Below are positions 1-37,466 of a stretch of DNA of 37,466 nt, piece after piece. Origin of the DNA: a virus. The notes beneath the pieces are model-generated. The model was not told where the DNA came from and did no database searches. It saw only the letters and a list, made by a program, of their open reading frames with translations. A program made the translations under genes and the position numbers. How positions within the stretch are numbered: the first letter of the stretch is position 1; each line of letters begins with the position of its first letter. Where the stretch lies: positions 1 to 37,466 of the IMG/VR virus record IMGVR_UViG_3300045996_000364, one strand, 5' to 3'.

Positions 1-682
1 CGCCTTCACTTAGAACTACTTTCTTAGCTCTTTGTTGAAGGGCGTAGTGAGCGTTGTAAATGAACCGGCCAGTGCCGGGGAGCATGTTTGGAAAGAGATA
101 CTTCTTTTCGCTCTCGCCAGTGGTATCCCTTCCTTGGAAGGTGACTAGCTCACCATCAATATTGCGAACAGGAATAATGATGCGGTTGCTGAAATCGACA
201 AAATGAGGCTTGTCATTGAAGTCTTGGTACTTGTAAAATCCATGGTCACATATCCTTAGGTCAAATCGTTTACATAACTTGGCGTCTACGCCACGGTCTT
301 TGAGGTAGTCTGGCAGGTCTTCTTCTAGTTCTATCTTCTTGTTGATAGGGAGCTTCCAATCAGTGTTGAGCTTGTAAGCGTCGGGATGAACCTTCGGCTT
401 GTAGCTTACACTAGGAGTTATCCCTTTGACGTAACGTACAAGGTCGCCATGGTTGGTGAAACCACGGCTGACCTTGATGAACTTGTACCTATTGTATTTG
501 AAGTTACAACCAAAGCAGTTACCTAGTCCGGTTTCCGCATTGAGATAGACTTTGTAATCTTCACGGCCACAATTGGGGCAAGTCTTTACGTTTAGCTGAA
601 CGCCGCTCTTCCCATTCCCGATACGGTATTCGTATCCTTCGTAGGCAACTAGCTGTTCAACATCAAGCTCGTCTAGGTTCAC
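1..682 (-). CDS. DNA primase, N-terminal part (cut by window edge)
   Basis: A reading frame open to the left edge encodes about 227 residues of a DnaG/T7-type primase, which would lay RNA primers for phage replication. Seen: a zinc-binding domain with Cys35, Cys38, Cys56 and Cys59 (CPNCG and CFGCN), then the primase core segment with RIIIPVRNIDGELVTFQGR, and at the edge VVLSEG, which matches the start of a TOPRIM fold. The start chosen is GTG at 682 because an in-frame TAG lies seven codons upstream and no ATG intervenes; the ribosome binding site is weak. The start lies inside the upstream 59-residue frame (20-nt overlap), suggesting translational coupling. It is the last visible gene of the leftward replication block and follows the DnaB-like helicase, its expected partner. 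Family call is firm; the C-terminal half is not visible. Confidence 0.85.
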   Translation of the reverse strand, partial: MNLDELDVEQLVAYEGYEYRIGNGKSGVQLNVKTCPNCGREDYKVYLNAETGLGNCFGCNFKYNRYKFIKVSRGFTNHGDLVRYVKGITPSVSYKPKVHPDAYKLNTDWKLPINKKIELEEDLPDYLKDRGVDAKLCKRFDLRICDHGFYKYQDFNDKPHFVDFSNRIIIPVRNIDGELVTFQGRDTTGESEKKYLFPNMLPGTGRFIYNAHYALQQRAKKVVLSEG

Positions 683-842
683 TGGTAATCTCTGCTTTCT
701 CTAAAGTGAATGCTTTATCGAAGTTAGTGATTAACTCTAGTGCTACTGATAATGGTCTGCCAGTAGGCCATGAACGAGACTCAGTAATCTTCTCGTCTGG
801 TCTACCATGGACATGTCCTGTTATAAATAGCTTGTGAACCAT
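663..842 (-). CDS. Small hypothetical protein, 59 aa
   Basis: A 59-codon frame starts with ATG at 842, five bases after the stop of the upstream gene, and runs 20 nt into the primase start. The protein begins MVHKLFITGHVHGRPDEKI and is mixed charged and hydrophobic with no motif I recognise. The only support for it being a gene is the close packing: without it, about 160 bases would be empty in a region where every other gene touches its neighbour. The ribosome binding site is poor (GGAT about 10 bases upstream), so coupling to the gene before it is likely. Function unknown. Confidence 0.5.
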   Translation of the reverse strand: MVHKLFITGHVHGRPDEKITESRSWPTGRPLSVALELITNFDKAFTLEKAEITSEPRRA

Positions 843-847
843 AGTGC

Positions 848-1057
848 TTAATCCGTTGGTAGTGTTAGGTTACTCTCTAATGTCTGTTCAGCGATGGTTG
901 CCATACGCTTTACGGTAGCATTAGCCTTTTCGGTCTTCTGCTTCTTGATTTCTCTTAGCGCTCTACGGAGCCGTACAATCTCAAGCCGCTGATAGGCCAA
1001 GTGTGCATCAAGACAATCTACTTCGTCTTCGTGCTTACGTTTTGAAATGAACCACAT
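848..1057 (-). CDS. Small coiled-coil protein with NATV-RM motif, 69 aa
   Basis: This 69-residue basic protein is largely helical, with heptad-like Leu/Ile spacing through residues 20-40, and ends in a segment reading NATVKRMATIAEQTL. The same segment closes the preceding gene (NATVARMVAIAREAL), so the two small genes look like diverged duplicates. The start ATG overlaps the previous stop by one base (TAATG), typical of coupled translation. From memory, short phage proteins with a C-terminal NATVxRMxxIA motif are common but have no assigned function. It lies between helicase and primase, so a replication accessory role is possible but only inferred. Confidence 0.75.
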   Translation of the reverse strand: MWFISKRKHEDEVDCLDAHLAYQRLEIVRLRRALREIKKQKTEKANATVKRMATIAEQTLESNLTLPTD

Positions 1058-1317
1058 TACTCGCGTACACCTTCAGCGTTATCTGGTGCGTTCTGTGCTT
1101 CTAGTTTGTCTAGAGCTTCGCGGGCGATAGCTACCATACGGGCAACGGTAGCATTAGGCTTAGCAGTTGCCTGTGCAATAATGTCTTCAAGTGCTTGGTG
1201 TGCGTCAGCAAGCTCAAACATTAAGTCGATGTTACGCTTTGTGACCTGAAGGTAGGCATCCTGATTCTGCTCAGCCCATTCCTGCATACGGTCAAAGTTC
1301 TTCTTTAGTACAAACAT
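1057..1317 (-). CDS. Small coiled-coil protein with NATV-RM motif, 86 aa
   Basis: This 86-residue, mostly helical protein has a coiled-coil-like central region (about residues 25-50), then NATVARMVAIAREAL, shared with the next gene downstream, and an acidic tail. The start ATG overlaps the helicase stop by one base at 1317. The shared motif and adjacency suggest a tandem duplication followed by divergence of the N-terminal halves. There is no catalytic motif or membrane segment. A structural or adaptor role next to the helicase is plausible; nothing in the sequence proves it. Confidence 0.78.
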   Translation of the reverse strand: MFVLKKNFDRMQEWAEQNQDAYLQVTKRNIDLMFELADAHQALEDIIAQATAKPNATVARMVAIAREALDKLEAQNAPDNAEGVRE

Positions 1318-2627
1318 TAGCCTTTAATCTCCACAATCTCTTTAATATGTCTCATAACGCTTAGGTCACGTTTGATTGTAATAGTGACTGCCTTCTGGTT
1401 TCTAGAAGCAGCGTAATACAATCTAGCCTCGTTAGCCTGTCGCTCTGTCTCATTGGCATTGATAGAGATAACAAGGTCCGCAATACGAATCTTGTTATAA
1501 TCCTCTGCCACGTGGATAGCTTCAATAACTTCGGCCTTCGCACCATCGCGGTTCGTCTGTGTAGCACTAAGAATAGCTACATTCTCAGTCTGTGCAAGCG
1601 CTCTTAGGTCGATTAAGACTTGCTTTGACTTGTCGATACCTTCGGTTGATACACTTTCTGACAACATGATATCCGCATAGTCTACAACTACTAGGTCGAA
1701 CATGGTGCCTTGTGCTTGGTACTTCTTAATCAACCTTCTTAGGTCACTTACTCTAAATGTTCCTGTAGGATACTCATGCATCTTAAGGTTAGCAGCACGT
1801 GCCGACCACTTCTTGACTCTCTCATACACCTTATCAATGTGTACATAGAGGTCGTCCATCTTGACACCGGAGATATTGGAATCCATCCGGTCATTCTGGA
1901 TTTCTGTTGCGACTTCTAGAGATATAAACAGGGTGTTAAAGCCGCGCTCGACTGCTCTTAAAGCATGGTCGATTAGAGCGATTGACTTACCAGCCTTGGA
2001 AGGGGCCATGTATAGCGATAGCTCTGCCTTACCCCACCCTCGGCGGAATAAGGTCTGGTCGAATTCCTTGTAGCCAGTGGTTACGGAATTGAATGCAATC
2101 TCACCCTTGAGTCTTGCCTTACGAATCTCAGTTCGTTGGTCAATCTCACCCTTGTAATCGCAAGCTGTGTTGAGGTCGCTTGTGCCGGTATCCAATGCCT
2201 TTTGCATTAGCGGCATGATGCTGGCGATATCTTCTTTGTTATCAATGATTTCGCTGGCCTTCAGGACAGCGTTGATGGTCGCTTGACGACGAGCAAAGTC
2301 AGAGATAGTGTCAACCACAAAGTCGCGGTCACTAATGTCGGTCTTGTAAAGCTCTCTAATCTTACAAGCAATAGAAGAGTGAAGTTCCTTACGAATAATG
2401 CCTGACTTCTTATCAGCATTAAAGATATGAGAGAGTGCTACAGGAGAAGGCGGCTGACTATACTTTTGATAGTGCGCCTGTGCTGTGTTAAGAATGTACT
2501 TATCAATCTCGCTATCAAATAGAGAGGGCTGAATAAGACCATCAACCCTCTCGCAGAAATTGTTGTCTCTTAACTGTAGCGCTAGTACTTTGTTCTTAAA
2601 ATCATCATCAAATTCAGCTACAGACAT
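1317..2627 (-). CDS. DnaB-like replicative DNA helicase
   Basis: This 436-residue RecA-fold ATPase of the DnaB/T7 gp4 helicase group should unwind the fork for phage replication. Seen: a helical N-terminal region (residues 1-160) resembling the DnaB primase-interaction half, Walker A APSKAGKS at 208-215, a Walker B strand DLVVVDYADI at 311-320, and SATQTNRDGA further on, matching the conserved SQLNR-like sensor motif of DnaB (motif H3). The length is slightly below bacterial DnaB (about 470). It starts eight bases after PhoH and overlaps the next start by one base. The primase lies three small genes downstream, so helicase and primase are co-transcribed but separate polypeptides, unlike T7. 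Confidence 0.9.
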   Translation of the reverse strand: MSVAEFDDDFKNKVLALQLRDNNFCERVDGLIQPSLFDSEIDKYILNTAQAHYQKYSQPPSPVALSHIFNADKKSGIIRKELHSSIACKIRELYKTDISDRDFVVDTISDFARRQATINAVLKASEIIDNKEDIASIMPLMQKALDTGTSDLNTACDYKGEIDQRTEIRKARLKGEIAFNSVTTGYKEFDQTLFRRGWGKAELSLYMAPSKAGKSIALIDHALRAVERGFNTLFISLEVATEIQNDRMDSNISGVKMDDLYVHIDKVYERVKKWSARAANLKMHEYPTGTFRVSDLRRLIKKYQAQGTMFDLVVVDYADIMLSESVSTEGIDKSKQVLIDLRALAQTENVAILSATQTNRDGAKAEVIEAIHVAEDYNKIRIADLVISINANETERQANEARLYYAASRNQKAVTITIKRDLSVMRHIKEIVEIKG

Positions 2628-2635
2628 TGCATTCC

Positions 2636-3409
2636 TTATTTATTCAAATACTTTTCTAGCCCCTCTCTGTTCTCTGCATCGTCTTCTTCGTAGAAGTCGT
2701 ATTCGTTTGAGTAGGCTCTGATAATATCACGCACAATTCCTGAGCGTACAATATCCTCGGTTGTGAATTCATGTACCGCGATACCTTTAACCCGCGCAAG
2801 CCTTTCTAGTGCATCATCTAGGCCGAAAGCTTCAATATCTTTCTGGCTAATATCACCGTCCACAATTACCTTAGTACCCTTACCAATACGGGTGAGGAAG
2901 AGTTTCATTTGACTCTTGGTTACATTTTGAGCTTCATCTAGAACCACGAACGTATTATTCCAGCTATGTCCGCGCATGAATGCTAGGGGAAGGAACTCAA
3001 TCTTTTCGTGTTCAATGAGGGCTTCGACCTGACCGCTACCCATGATACGCTTGAGAGCGTCTACAAAGGGCGCTACGTAGGGGTCTACCTTTTCCTTCAT
3101 ATCACCGGGGAGAAAGCCAATCTTCTCTCCTGCCTCTACCAGAGGCCGTGTAATGATGATACGGTCTACTTCCTTGTTCTTGAAGGCATTAGCGGCGGCA
3201 ATAGCAGCACAGAAAGTCTTGCCAGTACCAGCGGGACCAATGCAGAATGTTAGTGTATGGTTTTCAATCTTGTTAATGTAGTCTTCTTGACTACCATTCA
3301 TGGCATTGTAAGTTTTAGGTCGGTGCCTCTCGGCTCTTAGTTCAGGCATTACAGGTAAAGAAGAACCCGCAGAGTCACGACTCTTGCGGGAGTTATCACG
3401 CTTAGACAT
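2636..3409 (-). CDS. phoH: PhoH-like ATPase
   Basis: This 257-residue PhoH-family protein is a P-loop ATPase common in phages of many hosts; RNA helicase or RNA-processing roles have been proposed. Seen: Walker A GPAGTGKT at 58-65, IIITRPLVEAGEKIGFLPGD (about 85-104), which is the PhoH signature, and Walker B FVVLDEAQN with Asp158 and Glu159, followed by the GDISQKD segment. The N-terminal 35 residues are basic and Ser-rich and look disordered. AAGGATAATAGTAA precedes the ATG at 3409, giving a reasonable ribosome binding site. Upstream lies a 54-bp gap holding an inverted repeat, so this gene may start a sub-operon with helicase and primase. Confidence 0.93.
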   Translation of the reverse strand: MSKRDNSRKSRDSAGSSLPVMPELRAERHRPKTYNAMNGSQEDYINKIENHTLTFCIGPAGTGKTFCAAIAAANAFKNKEVDRIIITRPLVEAGEKIGFLPGDMKEKVDPYVAPFVDALKRIMGSGQVEALIEHEKIEFLPLAFMRGHSWNNTFVVLDEAQNVTKSQMKLFLTRIGKGTKVIVDGDISQKDIEAFGLDDALERLARVKGIAVHEFTTEDIVRSGIVRDIIRAYSNEYDFYEEDDAENREGLEKYLNK

Positions 3410-3423
3410 TTACTATTATCCTT

Positions 3424-3456
3424 GTGCATACGAGTTAAGTGTATACTGTTATGCAC
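3424..3456. repeat. Inverted repeat upstream of phoH
   Basis: Seven-base arms GTGCATA (3424-3430) and TATGCAC (3450-3456) are separated by 19 bases that include GTATAC. The element sits in the only gap of the PhoH-helicase-primase block, 15 bases upstream of the phoH start. It could be an operator or a leader hairpin. A -10-like TATACA on the minus strand lies between the arms, but I see no good -35. Confidence 0.35.
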
Positions 3457-3463
3457 TGTATTA

Positions 3464-3613
3464 CTATTCTTGACTTTTAATTTCTTCTTCTAGCTTGGAA
3501 ACATAGTCTTCGACATACTTCTGCGCCCACTCTTCACCCATAATCTCAATAAGCTGGTCGTCAATTGTAATGCTGCCTAGCTTGCCGTTAGTTAGTTCAA
3601 ATTCTTTAATCAT
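3464..3613 (-). CDS. Small acidic hypothetical protein, 49 aa
   Basis: A 49-codon frame has ATG at 3613 and TAG at 3464-3466. Its start overlaps the stop of the upstream gene in the classic ATGA arrangement (3610-3613), strong evidence that it is translated. The protein begins MIKEFELTNGKLGSITIDD and ends in a charged helix with several Glu and Lys. I recognise no family. It closes a small cluster between the exonuclease and PhoH. Function unknown. Confidence 0.65.
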   Translation of the reverse strand: MIKEFELTNGKLGSITIDDQLIEIMGEEWAQKYVEDYVSKLEEEIKSQE

Positions 3614-3888
3614 TCTGGATACTCAATCTTTGCGTAGTGTGTAACGATTGACTTCAAACCCCAATCGAGCTTGTCCTTGTCGTAGTTAGTCATTGAGATA
3701 CTTCTTCCCTCGACACCGGGGGTTACTGATACAACCATGTACCATCCTGTCTCAGGTGGGTTAGCCGGTACATAGGTTTTCCAGAGAATATCTTTGGGAG
3801 CTTTGGGTGGGTTAATGCCACCGTAAGGTGGGAATGCATTAGGTGGGAATACTGAGTTTGAAATTCTTCTTGTTTGAACGGGGTCCAT
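3610..3888 (-). CDS. Hypothetical protein, 92 aa, Pro-rich N-terminus
   Basis: This 92-residue protein has a proline-rich first half (FPPNAFPPYGG, INPPKAPKD) and a compact second half with GWYMVVSV and ITHYAKI-like wording (IVTHYAKIEYPE). The ending weakly recalls DUF551-type small phage proteins, which often finish with a THW/THY-x-P-like motif; I would not assign it on that alone. It starts one base inside the stop of the exonuclease gene (TAATG at 3888) and its stop overlaps the next start (ATGA), so it belongs to a coupled three-gene unit. Confidence 0.72.
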   Translation of the reverse strand: MDPVQTRRISNSVFPPNAFPPYGGINPPKAPKDILWKTYVPANPPETGWYMVVSVTPGVEGRSISMTNYDKDKLDWGLKSIVTHYAKIEYPE

Positions 3889-4622
3889 TAAACTACTTTC
3901 TCTCTTGTTCCATCAAAGTAAGAACCGCAGTCCTGACAATGAAGCTGTTGGATACGCATAGCCTTAGTGCGCCGGTACTTACTGACATGAACCTTGCTGC
4001 TACCACACGCGCCACACTCACGCTTAGGAGTGAAGCCCATATGAGGATGGTTCTTAATGTAAGGCCGTACCTTTAAGTACACACCTTCTAGGATATCAAT
4101 ATCACCAATGTTATAGGATTTCATTTTGGTTTGGGAGTCTACGCACCCTTCCATGCAACCAATCCAAAGGGGCATACCTTCATGCTCAACCTTTTTGCCG
4201 ACACCTAATGCTTGGGCTACGAAGTCGAGCTTCTTTGAAAGGAAGCCCATCTGCTTGGTAGTCTTATAAACATCAATGCTGGTAACTGGTGGTGGGGGTG
4301 GTAAGTCTAGCGTTACAAACTCCGCAGCTAGCTTAGGGATATCAAACTTGTCACCGTTATAAGTAATCACCGCATCAGCTTCGGAGATAAGCCTGTGTGC
4401 GGCCTTAACCATTTCTTCTCTTCCATGCTGCCATTCGGCATAGAAGAAGGTTTCGTTCTTACCTAACCATCTTGCGGCGAAACATAGTAAGCCGCCTGTA
4501 TCTATTACTTGCTGTAAGTTCCTGATTTCATCAAACATTCTCCAAGCGTAAGCAAGGATAGGTTTGGTTTCAATATCTAAAACAAGTATCTTGGGGGGTA
4601 ACTTTTCCTCAATAATAACCAA
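3888..4622 (-). CDS. RNase H-like (DEDD) 3'-5' exonuclease with C-terminal zinc ribbon
   Basis: This 244-residue predicted nuclease has the DnaQ/RNase H-like exonuclease layout. Exo I is LDIETK (Asp16, Glu18), Exo II is ITYNGDKFDIPKL (Asp94), and a late YNIGDIDILEGVYL segment (Asp164, Asp166) fits Exo III. The C-terminus carries a separate zinc ribbon, Cys193-x2-Cys196 and Cys219-x2-Cys222, in a basic context suited to nucleic-acid binding. The start appears to be TTG at 4622, supported by AAGG nine bases upstream; no in-frame ATG is near. It is the first gene after the lysis cassette and heads the replication block. Likely roles are processing of DNA ends or recombination intermediates. The nuclease fold call is good; the exact substrate is inferred. 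Confidence 0.82.
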   Translation of the reverse strand: MVIIEEKLPPKILVLDIETKPILAYAWRMFDEIRNLQQVIDTGGLLCFAARWLGKNETFFYAEWQHGREEMVKAAHRLISEADAVITYNGDKFDIPKLAAEFVTLDLPPPPPVTSIDVYKTTKQMGFLSKKLDFVAQALGVGKKVEHEGMPLWIGCMEGCVDSQTKMKSYNIGDIDILEGVYLKVRPYIKNHPHMGFTPKRECGACGSSKVHVSKYRRTKAMRIQQLHCQDCGSYFDGTREKVV

Positions 4623-4653
4623 TCGTTTATACCTTAAATGATACTCCTTAAAT

Positions 4654-4683
4654 TAAATACTTAGAAAACTAAATACTTGGAAA
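4654..4683. repeat. Tandem direct repeat in gap upstream of replication block
   Basis: Two 14-base copies, TAAATACTTAGAAA (4654-4667) and TAAATACTTGGAAA (4670-4683), differ at one base and repeat every 16 bases. They lie in the 80-base gap between the lysis genes and the exonuclease gene, where a promoter for the replication block would be expected. I see only weak -35/-10 matches on the minus strand. They could be paired protein-binding sites. Confidence 0.4.
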
Positions 4684-4702
4684 TTTTTGGAGCTTAACCT
4701 TA

Positions 4703-5032
4703 TTACTGTTTTCTCTCTGGCCGCACAAGCCCCATGTATTGAGCTAAGCGGTCAACATTACAATCCTTATCATTGTAACAGTTCACTATGATTGCAATTT
4801 CCCTTAGTCTGGTTTTGCAATCCTTGTTAGCCCATTCTAGGTTAGCAATATAACGAGCCACTTCTGACTCCATTATAACTTCACCTTTAGGTCTTGGTCC
4901 CGCTGACTCACATTGGAGCATTTGTGGCGGGATAATAAGGGCCGGTTTAATAGGTGTTAACTTGGTAGTAGTACAACCGGTTAATAGGAACAATCCTAAT
5001 ATCACCGGGGTAAAAAGCTTCTTAAGCTCCAT
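4703..5032 (-). CDS. Outer-membrane spanin lipoprotein (Rz1-like)
   Basis: This 109-residue protein has a lipoprotein signal: basic Lys4-Lys5, hydrophobic residues 8-17 and lipobox LLTG-Cys20, so it should be lipidated and sent to the outer membrane. Pro-rich stretches follow (LTPIKPALIIPPQM), typical of o-spanins. The remainder contains four more Cys residues and is longer than classical Rz1 (about 60 residues). Its first 11 bases overlap the end of the inner-membrane spanin gene, the usual Rz/Rz1 pairing. Together they would fuse inner and outer membranes in the last step of lysis. The call rests on lipobox plus context. Confidence 0.82.
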   Translation of the reverse strand: MELKKLFTPVILGLFLLTGCTTTKLTPIKPALIIPPQMLQCESAGPRPKGEVIMESEVARYIANLEWANKDCKTRLREIAIIVNCYNDKDCNVDRLAQYMGLVRPERKQ

Positions 5033-5366
5033 TAAGAAAATCCTTTAGCAAAGGACCAACAGGGCGGTCCCATCCTTTCTTAATGTTGTCGTCAATATTT
5101 TTCAACTGACCTTCTTTAATCTTGCGGTCTTCCTCTCTCTGTGCGTTACCTAGTTCAGATATCTTCTCTAATAGAAGTATCTGTTTGTTAGTGTCCTCAA
5201 TGGTTAGAGTAAGAGCTTTATTTTGTTCTATCAGTACTAGCTTCTCTTGCTTTAGGCTTTCTACCTTGTTCTGAAGACCAGTGACATACAGATACAACCC
5301 ACCTACCAGCAGGATTACTCCTGCCGATAGGATTAGTTTTGTATAGAGTGAGCTTAGGCCGAACAT
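5022..5366 (-). CDS. Inner-membrane spanin (Rz-like)
   Basis: This 114-residue protein has one N-terminal transmembrane segment (about residues 9-28, LILSAGVILLVGGLYLYVTG), then a long heptad-rich coiled coil (about 30-80) reaching into the periplasm, the architecture of Rz-type i-spanins. It begins one base inside the endolysin stop (TAATG at 5366) and overlaps the lipoprotein start at its own end. Length and order (endolysin, i-spanin, o-spanin) fit a Gram-negative phage lysis cassette. Confidence 0.85.
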   Translation of the reverse strand: MFGLSSLYTKLILSAGVILLVGGLYLYVTGLQNKVESLKQEKLVLIEQNKALTLTIEDTNKQILLLEKISELGNAQREEDRKIKEGQLKNIDDNIKKGWDRPVGPLLKDFLNGA

Positions 5367-6154
5367 TACCGGACGCCTTCTTTGCGGTCCTTAATTCTCT
5401 TCCAGATGATGAACATAGACAGTGACACGGTTAGTGCCGCTGCAATCTCTGGACCATGAATTTGATTGAAGAATGGACCATTAGCTTCGGTCTTAATTTC
5501 AGTAACACCCTTTTTAAGTTCAGTAGCATCAGTGACCGTTAGTGAGTTAATAATCTGAAGCAGACCACCTGTACCAACAACACCACCGCCAATAATTTCT
5601 CTTGATTTAGAGAGAGGCTTAGGAGCTTCAGGAACCACACTGGCCTCAGGAACAGTGGTAGTACGAGTCGTGGAGATAACACGCTCGACCTTGTTATCCT
5701 CAGTCCCGCTAAGAAATAATGTCTTCTCTTCCGCTCTGCGCCTTACTAGGCCGGGGAGAGGAACTTTCTTACCTGTCTTAGGGTCTTTAGCTTTTACCCA
5801 AAGAGTGAATGCTTCCGCTGCCGCTGTCTTATTACCAGCCTTGAACATTCTAACAACACTTGATTTACGGAAGTTAGCTAAGCCGATGTTATAGCAGAGT
5901 GACACCATAGCATCGAACTCTGACTGATTTGCAACAGCAGGATTAATAGCAGCAAGAACACCCTGTTCAAAGTGAACTAAATGGTCTTGCAAGAAGGCTT
6001 CAGCTTCAGCCTTTGTAATTACTAGACCTTTGTACACATGAGGGCCGGTCGTACCATAACCGATAGTCCAAACACCAGCAGGACACAAGTACGCTCTGAG
6101 TCTTAAACCTTCATGCGCCTTAATAAGGTCAACACCTTTATCTGATACGCGCAT
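5366..6154 (-). CDS. GH24 endolysin (lysozyme) with C-terminal membrane extension
   Basis: The N-terminal 150 residues form a T4/P1-type lysozyme that cleaves the glycan strands of peptidoglycan. The active site reads Glu15-x8-Cys24-x5-Thr30 (HEGLRLRAYLCPAGVWTIGYG), the same spacing as the Glu-Cys-Thr triad of P1 Lyz. There is no N-terminal signal or SAR segment. Residues about 155-262 are an extra region: a Glu/Thr/Val-rich linker, a Gly-rich hydrophobic patch (GGGVVGTGGLLQII) and a clear transmembrane segment (GPEIAAALTVSLSMFIIW) followed by a basic tail. No separate holin gene is visible nearby, so this tail may anchor or help release the enzyme. A consensus promoter lies just upstream (6181-6209) and AAGGAT precedes the ATG. 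Confidence 0.9.
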   Translation of the reverse strand: MRVSDKGVDLIKAHEGLRLRAYLCPAGVWTIGYGTTGPHVYKGLVITKAEAEAFLQDHLVHFEQGVLAAINPAVANQSEFDAMVSLCYNIGLANFRKSSVVRMFKAGNKTAAAEAFTLWVKAKDPKTGKKVPLPGLVRRRAEEKTLFLSGTEDNKVERVISTTRTTTVPEASVVPEAPKPLSKSREIIGGGVVGTGGLLQIINSLTVTDATELKKGVTEIKTEANGPFFNQIHGPEIAAALTVSLSMFIIWKRIKDRKEGVR

Positions 6155-6180
6155 AAGTTATCCTTTGAATTAGTACGAGA

Positions 6181-6209
6181 ATTATACGCTACTAAGTGTG
6201 ATAAGACAA
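6181..6209 (-). promoter_or_regulatory. Sigma70-type promoter for the lysis genes
   Basis: On the minus strand TTGTCT (6204-6209) and TATAAT (6181-6186) are separated by exactly 17 bases, close to the host housekeeping consensus. Transcription should begin near 6174, about 20 bases before the endolysin start. It lies in the only gap between the tail operon and the lysis cassette, so it likely gives the lysis genes their own transcript. Confidence 0.8.
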
Positions 6210-6216
6210 GGAAAGG

Positions 6217-6918
6217 TTACTCAGGTGGCTCTTCACTGGCCGGTTCAATTGTAGCATCAGCCACAAGGAAGCTTGTTACATCAAGGGTAGAAGCCATAAC
6301 GTGAGGATAAATACTAGCATCGGCCACCATTGAGGTTTTACCCTTAAGAACAACATAAGGCTCAATGATAACAGGAAGAATAGTCTGAGCAACAACAACC
6401 TTTTCATCAATGGTAGTAGCTGCTCGTACATTGTCATGTCCGACTAGAAGCTTAGCCTCTAGTCTTGCCGCTTCTCTCACTCTATCCCACAGGCGATTCT
6501 CTGTGGCTGTAGCTACTTGTCCAAGTGTGTTACCTGTAAGCTCGACAAGGGCCATTAGAGTAGGAAAATGCATAGCTTTCTCTAAAGTGGTAGCGGGGAC
6601 GGTATTAGTTGCTGTATGGAGCTTCAAGCGCTGTACTTCCTGCCACAACCTATCAATGGCAATCTGTCGCCTTAAGCGCCTGACAATATCACCGTTGGCT
6701 TTCTCTATTTCTTCTTCAATCTTTTCCAGCGCCCATGCTTCAGCATCAGCGGGAGTAACGAAAGCAGCTTTAGCACTATCAACTTCCTTGGGTGCCTTAC
6801 TTAAAAGCTGAAAAGAGTACAGTTCAGTATCGTAACCAGAAGGAAATTCTTGGTCGTCTTCAGCAGTAGCAAAATGCTTTTCTTGAGTAACTAGATTAGT
6901 ACAAAGAAAATGTTTCAT
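6217..6918 (-). CDS. Hypothetical protein after the tail-tip gene, 233 aa
   Basis: This 233-residue protein begins three bases after the J-like gene, with AGGAAG as ribosome binding site inside the J end. The first 35 residues (MKHFLCTNLVTQEKHFATAEDD) look like a small domain; the middle (60-130) is helical and charged; the C-terminal third is Val/Ala-rich and ends in an acidic Pro-Glu tail. No known family comes to mind. Genes at this place often encode tip accessory proteins or fibre-assembly chaperones, so that is a guess from position only. Confidence 0.75.
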   Translation of the reverse strand: MKHFLCTNLVTQEKHFATAEDDQEFPSGYDTELYSFQLLSKAPKEVDSAKAAFVTPADAEAWALEKIEEEIEKANGDIVRRLRRQIAIDRLWQEVQRLKLHTATNTVPATTLEKAMHFPTLMALVELTGNTLGQVATATENRLWDRVREAARLEAKLLVGHDNVRAATTIDEKVVVAQTILPVIIEPYVVLKGKTSMVADASIYPHVMASTLDVTSFLVADATIEPASEEPPE

Positions 6919-6921
6919 TTA

Positions 6922-9900
6922 TTAACTTCCTGCCGCTTGCATTGTACCACTAACACGACTAACTGCGTCACCATCACCTGAAACATATGTGTTGCGCCAT
7001 ACAAAGCGAAACTCATAATCAACACCATTAGTGAGTCCTGTTTTTGTTTGCGATACAGATATGTTACCGTGGAACTCAGAATAACTACCGTCGCCAAGGT
7101 CGAAAGTTTTAGCATCTTGAGTGCTAGCGACTTCGGTAGCAATATCTGCAAAGCTACCGCCAACAGTTCGCCATTGCCATTTACCATAAGCACCGTTACG
7201 GCCAACTGTTCCACCGGGAGAACGCTGGAAGGTAATGGGTGCAGTACATGCTACCTGTCCATTAGGTCCAGCGCGAGCAGTAAGAGTAGCACTAACTGCA
7301 TTAGTTAGGTCGTAAGTCTGAGAGTTATTGGTAGTACCTAGCTGCGTAGTAGTAACTGTGGTAGCACCAGAACCACCGCTAGTTGTAGGCGGGTCGTCAA
7401 TACGAATCACTTTGATATCATAAGCACGTTGGATACTTTGATAGGTAGCTGTTAGACGAATAACGCTTTCTAATGCTAATGTTGAGTCATTAGGTCCAGT
7501 TAATGATAGAACTAAAGTACCAGTACCAGATGTAGTAAAAGTAACATTGCCGCTAATTAGGGTCGCGGCCCAAGTTACTCCGCTCGTTAAGTCTACCCCA
7601 TTTCGCCTAAGTATGTAACCTAGTGACTTAGGGAACTGTCCTGATTTTGGGGTACCAGTAACGCTAGCAAAGATATTAACTGGATTATCACCAACAATAT
7701 TAGCGTCAACTGTAGCATTACTTTCAGGCAAACCAGTTCCGCCTAGCGCCGCCCAATTAGTGATGGTGTAAGGTTCAAACTGGATATCACGCCAACCAGA
7801 ACCAAGCGAATGTTGAATTGTCTTGGCATAAAGAAGCTGACCTTCAGCTACTTGGTGAGTGACGACCGCATTACCATTGATACAATAGTGAATCTGTCTT
7901 CCGTCATAGAGAACAGAACAAGTGTCGGTATTGACGATGTTGCTTTGTAGTACGCCAGTGGTAGCACCTTCACGCCATGTAGCAGTCGTTCCGTTAAGCT
8001 GAATAGCGTAAGCGATACGTTCTTCATACGGGGCTGTGTCAGCATTGTTAAGGTGTGTTGCTAGTGCTAAACCAATAATCTGATTACCAGTGTTGGTAAG
8101 TGACCGGCCCTGTACAATGGCCGTACCGGGGAACGCATTACTCGGCCAAGCAAAGCTACGCCAGTTGGTAGTTAGAGCAGTAGTTACTTCGACTCTGTTA
8201 CCAATGATGGTAGTCTTAGATGCCTCTCCCCCGGCAGAAGTAAAAGCGATTAGACTTGTACCCGCACCATCAGATGGTCTACCAGTACCAGTAACATCAG
8301 GCCAGTTAGCAAGCTGTGCGTCACGCTCACTAATCAGTCTAGCTAGTGTCTCTATTTCCTTACTATAAACCTTCTGGCGACCCATAAGCATAAAGCGGCC
8401 AAGGTCATTAACATCACCACGTACAATCATTGGTGAGCGAATTTGTATTGAACCAGAAGTTGTCGAATCATATCCAGTTAGAAAGCTGCTTGCTCCGACT
8501 GCCGGGTAGACTTCCATTTGAATTGTTGTATTGTTAGCGTTAGTTGTAAAAGTACCCCAAACTAACCAATCATCACCAAGGTCCAAGATACCAAAGGCGC
8601 TAGCGTTACCATCAGCATTAATGACTTCACCAGTGCTAGTATCGAATGGTATATCAACCTGTTTTGTAGTGCCTCCAACACCAATAACACGCATCAATGG
8701 GAATCGAGTAGTTTTCGCAGTGCTATCCTTCTTGCAAACCAAACCAAAACTATACTGATTTGCTCCTGCTTGTGACTTAGCACGTGAAACAATCTGCCAG
8801 TTAGTACCTGTATCAGTTAGTTGGGTATATACACCTACCGTTGAATTAGTAGTAGTGCTAGTCCAATTGGTAGGAAAGTTTTGGTCGTCAAAGAAATGAC
8901 GGTAGATAAGGGTATCCTTATCGAAGTCATTCCACAGCACGACTTCACGAACGCTAACAAAGTCTATCTCACCAGTAAAAGCAGAGGGGACAGCAAAACG
9001 CATTGCTGTAGGAGTAGCTGGCGCTGCTAGTATCTCAGTATATACCCCTGCTGCTGAGCGAGTTGTTCCATTCGTCGTCCCGCCACCGATAAGGTCTACT
9101 CTAACTGAACCACTAGTATAACTTGTAATACTATACGTAATTTCGTAACTCTTTCCCTGAACCATTCCCGAAAAGGATTGTGTTAGGTCGCCAGTTGCAG
9201 CGGCACCAAAGGCTCTACCACTAGAGATAGACCATCCTGTACCAGTAGTCCATCCAGTAGCACTATCGAAATCAACGTTACCTAGAAGTTCAATTGTTCC
9301 TGTAACATAGCTATTAAGTAGATTTGACCAATTAGTACGAGCAGTAGTAAGAGCACTTGTGCTAAGAGCAAGGGTAGTAGCTCTTGAGAAAGCTTGAGCG
9401 TAGCGGTTTTCTAGGCTGTTATGTACTTCTTGAAGTTGTCCAAACTTCTCGCCCGCAGATAGAACATCATCATTAGAAATAACGTTTAGAATTTCAGTAT
9501 TCTGAATCGCTTCCGTGCCTACTAGCTCAGCAAGATTGTCGGGAATATTGTTGAGGTCGGTACCCCAAGTAGCACCAACAGTTGCAAAGTCGGCGGGCCT
9601 ACCGGTTCCGGTAATCTCTGCCCAAACATTAATATCTCCAACAGCCAGAGTACCAACAATATCACCAGTAAAGGCGACTTGGTTAGTAGGCCGATAGGGG
9701 TTTTCAGAAGCAAGTGAGGGCTTTATAGCAGTACTATAAAGAACACCCGTTGAAGAAAAAGAAGTGTGAACGCGCTTGAAAGCTCGAACATAAAATGTGT
9801 AGTAATCAGTAGCAGGAATTCCCTTGAAGATGATTGCTCTTTTATTCGGAGCTAAGAGTGTAACATCTTCGGCAGAGGGAGTAGTGCCAATAATATAAGC

Positions 9901-12900
9901 CGCGTTTGACGTAGAGTTATAAGCAATAATTTCAAAACCATCAATGGTACTTTCGGTACCACTCCAAACCCATTCAAAAGATACATTGGCCGACCCATCA
10001 GGATTAAGGGTATGGTCTACTGCTGTACCATCGGAAGTAATAGATGGAGCAGTCATAGTTGGGTTAGAGATAGTAAAGAAGATTGTTACCCAATTGGAAA
10101 TTGCGCCGGTAGAATTCTCGGCACGAATTCTTGCCTCATGTGCGCCAGCGGGAAGGTCGAACAAATCAAACTTGGTTTCGCTACAAATCCCCTTATCAAT
10201 CCACTCTGTAGTACCGTCAAGATAAACCTGTACGCGATGAATAGGCGATACTGGACCAAGCGCACTGTCACCGAGAGTCCATGAAAGCTGTCCGTTGGCA
10301 GTAAAGTTTACTTTATCGAGAGTCCATGTAAGACTTGTAGGAGATACTAGAGTAGCAGCAGCCGTAATAACTTCATGGTCTACACTCGGAGCGCTATTTA
10401 CAAGAGCCCTATAGCCTTTATCATTGAAGGCCACTACCTTGAGCGATACCTTAGCTCCTTCCTGTAGAGGAAGCATGAATGATGTAGTGTTTAGTACCGT
10501 ATTTAGGAAAGAATATTCGGCACCGTTGATGCTCATGTAAATATCAGCACCACCGTAGTTAAGAATTTCACCCGCTTGCCATGACAAAGTAGCCATAGTG
10601 CCAGTGCCAGTACGAATAGGCTCTGGAACTAGTGATAAGCCAGTAACATGGGAAGGTGTCTTAGGTGGAGATACAGCAGGGGCCGGAATAACAGTTTCCG
10701 GCGCTGAGTAGACAAGCTCGTTATACTCACCAAAGGTAAGTGTTCTACGCTCAATACCGTCGCCTGAGATTGACCTTAAGCGATAGGGACGCTTGACGGT
10801 AGTATTGACTCCGAACATGTAGTTTGAGTAGACATTGGGAAGAGCGCTAAAGGCAGAGCTAACAGTGATAACCTTTGTTGTGCCGGGGCTATTGGTTACT
10901 GTACGCTCTTCGATAACATCAACGTCCCAAAGCGTAGCTGCCTGAGGAACAGCACTTATGTTCCCATCAATAGTAATTTGAGCGTTAGTACCACTTATAA
11001 AGACATAATCTACAATAGCAGCTTCATCACCGTTAGCTAGCTTAATTCTCTTTAGCTGGTCAGCAGTCCAGCTAGTGTTACTTAAGTTAGTAACGTTAAA
11101 GGTCTTACCAGTTATAAGACTAACATCACAAGTTGCTCGCTGTAACGTGTCGTGAACAACAAGTAGCGAATAAGTAGTTGCAGCTTCAATTGTTACATCT
11201 TTGTCGAGAGTAAGGTTGGTCGTGGAAGTAACGGCTGCTAAACGTCCGCTAGTCCCCCATTCAACCATGTCATGCTGAATAAGAGCTACATCGCCAAGTG
11301 TAAGACCGATAGCTTCTACAGGCGCATCGAAAGTAACAACGCGCCTAGCTAGGCGGTTGTTGTAAAGCTGATACCAAACCTCTTTCTGTGCCTGAGTGAA
11401 GTTATCCACTCCGAACAAGTCATACTGAGCAGTCTTTGGAATCTCTCCTGACTGTGCAGCAACAGGGTCAGCGATTCGGATGGTCTTCTTCTTATTCCTA
11501 TCATCCTTGTCGTAATAGGAAACCTCAAACTCATTAGCTCTGTCAGCTAATGGAAGGTAGGAGATACTGAAGCTGTCTTTGTAGATGTTACCGGGACCAA
11601 AAAGCATAGCCGGTTGTGTTGGCTTATCAATCGCAACAGAGAGCTTGGTACCAATACGCACCGGCATTGCTCGGCCAACACGATAGACTTGCTGTAGTGC
11701 ATCCCACAGCGAAGTCATTTCATCAAAGACACCGTTGAACTTTAGACCCTCGCTTGCACAATATGACCGCCACTTAACGTAAGCAGGATAATCAATAGTA
11801 ATTTTATCTCTCAGTGAGCCTCTACGTTCACTGATTAGCATGTCTAACACAATGTCAGCAGGGTTATCACTCCATTGAGTAGCAGTAACCGTACCATTGT
11901 TATCGTAGATAGGAACCTTAACACCTTTGACCTTCCAAGTGACATTAGGAATGCCGCTAAGTTGGTCGGTCATTTTTGCAACGAACCAACCAGTAGCAAC
12001 GCTACGCAATGCTACCTTGGTGTCTTGAATTTCACCAACATCTGTTAGGTGAATGTCGTCCATGATGTTCTGAGCAGTAGAATCAGCGCTTGTTCGTCTA
12101 CACCGGATATGATAGCGACCACGAACTAGAGTAGGAGTACGATAAGTCTTACGGATAGCCTTTACTCGTTTATCCCGATACGTAACGCTTGTGACCGCAC
12201 TAGAGCCACCGGAGCCGGGAGCAACAGCAGGGCCTAAATAGCCAGTAGCTAGAACAACGCCACTTCCTGTAACTCTAAAGTCGTAGGTACCGGAAGGTAA
12301 GGTAACGTCAGTTACACGAACAGGATATGAAGTACTGTAAGTATAGGTGGGCGGCTCAATGCTGTAAGACTCATAGTATCGGTCCCCGCCACTAAACGTA
12401 GCCTCACTAACGTAGGTAGTAGTAACTTCATTGAATGTTTTAATGTTAGTCCAAGTATTAGCGCCCGCAGGACTGTACTCAAGGGAATACGTAGCCTCGC
12501 CATTAAGAACGCCAGCACCGGCTTGAGCTTGGGTAGAAATGCTAAACTGAGTTGCTGTAGGAGAAGAACCACTGAAGACAGTATATCCGTCAGTGATAGA
12601 ACCTTGGACACCTACGTTCGTCCAAGTAGCAGTACCATAAGGGGCATATTGAATTTCAACTGTAACGCTCTTGTACTCTTTATCACCATCGTCTGTATCA
12701 ATTTCACAAAGACCATTGGGAAACAAGAAGTTCAACTCAATAGCATCAACATCGTCCGTTGTAGTGTACTCAGTATAAGTAGTGCTAAGCTTATCTTGCC
12801 GAAGGAAGTGAGCCTTAGAGGAAGGAAATCTGGTGTTAATAGCGTCAGTAAGTGTTCCAATAGTATAGCCCCACTCAACTGCCTTATAATCAGTGATTGG

Positions 12901-13557
12901 AAGCTCGTTAATCTCAGGATTTCCAACAACGGAATCAATCTCACCATCAGAAAGCACACAGCGACCGTAAAGGTATTGGTCGTCACCAACGTTCTTAGTG
13001 AATACGTCTACGTAGTTACCAGCAACTTGGAACTGTCCATACACAACCGGTAAGGTAATACCTTCTCTGGCAGTATTCTTAGCACCATCATAACCGTAAG
13101 ACTGTCCGTCATCCTCGCCCACCTTCATCTTAGGAACGGTTGGGCCTAAAGCCATGTTGACCAAGAAGGAACCGATTGCTACAGTAGCAGCGAAAGCAGC
13201 AGCAAATGTTGCACCAGTTAGACCAAGGCCAACAGGACCAAGGGCAATAGCAGCAACCACAACAACAGCAATAAGAGCAACAAGGCGAAGGATATCTTTA
13301 GCGCCACCGCCGCGAGGAACACACACAACAGAGATAACATCATTGGCCGCAGGAACAACTTCAGTGTAGTCAGCTTCCTCAATTGGAACGCCATTGAGTC
13401 CAATACGCCAAGAACATTCCTCAGGAAGGCCCTCAATGTAATGGTCTAGTGACTTGCCGCTATCGTAGACTAGTTCCTCCCGAACAACCTTTGATAGGTC
13501 GAACGGGTTGTAGACTAAGGCTACTTTAACTGTTTCGTCGGCTTCAATTACGTCCAT
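6922..13557 (-). CDS. Tail tip / host-specificity protein (I/J-like fusion), 2211 aa
   Basis: This very large tail-tip protein corresponds to lambda gpJ and probably determines host range. Residues 1-80 form a small beta-rich domain ending in a GGG linker; 87-140 are strongly hydrophobic (VALIAVVVVAAIALGPVG and ATFAAAFAATVAIGS), as in gpI-type assembly proteins, so an I-like part appears fused to J. From about 165 the J-type core follows (GITLPVVYGQFQVAGNY), then hub domains, fibronectin-III-like modules (roughly 960-1230), and a Gly/Thr/Ser-rich C-terminal half with jelly-roll-like, possibly glycan-binding segments. Lambda gpJ is 1132 residues, so this one is about twice as long, the excess being distal. 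Its start overlaps the NlpC/P60 gene by 10 bases. Confidence 0.88.
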   Translation of the reverse strand: MDVIEADETVKVALVYNPFDLSKVVREELVYDSGKSLDHYIEGLPEECSWRIGLNGVPIEEADYTEVVPAANDVISVVCVPRGGGAKDILRLVALIAVVVVAAIALGPVGLGLTGATFAAAFAATVAIGSFLVNMALGPTVPKMKVGEDDGQSYGYDGAKNTAREGITLPVVYGQFQVAGNYVDVFTKNVGDDQYLYGRCVLSDGEIDSVVGNPEINELPITDYKAVEWGYTIGTLTDAINTRFPSSKAHFLRQDKLSTTYTEYTTTDDVDAIELNFLFPNGLCEIDTDDGDKEYKSVTVEIQYAPYGTATWTNVGVQGSITDGYTVFSGSSPTATQFSISTQAQAGAGVLNGEATYSLEYSPAGANTWTNIKTFNEVTTTYVSEATFSGGDRYYESYSIEPPTYTYSTSYPVRVTDVTLPSGTYDFRVTGSGVVLATGYLGPAVAPGSGGSSAVTSVTYRDKRVKAIRKTYRTPTLVRGRYHIRCRRTSADSTAQNIMDDIHLTDVGEIQDTKVALRSVATGWFVAKMTDQLSGIPNVTWKVKGVKVPIYDNNGTVTATQWSDNPADIVLDMLISERRGSLRDKITIDYPAYVKWRSYCASEGLKFNGVFDEMTSLWDALQQVYRVGRAMPVRIGTKLSVAIDKPTQPAMLFGPGNIYKDSFSISYLPLADRANEFEVSYYDKDDRNKKKTIRIADPVAAQSGEIPKTAQYDLFGVDNFTQAQKEVWYQLYNNRLARRVVTFDAPVEAIGLTLGDVALIQHDMVEWGTSGRLAAVTSTTNLTLDKDVTIEAATTYSLLVVHDTLQRATCDVSLITGKTFNVTNLSNTSWTADQLKRIKLANGDEAAIVDYVFISGTNAQITIDGNISAVPQAATLWDVDVIEERTVTNSPGTTKVITVSSAFSALPNVYSNYMFGVNTTVKRPYRLRSISGDGIERRTLTFGEYNELVYSAPETVIPAPAVSPPKTPSHVTGLSLVPEPIRTGTGTMATLSWQAGEILNYGGADIYMSINGAEYSFLNTVLNTTSFMLPLQEGAKVSLKVVAFNDKGYRALVNSAPSVDHEVITAAATLVSPTSLTWTLDKVNFTANGQLSWTLGDSALGPVSPIHRVQVYLDGTTEWIDKGICSETKFDLFDLPAGAHEARIRAENSTGAISNWVTIFFTISNPTMTAPSITSDGTAVDHTLNPDGSANVSFEWVWSGTESTIDGFEIIAYNSTSNAAYIIGTTPSAEDVTLLAPNKRAIIFKGIPATDYYTFYVRAFKRVHTSFSSTGVLYSTAIKPSLASENPYRPTNQVAFTGDIVGTLAVGDINVWAEITGTGRPADFATVGATWGTDLNNIPDNLAELVGTEAIQNTEILNVISNDDVLSAGEKFGQLQEVHNSLENRYAQAFSRATTLALSTSALTTARTNWSNLLNSYVTGTIELLGNVDFDSATGWTTGTGWSISSGRAFGAAATGDLTQSFSGMVQGKSYEITYSITSYTSGSVRVDLIGGGTTNGTTRSAAGVYTEILAAPATPTAMRFAVPSAFTGEIDFVSVREVVLWNDFDKDTLIYRHFFDDQNFPTNWTSTTTNSTVGVYTQLTDTGTNWQIVSRAKSQAGANQYSFGLVCKKDSTAKTTRFPLMRVIGVGGTTKQVDIPFDTSTGEVINADGNASAFGILDLGDDWLVWGTFTTNANNTTIQMEVYPAVGASSFLTGYDSTTSGSIQIRSPMIVRGDVNDLGRFMLMGRQKVYSKEIETLARLISERDAQLANWPDVTGTGRPSDGAGTSLIAFTSAGGEASKTTIIGNRVEVTTALTTNWRSFAWPSNAFPGTAIVQGRSLTNTGNQIIGLALATHLNNADTAPYEERIAYAIQLNGTTATWREGATTGVLQSNIVNTDTCSVLYDGRQIHYCINGNAVVTHQVAEGQLLYAKTIQHSLGSGWRDIQFEPYTITNWAALGGTGLPESNATVDANIVGDNPVNIFASVTGTPKSGQFPKSLGYILRRNGVDLTSGVTWAATLISGNVTFTTSGTGTLVLSLTGPNDSTLALESVIRLTATYQSIQRAYDIKVIRIDDPPTTSGGSGATTVTTTQLGTTNNSQTYDLTNAVSATLTARAGPNGQVACTAPITFQRSPGGTVGRNGAYGKWQWRTVGGSFADIATEVASTQDAKTFDLGDGSYSEFHGNISVSQTKTGLTNGVDYEFRFVWRNTYVSGDGDAVSRVSGTMQAAGS

Positions 13558-13922
13558 TTATAACAACCCAATAGTCTATGCGCCCATGATATTCCTAAGC
13601 GCTCAATCGTAACTCCGTTGGTAGCTTCCCATGTGTGGATAAAACTATCATCGCCAATGTAGTAAGCGACATGCGAACCATAACCTTTAATGCTAAAGAG
13701 AAGGACAGCCCCAACTTCTAACTCGCAAGGAGTCCATTTCTGTTTCTCTAGGGCTATAAGGTCATGGATTTCGCTAAGGAAGCTAGGAGAATTAAAATCA
13801 GGAAGTTCAATCCCCTGAAGTTCTTTGTATAATAGCATAACTAAACCATAGCAGTCTAGTTCATTGTAATCTCTACCACCATATTTGAAAGGGATACCAA
13901 TGTATTTACTGTAGTCAGTCAT
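13548..13922 (-). CDS. NlpC/P60-family tail assembly peptidase (K-like)
   Basis: This 124-residue NlpC/P60 domain protein matches the C-terminal half of lambda gpK. Seen: YIGIPFKYGGRDYNELDCYG with nucleophile Cys24, SHVAYYIG with His84, and FIHTWE with His96 as the third residue. Such proteins are cysteine peptidases of the cell wall carried at the tail tip and may open peptidoglycan during DNA entry. The JAMM peptidase half found in lambda gpK is absent. It starts at the stop of the L-like gene (one-base overlap) and runs into the J-like gene. Confidence 0.88.
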   Translation of the reverse strand: MTDYSKYIGIPFKYGGRDYNELDCYGLVMLLYKELQGIELPDFNSPSFLSEIHDLIALEKQKWTPCELEVGAVLLFSIKGYGSHVAYYIGDDSFIHTWEATNGVTIERLGISWAHRLLGCYKWT

Positions 13923-14542
13923 TACATAAGGTCATTCAAGCCGGGGAAGCCACCAAAGTTAATCTCATTATCGTGAGCAATACAACCATTAGGCCCGTCC
14001 CTAGTGAAGTCACAAGTGGGAAGAGCGCCCGCATACTTGCAACGAGTCCCCTTGTACTTCCAAGCACATCTATTTCTAAACTGGCGAAAGTTGGGGAAGC
14101 GCTGTGCAACAGCACTTTCGACACCTAGATTGAAAGAAACAACGTAGTCCGATACCGAGGCGTCTACTACTAGAAAGGTTTCTTCCATTTCAGGTGCGCC
14201 ATTTAGGGACTCTTCATGCACTACATAAAGAGTAACTTCACTCTTAACCAAACCGTCATATGTATCTACATAAGTAGAAAGGGTGCGGGTCTGGTCTTGC
14301 GCTCTAAGTGAAACAGTAGGCTCCGATTGCTGCTCAACTTTAATATCAAGCTCAAAGTTAGCGGCAACAAACAAGTTACCTTGGAAGGTAACGTTCTCAC
14401 TATTCCTTGCGAAGCGAAGAGTAGTTACGGTAGCACCAGCAGAGTCTTTAACGTCCACCTTGAAGAGTAGAAGGAATGTCTTGTCACTTTCAATCTTATT
14501 CTTGTCAACAACCGTAGATAAATTCAGGTGCTTAGCGCCCAT
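13922..14542 (-). CDS. Minor tail tip protein, lambda L-like, four Cys (Fe-S candidate)
   Basis: This 206-residue protein corresponds to lambda gpL and its relatives. The N-terminal 140 residues are beta-rich; the C-terminus has four cysteines, Cys159, Cys168, Cys177 and Cys187, in the family arrangement (RCAWKYKGTRCKYAG, then TCDF and GCIAH). Lambda gpL-type proteins are reported to coordinate an iron-sulfur cluster through such cysteines, so this protein probably does too. It sits between the M-like and K-like genes with one-base overlaps on both sides, as in lambda. It helps build the tail tip on which the tape measure and tube assemble. Confidence 0.87.
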   Translation of the reverse strand: MGAKHLNLSTVVDKNKIESDKTFLLLFKVDVKDSAGATVTTLRFARNSENVTFQGNLFVAANFELDIKVEQQSEPTVSLRAQDQTRTLSTYVDTYDGLVKSEVTLYVVHEESLNGAPEMEETFLVVDASVSDYVVSFNLGVESAVAQRFPNFRQFRNRCAWKYKGTRCKYAGALPTCDFTRDGPNGCIAHDNEINFGGFPGLNDLM

Positions 14543-14895
14543 TACACTTCCTCAATAATGATATCGGTAATATTCCACCTTCGATTTGTACCGAAACCCT
14601 TGTATTCATACTTAGGCATTTGCTTAAACCTACAGTTGACTACTACTGCCGCTACCGGAATGGTGTAGTTAAATGCTTTGTACGTGCCATGTTGGTTTAC
14701 GAATGTCTCGAAAGTTTCCTTGTCCGTATTGGAGAGGTCAGTGAAGCCAGTCGTCCAAGAGCGTCTAGGGGTACGAGTATGGCGTGGTCTAGTGAGTACA
14801 TAACCACCTTCCATATCAGAGCGAATACCAACGTCTTCTTGCTCAAAGCCGAAGTGTTCTGCATCCTGTTTACTTGCTAGTGGAAAATCTGCCAT
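14542..14895 (-). CDS. Minor tail protein, lambda M-like
   Basis: This 117-residue protein lies in the position of lambda gpM, immediately after the tape measure. The pattern SWTTGFTDLSNTDKETFETF followed by FKQMPKYEYKG-x-NRRWNITDIIIEE is typical of small beta-barrel tip proteins (Phage_min_tail family). It starts one base inside the tape-measure stop and ends one base inside the L-like start. It should close the distal tube end during tip assembly. Confidence 0.83.
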   Translation of the reverse strand: MADFPLASKQDAEHFGFEQEDVGIRSDMEGGYVLTRPRHTRTPRRSWTTGFTDLSNTDKETFETFVNQHGTYKAFNYTIPVAAVVVNCRFKQMPKYEYKGFGTNRRWNITDIIIEEV

Positions 14896-17800
14896 TATCT
14901 CTTCACCATTGTACTTAGTGCATCCCTAATTGGGCCAGCAGTGGACATTTTCTTGAGAATGATATTCTCAACCCACTTCTCACCATCAAACTTAGGCGGC
15001 TGACGTTCAACTTCAGCTTGTACACCTGTTTGGTTTACCACGTTAACTTGTACGTTGCTACCTTTATTCATTCCTCCAAGTGCTTTCATTTGTTCTTCTG
15101 TAAAGACACCTTCGCCCTTCTCTGCAATGATAGGAACTTCGTTGTCACGTAGACCAATGATGCCGCCTGTGTGATAGCGCTGAGCAAAAGCGAATGTAGC
15201 AGGGTCAATGCTTCTGTAGAAGCGAGCGGTACCACCAGCAATCATGCCACCGTGTCCACCACCAAAGGCGTCACCACCCCAACCAGAACCAGCAGTAGCA
15301 CCTAAATCAAACTCACCCATGGTAGTCCAATCAGTACCACCGCCACCACCACCACCTGAGAAGCCAAGGGCAGAGAGAATAGCTTTAGCAATAAGACCAC
15401 GAATGATAATCATTAGTAGCTGCTTAAGAATTGTCTTCACGAAATCCTTGAAAGCAAACTTACCTTCAGCAAGACTAGTAATGAAGTTATCCATAGCGCC
15501 CGTAAGAACGCCGCCCATAGTTCTACCTAGGTCGTCAAAGTCAGCCTTGGCACTCTTAGCCCAATCAATCATGGGACCGGCCATGCCGCCCCACTTGTCG
15601 CGCATAGCTTGCTCTTCCTTAAGGATTTGCAATCTACGCTCTAAGTACGGAATAGCCTGAGCCGCTAGCTGGTCGGCTTCGGTTTGAGCTTGTTGCTTGC
15701 GCTGGCCTAGAACGACAATTTCAGCGCCAATTGCTTCAACGGCTTTGTTGTCACCTTCTTCTTGTGCTTTCTTTAGGCGAGCTTCTGCTTCCTCTAAGGC
15801 AACGATAGCATCGTTCACCGCCTGTGTAGTAGCAGTGCGGTCAATGATACGCTTTGCTGTATTTAGAGCGTCTTCGTATTTCTTGTATTCAAGGTCAGCT
15901 TCGTACTGTTCCTGCTGTCTAGGACTACGCCAAGAAGCATCATATTCGTCGTTCCTTTCCTTAGCTTCCCTTGCTACTTCAAGTAGTAGTTCAGCTTCCT
16001 TGGCACGTACAGCATCATCAATAGCATTCTTAAGCTCTTTGTACTGGCGAATCTGGTCTTCAGTAGCGCTACCTGATTTGATACGTGACTCAATAATAGC
16101 TAGCTCGGCACGATATTCGCGCTCTAGTGATTCCTTGTAGTGCTTGGATTGGAGACTGACAGACTCATAACCAAGTGATAGGTCTTCAAAGCCTTCCGCA
16201 GTCTTAGCATTTGTTTCAGCGTATTCATCGCGTAATGCAATGATAGCTTCCTGAACCTTAATGCTCTTCTTAATCTCACGCTGATTGTCCTGTTCAGCCC
16301 GCATGAGCTTCTTAAGACTCTCTTCGTCCTTTTGCTGTGCGGAAATCTTCTCAGCTTCAGCTTGTGCAGCTTCACTGTCAAACGGAACATCTTCGTTATT
16401 GACTAGGTTAGTGTATTGGTTCCAAAGCTCTTGCGTCTGAACGAATTCATTCTCAAAGCGCCGACGAGAACCTTCTAGAGGGTCGCGCTTTTCGCCCGCA
16501 CCTTTCTTCTTCCCACCCTTTTTATCATCACCGCCAGCGTCAATCGAAACGTTAGGTGCATTAAGTGCTTCGCCACCTTGTAGGTACGAGTCTCTATCAC
16601 CAATCCTCTGTTCGATTAGAGCATCTAGTGCGGCTTGCTCGGCAGGGTTCTTAGCGTTCTTTCTGGCGTTAGTAAGTCGAGTGATATCCCGCTGTGCATC
16701 CTGTGCTAAGGCAGCGTTCTTTTGCTTCTCTAGCTCTAGGCCCTTCTTACCGTCCTGAGATACATTCCCATCGGCCATAAGCTTGTTGTATTTAGCTCTG
16801 GTAGCAGCATACGGGTCTTCTCTGGAATACATGTCGGTATAGTGTTGACTAACCGCAACTCTAGTAGCAGCAATAGTATTGGCGTTCTTCATATTGAAGC
16901 CCTTAACGCCAATCGCTAGCTCACGCCTTTTCTGAGCAAGCTGTTGTGGAGTATACTTAATAAAGGCAGCGCCTCTATCTCCTGCATTTCCACCTACCCA
17001 ATAACCACCATCGTCAACCTTCTTTTTATCAGCAAGTAGACGCGCTCTTTCCTTCTTTGCTTCTCCCGCCTCTGACCATGCACCACCTTGTTCAGCATGG
17101 TCTAGGAGCGCTTTATTCTTCTGAGCCGCTGACTGTGCATTTAATGCACGAACAACACCCCAAATAGCACCAGCAAGAGCAAGAGCAATACCAATAGCGC
17201 CAGCCATTCTTAATGCAATAGCACCAATACCCATAGCAGCAGCAGCACTAGCACTCTTTGCAATGCCTAGTGACACTGCGAGGCTTCTCATTGCAGTACT
17301 AAATCGACCAGTTACTAGCGCAGCCGCACCAGCCCGACCAATGAAGACATTCATCAGGGCGATGATACCCTTCAGAGCCATGCCAAAGACGCGCATAACG
17401 CTTAGCAGGGTACCAATGACAAGCTTACCACCCCACATTACAGCGAAGATTTTAGCCGCTGTTACAATCTCTGTGCGCCACTCATAAGCAATCTTGATTG
17501 CCTTAACGAACATGTTGACAACAGCCTTCATTGAATTCTCAACACCAATGGCGAAGTTAACGCCAGCGGGAGAATTCAAGAATACCATTAGACCCTGAAT
17601 CTGATTCTTTAGTGTTTCAATGAAGCTAGTCTTACCGGGGCGATGCTCCATATTAGCAACGAAGTTCTGCCAAGCGGTACCTAATCTTGCCAATAGGCCG
17701 CTCCAAGTCTTCATCATTGAAAGAGCAGCACCACGGTGTTCATCATTAAGCACCGCAAGCATCTTAGCAATAGCTGACCTTGCTTCTACAGTACCCTTCT

Positions 17801-18905
17801 TAACCTCGTCATAGAAGTCAGCCATAGACAAGCCCATACCTCTAGCCATAGAAGCCATAGCATCAGGAATGTGTTCACCAATCTGCTGTCTTAGTTCTTC
17901 CATTGAAACGGCGCTCTTACCAACCATCTGCTGTAGCGCGATAGCGGCACGGTCTAGCTGTTCATCACTACCACCAAAGGCAGCGATTGAGTCCATAAGG
18001 GTCTGAAGCCCACCATTAAGTGGGTCGAGTCCAGAAACCTTCATTCTAACGAAGGTCTGTGTAATCTTATCAAGAGAGAATGGGTTAGTATTAGCTAGCT
18101 CAACAAGCTGCTTTCTAGTTTCTAAAGCCCATTGCTGCTTAGCAATCTCAGTAGTTTGACCAGAGAGATTCTTAAGAAGCTGCATCTGCTTTTCGTAAGC
18201 AGCATTAGTCTTAATGATGCTGTAGATAAGTGGCGAAAACCAGAACAAGCCCTGATAGGTAAGAGTTCTTAGAGCGGTAATCTGAGCAACGTGTCTACGG
18301 AAGCTCTCTGCCATGCTGATACTTGCACGGTTGAGTCTGTGGAATGCACCGGTTGCTCTTCCAGCAGAACCAGCGGCAGCATTGTTAGCACCAGCAGCAC
18401 GTGTAGCAGCACCAGCAGCCGCACCTAATCCACCTGTAGCAGCAGCCGTTGAACGAACTAGACCACGTAGCTGAGTATTAAGTGTAGAGATAGTTGTGCT
18501 TAGCGCAGCGGCCCTACGATTGAGTGAAGTTAAAGATGCCCCTGCCCCACTGGCCGAGGTTCCCATGGCCTTTAGACGCGCTCCTGAGGCGTTCAGGGCG
18601 GTACTGAAAGCCCTTAGGTCGCCAGCCGACCCGCGAGCCTGTTTGCCAAGCCTATCAATAGCATTCCCGGTAGTATTAACGGTATTTCTAAGACCAGTAA
18701 TACTAGATTTTAGTGTATTGACTGATGTAGTTAGACGGGTAATAGCACCAGCGCCCTGATTCATCTTACCGATGAAGGACGTTAGTGCTTTGTTACCAGC
18801 CGCGATATTTGTATTGAAGGAAGTGAGCTTGCTATGGGCGTCTTTAAGCGCCCTAGTTAAACCAGAGGCATCACCATCAATCTGAATAACTAATCTATCT
18901 GACAT
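14895..18905 (-). CDS. Tail tape measure protein, 1336 aa
   Basis: This is the tape measure that sets tail length and is ejected with the DNA. The N-terminal 200 residues are a Ser/Thr/Ala-rich helical region; about residues 300-385 match the tape-measure domain (SMEELRQQIGEHIPDAMASMARGMGLSM is its core, cited here only by key words QQIGEHIP). Hydrophobic stretches lie at about 485-592 and 1148-1192, the second followed by a poly-Gly run, and long coiled coil occupies 800-1130. I chose ATG at 18905 because it overlaps the chaperone stop as TAATG; an upstream TTG at 18935 would add ten residues. By the usual 0.15 nm per residue, the tail should be near 200 nm, longer than lambda's. Confidence 0.92.
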   Translation of the reverse strand: MSDRLVIQIDGDASGLTRALKDAHSKLTSFNTNIAAGNKALTSFIGKMNQGAGAITRLTTSVNTLKSSITGLRNTVNTTGNAIDRLGKQARGSAGDLRAFSTALNASGARLKAMGTSASGAGASLTSLNRRAAALSTTISTLNTQLRGLVRSTAAATGGLGAAAGAATRAAGANNAAAGSAGRATGAFHRLNRASISMAESFRRHVAQITALRTLTYQGLFWFSPLIYSIIKTNAAYEKQMQLLKNLSGQTTEIAKQQWALETRKQLVELANTNPFSLDKITQTFVRMKVSGLDPLNGGLQTLMDSIAAFGGSDEQLDRAAIALQQMVGKSAVSMEELRQQIGEHIPDAMASMARGMGLSMADFYDEVKKGTVEARSAIAKMLAVLNDEHRGAALSMMKTWSGLLARLGTAWQNFVANMEHRPGKTSFIETLKNQIQGLMVFLNSPAGVNFAIGVENSMKAVVNMFVKAIKIAYEWRTEIVTAAKIFAVMWGGKLVIGTLLSVMRVFGMALKGIIALMNVFIGRAGAAALVTGRFSTAMRSLAVSLGIAKSASAAAAMGIGAIALRMAGAIGIALALAGAIWGVVRALNAQSAAQKNKALLDHAEQGGAWSEAGEAKKERARLLADKKKVDDGGYWVGGNAGDRGAAFIKYTPQQLAQKRRELAIGVKGFNMKNANTIAATRVAVSQHYTDMYSREDPYAATRAKYNKLMADGNVSQDGKKGLELEKQKNAALAQDAQRDITRLTNARKNAKNPAEQAALDALIEQRIGDRDSYLQGGEALNAPNVSIDAGGDDKKGGKKKGAGEKRDPLEGSRRRFENEFVQTQELWNQYTNLVNNEDVPFDSEAAQAEAEKISAQQKDEESLKKLMRAEQDNQREIKKSIKVQEAIIALRDEYAETNAKTAEGFEDLSLGYESVSLQSKHYKESLEREYRAELAIIESRIKSGSATEDQIRQYKELKNAIDDAVRAKEAELLLEVAREAKERNDEYDASWRSPRQQEQYEADLEYKKYEDALNTAKRIIDRTATTQAVNDAIVALEEAEARLKKAQEEGDNKAVEAIGAEIVVLGQRKQQAQTEADQLAAQAIPYLERRLQILKEEQAMRDKWGGMAGPMIDWAKSAKADFDDLGRTMGGVLTGAMDNFITSLAEGKFAFKDFVKTILKQLLMIIIRGLIAKAILSALGFSGGGGGGGTDWTTMGEFDLGATAGSGWGGDAFGGGHGGMIAGGTARFYRSIDPATFAFAQRYHTGGIIGLRDNEVPIIAEKGEGVFTEEQMKALGGMNKGSNVQVNVVNQTGVQAEVERQPPKFDGEKWVENIILKKMSTAGPIRDALSTMVKR

Positions 18906-19569
18906 TATCCGTGTAGTCTTCTCAGCTTCTCCCAAGCTCCTTCTTCCATTGGGATGGTTCCGCTTCTCTGTTCAATTACTGGTTCACCATATTCTTGTCT
19001 TAGTTTTGTGGTGATTGCTGTATAAGCTTCAGCATTTTGAGAGGACGCAAGGAGTTGAATTAGGCGCATGTCTTCTTCTGCTCGAATGCGACTAACATTT
19101 CTATTATATAGGGAAAAGACTCTTAATGGAAGCTCTAAGACTACATCATAGTCTAAAGAATAAAAACGAGTAAGACGGGAAATGAAGAAGGGAAGGTCAA
19201 TAGCCTCTACAGCTATTCCTTCCCCGTCGATTCCCCCGTTGGTTCCGCCTCTGGACCCTCCTCTTCAGCTTGGTCTTCAGCTAGGCCACGAATGGCGTTA
19301 AGCTGTTCCATAGTAAGAGCTTCAAACTGCTCTCTGGTAATGGTAGGGAAAAGCTGAACTAGAGCGTCAATAGTGACTTCGATAAGCCGGTCAGCGCTCT
19401 CAATAGTTGCTTCTTCAGAAGTAGCGAGCTTTTCAATTTCGGCTTGAGCTTTAAGCTGGTGGATATAGTCTTTAACAGTAAGTGTCTTCATAACATGTTC
19501 GACACCACCAAGGACGACTACTTTATCTCTCTTGGTTTCTAATTGGTCTAGGTTAACAATTCTGGTCAT
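18905..19569 (-). CDS. Tail assembly chaperone GT-type fusion made by -1 frameshift
   Basis: The frame -1 to the G-type gene stays open from before its stop to TAA at 18905-18907 and reads DLPFFISRLTRFYSLDYDVV, then LELPLRVFSLYNRN and a helical tail ending EKLRRLHG. It has no plausible independent start near its beginning and lies exactly where lambda T lies. A -1 slip on one of two G-runs (19233-19237 or 19222-19225 on the minus strand) would give a 221-residue G-T protein. In lambda, G and GT coat the tape measure and recruit tube protein in a fixed ratio. The tape measure starts at the T stop (TAATG). The need for frameshifting is well supported; which run is used is not settled. Confidence 0.82.
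19213..19569 (-). CDS. Tail assembly chaperone, G-type (unshifted product), 118 aa
   Basis: This 118-residue acidic helical protein lies between the major tail protein and the tape measure, the place of lambda gpG. It ends in a Glu/Pro/Gly-rich tail (EEEGPEAEPTGESTG) encoded by G-rich codons, the typical linker over which the ribosome shifts into T. The N-terminal part (residues 1-90) is a compact alpha/beta and helical domain with MKTLTVKDYIHQLKAQAEIE. The normal product terminates at TAG 19213-19215; a fraction is expected to continue as the fusion. Start ATG at 19569. Confidence 0.85.
   Translation of the reverse strand: MTRIVNLDQLETKRDKVVVLGGVEHVMKTLTVKDYIHQLKAQAEIEKLATSEEATIESADRLIEVTIDALVQLFPTITREQFEALTMEQLNAIRGLAEDQAEEEGPEAEPTGESTGKE
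19222..19237 (-). promoter_or_regulatory. Candidate -1 frameshift site (two G-runs)
   Basis: In the G frame the codons read ACG-GGG-GAA (19239-19231) and ACG-GGG-AAG (19227-19219). At each place a tRNA on GGG can slip back onto an identical GGG, but the A-site codon does not re-pair well, so neither is a perfect X-XXY-YYZ heptamer like lambda's GGGAAAG. The site lies 4-18 bases before the G stop. Confidence 0.55.
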
Positions 19570-19599
19570 AAAATCCTATTCTCTTTGTAATGGAATAAT

Positions 19600-19641
19600 C
19601 CTGAAGGTTTACGGACTCGAACGACACGCCTAACCTTCAGG
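19600..19641. repeat. Perfect 10-bp inverted repeat between tail tube and chaperone genes
   Basis: Arms CCTGAAGGTT (19600-19609) and AACCTTCAGG (19632-19641) pair perfectly with a 22-base loop. No T-run follows on the minus strand, so it is not a standard terminator; it may stabilise the 3' end of major tail mRNA or trim downstream expression. The loop on the minus strand contains GTTCGAGTCC, resembling a tRNA T-loop. Confidence 0.6.
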
Positions 19642-19666
19642 ACTATATCTAAGAACCAAAGCCTAA

Positions 19667-20203
19667 TTAGGCAGTGGCACTCTCGTCACCAATAACATAG
19701 AGTAGGCCAGTTGACAAGTCAGGATAGGCATAAAACTCAACGTTGTAAATTCTCTCTTCATCTAGCTTGTAAGCAAAGGTGAAGTCACCCTTGGGGCAAC
19801 AAATTGGGAGAGTAAAGTCAAAGTTGTTTGAACCGGCAGCCTGAGCAATCGGATGGAGAACAAGCTTATCAGCGAAGGTTCTAAGTGAAGCACCAGTTGA
19901 GGTACCAACATTTAGCTTCTTCTTCGTGGGTACTGTTCCGTCAGTAACGAGAGTTGAATTTGGAATAACTTCAGCAAGAAGAGTTACATCGGTTTCGGCC
20001 ATAGGAACCTTAACCATTGCAGTTCTACCAGTGATGTATTCGTTGATTTCCGTTGAACCAAACTGGTCAACAGTAATCTTGTAGGTTTGTGTCTGAACCT
20101 GTACTTCAACGCCACCCTTAGTTAAACCAAGGTCGGTAGAACCGAAAAGGACGCTGCAAGTCCCAAGATGGACATTGTTAGCATTAGTGTTCGTATAAGG
20201 CAT
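19667..20203 (-). CDS. Major tail tube protein
   Basis: This 178-residue beta-rich protein lies directly upstream of the tail chaperones, the place of lambda gpV. It starts MPYTNTNANNVHLGTCSVLFG and has the tube-protein feature of a Gly-Val-rich strand (LGLTKGGVEVQVQTQTYKI) followed by PDG-like turns. It should form the hexameric rings of the tail tube. It is one of few genes here with its own promoter (extended -10 at 20236-20244) and a good ribosome binding site (GGAG), consistent with high demand, and is followed by a 10-bp inverted repeat. Confidence 0.88.
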   Translation of the reverse strand: MPYTNTNANNVHLGTCSVLFGSTDLGLTKGGVEVQVQTQTYKITVDQFGSTEINEYITGRTAMVKVPMAETDVTLLAEVIPNSTLVTDGTVPTKKKLNVGTSTGASLRTFADKLVLHPIAQAAGSNNFDFTLPICCPKGDFTFAYKLDEERIYNVEFYAYPDLSTGLLYVIGDESATA

Positions 20204-20235
20204 CAGCTATAACTCCAATAAGAATATCAGCGATG

Positions 20236-20244
20236 ATTATAGCA
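20236..20244 (-). promoter_or_regulatory. Extended -10 promoter for the major tail gene
   Basis: The minus strand reads TGCTATAAT, a perfect TGn plus TATAAT. The -35 position (TTTCCC, 17 bases upstream) is poor, as is common with extended -10 promoters. Transcription would start near 20229, about 25 bases before the gene start at 20203. Confidence 0.7.
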
Positions 20245-20267
20245 TAGAGGATTAAAAAGGGAAACTA

Positions 20268-20651
20268 CTATTTCTGAACGTAAATCACTTGAAACGTAAT
20301 GCTAAATTCTAGCTCTCCGCTCCCACTGCGTCGATAAACTCTAGCCTGATAAAGAGGACGACACTGCTTAACCTTCATCTGTCCTGTCTCAGTTTCATTG
20401 AAGGTTAGTGCCGCTTGAGCCAGCTTGCACTTCTCTAGACCGGCTCGGTAGTCAGAGTTACGCACAATGACTTGGAACTTAGCCTTCATATAGAAGGGTC
20501 GTTCAGGGTCGATTGCTGGCGGGTCATTGGAAGGATAAACGATAATGCAATTGCTTACGTCAGGGGGTGAGTGGTACGCAAAGATATCCGTACCAGCGGT
20601 GCCTAAGCCCGCATTCTCTAATAGGTTCGTGATATCTTCATGCTCGTACAT
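20268..20651 (-). CDS. Tail terminator / tail completion protein
   Basis: This 127-residue alpha/beta protein precedes the major tail protein, the usual place of the tail terminator (lambda gpU, DUF3168-like). It has an N-terminal helix (HEDITNLLENAGLG), the strand-turn SNCIIVYPSNDPPA, and ends in beta strands (LEFSITFQVIYVQK). It would cap the head-proximal tail end and allow head joining. Start ATG overlaps the stop of the preceding gene by one base. The family call is by position and general pattern. Confidence 0.7.
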   Translation of the reverse strand: MYEHEDITNLLENAGLGTAGTDIFAYHSPPDVSNCIIVYPSNDPPAIDPERPFYMKAKFQVIVRNSDYRAGLEKCKLAQAALTFNETETGQMKVKQCRPLYQARVYRRSGSGELEFSITFQVIYVQK

Positions 20652-21097
20652 TACTTACCCCAATTCTTCCTTACTGCTTGTCGAATAAGAGCAATAGCTT
20701 TAGCCTTCTCAGTTTCAATGGCACGTTCTAGATACTTGCCACCTACTTCGTGTCCTGCTGCCAACTTAGCGGCGCTCTTAGGCCCCATGCTAGTATAGTT
20801 TTCATGTACTTCCATTGCGTAGTTCGCAACGTCCCTAGGCTTCTCAGAGCCATGACCAATGCCGCTTACTTCAATAGTAAAGCGCACGTGGTCTGCTGCT
20901 GTGATTGTCTTTTCAATGTGATGTGCTTCCTCTAGGTTGTGTGTATCAACCGGAGAATTGCTTTGACTCTTCGCCATGATAATCTCAGCACCCTTCTCGG
21001 TAGCAATACGCATTTCTCTATTGAAGCGTCCTTGCCTAGCGAAAAGGTTCTGCCTTAGCTTATCAAGGTTGAACTCACTCGAATATCTCATTCCCAT
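20651..21097 (-). CDS. HK97 gp10-like neck/tail component
   Basis: This 148-residue protein resembles the HK97 gp10 family: a long N-terminal helix with repeated Arg/Glu, the motif SPVDTHNLEEAHHIE (family SPVDTGxLR), a strand with VSGIGHG, YAMEVHENYT (family YAxxvEfGt), and GGKYLERAIE near the end, where the family has PFLxpAxe. Members sit at the head-tail interface. It has one-base overlaps with both neighbours. The family call is good; the exact structural role is inferred. Confidence 0.78.
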   Translation of the reverse strand: MGMRYSSEFNLDKLRQNLFARQGRFNREMRIATEKGAEIIMAKSQSNSPVDTHNLEEAHHIEKTITAADHVRFTIEVSGIGHGSEKPRDVANYAMEVHENYTSMGPKSAAKLAAGHEVGGKYLERAIETEKAKAIALIRQAVRKNWGK

Positions 21098-21459
21098 TAT
21101 TGTTCATCCCCAAATTTATCTGCTGTCTTTTCTAAGTCACACTCGTAGTGGTCTAGCTGGCCTTGTACGTTATAGCGTGGTTCAACTTCTTTGATGTTGA
21201 ACACTTTGTTATCAACAATCACAATGTCACCGTGCTTAGGAACATGCTTCTTGGCGACAAGGATTCGCCCTGAAGCGTGGAACTCCTGAATGTTACCTCT
21301 GGTAGCAGAGCTATCCGCTCTAACCGTGGAGTCTTCTGTCTTCGTATCAAACCGCACTAGGGCAAAGCGAATGGCCTCTTTGTCACCATAAGAGTACTGA
21401 CCATAAAGGTCGGCTGGCCCTTTGCGCCGGATATGACAGGTGCGATTTGGTATAAACAC
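21097..21459 (-). CDS. Head closure / head-tail joining protein candidate
   Basis: This 120-residue beta-rich protein lies between the minor capsid-like gene and the gp10-like gene. It starts MFIPNRTCHIRRKGPADLYGQYSYGD and contains SGRILVAKKHVPKHGDIVIVDNKVFNIKEVEP, a beta-barrel pattern like small stopper proteins (SPP1 gp16 / HK97 gp7-like: GDxI, then VxxVxP). It would seal the portal after packaging and receive the tail. Assignment is from position and this pattern. Confidence 0.65.
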   Translation of the reverse strand: MFIPNRTCHIRRKGPADLYGQYSYGDKEAIRFALVRFDTKTEDSTVRADSSATRGNIQEFHASGRILVAKKHVPKHGDIVIVDNKVFNIKEVEPRYNVQGQLDHYECDLEKTADKFGDEQ

Positions 21460-22181
21460 TAGCTTAGCCTTATGATTGAATTACTGTTGGGATGAAAGAT
21501 TTCATCACGCACAGCAAAGTAGTTTACCTCATTAGGGTCGTTTACTGCAATAACTTTACCGTGGTGTTCATGGTTAGAGTCTACGTTTTCAATTGTGACT
21601 TCCTGAATACCATTAAGAATAGCAGCACCAGCAATAACGTCATTGTAATTCTTTACCAGATAGTCCCTCGTAACCGTCCTAACGTACTTGGTAGAGTTAA
21701 TCTTGCGACCAAGCTTGTCAGTATAGTAGAAGCTCAAATCCCTATGGTTAAAGACTAGGTTGTAAGCGGTTTGGTAATCATTCATCGCCATAACCGTAAG
21801 AACCTTTGTCCTTAGAAAGTTGTTTATGTACAGGATATCCTTTGAGGATTGGAGCTTGATAGCGTCATACAAGAAGTTTGTATTGTCGCTTAAGTACGTA
21901 GCCCAATCTTCGTCTTCTAGTACCTTTACCGAGATTGCTTGAGTGTCTGTTTCCACCATCGTCTTAAGTTTCTCATAGATACCGACAATGGCAGTTACTT
22001 CACGCTCTAGGTAAAGCTTATGAGCATTGTTTGCTTCCTTGGTGAAGGCATCTAATGAACGGGGTGTTAGTTCCGCCGATAGGATGGTTCGATTGTAGGA
22101 AGCTAGTAACGATTCAAGGAAGCTTGTGTACCTTATTGAAACTTCGTTAGCAATACTGCTGAAATCTGCTTGTCTCGACAT
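21459..22181 (-). CDS. Minor capsid-like protein lacking usual cysteines, 240 aa
   Basis: This 240-residue helical protein has a C-terminal part laid out like Phage_min_cap2 / head-morphogenesis proteins: KYVRTVTRDYLVKNYNDV, then a strand, NHEHHGKVIAVND, and a final HPNSNSIIRL where the family usually has HPNCRH. The zinc-binding-like cysteines are missing, so metal binding would be lost or rely on His (NHEHH). The N-terminal 140 residues are long helices. It lies between a connector candidate and the head-closure candidate, downstream of the capsid gene, whereas such genes usually follow the portal. The call is tentative. Confidence 0.5.
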   Translation of the reverse strand: MSRQADFSSIANEVSIRYTSFLESLLASYNRTILSAELTPRSLDAFTKEANNAHKLYLEREVTAIVGIYEKLKTMVETDTQAISVKVLEDEDWATYLSDNTNFLYDAIKLQSSKDILYINNFLRTKVLTVMAMNDYQTAYNLVFNHRDLSFYYTDKLGRKINSTKYVRTVTRDYLVKNYNDVIAGAAILNGIQEVTIENVDSNHEHHGKVIAVNDPNEVNYFAVRDEIFHPNSNSIIRLS

Positions 22182-22957
22182 TACGCTCTATTAACTCTCC
22201 AAGTCATAGAACTGGCACTGTCTAGGTAGAGCCACTTCTTTAGGAAGACTTCTGCATCATCCGAAAGACCGCTCTTATTGACAGGAATACCAGAAGACTT
22301 GAAGAACATTGACGACTCACCAATCGTTTCTGAGATAATACCAGAGCGAATCTTGTCCCGAATAGGACTGTCTTCTACGATAGCATTAGCCTCTGCAATT
22401 TGTGCTTTCTTTAGGTCCGATAGGAAGTCAGCATTAAGAGCATTGAAAGTAGCAAGGCTTAGGGTTTTAATATTCAAGATGGTTGTGGTACCGTCACTGA
22501 ACTTAAGCTTTGCAATGCGACTGAAAGCTTCCTCTAGAGCGACCGCCTTAAGCTCGTCAGGGAGTGCGTCGAAGTATTCCTGAGGCTCAGCCATGCCAGC
22601 ACGAACAAGAGCGCTTTGTGCAAACGTCATAAAGCTATCGGTAAGGGGAGTCAGGATTAGCTGATTACCCTTTAGGAGATAGACTTGTGAAACTGCGTAC
22701 TCTCCTGAAGCATTGATAAGCCAACAGTTAAGCATCCTTACATCACGCTTAGCTGTGGTTGTATTAACTACCGCAGGGATACTAAGGCTTGAGCGGGTAT
22801 TAGAGGTATCAAAGGCAGGGTCAGCTTGTCTTGCCTGTAGCACTGTCCCGGCAGCATCTAATACTTCGTATTCAAAGCCTGTAAGTGTAAGGGCTGTTCC
22901 ATTGTACTCATAAGGTACTTCAATAGTAACAGCAGTATTAGATGCGAACTCTAGCAT
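22181..22957 (-). CDS. Head-tail adaptor candidate, 258 aa
   Basis: Residues 1-110 form a beta-rich domain (VTIEVPYEYNGTALTLTGFEYEVLD, cited for its BppU-N-like look), and residues 120-250 are helical, ending SETIGESSMFF, GIPVNKSGL and EVFLKKWL. That ending matches the typical tail of gp6/gp15-type connector proteins (IGExS followed by PvSxxAlxxL). An adaptor that docks under the portal is the best reading, with an extra N-terminal beta domain. Neighbours overlap it by one base each side. Confidence 0.6.
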   Translation of the reverse strand: MLEFASNTAVTIEVPYEYNGTALTLTGFEYEVLDAAGTVLQARQADPAFDTSNTRSSLSIPAVVNTTTAKRDVRMLNCWLINASGEYAVSQVYLLKGNQLILTPLTDSFMTFAQSALVRAGMAEPQEYFDALPDELKAVALEEAFSRIAKLKFSDGTTTILNIKTLSLATFNALNADFLSDLKKAQIAEANAIVEDSPIRDKIRSGIISETIGESSMFFKSSGIPVNKSGLSDDAEVFLKKWLYLDSASSMTWRVNRA

Positions 22958-23370
22958 TACTCAGTTCCTTGCTGTGCCTTCACAATGTCGTCAATCATCC
23001 TGTTAATCTCGACGCCTTTAACGTCGAACTCTTTGGCGATTTCACGGATAGCTTTAATGCCACCCTCAGAGGCTACTTCTAATAGCTTCTCACGGTCGTA
23101 CTTAAGCTCTACTTTTTGTTCTGTTTGCTCGTCTTCAAGTGTTGGTGAAGGAGCAACAACTTCCGCTGATACATGACCAATACCAGCCATAGTAACCGCA
23201 GCGCCAACCTGTTCATCACTGTCTACTCTAACTAGCCGTATAACGGCACCTAAACGCGCAATCTCTTGGTCGGTAAGAGGGCGTTCTGAAATACCATCCT
23301 TGAAGGGTACTGTTCCCACTAGGCCAGTATAACAATTCCAACCAATAGCATCAATTTTACAAATGTACAT
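22957..23370 (-). CDS. Hypothetical head-cluster protein with SAP/Rho-N-like C-terminus, 137 aa
   Basis: Residues 1-65 are a small beta domain; 70-100 is an acidic linker; the C-terminus (GGIKAIREIAKEFDVKG, then INRMIDDIVKAQ) has the helix-extended-helix look of a SAP/Rho-N/HeH motif, often seen in short proteins encoded next to capsid genes. It is the first gene after the capsid terminator, so it depends on read-through or an unseen promoter. A head-accessory or DNA-contact role is possible; not proven. Confidence 0.7.
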   Translation of the reverse strand: MYICKIDAIGWNCYTGLVGTVPFKDGISERPLTDQEIARLGAVIRLVRVDSDEQVGAAVTMAGIGHVSAEVVAPSPTLEDEQTEQKVELKYDREKLLEVASEGGIKAIREIAKEFDVKGVEINRMIDDIVKAQQGTE

Positions 23371-23384
23371 AAATATTCCTTGTA

Positions 23385-23420
23385 ATAAAAAAGGGTGCTA
23401 CCCTTTTGGAGTAGCACCCT
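23385..23420 (-). terminator. Rho-independent terminator after the major capsid gene
   Basis: Perfect 10-bp stem, AGGGTGCTAC (23392-23401) and GTAGCACCCT (23411-23420), nine-base loop, then a minus-strand TTTTTT run over 23386-23391. It lies 30 bases after the capsid stop and should end most capsid transcripts, lowering expression of the connector genes downstream. Confidence 0.9.
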
Positions 23421-23451
23421 CATTATATATCAAACTAGCTATCTAAACAAG

Positions 23452-24357
23452 TTAGACGTTAGTTACACCCTCAAGTCGAGCAATGCTCTTGGTGGACTTT
23501 AGCGCAAGGCTAACGTACCACTTAAGACGGTATCTCCAAGCATCGTAGCTCTCGCGGGTACCAAGGTTCTCAACAACAACACCGGCTGTTGGGTCGCCGT
23601 AGATACCGTGTACACCGTCAGTGGTATTAAACCGGACAGCGTAGATTGAGGTACAAACAGCACCAGAAGAACCCTTGACTTCATCAGAAGGAAGGTACTC
23701 AGTTAGGATGATAGGAATACCATCATAAGCAGGAACCAAACCGTCGAAGTCACGGATTTTAAGCTGCTCAGGCATCATACCACCAGCAGTACGCATTAGA
23801 GCCTTTAGGGCGCGGTACGTACCGTAGCGCATGATTAGAGCATCAGGACGATGGGGAACTAGGTGGATAAGCTCGTCCAGCTTATCAAAAGTTAGAGCGC
23901 CACCGTTCGCACCAGTTGCAATGGTCTGACCAGCAACAGTGAGAACCTTTAGACCGTCGAAAGACTTAGCGTTACCAGCAACAGAACCATTAACAAGAGT
24001 ATCGCGGAACTGCATATCAACAGCCTTAGCAGCACCAGCAAGGGCTTCTGCAATCTGGTTGTTGGTATCATTCATAGTACCAGCGAGGAACTTATCAATG
24101 TCAACGTTGTGAGCTAGAATCTTTAGGGTCACAGTGACTTGGGTATTAGTTGGCGCACCCTCACCGATAGCTTCGTTCGGGTCGTAGAAGCTAATGGTAG
24201 GTAGAGTGCCTTCACGGTTGTACACATAAGCCTTATGGTTAGTGCCAACGAATGGGAGCAACGCATAAATAGCGTCACGCTTAATGATTTCTTCAATGAC
24301 GCCAGAAACAAGCTGATTGTTACTTAGTCGTTCTGCGTCTGCTCTTAATAGTGGCAT
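23452..24357 (-). CDS. Major capsid protein (HK97 fold)
   Basis: This 301-residue protein is read as the HK97-fold major capsid protein. Seen: an N-terminal arm without an obvious long delta domain (MPLLRADAERLSNNQLVSG), an E-loop-like segment with REGTLPTISFYDPNEAIGEG, a spine-helix region (NNQIAEALAGAAKAVDMQF), and P-domain/A-domain strands with ALIMRYGTYRALKALMR and YDGIPIILTEYLP. The separate scaffold gene immediately upstream fits the short N-terminus. It is controlled as a single unit: own promoter (24389-24417), a hairpin over its ribosome binding site, and a strong terminator behind it. Confidence 0.92.
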   Translation of the reverse strand: MPLLRADAERLSNNQLVSGVIEEIIKRDAIYALLPFVGTNHKAYVYNREGTLPTISFYDPNEAIGEGAPTNTQVTVTLKILAHNVDIDKFLAGTMNDTNNQIAEALAGAAKAVDMQFRDTLVNGSVAGNAKSFDGLKVLTVAGQTIATGANGGALTFDKLDELIHLVPHRPDALIMRYGTYRALKALMRTAGGMMPEQLKIRDFDGLVPAYDGIPIILTEYLPSDEVKGSSGAVCTSIYAVRFNTTDGVHGIYGDPTAGVVVENLGTRESYDAWRYRLKWYVSLALKSTKSIARLEGVTNV

Positions 24358-24363
24358 ATCAAA

Positions 24364-24385
24364 CTCCGTTTTTCTAATTTCGGAG
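24364..24385 (-). promoter_or_regulatory. Leader hairpin covering the capsid gene ribosome binding site
   Basis: On the minus strand CTCCG (24385-24381) pairs with CGGAG (24368-24364), with a 12-base loop. CGGAG is the Shine-Dalgarno sequence of the capsid gene, and the left arm begins about where transcription should start. The structure could tune capsid translation or protect the mRNA 5' end. Confidence 0.5.
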
Positions 24386-24388
24386 ATT

Positions 24389-24417
24389 AATATACCACTA
24401 CTAATTGTTTATTACAA
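24389..24417 (-). promoter_or_regulatory. Promoter for the major capsid gene
   Basis: Minus strand: TTGTAA (24417-24412), 17 bases, TATATT (24394-24389), with TGG directly before the -10 giving an extended -10. The predicted start is near 24382, 25 bases before the gene. Confidence 0.78.
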
Positions 24418-24429
24418 TACTAATTGTTT
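24399..24429. repeat. 12-base direct repeat across the capsid promoter
   Basis: TACTAATTGTTT occurs at 24399-24410 and again at 24418-24429, a 19-base period, i.e. nearly two helical turns. One copy lies in the promoter spacer, the other just upstream of the -35. This is what paired activator or repressor sites look like; it might also be chance in an AT-rich gap. Confidence 0.5.
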
Positions 24430-24437
24430 AAGTTGTG

Positions 24438-25280
24438 CTAGTTATTGAGGTTTCTAGGGGCGAAGTTCTTCTCATTAGCTAATCCAGCCGCAATTTTGCT
24501 TACTGTATCAGTATAAGTCTTCTTCTCTAGGTCTGCCTTAACATTGCTGGCTTTACTTCCTGCGCCTTGGCGACCCTCAGCCTTTAGGAGATATTCTTTG
24601 TCAGGGTCATTGTTGATAATCTCAGCAATTGCATCATCGAACGAAAGAGGCTCGCCGGTCGCACTGATTAGCGGAGTTCTGTCAGTGGCACCCTTGGGCT
24701 TATCGTAAGCTACGAGCTTACCATCTTCAATATCAAAATGCTGTGCGTAGAGAGCGCGAGTCTTATTGGGAGTGAGCGCTAGCTTTTCCTGAATGAACTT
24801 TGAGTGAGCAAAAGCATTGCCGAGAGAGAGTTCATCAACAGAGCGCATAGCGGCCTGTAGCTTCTCTTCCATTTCTTTGACGCGCTGTTTTTCAGCTTCA
24901 ATTAGGGCGTCAGCCTTTTCCTTCTGCTTAGCGAGTAGTCTTTCATACTCACCCTTACGCTCTAGCTCCTTAGTCTCTGCCTCTTCAGCAGCCTTAAGTG
25001 CTTCACGCGCAGCCTCTAGGTCAATGCCGCTGTACTTTTCCTCAATGGCCTTAACCGCTGAGTCCTTTTCCTTAAGCTTAGCCTTAAGCGCCATTACTTC
25101 CTTTAGTAGCTTGGCCGCTTCGTCTGAGGTCTTTTTACCTTTGTCTTCGGTTTCTTTGGTTTTGTTTTTGGCTTCTTCGCGGGCTGCATCAGCAGCGGCT
25201 TTAGCAGCGGCATCATCATCACCTTCATCGGTAACAGTGGTCTTGGTATCCTCAATGGGATTACCATCTTCGTCTAACAT
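24438..25280 (-). CDS. Scaffolding protein
   Basis: This 280-residue, highly charged protein has an acidic disordered start (DEDGNPIEDTK, Ala/Asp-rich to about 40), a long coiled coil (about 45-155, rich in Lys/Glu/Ala), and a C-terminal segment with AHSKFIQEKLALTPNKTRA and GEPLSFDDAIAEII, typical of phage scaffold / DUF-type head assembly proteins. Position between portal and capsid gene supports the call. It should direct procapsid assembly and leave before or during packaging. Start ATG 25280 has AAGGTAAA upstream. Confidence 0.88.
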   Translation of the reverse strand: MLDEDGNPIEDTKTTVTDEGDDDAAAKAAADAAREEAKNKTKETEDKGKKTSDEAAKLLKEVMALKAKLKEKDSAVKAIEEKYSGIDLEAAREALKAAEEAETKELERKGEYERLLAKQKEKADALIEAEKQRVKEMEEKLQAAMRSVDELSLGNAFAHSKFIQEKLALTPNKTRALYAQHFDIEDGKLVAYDKPKGATDRTPLISATGEPLSFDDAIAEIINNDPDKEYLLKAEGRQGAGSKASNVKADLEKKTYTDTVSKIAAGLANEKNFAPRNLNN

Positions 25281-25326
25281 TCTATTTTACCTTTCTCTTG
25301 GTATATTCTGGTCAGTTCTCTTAGAC

Positions 25327-26868
25327 CTATTTACTGGTGGGTTTATTATTCTGGCCCTGCCTACCAGTGGATTTCGGAAGTGGTGACTTCTGGACGCCTC
25401 CCATTGCTGCTATCTCTTGAGCAGTGGGTTCCTTAAGCCATTCGTCCCTAATATCCTTTTCAATCTTTTCTTTTAGTTGCTTGCTTAAATGTGGATAAAG
25501 CTTCTCGACAAGATTAGTCATTTGCTCTTGCCGTAGTAGCTTTGGTCCCTGAATTATAGCAAGATTATTAGCAATGTCAAATTCATTACTTAGGTTGCGA
25601 ACATCAAAGTCGCGTGAGTACTTAACGTAATCCTCAACGTCTTCGATATCTACATCATCGCCGTTCCACGCTTTCACTAGTCGTACAATTCTATTCTCAC
25701 AGAACTCTAGAGCCTGTGCCTTAGTAGCAAGCATTGCATTCATGCGCTCAAAGTCATAAGCCTTGGCGACACCGGAACTGTTATCAATCCCAACAGCGTT
25801 GTCTTCCTTGGTTCGCTCGCCAGCCATACCAACAGAGTGATAAATCTCATTGATAATCTTCTGGACAACCGCAATAATTACCTGAGCCTGTTTAGGGTCA
25901 GGAGAAATGTATTCAGGCTTGTTCTGAGTGTCACCGGAGTATAGGAAGATTCTCTTGGTCCCGAACTCTAGGAGCTTTTGACCGATACTATTTTCGTCAG
26001 TATCCGAGAACGCTACAGCTTCAGCAGGGATAACCAACTGACTGAAAGTTTGGTCCTGAATAATGGCGTCAAGGTTAGAGAGGTAGTTAGCTGCCGCTCT
26101 ATCTAGATACGCAATGTCAGCAATTAGAGCCGTGCTAGTGTAAGCATTCTCTGTTTCGCTATGGTCTAGATAAGTGACAGGAACGACTCCAAGGTCATGG
26201 TCGCCTTGGTCTTCAATAGCGTACTTCTTGTTAGTGCCTGAGCCTTCGACCTTGAATAGGAACCACGACTCTCTAGTCCACACACGAACCTTATGAGTAA
26301 TCTCACCGGTATAGGTTAAGAAGTCGCTATCGTCGCGGTGCATTTCCCTAATCTTAATCCAATTAAGCTCACCATCGTCATTGAAGGAAAGGTCAATTAC
26401 ATCAGTAGGGGCAACGGTATAGCAATAGGTTCTAGCGTTGAGCTTCTTGGCCTGTGCAACAGTAGTAGCTCCACCGGGGCTTGAACTATCAACGACAATC
26501 CACACTCTGCCATAGATGCTAGACAGAGCGCTTGTGATGTTCATAAAGTTTGTAATATCGCGCTTCTGAAGGGTAGCGTTAGACCAGAATGCTTTTACGT
26601 AATCTTCAGCGTCTTCCTTACGGGCAATCTCAGCTTTGAAGATGTACTTGTTTACTAGGTCAACTACTTCCCGCGTATGGTTGAATCGGTAAGCACGTTG
26701 GACACGCTCTGAATATTCCTCGGTACCTTCCTTGATATACTGGAAGATGTTTTTCTCGAACCACTGACGACCACCATCATAAGTAGACTTATAGAAGTTC
26801 CACTCTGGTAGCATATAGTCATATTCGGGGTGCTTTGTCTCAATTACTTTAGCTAGTGGGTCAGCCAT
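25327..26868 (-). CDS. Portal protein
   Basis: This 513-residue protein is the ring through which DNA is packaged and ejected. The N-terminus (LAKVIETKHPEYDYMLPEW, then YSERVQRAYRFNHTREVVD) matches the DUF4055-type portal pattern; the middle holds clip and stem elements; YHSVGMAGERTKEDNAVGID precedes helices of the wing/crown; and the end is a Lys/Gln-rich tail. Length fits the family (about 450-550). It lies between large terminase and scaffold. Confidence 0.88.
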   Translation of the reverse strand: MADPLAKVIETKHPEYDYMLPEWNFYKSTYDGGRQWFEKNIFQYIKEGTEEYSERVQRAYRFNHTREVVDLVNKYIFKAEIARKEDAEDYVKAFWSNATLQKRDITNFMNITSALSSIYGRVWIVVDSSSPGGATTVAQAKKLNARTYCYTVAPTDVIDLSFNDDGELNWIKIREMHRDDSDFLTYTGEITHKVRVWTRESWFLFKVEGSGTNKKYAIEDQGDHDLGVVPVTYLDHSETENAYTSTALIADIAYLDRAAANYLSNLDAIIQDQTFSQLVIPAEAVAFSDTDENSIGQKLLEFGTKRIFLYSGDTQNKPEYISPDPKQAQVIIAVVQKIINEIYHSVGMAGERTKEDNAVGIDNSSGVAKAYDFERMNAMLATKAQALEFCENRIVRLVKAWNGDDVDIEDVEDYVKYSRDFDVRNLSNEFDIANNLAIIQGPKLLRQEQMTNLVEKLYPHLSKQLKEKIEKDIRDEWLKEPTAQEIAAMGGVQKSPLPKSTGRQGQNNKPTSK

Positions 26869-26907
26869 GTTAATCCTCTAATTCTTCGTACTTTAGCACA
26901 ATTCTTA

Positions 26908-28167
26908 TTATCGGGACACCCCATAATACTGCTTCTTTACTACAGGGAAGCGGAATTCAATGGGATAGCCGAGAGCATCGGCCATGTGTTCAGTGCCGAG
27001 CTTCTTGTTAACTTCTCTGCTACCTTCTTTGTAGATAGTCTGTTCAAGTGACTTGATTAACTCTTTGCAATGCGAGCTAACGTACAGTCTAGTCTCACCG
27101 GAAGCGGTCATAAACATACGGTTGACTGAGTTAATACGGTCGGCAACTAGAGGGTGCTTTCTCTTGTAGAAAATCTTACGGAAGCCTTGCTGCCGTAGGA
27201 TATCCAAGTCGGACTCGCCTCTGGTATGGCCTCTGGCACTACCAGCAGGGTCAGGATATATCTCAATCAACTTCTTTAGCTCTGGCCTGAAGAACTTGTT
27301 CTCAAGAGCCTCAGCTACTTCGTGAGTGCTTGCATTCTTTAGGTTCAATTCGTCTACTACCCAAATTTGTCCATTGGGTTGTGGTTGGAGAATCACCGTA
27401 CTCATTGGGTCGATGTTGAAGTCCTGTCCAATCCAAATCGGGAGAGTAGGATTGAAGGGCAGGAAGTTCTTTGCGTGTATCTTACGGTCGAAAGCGTAGT
27501 AGACCTTTCCTTGCATAGTCTCAAAGCTTGCCATGTACTCTTGCTCGAATGATTTACGGTCAAGGTTTCGTCTAGCCGCCTCAATTTCATCCCTTGGAAT
27601 GAAAGGATTGTCGGCGGTCACAAACTGCCATGACTTCCAGCCGTGCTTTTTCCACTCTCTATCATAGCCGCGCATGTACAAATCATAGAGCAAGTTGAAT
27701 GACTTAGGGGTACCAGCTACTACGACTCTACCTCTACGGTCGGTAAGAGTAGGGTAAAGAACCTTCTCAAAAATCTCAGGCTTAAAGTCCTGATATTCGT
27801 CCATACAAAGGAGATTAATACCGGAACCTCGTAGACCATCAGGCTTATCAACACCAAACAGGGAAATACTAGAGCCATTCCATAACTCTAGGATAAGCTC
27901 GACCTCTGACTTCTTCTTGATAAAGGAAGGTGGAATAGCTTGCTTTAGCTCAGTCCACATGAGTCGCTTAGCCTGTTTGTAAGTAGGGGCAACATACCAA
28001 ACCACTGACCTAGGATTGGTAAAAGCCTCTTTGATAATCTCAGCCTTAAGCCCTTGTGTCTTGCCGAAGCGTCGGCCACATACCATCACCTTGAAGCGGG
28101 CAGGGTCGTTAAAGACTAATGCTTGTGCCGGATGCAGCTTGATATCGAACGTAGGAGTAGTAACCAT
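26908..28167 (-). CDS. terL: Terminase large subunit (packaging ATPase/nuclease)
   Basis: This 419-residue protein pumps and cuts phage DNA. Seen: Walker A CGRRFGKT at 30-37, Walker B INLLCMDEYQDF near 116-128, motif III-like VVVAGTPKS, and a C-terminal RNase H-like nuclease domain beginning WIGQDFNIDPMSTVI near 245, with a further acidic motif EIYPDPAG. Length is typical. It starts one base inside the small-subunit stop (TAATG) and is followed by the portal after 39 bases. Confidence 0.94.
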   Translation of the reverse strand: MVTTPTFDIKLHPAQALVFNDPARFKVMVCGRRFGKTQGLKAEIIKEAFTNPRSVVWYVAPTYKQAKRLMWTELKQAIPPSFIKKKSEVELILELWNGSSISLFGVDKPDGLRGSGINLLCMDEYQDFKPEIFEKVLYPTLTDRRGRVVVAGTPKSFNLLYDLYMRGYDREWKKHGWKSWQFVTADNPFIPRDEIEAARRNLDRKSFEQEYMASFETMQGKVYYAFDRKIHAKNFLPFNPTLPIWIGQDFNIDPMSTVILQPQPNGQIWVVDELNLKNASTHEVAEALENKFFRPELKKLIEIYPDPAGSARGHTRGESDLDILRQQGFRKIFYKRKHPLVADRINSVNRMFMTASGETRLYVSSHCKELIKSLEQTIYKEGSREVNKKLGTEHMADALGYPIEFRFPVVKKQYYGVSR

Positions 28168-28817
28168 TAGCCGTTCGTTAAATCTTGCCCCTCAGGGTCT
28201 TTATCTTCGTCTTGATTATCTTCGTTAAGCTCCGCGAATTCTTTAGCGTAAAGCTCTTGAGCTTCCTTAAGGTCGTCAAGTTCTTTCTGGCTATAGACAC
28301 CGATGTTAAAGTCTAGGTGGTCGTCGGGCTGTGCATCAGGATTGTAAAGGTCATAAAGGTGGAACATGTCGTTCCGAATTGTCTTATAGACCTTGGTAGC
28401 CGCAAAGATTGCATCAATCTCTGGCTTACAAGAAGCGATAGACTTATCGCCCTTCTTAGCTTCCATGATTTGATTCATAGTGAGAGTCATTAGGAAGTCT
28501 CCATACCGGAGAAACTTCTTCTTAAAAGCGTAGATTTCCTCTACTAACTTTTCTCTCTCTTCTTTGGATTTAGCTTCTACCTCTTTGTAGACCGAGTGAG
28601 CCTTAGCCCCTCTCTTTATCCCTCTTCTCTTTAGACCTTGGGATAAAGCTGCTTCAGAGATTCCAAATTTCTCTGATAAGTCTTTTAAGGTTACTTCCCC
28701 CATTTCCCAAAGAGAACTAATAACAATCCATTGACTCTCTTTAAGTCTCTTTGGGGATTCAATTTCTTCTTTATCTGATTCAGTTTCCATAGAGTCAATA
28801 GTAACACTAAAGCTCAT
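28167..28817 (-). CDS. terS: Terminase small subunit
   Basis: This protein of about 216 residues has an N-terminal helix-turn-helix (about residues 38-66, GEVTLKDLSEKFGISEAALSQGLKRRG) for recognising the packaging site, followed by a charged helical region and an acidic, Asp/Glu-rich tail. ATG at 28817 is chosen; a TTG at 28826 or a later ATG at 28790 are alternatives, and none has a strong ribosome binding site. It is the first gene after a consensus promoter (28880-28908), so the packaging-structure transcript begins here. Confidence 0.85.
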   Translation of the reverse strand: MSFSVTIDSMETESDKEEIESPKRLKESQWIVISSLWEMGEVTLKDLSEKFGISEAALSQGLKRRGIKRGAKAHSVYKEVEAKSKEEREKLVEEIYAFKKKFLRYGDFLMTLTMNQIMEAKKGDKSIASCKPEIDAIFAATKVYKTIRNDMFHLYDLYNPDAQPDDHLDFNIGVYSQKELDDLKEAQELYAKEFAELNEDNQDEDKDPEGQDLTNG

Positions 28818-28845
28818 ACTTAACAAGTTTTAAGTTAGGAATCTA

Positions 28846-28866
28846 AATTGAATCTCTGAATCAATT
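28846..28866. repeat. Near-perfect inverted repeat in the terS leader
   Basis: AATTGAATC and GAATCAATT flank a three-base centre; one position within the arms does not pair. It lies between the predicted transcription start (about 28873) and the terS start, so it would fold as a 5' leader hairpin or act as an operator. Confidence 0.4.
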
Positions 28867-28879
28867 AGGGATTAAAGGG

Positions 28880-28908
28880 ATTCTACAAGCTCACACTTAT
28901 CGTGTCAA
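28880..28908 (-). promoter_or_regulatory. Consensus promoter of the packaging/structural operon
   Basis: Minus strand: TTGACA (28908-28903), 17 bases, TAGAAT (28885-28880). This is the best -35 in the window. The spacer contains ACAC-N5-GTGT (28893-28905) and the sequence TGTGAGCTT, which recurs at the divergent promoter at 30504-30512, hinting at shared control. Confidence 0.85.
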
Positions 28909-28914
28909 TAGCTC

Positions 28915-29172
28915 TTAGATAACTTCTGAAGCTTTGGTTGTCACACAGAAGACTCTTACGCTCTTCCCTTCTCTTATGACTCTTTCGCGGCGTTCAACAT
29001 AACCGTTGTCAGCTAAAATCTTAATTGAATGGAGACAGGCATCCCTTTTTACATCATAAGAGAGCCGCCCCATAATGTCATAGACACTACAGGGTGTTCC
29101 GTCCTCGTTTCCGTCCTTAATGGTGCGGAGAATCTCAATCTGTTTATTAGTCCATCTTATACTCATGTCCAT
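28915..29172 (-). CDS. Winged-helix DNA-binding protein, 85 aa
   Basis: This 85-residue protein has a MarR/replication-initiator-like winged-helix pattern: WTNKQIEILRTI (helix 1), SVYDIMGRL (helix 2), KRDACLHSIKILADNGYVER (recognition helix), and a basic wing with RVIREGKSVRVFCV. The first start is ATG at 29172 (MDMSIRW); the second ATG at 29166 forms an ATGA overlap with the upstream stop and may be the real one. It lies just before the terS promoter and could regulate that promoter or the divergent one; this is inference. Confidence 0.78.
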   Translation of the reverse strand: MDMSIRWTNKQIEILRTIKDGNEDGTPCSVYDIMGRLSYDVKRDACLHSIKILADNGYVERRERVIREGKSVRVFCVTTKASEVI

Positions 29173-29324
29173 CCCTTAAAATATTTGTCTACTTCGTCGT
29201 AGTCTTCTTCTTCAAAATGCTCACCTACGTCACAGTCGTTACAGATACGGGCTTTGAATCTGTTTTTACATAGGCCGCAGTCGTCAAATTTGGAGCATTC
29301 AAAAATCTCGTCTTCATCATCCAT
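29163..29324 (-). CDS. Small acidic Cys-rich (zinc finger-like) protein, 53 aa
   Basis: A 53-codon frame starts with ATG at 29324 and ends TGA at 29163-29165. Five cysteines, at residues 10, 16, 19, 28 and 31, make a C-x2-C / C-x2-C pair (CGLCKNRFKARICNDC) able to bind zinc; the rest is very acidic. It begins three bases after the membrane-protein gene and overlaps the winged-helix start, so it fits the operon well. A regulatory or protein-binding role is likely but unproven. Confidence 0.72.
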   Translation of the reverse strand: MDDEDEIFECSKFDDCGLCKNRFKARICNDCDVGEHFEEEDYDEVDKYFKGWT

Positions 29325-29327
29325 ATA

Positions 29328-29858
29328 TTAGTCTAACTTTTCATTAATCTTCTTGATGAACTTCCGAACACGACTGTCCTTCCGCTCAACATACTTCTGT
29401 GCGCGGGGAAGCATATCATATAGCTCTTCCTCGACTTGTTCTTGTGTCCAATCACCAATCCCTAGGCGCTTGTTGTAATTGTCTTTAAGCTGAGCGCTTG
29501 CCTTGGTCATTTCCACTTCTAGCGGGGAACCAAAGTACTCGTTAGCTACTACAGCTTCTACCACTTGGCCGAAGAATTCATCCTTGCGGGCAATCTTCTT
29601 GATAAACTGTGACAGGGCAATAGCGACCACAATTGGGGAAGCATAGGCAATGCCGATTGTGCCAAGCCAAGCATAGGCCGCACCATAAACGACAAGGCTA
29701 GGGAGCAAATGCCACCAGAACCTATGCCAATACTGTTGCCATTCCTGCATCCCCACAGCAACGGGGAAAGGATGGTCCTTATTGATTAGAATTCTAAATG
29801 CATTGTTGTTGGATTCATCTGATAGAAATGTTGGGGGTAATAGAAATAACATACTCAT
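29328..29858 (-). CDS. Predicted membrane protein, 176 aa
   Basis: This 176-residue protein has a hydrophobic region at about 49-84 (LLPSLVVYGAAYAWLGTIGI, then ASPIVVAIALSQF) that can form a transmembrane hairpin, preceded by a Trp/His-rich segment (WQQYWHRFWWH) and followed by a charged cytoplasmic helical region ending in Lys. No family recognised. Its start overlaps the ParB-like stop (ATGA). A holin role is unlikely given position and the long soluble tail; DNA-membrane attachment or superinfection control are possibilities only. Confidence 0.72.
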   Translation of the reverse strand: MSMLFLLPPTFLSDESNNNAFRILINKDHPFPVAVGMQEWQQYWHRFWWHLLPSLVVYGAAYAWLGTIGIAYASPIVVAIALSQFIKKIARKDEFFGQVVEAVVANEYFGSPLEVEMTKASAQLKDNYNKRLGIGDWTQEQVEEELYDMLPRAQKYVERKDSRVRKFIKKINEKLD

Positions 29859-30460
29859 TTGCTTTTTCTTTCAATTAGTAGGAAATATAGGGCTTCAGTA
29901 TAGTTGCTGTATCCATCGGGATACATGAAGCCATAGTCGGAAGCTGTCTTAGAAAGGATAGCTTCAATCTCTTCGGCTTTCTCAATCTCTAGCCGGAACT
30001 TCAGAGTCTTGTGCGTGTCTTCTTCCTCGCGTTCCTTCCTAAGCTCTTCAGTGAGCCTATCAGTCAGGTCGTCGGTATCAGGAAGGTCTAGCGGAGCCTC
30101 AGGGATAATCTCTACCAGAAGGTCCGTTTCCATACTGTCTAAAAGCTTGCTTAGAAGCTCGGTATCATCTTCACCGTAGCGAGTGTTGTCCACTAGGGAG
30201 ATTTGCTTGGCCTTGTTATCGTCTATCTCCCCTAGGTTGACGATTGGCACTGTTTCTAGTCCTAGTTCTTTTGCAGCTTCGCATCTGTGGAAGCCTCCTA
30301 GGATTTGGTAATCATCGCCTACTTTCCTGACGACAATCGGCTTGAAGCTTCCAAGTTCTGTGAGTGATTTCTTCAGCTTCTCAAAGTTCTCACGGTCCAC
30401 TTTGTTACTGTTCCAAGGATTTGGTAGTAACGCAAAGGGACTTATTGTAGCAAACATCAT
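29855..30460 (-). CDS. ParB/Srx-fold nuclease-like protein
   Basis: This 201-residue protein has an N-terminal ParB/sulfiredoxin-like domain: ALLPNPWNSNKVD, FEKLKKSLTELGSFKPIVVR, and YQILGGFHRCEAAKELG, where the family GxRR/GERR motif is GGFHR (55-59). There is no HTH of a true partition ParB; instead a very acidic middle (EVIPEAPLDLPDTDD-like) and a helical end. Many phages carry such proteins, with nuclease, CTPase or regulatory roles suggested. It is the first leftward gene from the divergent region; AAGGA precedes its ATG. Confidence 0.82.
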   Translation of the reverse strand: MMFATISPFALLPNPWNSNKVDRENFEKLKKSLTELGSFKPIVVRKVGDDYQILGGFHRCEAAKELGLETVPIVNLGEIDDNKAKQISLVDNTRYGEDDTELLSKLLDSMETDLLVEIIPEAPLDLPDTDDLTDRLTEELRKEREEEDTHKTLKFRLEIEKAEEIEAILSKTASDYGFMYPDGYSNYTEALYFLLIERKSK

Positions 30461-30489
30461 TTGACTTCAATTCCTTTGTGTAGTAATAC
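30461..30489 (+). promoter_or_regulatory. Promoter for the rightward operon
   Basis: TTGACT (30461-30466), 17 bases, TAATAC (30484-30489). The -35 is good, the -10 modest. Transcription should begin near 30496, giving a short leader to the helicase start at 30513. Confidence 0.6.
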
Positions 30490-30509
30490 TCACAGTAACA
30501 GATTGTGAG
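30489..30509. promoter_or_regulatory. Operator-like inverted repeat in the divergent region
   Basis: CTCACA (30489-30494) and TGTGAG (30504-30509) are separated by nine bases. The element overlaps the end of the -10 and the predicted start of the rightward transcript and also lies upstream of the leftward ParB-like gene, so one bound protein could control both directions. In the rightward leader it also covers the weak ribosome binding site. Confidence 0.55.
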
Positions 30510-30512
30510 CTT

Positions 30513-31976
30513 ATGGTCAAACGAATTGAAATAGTTTCTAATGCCTTAAAGGCTAAGTTGATTAATCCAGATGATGAAGCAAAGAAGTTAGTAACAGCAG
30601 CACTAAGCTACTACGTTGATGGTTACGACAAGACCTATTCTTTCAAGGCTGGTCATTGGGATGGTCGCTCGACCATGTTCAATTGGTCTAACAATACCTT
30701 CCCTGTGGGCTTTAAGAGCCTTGTGAACGCCCGTTTGTTCAAGGCAGGGTATCAGGTGGTAAATGTCGCTAAGCCTCTTCCTGAGCCGCTTGGCGAGGTT
30801 CCTGAGACACTAGGCGGTTTCTCCTACTCTGACCGGTACGATTATCAGTGGGAAGGTATCAAAGAACTAGAGCGCCGAGGCATTATGATTTCTCGGTTTG
30901 CTACTGGCGCTGGTAAGACTTTCCACGCTGCTCTAGCTACTGCTCGTATCAATCGGCCAACCCTAATCCTAACCAAGCGCCAACCACTCCTGTATCAGTT
31001 TTGGGAGCGATTGGGTGACTTCGGTTTCAAGCCGGGGATTGTAGGTGACAATCGTTTCCTCATTAAGCCTGAGCTTACGGTTGCCATGGCGCAGACTCTA
31101 AGCAAGCGGTTAGAGGCCGATGATGAAATGGGAGAGGCGGTTAGGCGCTATCTCAACGGTGTTGAATTCATTATTGGTGAAGAGGTCCATGAGATTAGCG
31201 ACAACACTTACTTTAACGTTATTAATAATTGCCCTAATGCTCATTATCGGTTAGGACTTACTGCTACGCCTTTCATGGCGACCGACTCAGAAGTAAATAT
31301 GCGGTTACTCGGAGCCTTCGGCCCCATTGGAATGGAAGTAACTGAGAAGACTCTAATTGACCGGGGCATCAACGCTAAGCCTATCTTTAAGGTAGCCCAC
31401 TATGAGGCCCCGCCTAAGCTCAAGTTCAATAGCAATTATCACAAGGCAATCTTTGAGGGCATCACTCACTGTGACTCTCGCAACAATTGCATCGTAGAGC
31501 ATGTAGAGAAAGCTGTAGCACGTAAGCTACCAGTAATTGTCCTTGTCCAGAGACAGGACCATGGCAAGGTACTCAAAGCACTAATAGCTGCAAAGGGTGT
31601 TAGGGTCGAATACATCTACGGAGAAGACGATAGTAAAGAGCGAAGCTTAGCTCTAAAGAAACTTGGTACCGGTAAGATAGATGTTCTTATTGGTAGTAGA
31701 ATTGTTGATGTAGGGGTTGATGTTCCCTCGATTGGTCTAGTAGTAATGGCGGGCGGTGGAAAAGCCGAAGTAGCCTACCGGCAACGGATTGGTCGCGGAC
31801 TTAGAGAGAAAAAGGGTACTGCTAACGTTTGCTTCGTTCTGGATTTTTTTGATGCTCATAATACGCACTTGTACGAGCATTACAGAGAACGCATTCGGTT
31901 CGTTAAGAGTACTCCCGGCTTTGCTGAGAACTTACTAAAAGAAGGACAAGATTTCCCTTGGGAACTATTCGATTAA
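30513..31976 (+). CDS. UvsW-like superfamily 2 DNA helicase
   Basis: This 487-residue SF2 helicase has an N-terminal accessory domain (about 1-105), Walker A TGAGKT at 131-136, a DExH-type box EEVH at 223-226, motif III LTATP near 249-253, and motif VI QRIGRGLR near 425. The layout and length resemble T4 UvsW, which remodels recombination and stalled-fork intermediates. It is the first gene of the rightward strand and its end overlaps the next frame by 19 bases. The ribosome binding site is weak (GTGAG). Confidence 0.88.
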   Translation: MVKRIEIVSNALKAKLINPDDEAKKLVTAALSYYVDGYDKTYSFKAGHWDGRSTMFNWSNNTFPVGFKSLVNARLFKAGYQVVNVAKPLPEPLGEVPETLGGFSYSDRYDYQWEGIKELERRGIMISRFATGAGKTFHAALATARINRPTLILTKRQPLLYQFWERLGDFGFKPGIVGDNRFLIKPELTVAMAQTLSKRLEADDEMGEAVRRYLNGVEFIIGEEVHEISDNTYFNVINNCPNAHYRLGLTATPFMATDSEVNMRLLGAFGPIGMEVTEKTLIDRGINAKPIFKVAHYEAPPKLKFNSNYHKAIFEGITHCDSRNNCIVEHVEKAVARKLPVIVLVQRQDHGKVLKALIAAKGVRVEYIYGEDDSKERSLALKKLGTGKIDVLIGSRIVDVGVDVPSIGLVVMAGGGKAEVAYRQRIGRGLREKKGTANVCFVLDFFDAHNTHLYEHYRERIRFVKSTPGFAENLLKEGQDFPWELFD

Positions 31977-32365
31977 ATAAGTGGGTGCATCTTGGTAAAC
32001 GGCATCCAAGTGGTAGTGAAGATTACTTTGATGGTAGCTGGCGCTATGTGTGTGGAGACACAAAGAAAGTAATGATTTACGTCGAACAAGATGATGGTCC
32101 ACTTAGAACTGTAACTTTCACCAACACGACTCTTTCCAGAGCCATTATTGCTCTATACCTTGAGAACGTTCATAACCCTGTTGATATTTGGATTAGCCGA
32201 GAGGCTTTGCTGAGAGGCAACCCTACTCCCGGCTTTGCTACCGAGAAACCCAAGGATTGGTTTTCCGATAAGGACAAGGAAAAACAGTGGAAAGAAGCCC
32301 AAGCGTTTATTGCTGAAGCTCGCGCAGAGGCTTATGAATCTGTTGCTGGTTTTGGAATGTTTTAA
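31958..32365 (+). CDS. Hypothetical protein, 135 aa
   Basis: This frame starts at TTG 31958 inside the helicase gene, with AAGGA about 11 bases upstream, and ends sharing one base with the dNMP kinase start (TAATG). The first half is beta-rich (WRYVCGDTKKVMIYVEQDDG), the second helical and charged (FSDKDKEKQWKEAQAFIAEARAEAY). There is no ATG before residue 39 or so, so the TTG is the likely start. No recognised family. Placement between helicase and nucleotide kinase suggests DNA metabolism. Confidence 0.72.
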   Translation: MGTIRLNKWVHLGKRHPSGSEDYFDGSWRYVCGDTKKVMIYVEQDDGPLRTVTFTNTTLSRAIIALYLENVHNPVDIWISREALLRGNPTPGFATEKPKDWFSDKDKEKQWKEAQAFIAEARAEAYESVAGFGMF

Positions 32366-32862
32366 TGCTCATTGGTCTTTGTGGAAAGCCTCAGTCAGGC
32401 AAATCAGAAGTACGAACCTTACTTGAACGGGTTGGTTATCAAACTGTCAATACTAAAGCTCCCTTGATTGCTGCCTGTAGCGCTCTGACAGGTATGGACG
32501 AACGCTACTTCCTCTCACAATCTGGTAAGAAGATGCTCTATAAAGGTGTCCCTCTCCGCACCATTATGGGTAAGGTTCAGGATACGATTGAGGAACTGTT
32601 TGGCGATTATCACTCTATTGAGCGCTCACTGAATACGCTCGACTGCATGGATTATGTGGTGGTTGACTCCCTGCGAAAGACACAACCGCTTAGCTTCCCC
32701 GGCTTGATAGTCGAAGTAGTCTCTGACCGTAGCATTGATACCGGTAGTGACTTCGACCAATATAGCCGTGACCGTATCGACTATACCATTGAGAACAATG
32801 GTACTTTTGGGGAATTAGAAGACAAGGTATTTAAGATGTTAGAAGAGCTTGGTATTAGATAA
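32365..32862 (+). CDS. Deoxynucleoside monophosphate kinase
   Basis: This 165-residue P-loop kinase resembles T4 gp1-type dNMP kinases, which make dNDPs for phage DNA synthesis. Seen: MLIGLCGKPQSGKSEV with Gly7-Lys13-Ser14 as P-loop, a lid/substrate region including YFLSQSGKKMLYKGVPLRTI, MGKVQDTIEELFGDYHSIE, and VVVDSLRKTQP, which is where the family has V-x-D-x-R-x-x-x-E. Shorter than T4 gp1 (241). TAATG overlaps link it to both neighbours. Confidence 0.85.
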   Translation: MLIGLCGKPQSGKSEVRTLLERVGYQTVNTKAPLIAACSALTGMDERYFLSQSGKKMLYKGVPLRTIMGKVQDTIEELFGDYHSIERSLNTLDCMDYVVVDSLRKTQPLSFPGLIVEVVSDRSIDTGSDFDQYSRDRIDYTIENNGTFGELEDKVFKMLEELGIR

Positions 32863-33146
32863 TGTTAATGTCACAAGACGACTTAGAAAACTTCTGCCCC
32901 GGTATAGTTGATGAAATTGAGCGCTTCCTTCAAGAAAAGTACAAGGGCAAGAATGAGGCGGTAATCTATGCGCTAGGTGAAATACTTCACAACCGATTAG
33001 AAGTTGCGGACCTAGAGCTTGAAGAAAAAGGTGCTGTTGTTGCTACTCTCATTAGTGGTTTCGTAGAGCTAAATGAGGATGCCTTAGCTGCTCATAGGCA
33101 GATTCAAAAAATCATTCGTGAACAAAAAGCTGGTACTGTTCATTAG
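32862..33146 (+). CDS. Hypothetical helical protein, 94 aa
   Basis: This 94-residue, mostly helical acidic protein (LENFCPGIVDEIERFLQEKY) starts by TAATG overlap with the kinase stop; a second ATG two codons on is possible. Nothing catalytic is visible. It is the last gene of the rightward early-type operon, followed by a new promoter. Confidence 0.75.
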   Translation: MLMSQDDLENFCPGIVDEIERFLQEKYKGKNEAVIYALGEILHNRLEVADLELEEKGAVVATLISGFVELNEDALAAHRQIQKIIREQKAGTVH

Positions 33147-33149
33147 TTC

Positions 33150-33158
33150 TGTTATAAT
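33150..33158 (+). promoter_or_regulatory. Extended -10 promoter, start near a codon ATG
   Basis: TGTTATAAT is an ideal extended -10 (TGn plus TATAAT); the -35 area is poor. Transcription should start at about 33165, the first base of the next frame's ATG. A short palindrome, AATCAT-TAC-ATGATT (33156-33170), covers the -10 end and that ATG. Confidence 0.65.
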
Positions 33159-33170
33159 CATTACATGATT
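33156..33170. repeat. Palindrome over -10 and ATG
   Basis: Six-base arms AATCAT and ATGATT flank a three-base centre. The position relative to promoter and start codon mirrors the larger palindrome at 34778-34810. Confidence 0.5.
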
Positions 33171-33422
33171 GAGAAACCCCAACCGGAAAGCAGCGAAGTT
33201 TTTACTATGTCTAACGGTGAAAAGATTCGCATAGAGTTTGACCGCATTTTCATCTATAAATCTGCTCAAAAGGCTAGCCAAACAATTGTTGAGCTAGGTT
33301 ACGCTCCTGACACAGAAACCATTAACTTGGATATATCTTTTGAAGCCTTTGATGAAAAGTACCAAGCTAATCGCAAAGCTTGGAAAGAGTATTGGGCTGG
33401 TCAACATAATTCCCTCTATTAA
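33165..33422 (+). CDS. Hypothetical protein, 85 aa (or 71 aa from internal ATG)
   Basis: This 85-residue protein has two possible starts: ATG at 33165, which would be leaderless given the promoter 7 bases upstream, and ATG at 33207 (MSNGEKIRIEFDRIF), preceded by a purine-rich GCGAAG. The shorter form begins at a well-formed strand, so I lean slightly to it. The rest is mixed alpha/beta with YAPDTETINLDISFEAF and a Trp-rich end. Function unknown. It separates the metabolic genes from the virion genes. Confidence 0.65.
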   Translation: MIEKPQPESSEVFTMSNGEKIRIEFDRIFIYKSAQKASQTIVELGYAPDTETINLDISFEAFDEKYQANRKAWKEYWAGQHNSLY

Positions 33423-33439
33423 TTCTACTTGAACTAAAG

Positions 33440-33464
33440 TATACTCTCCGTTCTTAGCTAAGAA
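33440..33464 (+). promoter_or_regulatory. Putative -10 with palindrome at +1
   Basis: TATACT (33440-33445) is followed by the perfect 14-base palindrome TTCTTAGCTAAGAA (33451-33464), which starts about where transcription would. GGAG (33467-33470) and ATG (33479) follow. No good -35 at 16-18 bases, so the promoter itself is uncertain. Confidence 0.45.
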
Positions 33465-33478
33465 TTGGAGATTTATAC

Positions 33479-33991
33479 ATGGCTGGTGTTAAAGCAAGAA
33501 TTGACGTTAGCGTTTCTGCTGTTCAGAGTGGTTCTGCGGACCTAGGTACGCCCACTATGACTGCGGCGGCTGCTAAGTCACTATTAACAACCGAGGGTAC
33601 AAGTACTGTTAATGAAACAGATGTACTCTTTTCTGATGCACGTACTATCGCTGCTTCAGGCACAGACGACCTTGACCTTCGTGGCACACTTCTAGACGCA
33701 TTTGGTGCAACCATCAACTTCGCAGAAGTTATTGCAATCTACGTTGAGGCTTCTGGTACAAATACTAATAACGTTATTGTTGGTGCTGCTGCTTCCAACC
33801 AGTTCGTCGGTCCTTTTGGCGCTGCTACCCATACTGTTGCTCTTGCTCCCGGTGAGGCTTTCCTTGTCACGAACAAGAACGGTTGGGCTGTAACTGCTGG
33901 TACTGGCGACCTTCTACGTATTGCTAACTCTGGTGCTGGTACTTCAGTGAAGTACAACATCATCCTAGTTGGTCGTACTGCTGCTGCTTAA
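33479..33991 (+). CDS. Virion structural protein (head or fibre decoration type), 170 aa
   Basis: This 170-residue beta-rich protein reads TIAASGTDDLDLRGTL, then TNNVIVGAAASNQFVGPFG, and TAGTGDLLRIANSGAGTSV near its end. I recognise this pattern from a widespread phage family annotated as structural or hypothetical; its exact place in the virion is not fixed. Ala/Gly/Thr content and lack of Cys fit a capsid or fibre component. It has its own upstream signals, GGAG at good spacing, and a terminator behind it, so it is made as a single-gene unit, probably in quantity. Confidence 0.78.
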   Translation: MAGVKARIDVSVSAVQSGSADLGTPTMTAAAAKSLLTTEGTSTVNETDVLFSDARTIAASGTDDLDLRGTLLDAFGATINFAEVIAIYVEASGTNTNNVIVGAAASNQFVGPFGAATHTVALAPGEAFLVTNKNGWAVTAGTGDLLRIANSGAGTSVKYNIILVGRTAAA

Positions 33992-34016
33992 CAGTTAAAC
34001 GTACTTTGAACTCATT

Positions 34017-34048
34017 AGAGCGCTGCCTTTTGGTGGCGCTCTTTTTTT
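34017..34048 (+). terminator. Rho-independent terminator
   Basis: Stem AGAGCGC (34017-34023) with GCGCTCT (34036-34042), a small internal mismatch and inner CC/GG pairs, then TTTTTTT to 34048. It closes the unit of the 170-residue structural protein. Confidence 0.88.
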
Positions 34049-34075
34049 AGCTATTATTCTATTGATTTTAGGCGT

Positions 34076-34099
34076 ACAATTCTTGGTTTGGAGAATTGT
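34076..34099. promoter_or_regulatory. Inverted repeat over -10-like box and RBS of the protease gene
   Basis: Perfect eight-base arms ACAATTCT (34076-34083) and AGAATTGT (34092-34099) flank TGGTTTGG. The left arm overlaps a -10-like TACAAT (34075-34080); the loop end and right arm contain the ribosome binding site GGAG (34090-34093). It could block transcription when bound or translation when folded. The -35 is weak. Confidence 0.5.
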
Positions 34100-34102
34100 T
34101 CT

Positions 34103-34762
34103 ATGTTCAAGAAATTGCTAGCGGCACTGGTTGCATTAGCCGCATTGGGGTCTACTCCCGCTTTAGCGGCCTCTACCCCTATTAATCCCGAATTATCTGC
34201 TGAACTTCCGCCTTTTCTAAAATCTCCACCTAAGGCTAATATCAACATCTTTGCAGTTCGTTTAATCCGTTGTGGTAATTCCTCTGGCACTGCTTTCTAT
34301 ATCGACTCTAAAGGTATCTTCGTGACTGCTTACCATGTTTCCGAAGAAGAAAGATGTTTTGATATAGCAACTGGCGATGAACTTAAAGCTTACCATAGCG
34401 ATAAGAAAAACGATTTTGCTCTACTAACTCTTGATAGTAAAGGTGACGGTCGTACCTTAGATATTAGCTGTGCGGGTTTCAAAACTGGTAAGAAGTATTA
34501 CACTCTTGGTTGGGCTAATGGTTACAACTTAGTCCTATATGAGCTTACTGCTACTGGTAAGTATACTGGTTCAAATTTCACCCTAAGTGGGACTCCCGCC
34601 CCCGGCTTGAGGGAACTTAAAGGTGTTCTGATTCCCGGTATGTCAGGTGGGCCTATTATAGACCCTGATACTTGGCGTGTGGTTGGTATCAATAATGGAA
34701 CTAAGGCTTGGCACACTGCTTGGTCTAGAGAACTTAAAGACACTACCCTCTGCCGTAAATAG
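34103..34762 (+). CDS. Secreted trypsin-like serine protease, 219 aa
   Basis: The protein starts with a Sec signal peptide (FKK, hydrophobic LLAALVALAALG, cut after ALA at residue 22), then a chymotrypsin/HtrA-like fold. The catalytic triad is His78 (FVTAYHVS), Asp104 (KKNDFALLTL) and Ser171 (PGMSGGPIID), with oxyanion Gly169-Met170. Four cysteines (57, 85, 123, 217) could form disulfides, fitting an exported enzyme. ATG 34103 is preferred over TTG 34088 because GGAG lies ten bases before it. There is no PDZ domain. It lies among virion genes but has its own terminator upstream and promoter-like element, as cargo genes do. It could act in the periplasm on host or phage proteins. Fold and triad are clear; the target is unknown. 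Confidence 0.85.
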   Translation: MFKKLLAALVALAALGSTPALAASTPINPELSAELPPFLKSPPKANINIFAVRLIRCGNSSGTAFYIDSKGIFVTAYHVSEEERCFDIATGDELKAYHSDKKNDFALLTLDSKGDGRTLDISCAGFKTGKKYYTLGWANGYNLVLYELTATGKYTGSNFTLSGTPAPGLRELKGVLIPGMSGGPIIDPDTWRVVGINNGTKAWHTAWSRELKDTTLCRK

Positions 34763-34763
34763 T

Positions 34764-34792
34764 TTTACTTGTTTCGTGTTATAGCTTATACT
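34764..34792 (+). promoter_or_regulatory. Promoter ending at a start codon (leaderless candidate)
   Basis: TTTACT (34764-34769), 17 bases, TATACT (34787-34792). The predicted transcription start, seven bases on, is 34799, the A of the next gene's ATG. No ribosome binding site precedes that ATG. Confidence 0.65.
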
Positions 34793-34810
34793 CATAGTAT
34801 GAGCTATAAC
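34778..34810. promoter_or_regulatory. 33-nt palindrome covering -10, start site and start codon
   Basis: Fifteen-base arms GTTATAGCTTATACT (34778-34792) and AGTATGAGCTATAAC (34796-34810) pair along their whole length with one G-T wobble around a CAT centre. It is the longest inverted repeat I found here. As DNA it would be a strong dimer operator; as RNA only the right half would be transcribed from the predicted start. Confidence 0.75.
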
Positions 34811-35149
34811 CTTAAAATCACCGTACACAATAACCGTGACTATGAGCAGCCCTTCATTCTTAAGGATGATGCTGGCGTTGTTATCGACCTTACTGGTTGT
34901 AAGCTGTCATTTGGTTATGGAACTACAACCAAAGTTCTTGGAACTCATATCACTAGTGGGGGTGCTGCTAATCTGTGCATCTTTATCACTAACGCAGTAG
35001 CGGGTGAATTCAAGCTAGTGCTCCCCCATGCAGTTCTCAAGACACTCTCCCCCGGCATTTATGAACATGACCTAGTACTTATCGGTACTGACAACAAGAG
35101 AACCGGCATTTGGGCTGGTCAGATGGTTGTCAAGAAAGGTCTTGCATAA
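34799..35149 (+). CDS. BppU-N-like fibre/baseplate accessory protein, 117 aa
   Basis: This 117-residue beta-sandwich-like protein follows the pattern of BppU N-terminal / phage fibre-associated domains: F-x-L-K-D-D-x-G-x-x-x-D-L-T-G near residues 20-34 and PGIYEHDLVLIGTDN near the end (family G-x-Y-x-x-D-L). ATG at 34799 is chosen over an upstream TTG at 34769, which lies in the promoter. The stop overlaps the next start (TAATG at 35149), so the two genes form a unit. Probably part of a fibre or its attachment. Confidence 0.72.
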   Translation: MSYNLKITVHNNRDYEQPFILKDDAGVVIDLTGCKLSFGYGTTTKVLGTHITSGGAANLCIFITNAVAGEFKLVLPHAVLKTLSPGIYEHDLVLIGTDNKRTGIWAGQMVVKKGLA

Positions 35150-35619
35150 TGCCTATTGAACCTATGACTCTCAACATCAGGCTCGACCCTGAAACGCCAT
35201 TCGTTCTTTCTGGTGGCAACCTTACCAACGTCAACCTTCAGCTTAATCCTTCGATTAGCGGAGCCGTAGCTTTGACAGGCCCCAAAGGCGACCCTTCTTT
35301 CAAGGGTATTGGTGGATTCGTAGGTGGTATCCCACTTGCTGACGAACCAGTTGTTGTAGGTATTGCACCTTACGACCTAACTTTTACTCTATCCGAATGT
35401 AAGTCAGAAGCTTTAGTAGCTGCTACTGCCATTACGGTGTTCAAGATTAAGTGTGAAGGTATTGAAATTGGTACCATTACTTATGGTGCTGGTGCGACCG
35501 TAGGAACTGTTGCTTTTACTGACAGTACGGTGGCTAAAGGTGAGCTTGTTACCATCGTTGCTCCCACAACTCCTGATGCTACATTAGCTAACATCACTTT
35601 CTTGCTAGCTTCTGCCTAA
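35149..35619 (+). CDS. Phage fibre-like protein with GPKGDP motif, 156 aa
   Basis: This 156-residue protein starts MPIEPMTLNIRLDPETPFV at the TAATG junction; an upstream start at 35110 is out of keeping with that coupling. It has a short collagen-like GPKGDP near residue 45, then a beta domain with TFTLSECKSEALVAATAITV, IGTITYGAGATVGTVAF and VTIVAPTTPDATLANITF. I have seen the last pattern in many phage fibre-associated proteins (IGTITFAAGAT / PDATLADI). A virion or fibre role is likely. Confidence 0.7.
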   Translation: MPIEPMTLNIRLDPETPFVLSGGNLTNVNLQLNPSISGAVALTGPKGDPSFKGIGGFVGGIPLADEPVVVGIAPYDLTFTLSECKSEALVAATAITVFKIKCEGIEIGTITYGAGATVGTVAFTDSTVAKGELVTIVAPTTPDATLANITFLLASA

Positions 35620-35625
35620 GTTTTT

Positions 35626-35634
35626 TGTTAGAAT
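35626..35634 (+). promoter_or_regulatory. Extended -10-like promoter
   Basis: TGTTAGAAT fits TGn plus a near-consensus -10 (TAGAAT); no convincing -35. The predicted start is near 35641, just ahead of a 12-base palindrome. Confidence 0.5.
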
Positions 35635-35643
35635 ACTTCCTGA

Positions 35644-35655
35644 TATCTATAGATA
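35644..35655. repeat. Perfect palindrome at the 5' end of a fibre transcript
   Basis: TATCTATAGATA is a 12-base perfect palindrome right after the predicted transcription start and before AAAAGGAA, the ribosome binding site of the next gene. Confidence 0.5.
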
Positions 35656-35671
35656 AAAGGAATATATTCAC

Positions 35672-36052
35672 ATGGCTGCAATTTCAGACTATTTTGAGAC
35701 AGAGATTTTAGAGTGGGCTATGACCACTAATGCTGTCACTCGGCCTACCGCGTGGCACGTTGCTCTGTTTACTGCTGCTCCTTCTGATTCAGGTGGTGGT
35801 ACAGAGATTTCAACTGGCGGTTATGCCCGTCAATCGGCAACATTTACTGTTACAGGAAACCAAGCAGATAATGATGCTGTTATTGACTTCGTTTCTTCAG
35901 GTGATTGGGGCAACATTACCCACGTTGGTATTTTTGATGCTTCAACTGGTGGAAACCTCTTATGGCATGGCGCACTAAGTACTGCACGTGACCCCGCTTC
36001 AGGTGACACGGTTCGCTTTGCTGCTGGCGCTCTTGTTGTTTCACTAGACTAA
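35672..36052 (+). CDS. Gp80-like tail fibre-associated protein, 126 aa
   Basis: This 126-residue protein closely follows a common phage family, often annotated as tail fibre protein or Gp80-like: N-terminal amphipathic helix (ISDYFETEILEWAM), TAWHVALFTAAPSD, GGYARQSATF, WGNITHVGIFDASTGGNLLWHGAL, and ASGDTVRFAAGALVVSLD. It has its own promoter-like element and AAAAGGAA ribosome binding site, and a terminator follows. Role in the virion probably near the tail tip or fibre; family recognition is from memory. Confidence 0.8.
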   Translation: MAAISDYFETEILEWAMTTNAVTRPTAWHVALFTAAPSDSGGGTEISTGGYARQSATFTVTGNQADNDAVIDFVSSGDWGNITHVGIFDASTGGNLLWHGALSTARDPASGDTVRFAAGALVVSLD

Positions 36053-36077
36053 CAATCACTAGCGAACGTTACATTAA

Positions 36078-36108
36078 GGGCGTCGGTTTTTTAATCGACG
36101 CCTTTTTT
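36078..36108 (+). terminator. Rho-independent terminator
   Basis: Stem GGCGTCG (36079-36085) with CGACGCC (36096-36102), lengthened by G-T and A-T pairs, followed by TTTTTT (36103-36108). It separates the Gp80-like gene from the last two genes. Confidence 0.9.
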
Positions 36109-36131
36109 ATTTAGAGGAATATTAGCGAACC

Positions 36132-36350
36132 ATGGATGATGCAGAAGTAGAAGCACTAAAGCGACAAGTACATGCTTTGCGTAAGCAAATGGTGTTCTTC
36201 GACCATTGGCACAACACTGTTTGCTCACCTTGGTACAAGAGGCTTTGGTGGTTTGCTCAAGGCTTTCGCTTGCACTCGTTAGGACGTTGGTACCGCGCTT
36301 CATGGAATGAAAGTGCATCCAAGTACGAGGGAAATAAGTATGGCGACTAA
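36132..36350 (+). CDS. Small aromatic-rich hypothetical protein, 72 aa
   Basis: This 72-residue protein has an N-terminal acidic then basic helix (DDAEVEALKRQVHALRKQM) with coiled-coil spacing, then a stretch very rich in Trp, His, Tyr and Arg (HWHNTVCSPWYKRLWWFAQGF). AGAGG lies 14 bases before the ATG. Its last 11 bases overlap the start of the following fibre gene, suggesting coupling. It could be a small membrane-surface peptide or assembly partner; no family recognised. Confidence 0.62.
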   Translation: MDDAEVEALKRQVHALRKQMVFFDHWHNTVCSPWYKRLWWFAQGFRLHSLGRWYRASWNESASKYEGNKYGD

Positions 36351-37466
36351 GCTCTTTCTCCGCGATGCCAAGACTAACGCCATAGGTGTGTTCCGTGACC
36401 TATCCACAACAGCCGGTTCAGGTGTCGCACCGCTTGGTGAAATTAGTACAACTGCCAGCGGCACAGAAATACAGTGGAAGAATAACGGGCAAACCGAACT
36501 ACTTGAGTGGATATCAGGAAGAGTACCGGCAGGGGGATTCACTCTTTCTGGTACAATGACGTTCAGCATTTGGGCGCGTGAAAGCAACATGAACGCTAAC
36601 TGCGGCGCTCGCGCAAAAGTGTTCAAGCGGACTGCTGCGGGTACTGAAAGTCTTCTTGGTACTTTTAATGATGGAGTAGAGTTCGGTACAGGACCGGGTG
36701 AATTTGTGTGGACAGGCACCCCGACTTCAACTTCGTTTGCCGAAAATGACCGAATTATCGTTCGCTATTATATTACAAATATTGGTACAATGGCGGGTGG
36801 TTTTCTTTGTTCGCTGGACTATGGCGCTCCTGATGCGTCACAGGGCGATAGCTTCTTTCAAATCAATGAAACTGTTACTTTTAAGCCCGAAGATGTTATC
36901 CATGATGCTGCCGCTACTCTTAGTGGTACTGGTACTCTTGATGCAGATGCTACGGTCGTCACCCCTTCGGTTATACACTCGGCAGAAGCTACCCTAGCTG
37001 GTACAGGCTCTATCCCTACTCAGAGCCTCATTATCATTAAACCAATTGCTTCTACTCTTAGTGGCGTTGGTAATGTTAGTGCTGACCTAACTATTGTCGC
37101 ACCGCCACAGACTCTTTCTGCTGAGGCTTCTCTAGCTGGTGCTGGTAGCATTACAGCGCCGGTAACAATTGTGGCACCGGTTGCTTCAACATTAAGTGGT
37201 GCAGGAAGTGTTACAGCTAGTGCTAATCTTCGTGCAAATATCGCAGCAACACTTGCTGGCGCTGGTACACTCGACGGAGCTATAACAAATATAGTAAGTA
37301 TTTCGGCTACGCTTACAGGTAATGGTACTCTTAATGCTGCTACTATAGGTACCGATGTTATCTCTGCTACCCTAACGGGAAGTGGAACTATTGACGCCGA
37401 AGTTAATATTGTAGTTCCAATTGCTGCTACCTTAGCTGGCGCTGGCGCTGTTAGTGCCGACCTACA
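36340..37466 (+). CDS. Repeat-containing fibre-like protein (cut by window edge)
   Basis: The frame from ATG 36340, with GAGGGA as ribosome binding site, stays open to the right edge (375 codons visible). Residues 1-187 form a beta-rich N-terminal domain with three spread Cys/Trp sites, resembling a jelly-roll head or fibre domain. From about residue 190 there are nine degenerate repeats, 16-25 residues apart, built on [A/S]-[T/S]-L-x-G-x-G-x-[L/I/V], e.g. ATLSGTGTL, ATLAGTGSI, STLSGVGNV, ASLAGAGSI, ATLTGNGTL. Such regular Gly/Ala/Thr beta repeats suit a long fibre stalk. It is the last visible gene of the fibre region. The distal, receptor-binding end is outside the window. Confidence 0.8.
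   Translation, partial: MATKLFLRDAKTNAIGVFRDLSTTAGSGVAPLGEISTTASGTEIQWKNNGQTELLEWISGRVPAGGFTLSGTMTFSIWARESNMNANCGARAKVFKRTAAGTESLLGTFNDGVEFGTGPGEFVWTGTPTSTSFAENDRIIVRYYITNIGTMAGGFLCSLDYGAPDASQGDSFFQINETVTFKPEDVIHDAAATLSGTGTLDADATVVTPSVIHSAEATLAGTGSIPTQSLIIIKPIASTLSGVGNVSADLTIVAPPQTLSAEASLAGAGSITAPVTIVAPVASTLSGAGSVTASANLRANIAATLAGAGTLDGAITNIVSISATLTGNGTLNAATIGTDVISATLTGSGTIDAEVNIVVPIAATLAGAGAVSADL

Follow-up and report, generated by a model that had tools for sequence, protein, structure and literature searches.

What could a phage gain from an exported, trypsin-like serine protease that it encodes at the head of a cluster of fibre genes? The gene in question lies at positions 34103-34762 on the plus strand of the IMG/VR virus record IMGVR_UViG_3300045996_000364, a linear record of 37,466 bp with a G+C content of 0.45 that was analysed at its full length and is referred to here as the window. 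The window is probably a fragment, since its terminase is approximately 50% identical to the terminases of phages of at least 100 kb, such as Rhizobium phage B1VFA and Salmonella phage SSU5. The original prediction, made from the sequence alone, offered three roles for the protease: weakening of the envelope before lysis, a block to superinfection, or processing of a fibre protein. Comparison with relatives favors the first of these, makes the second a possibility, and gives the least support to the third. We propose that the gene encodes a late, periplasmic accessory lysis protease of the phage, a reading to which we assign about an even chance of being correct.

The open reading frame is intact, running from an ATG at 34103 to a stop at 34762, and encodes a protein of 219 amino acids. 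A likely Shine-Dalgarno sequence, GGAG (34090-34093), lies 9 nt before the ATG, and an in-frame TTG is also present upstream at 34088. The protein scores 46.3 bits against Pfam Trypsin_2 (PF13365), for which the curated cutoff is 27.6, and matches PHROG 9683, annotated as protease, with an E-value of 6.7e-12. Its score and the presence of the catalytic His, Asp, and Ser in the expected order place it in Trypsin_2. The triad consists of His78 (in TAYHV; codon at 34334-34336; invariant in alignments A1, A3, A4, and A5), Asp104 (in KNDFALL; 34412-34414; invariant in A1 and A4 and conserved in at least 90% of A5), and Ser181 (in PGMSGGP; codon TCA at 34643-34645; invariant). The original prediction had named the same His and Asp; its Ser171 is a miscount of Ser181. 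The four cysteines on which it also relied, Cys57 (34271-34273), Cys85 (34355-34357), Cys123 (34469-34471), and Cys217 (in TTLC; 34751-34753), are invariant in a 14-member group of four-cysteine homologues.

The N-terminus carries a predicted Sec signal peptide (residues 1-22; 34103-34168) with the sequence MFKKLLAALVALAALGSTPALA, in which a KK pair precedes a hydrophobic core and cleavage is expected between ALA and a following A. When the protein was shuffled 2000 times, this hydrophobic core was equalled in only 15 cases, which bears out the predicted export signal. An AlphaFold2 model built from 22 aligned relatives has a mean pLDDT of 86.6; most of the catalytic domain exceeds 90, whereas confidence is low at residues 21-28. 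The best solved-structure matches of the model in Foldseek are MarP (Rv3671c), Deg1, and DegS, each of them an extracytoplasmic or organelle-lumen protease. The confident HtrA/MarP-like fold and the Trypsin_2 score thus agree with the chymotrypsin fold that had been predicted. Taken together, the sequence and the model support well the view that the window protein is an exported chymotrypsin-fold protease; that it is proteolytically active is what we infer from its conserved triad.

A strong intrinsic terminator (34017-34042, plus strand; an 11-bp stem with 7 GC pairs and a T6 tail) separates the protease from the gene upstream of it. The gene had been described as insulated by this terminator and by a promoter after it, and only the upstream half of that description stands. 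The promoter-like sequence TTTACT-17-TATACT at 34764-34792 matches the consensus at 9 of 12 positions, and such sites are not more frequent than expected by chance (9 in the region versus 6.9 ± 2.5 in shuffles). No terminator was found from the protease to the next gene; therefore, the gene is not insulated on its downstream side. The upstream neighbor (33479-33991; phrog_22694) has a homologue among the head genes of a Bradyrhizobium phage. Fibre-type genes begin approximately 37 bp past the protease and, like the upstream neighbor, lie on the plus strand: a gene related to phrog_1084 and L-shaped tail fibre assembly proteins (34799-35149, with its ATG at 34799), a tail-fibre-like gene (phrog_7049; 35149-35619), and a gene of the Gp80 fibre I family (PF23140; 35672-36052). 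The scaffold and capsid genes are encoded on the minus strand at a distance of approximately 10 kb, as originally reported.

The window possesses a lysis cassette of its own on the minus strand (6154-4703), consisting of a GH24-type lysozyme (phrog_7; 5366-6154), an Rz-like inner-membrane spanin (phrog_739; 5022-5366), and an Rz-like outer-membrane spanin with the lipobox LTGC (phrog_456; 4703-5032). This cassette contains no protease, and the protease gene lies approximately 28 kb from it. Two features of the window therefore count against a lysis role: the gene is away from the cassette, on the other strand and beside fibre genes, and the window already has a full endolysin and spanin pair. 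The C-terminal extension of the window's lysozyme ends in a hydrophobic segment (AALTVSLSMFIIWKRIKDRK), so this endolysin is perhaps membrane-anchored; the GH108 endolysin of locus L033 likewise has a late hydrophobic segment. We also observed that a 3'-5' exonuclease-like gene (ILVLDIETK-type motif; 3888-4622) adjoins the window's lysis cassette and that a gene of this kind repeatedly adjoins the lysis cassette in protease-bearing phages (L009, L015, L018, L023, L029, and L031).

Among annotated phages, tblastn found the protein only in phages of Rhizobium and Brevundimonas (18 records), where its gene stands by itself in the vicinity of head or portal genes. A single-sequence search of IMG/VR returned no close relatives of the protease, and profile searches of IMG/VR returned 28 loci. 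A search of plasmids gave only one generic Deinococcus match; one scan of genome contigs with a narrow motif gave nothing, and a second gave one phage contig in addition to generic cyanobacterial and Saprospiraceae matches. One protease-bearing phage contig, of 47 kb, belongs to Sphingomonas segetis YJ09 (L039; NZ_WJSQ01000003), and this is the only strong match among 401 Sphingomonadaceae genomes, so the gene appears to belong to phages that seldom lysogenize there. Close relatives of the window phage itself were sought through its helicase, which gave none, and through the gene upstream of the protease, which gave two 59-kb contigs, neither of which matched the protease in the flanks examined.

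The homologues retain both the triad and an N-terminal export segment, the loss of which would have spoken against the original prediction. Each of the 36 homologues compared has a hydrophobic export or anchor segment, but in an individual sequence this segment is often not distinct from shuffles. In the four-cysteine group (n = 14, alignment A4), the cysteines and the triad are invariant at a mean column identity of 41%, and the window protease has this same combination, which is one of the features that define the lysis-cassette protease group. Values of dN/dS in close homologue pairs are between 0.09 and 0.25, indicating purifying selection. The tree joins the window protein to L009, which is itself found in a lysis cassette, at 90/90 and places the two near L020 and a 13-row clade of cassette members, with support of 84/91 for the wider fork. 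At that level of support for the wider fork, displacement of the window gene out of a lysis cassette is no more than plausible. Two other four-cysteine loci are of note in their own right. L026 carries two tandem, diverged copies of the protease (7800-8543 and 8573-9184), the first of which is a predicted lipoprotein (LGAC), and L013, from an IMG/VR contig of jumbo-phage size (499,572 bp), encodes a four-cysteine protease with a score close to that of the window protease; no lysis genes are recognised around it.

The position of the protease gene beside fibre genes is not shared consistently by its homologues: the closest group is found in lysis cassettes, and others are near portal or head genes or alone. 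In approximately 14 distinct four-cysteine IMG/VR phages, the gene lies within the lysis cassette, usually in the order endolysin, optional holin, protease, Rz, Rz1 (L009, L014/17/18/19, L015, L016, L020, L021/22, L023, L024, L025, L028, L029, L030, L031, and L032). At these loci, the protease gene immediately follows a peptidoglycan hydrolase gene, immediately precedes an Rz-like gene, or does both; L009 has the arrangement coil-TM protein, protease, holin, SLT hydrolase. The gap from hydrolase to protease, on the same strand, is 16-1067 bp (median, 230 bp), the records being 13-47 kb long, and each of the six GH24-matching records holds a single such hydrolase. The neighboring hydrolase may be of GH24 (phrog_7), GH19 (phrog_181), GH108, Amidase_2, or SLT type, and this variation between loci indicates that the protease stayed while the hydrolase was exchanged. 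Start and stop codons overlap with an upstream membrane protein gene in L009, L030, and L031 and with the downstream Rz-like gene in L020, L022, L023, and L032; the overlaps that couple the protease to its neighbors include ATGA in L009 and L022 and GTGA in L031.

These cassette loci are related rather than 14 independent events, and the tree suggests approximately three lineages (the 13-row clade, L020, and L009). Several of the Rz-like neighbors are missed or weakly scored by PHROG models and were therefore called by topology (an N-terminal TM followed by a charged stretch, with a lipobox in the case of Rz1), so these calls are weaker than the endolysin calls; several of the small membrane proteins encoded upstream match no PHROG and are holin-like only. 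The small one-TM, charged-coil proteins near the protease or lysis genes at L009:3426-3623, which has no family match, L036:5478-5711, and L032:5672-5863 have a layout that resembles holin/releasin-type proteins. The Brevundimonas jumbo phages, the rhizobial members, and the four-cysteine loci L013 and L026 are not in recognised lysis cassettes, which also counts against a lysis role.

Because the genes of its relatives sit inside a lysis gene cluster, a role in breaking the envelope is probable for the protease, and the gene order and coupling lead us to infer that it acts at lysis. Under the proposed mechanism, the protein would be transcribed late and, almost certainly, exported through Sec. 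Once its signal peptide is removed, the chymotrypsin-type domain would very likely fold, and predicted disulfides among the four conserved cysteines would probably stabilize it. Envelope proteins would then be cut at about the time when the endolysin and spanins act, a step that the gene order in relatives makes roughly an even proposition. The window gene, being outside the lysis cassette, would act in trans. The best substrates might be proteins that tie the outer membrane to peptidoglycan, although this is a guess of low probability. In Agrobacterium and related alphaproteobacteria, which have no Braun's lipoprotein (Lpp), beta-barrel proteins linked to peptidoglycan take its place (PMC11527210), and such tethers would therefore be reasonable targets and the most useful ones.

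A possible parallel comes from Agrobacterium phage Atu_ph07 (NC_042013), the baseplate hub of which (L094:1916-4513) has a related Trypsin_2 domain at its end (63 bits; residues 700-849), in which H (HV), D (KD), and PGMSGGP motifs are present. The hub is recorded as a tail lysozyme, and Pfam found no lysozyme domain in it. Unlike the window protease, this domain is fused to a gp5-like OB-fold virion hub without a signal peptide, and any action it has would come at entry. Delivery of a protease by the tip of the tail nonetheless fits the idea that proteolysis helps phages to cross these envelopes, and we count this one case, as an independent parallel to the exported protease, in favor of the lysis role.

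The same observations bear on other readings. Superinfection exclusion or receptor destruction, in which the protease would degrade a surface or periplasmic protein used for adsorption or DNA entry or would stop virions from sticking to debris, would account for an exported protease that adjoins fibre genes. It would also suit the several relatives that are solitary genes and the relative in the temperate Rhizobium phage 16-3 (p036; L092:3809-4708), which is separated from the immX immunity genes upstream of it by approximately 3 kb. We consider it unlikely, however, because it leaves unexplained the repeated place between endolysin or holin and spanin genes with overlapping codons, and because the rarity of the gene in host genomes indicates that it is not mainly a prophage trait. 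A regulator of lysis, which would cut lysis proteins of the phage itself or an inhibitor made by the host rather than tethers, for example by freeing an anchored endolysin or destroying a lysozyme inhibitor, is possible because MarP, the best structural match, cleaves and thereby activates the peptidoglycan hydrolase RipA (PMC6628586) and because a protease model of endolysin release, the releasin protease hypothesis, has been proposed for Mu gp25 (PMC9239132). The gene is co-operonic with endolysins, some of which have an N-terminal membrane segment (L018, L020, and L022). However, the protease of the Mu model is cytoplasmic and the authors of that model doubt it (PMC9239132), and the adjoining hydrolases are unrelated and in many cases without a membrane anchor, so that no common phage substrate is evident; we regard such a regulator as improbable.

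The fibre genes beside the protease and the related domain in the Atu_ph07 hub might instead suggest a virion enzyme or a fibre-processing protease. This is quite improbable, given that a cleavable Sec signal would take the protease out of the cytoplasm, where virions are assembled, and that homologues show no consistent proximity to fibre genes. A gene may also occupy a late cassette as cargo, and phages often carry extra genes near their lysis genes. The scattered distribution of the gene would agree with such cargo, which might remove periplasmic toxins or competitors without a role in lysis, but its translational coupling, its retention through endolysin exchange, and its scarcity in lysogens make this a very improbable explanation.

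Lysis by phages of Gram-negative bacteria has been described mainly in enterobacteria, in which Braun's lipoprotein holds the outer membrane in place. Phages of hosts that lack this lipoprotein may need another tool for lysis. If the accessory lysis role is correct, a protease that is kept while the endolysin changes is a further component of lysis and offers a way to study how the envelopes of alphaproteobacteria are opened by phages. A broader claim, that in addition to holin, endolysin, and spanins a further lysis class, a Sec-secreted, four-cysteine, trypsin-like, tether-cutting protease, exists in many phages, among them one of Sphingomonas and probably others that infect alphaproteobacteria, and that the window copy is a displaced example of it, is tentative and unlikely. 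This kind of protein is already known, such proteases being annotated in phages. In the literature searched, an incomplete set outside the subscription journals, we found no description of a trypsin-like protease as a lysis-cassette component, of its conserved lysis-cassette place, or of the four-cysteine group.

Among known proteins, the PHROG 9683/Trypsin_2 proteases of Rhizobium (Pootjesviridae) and Brevundimonas (Dolichocephalovirinae) phages share the domain, size, triad, and N-terminal export segment of the window protease, and the Brevundimonas copies share all four cysteines. They are 27-33% identical to it, lie beside head or portal rather than fibre genes, and are annotated as proteases with no function assigned. 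The periplasmic HtrA/Deg proteases (DegS, DegQ, and Deg1) have the chymotrypsin fold in common with the window protein, which is not a member of that family: it has no PDZ domain according to Pfam, its protease domain reaches the C-terminus of the 219 residues, and it scores 19 bits against a TIGR02037 cutoff of 416. MarP, a periplasmic protease of Mycobacterium tuberculosis, is the best fold match in the PDB (E = 1.7e-11, TM = 0.65) and has an exported catalytic domain that cleaves a peptidoglycan hydrolase. Its identity to the window protease is 22%, and membership of its family is rejected by a score of 19.2 of 250 bits and by a single N-terminal segment in place of a four-helix membrane domain. 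A prohead or capsid maturation protease, which the original prediction had rightly set aside, is rejected by the lack of any such Pfam or PHROG match, the signal peptide, and the 10-kb distance from the head genes. The PADLOC matches to anti-phage defence proteins reflect the shared protease fold only; the match to RT-Protease (PDLC02960; 40 bits, profile positions 333-484) covers the protease part, with no RT domain. Unlike the lysis-cassette protease group, the window gene does not lie between endolysin or holin and spanin genes. LysB of the mycobacteriophages is an esterase with no sequence relation to the window protease, and its function is demonstrated whereas that of the window protease is predicted. 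Encoded in the lysis cassette, targeted to the envelope, and adapted to a special host envelope, LysB of phage Ms6 nevertheless provides a precedent for an extra envelope enzyme among the lysis genes (PMC5707550).
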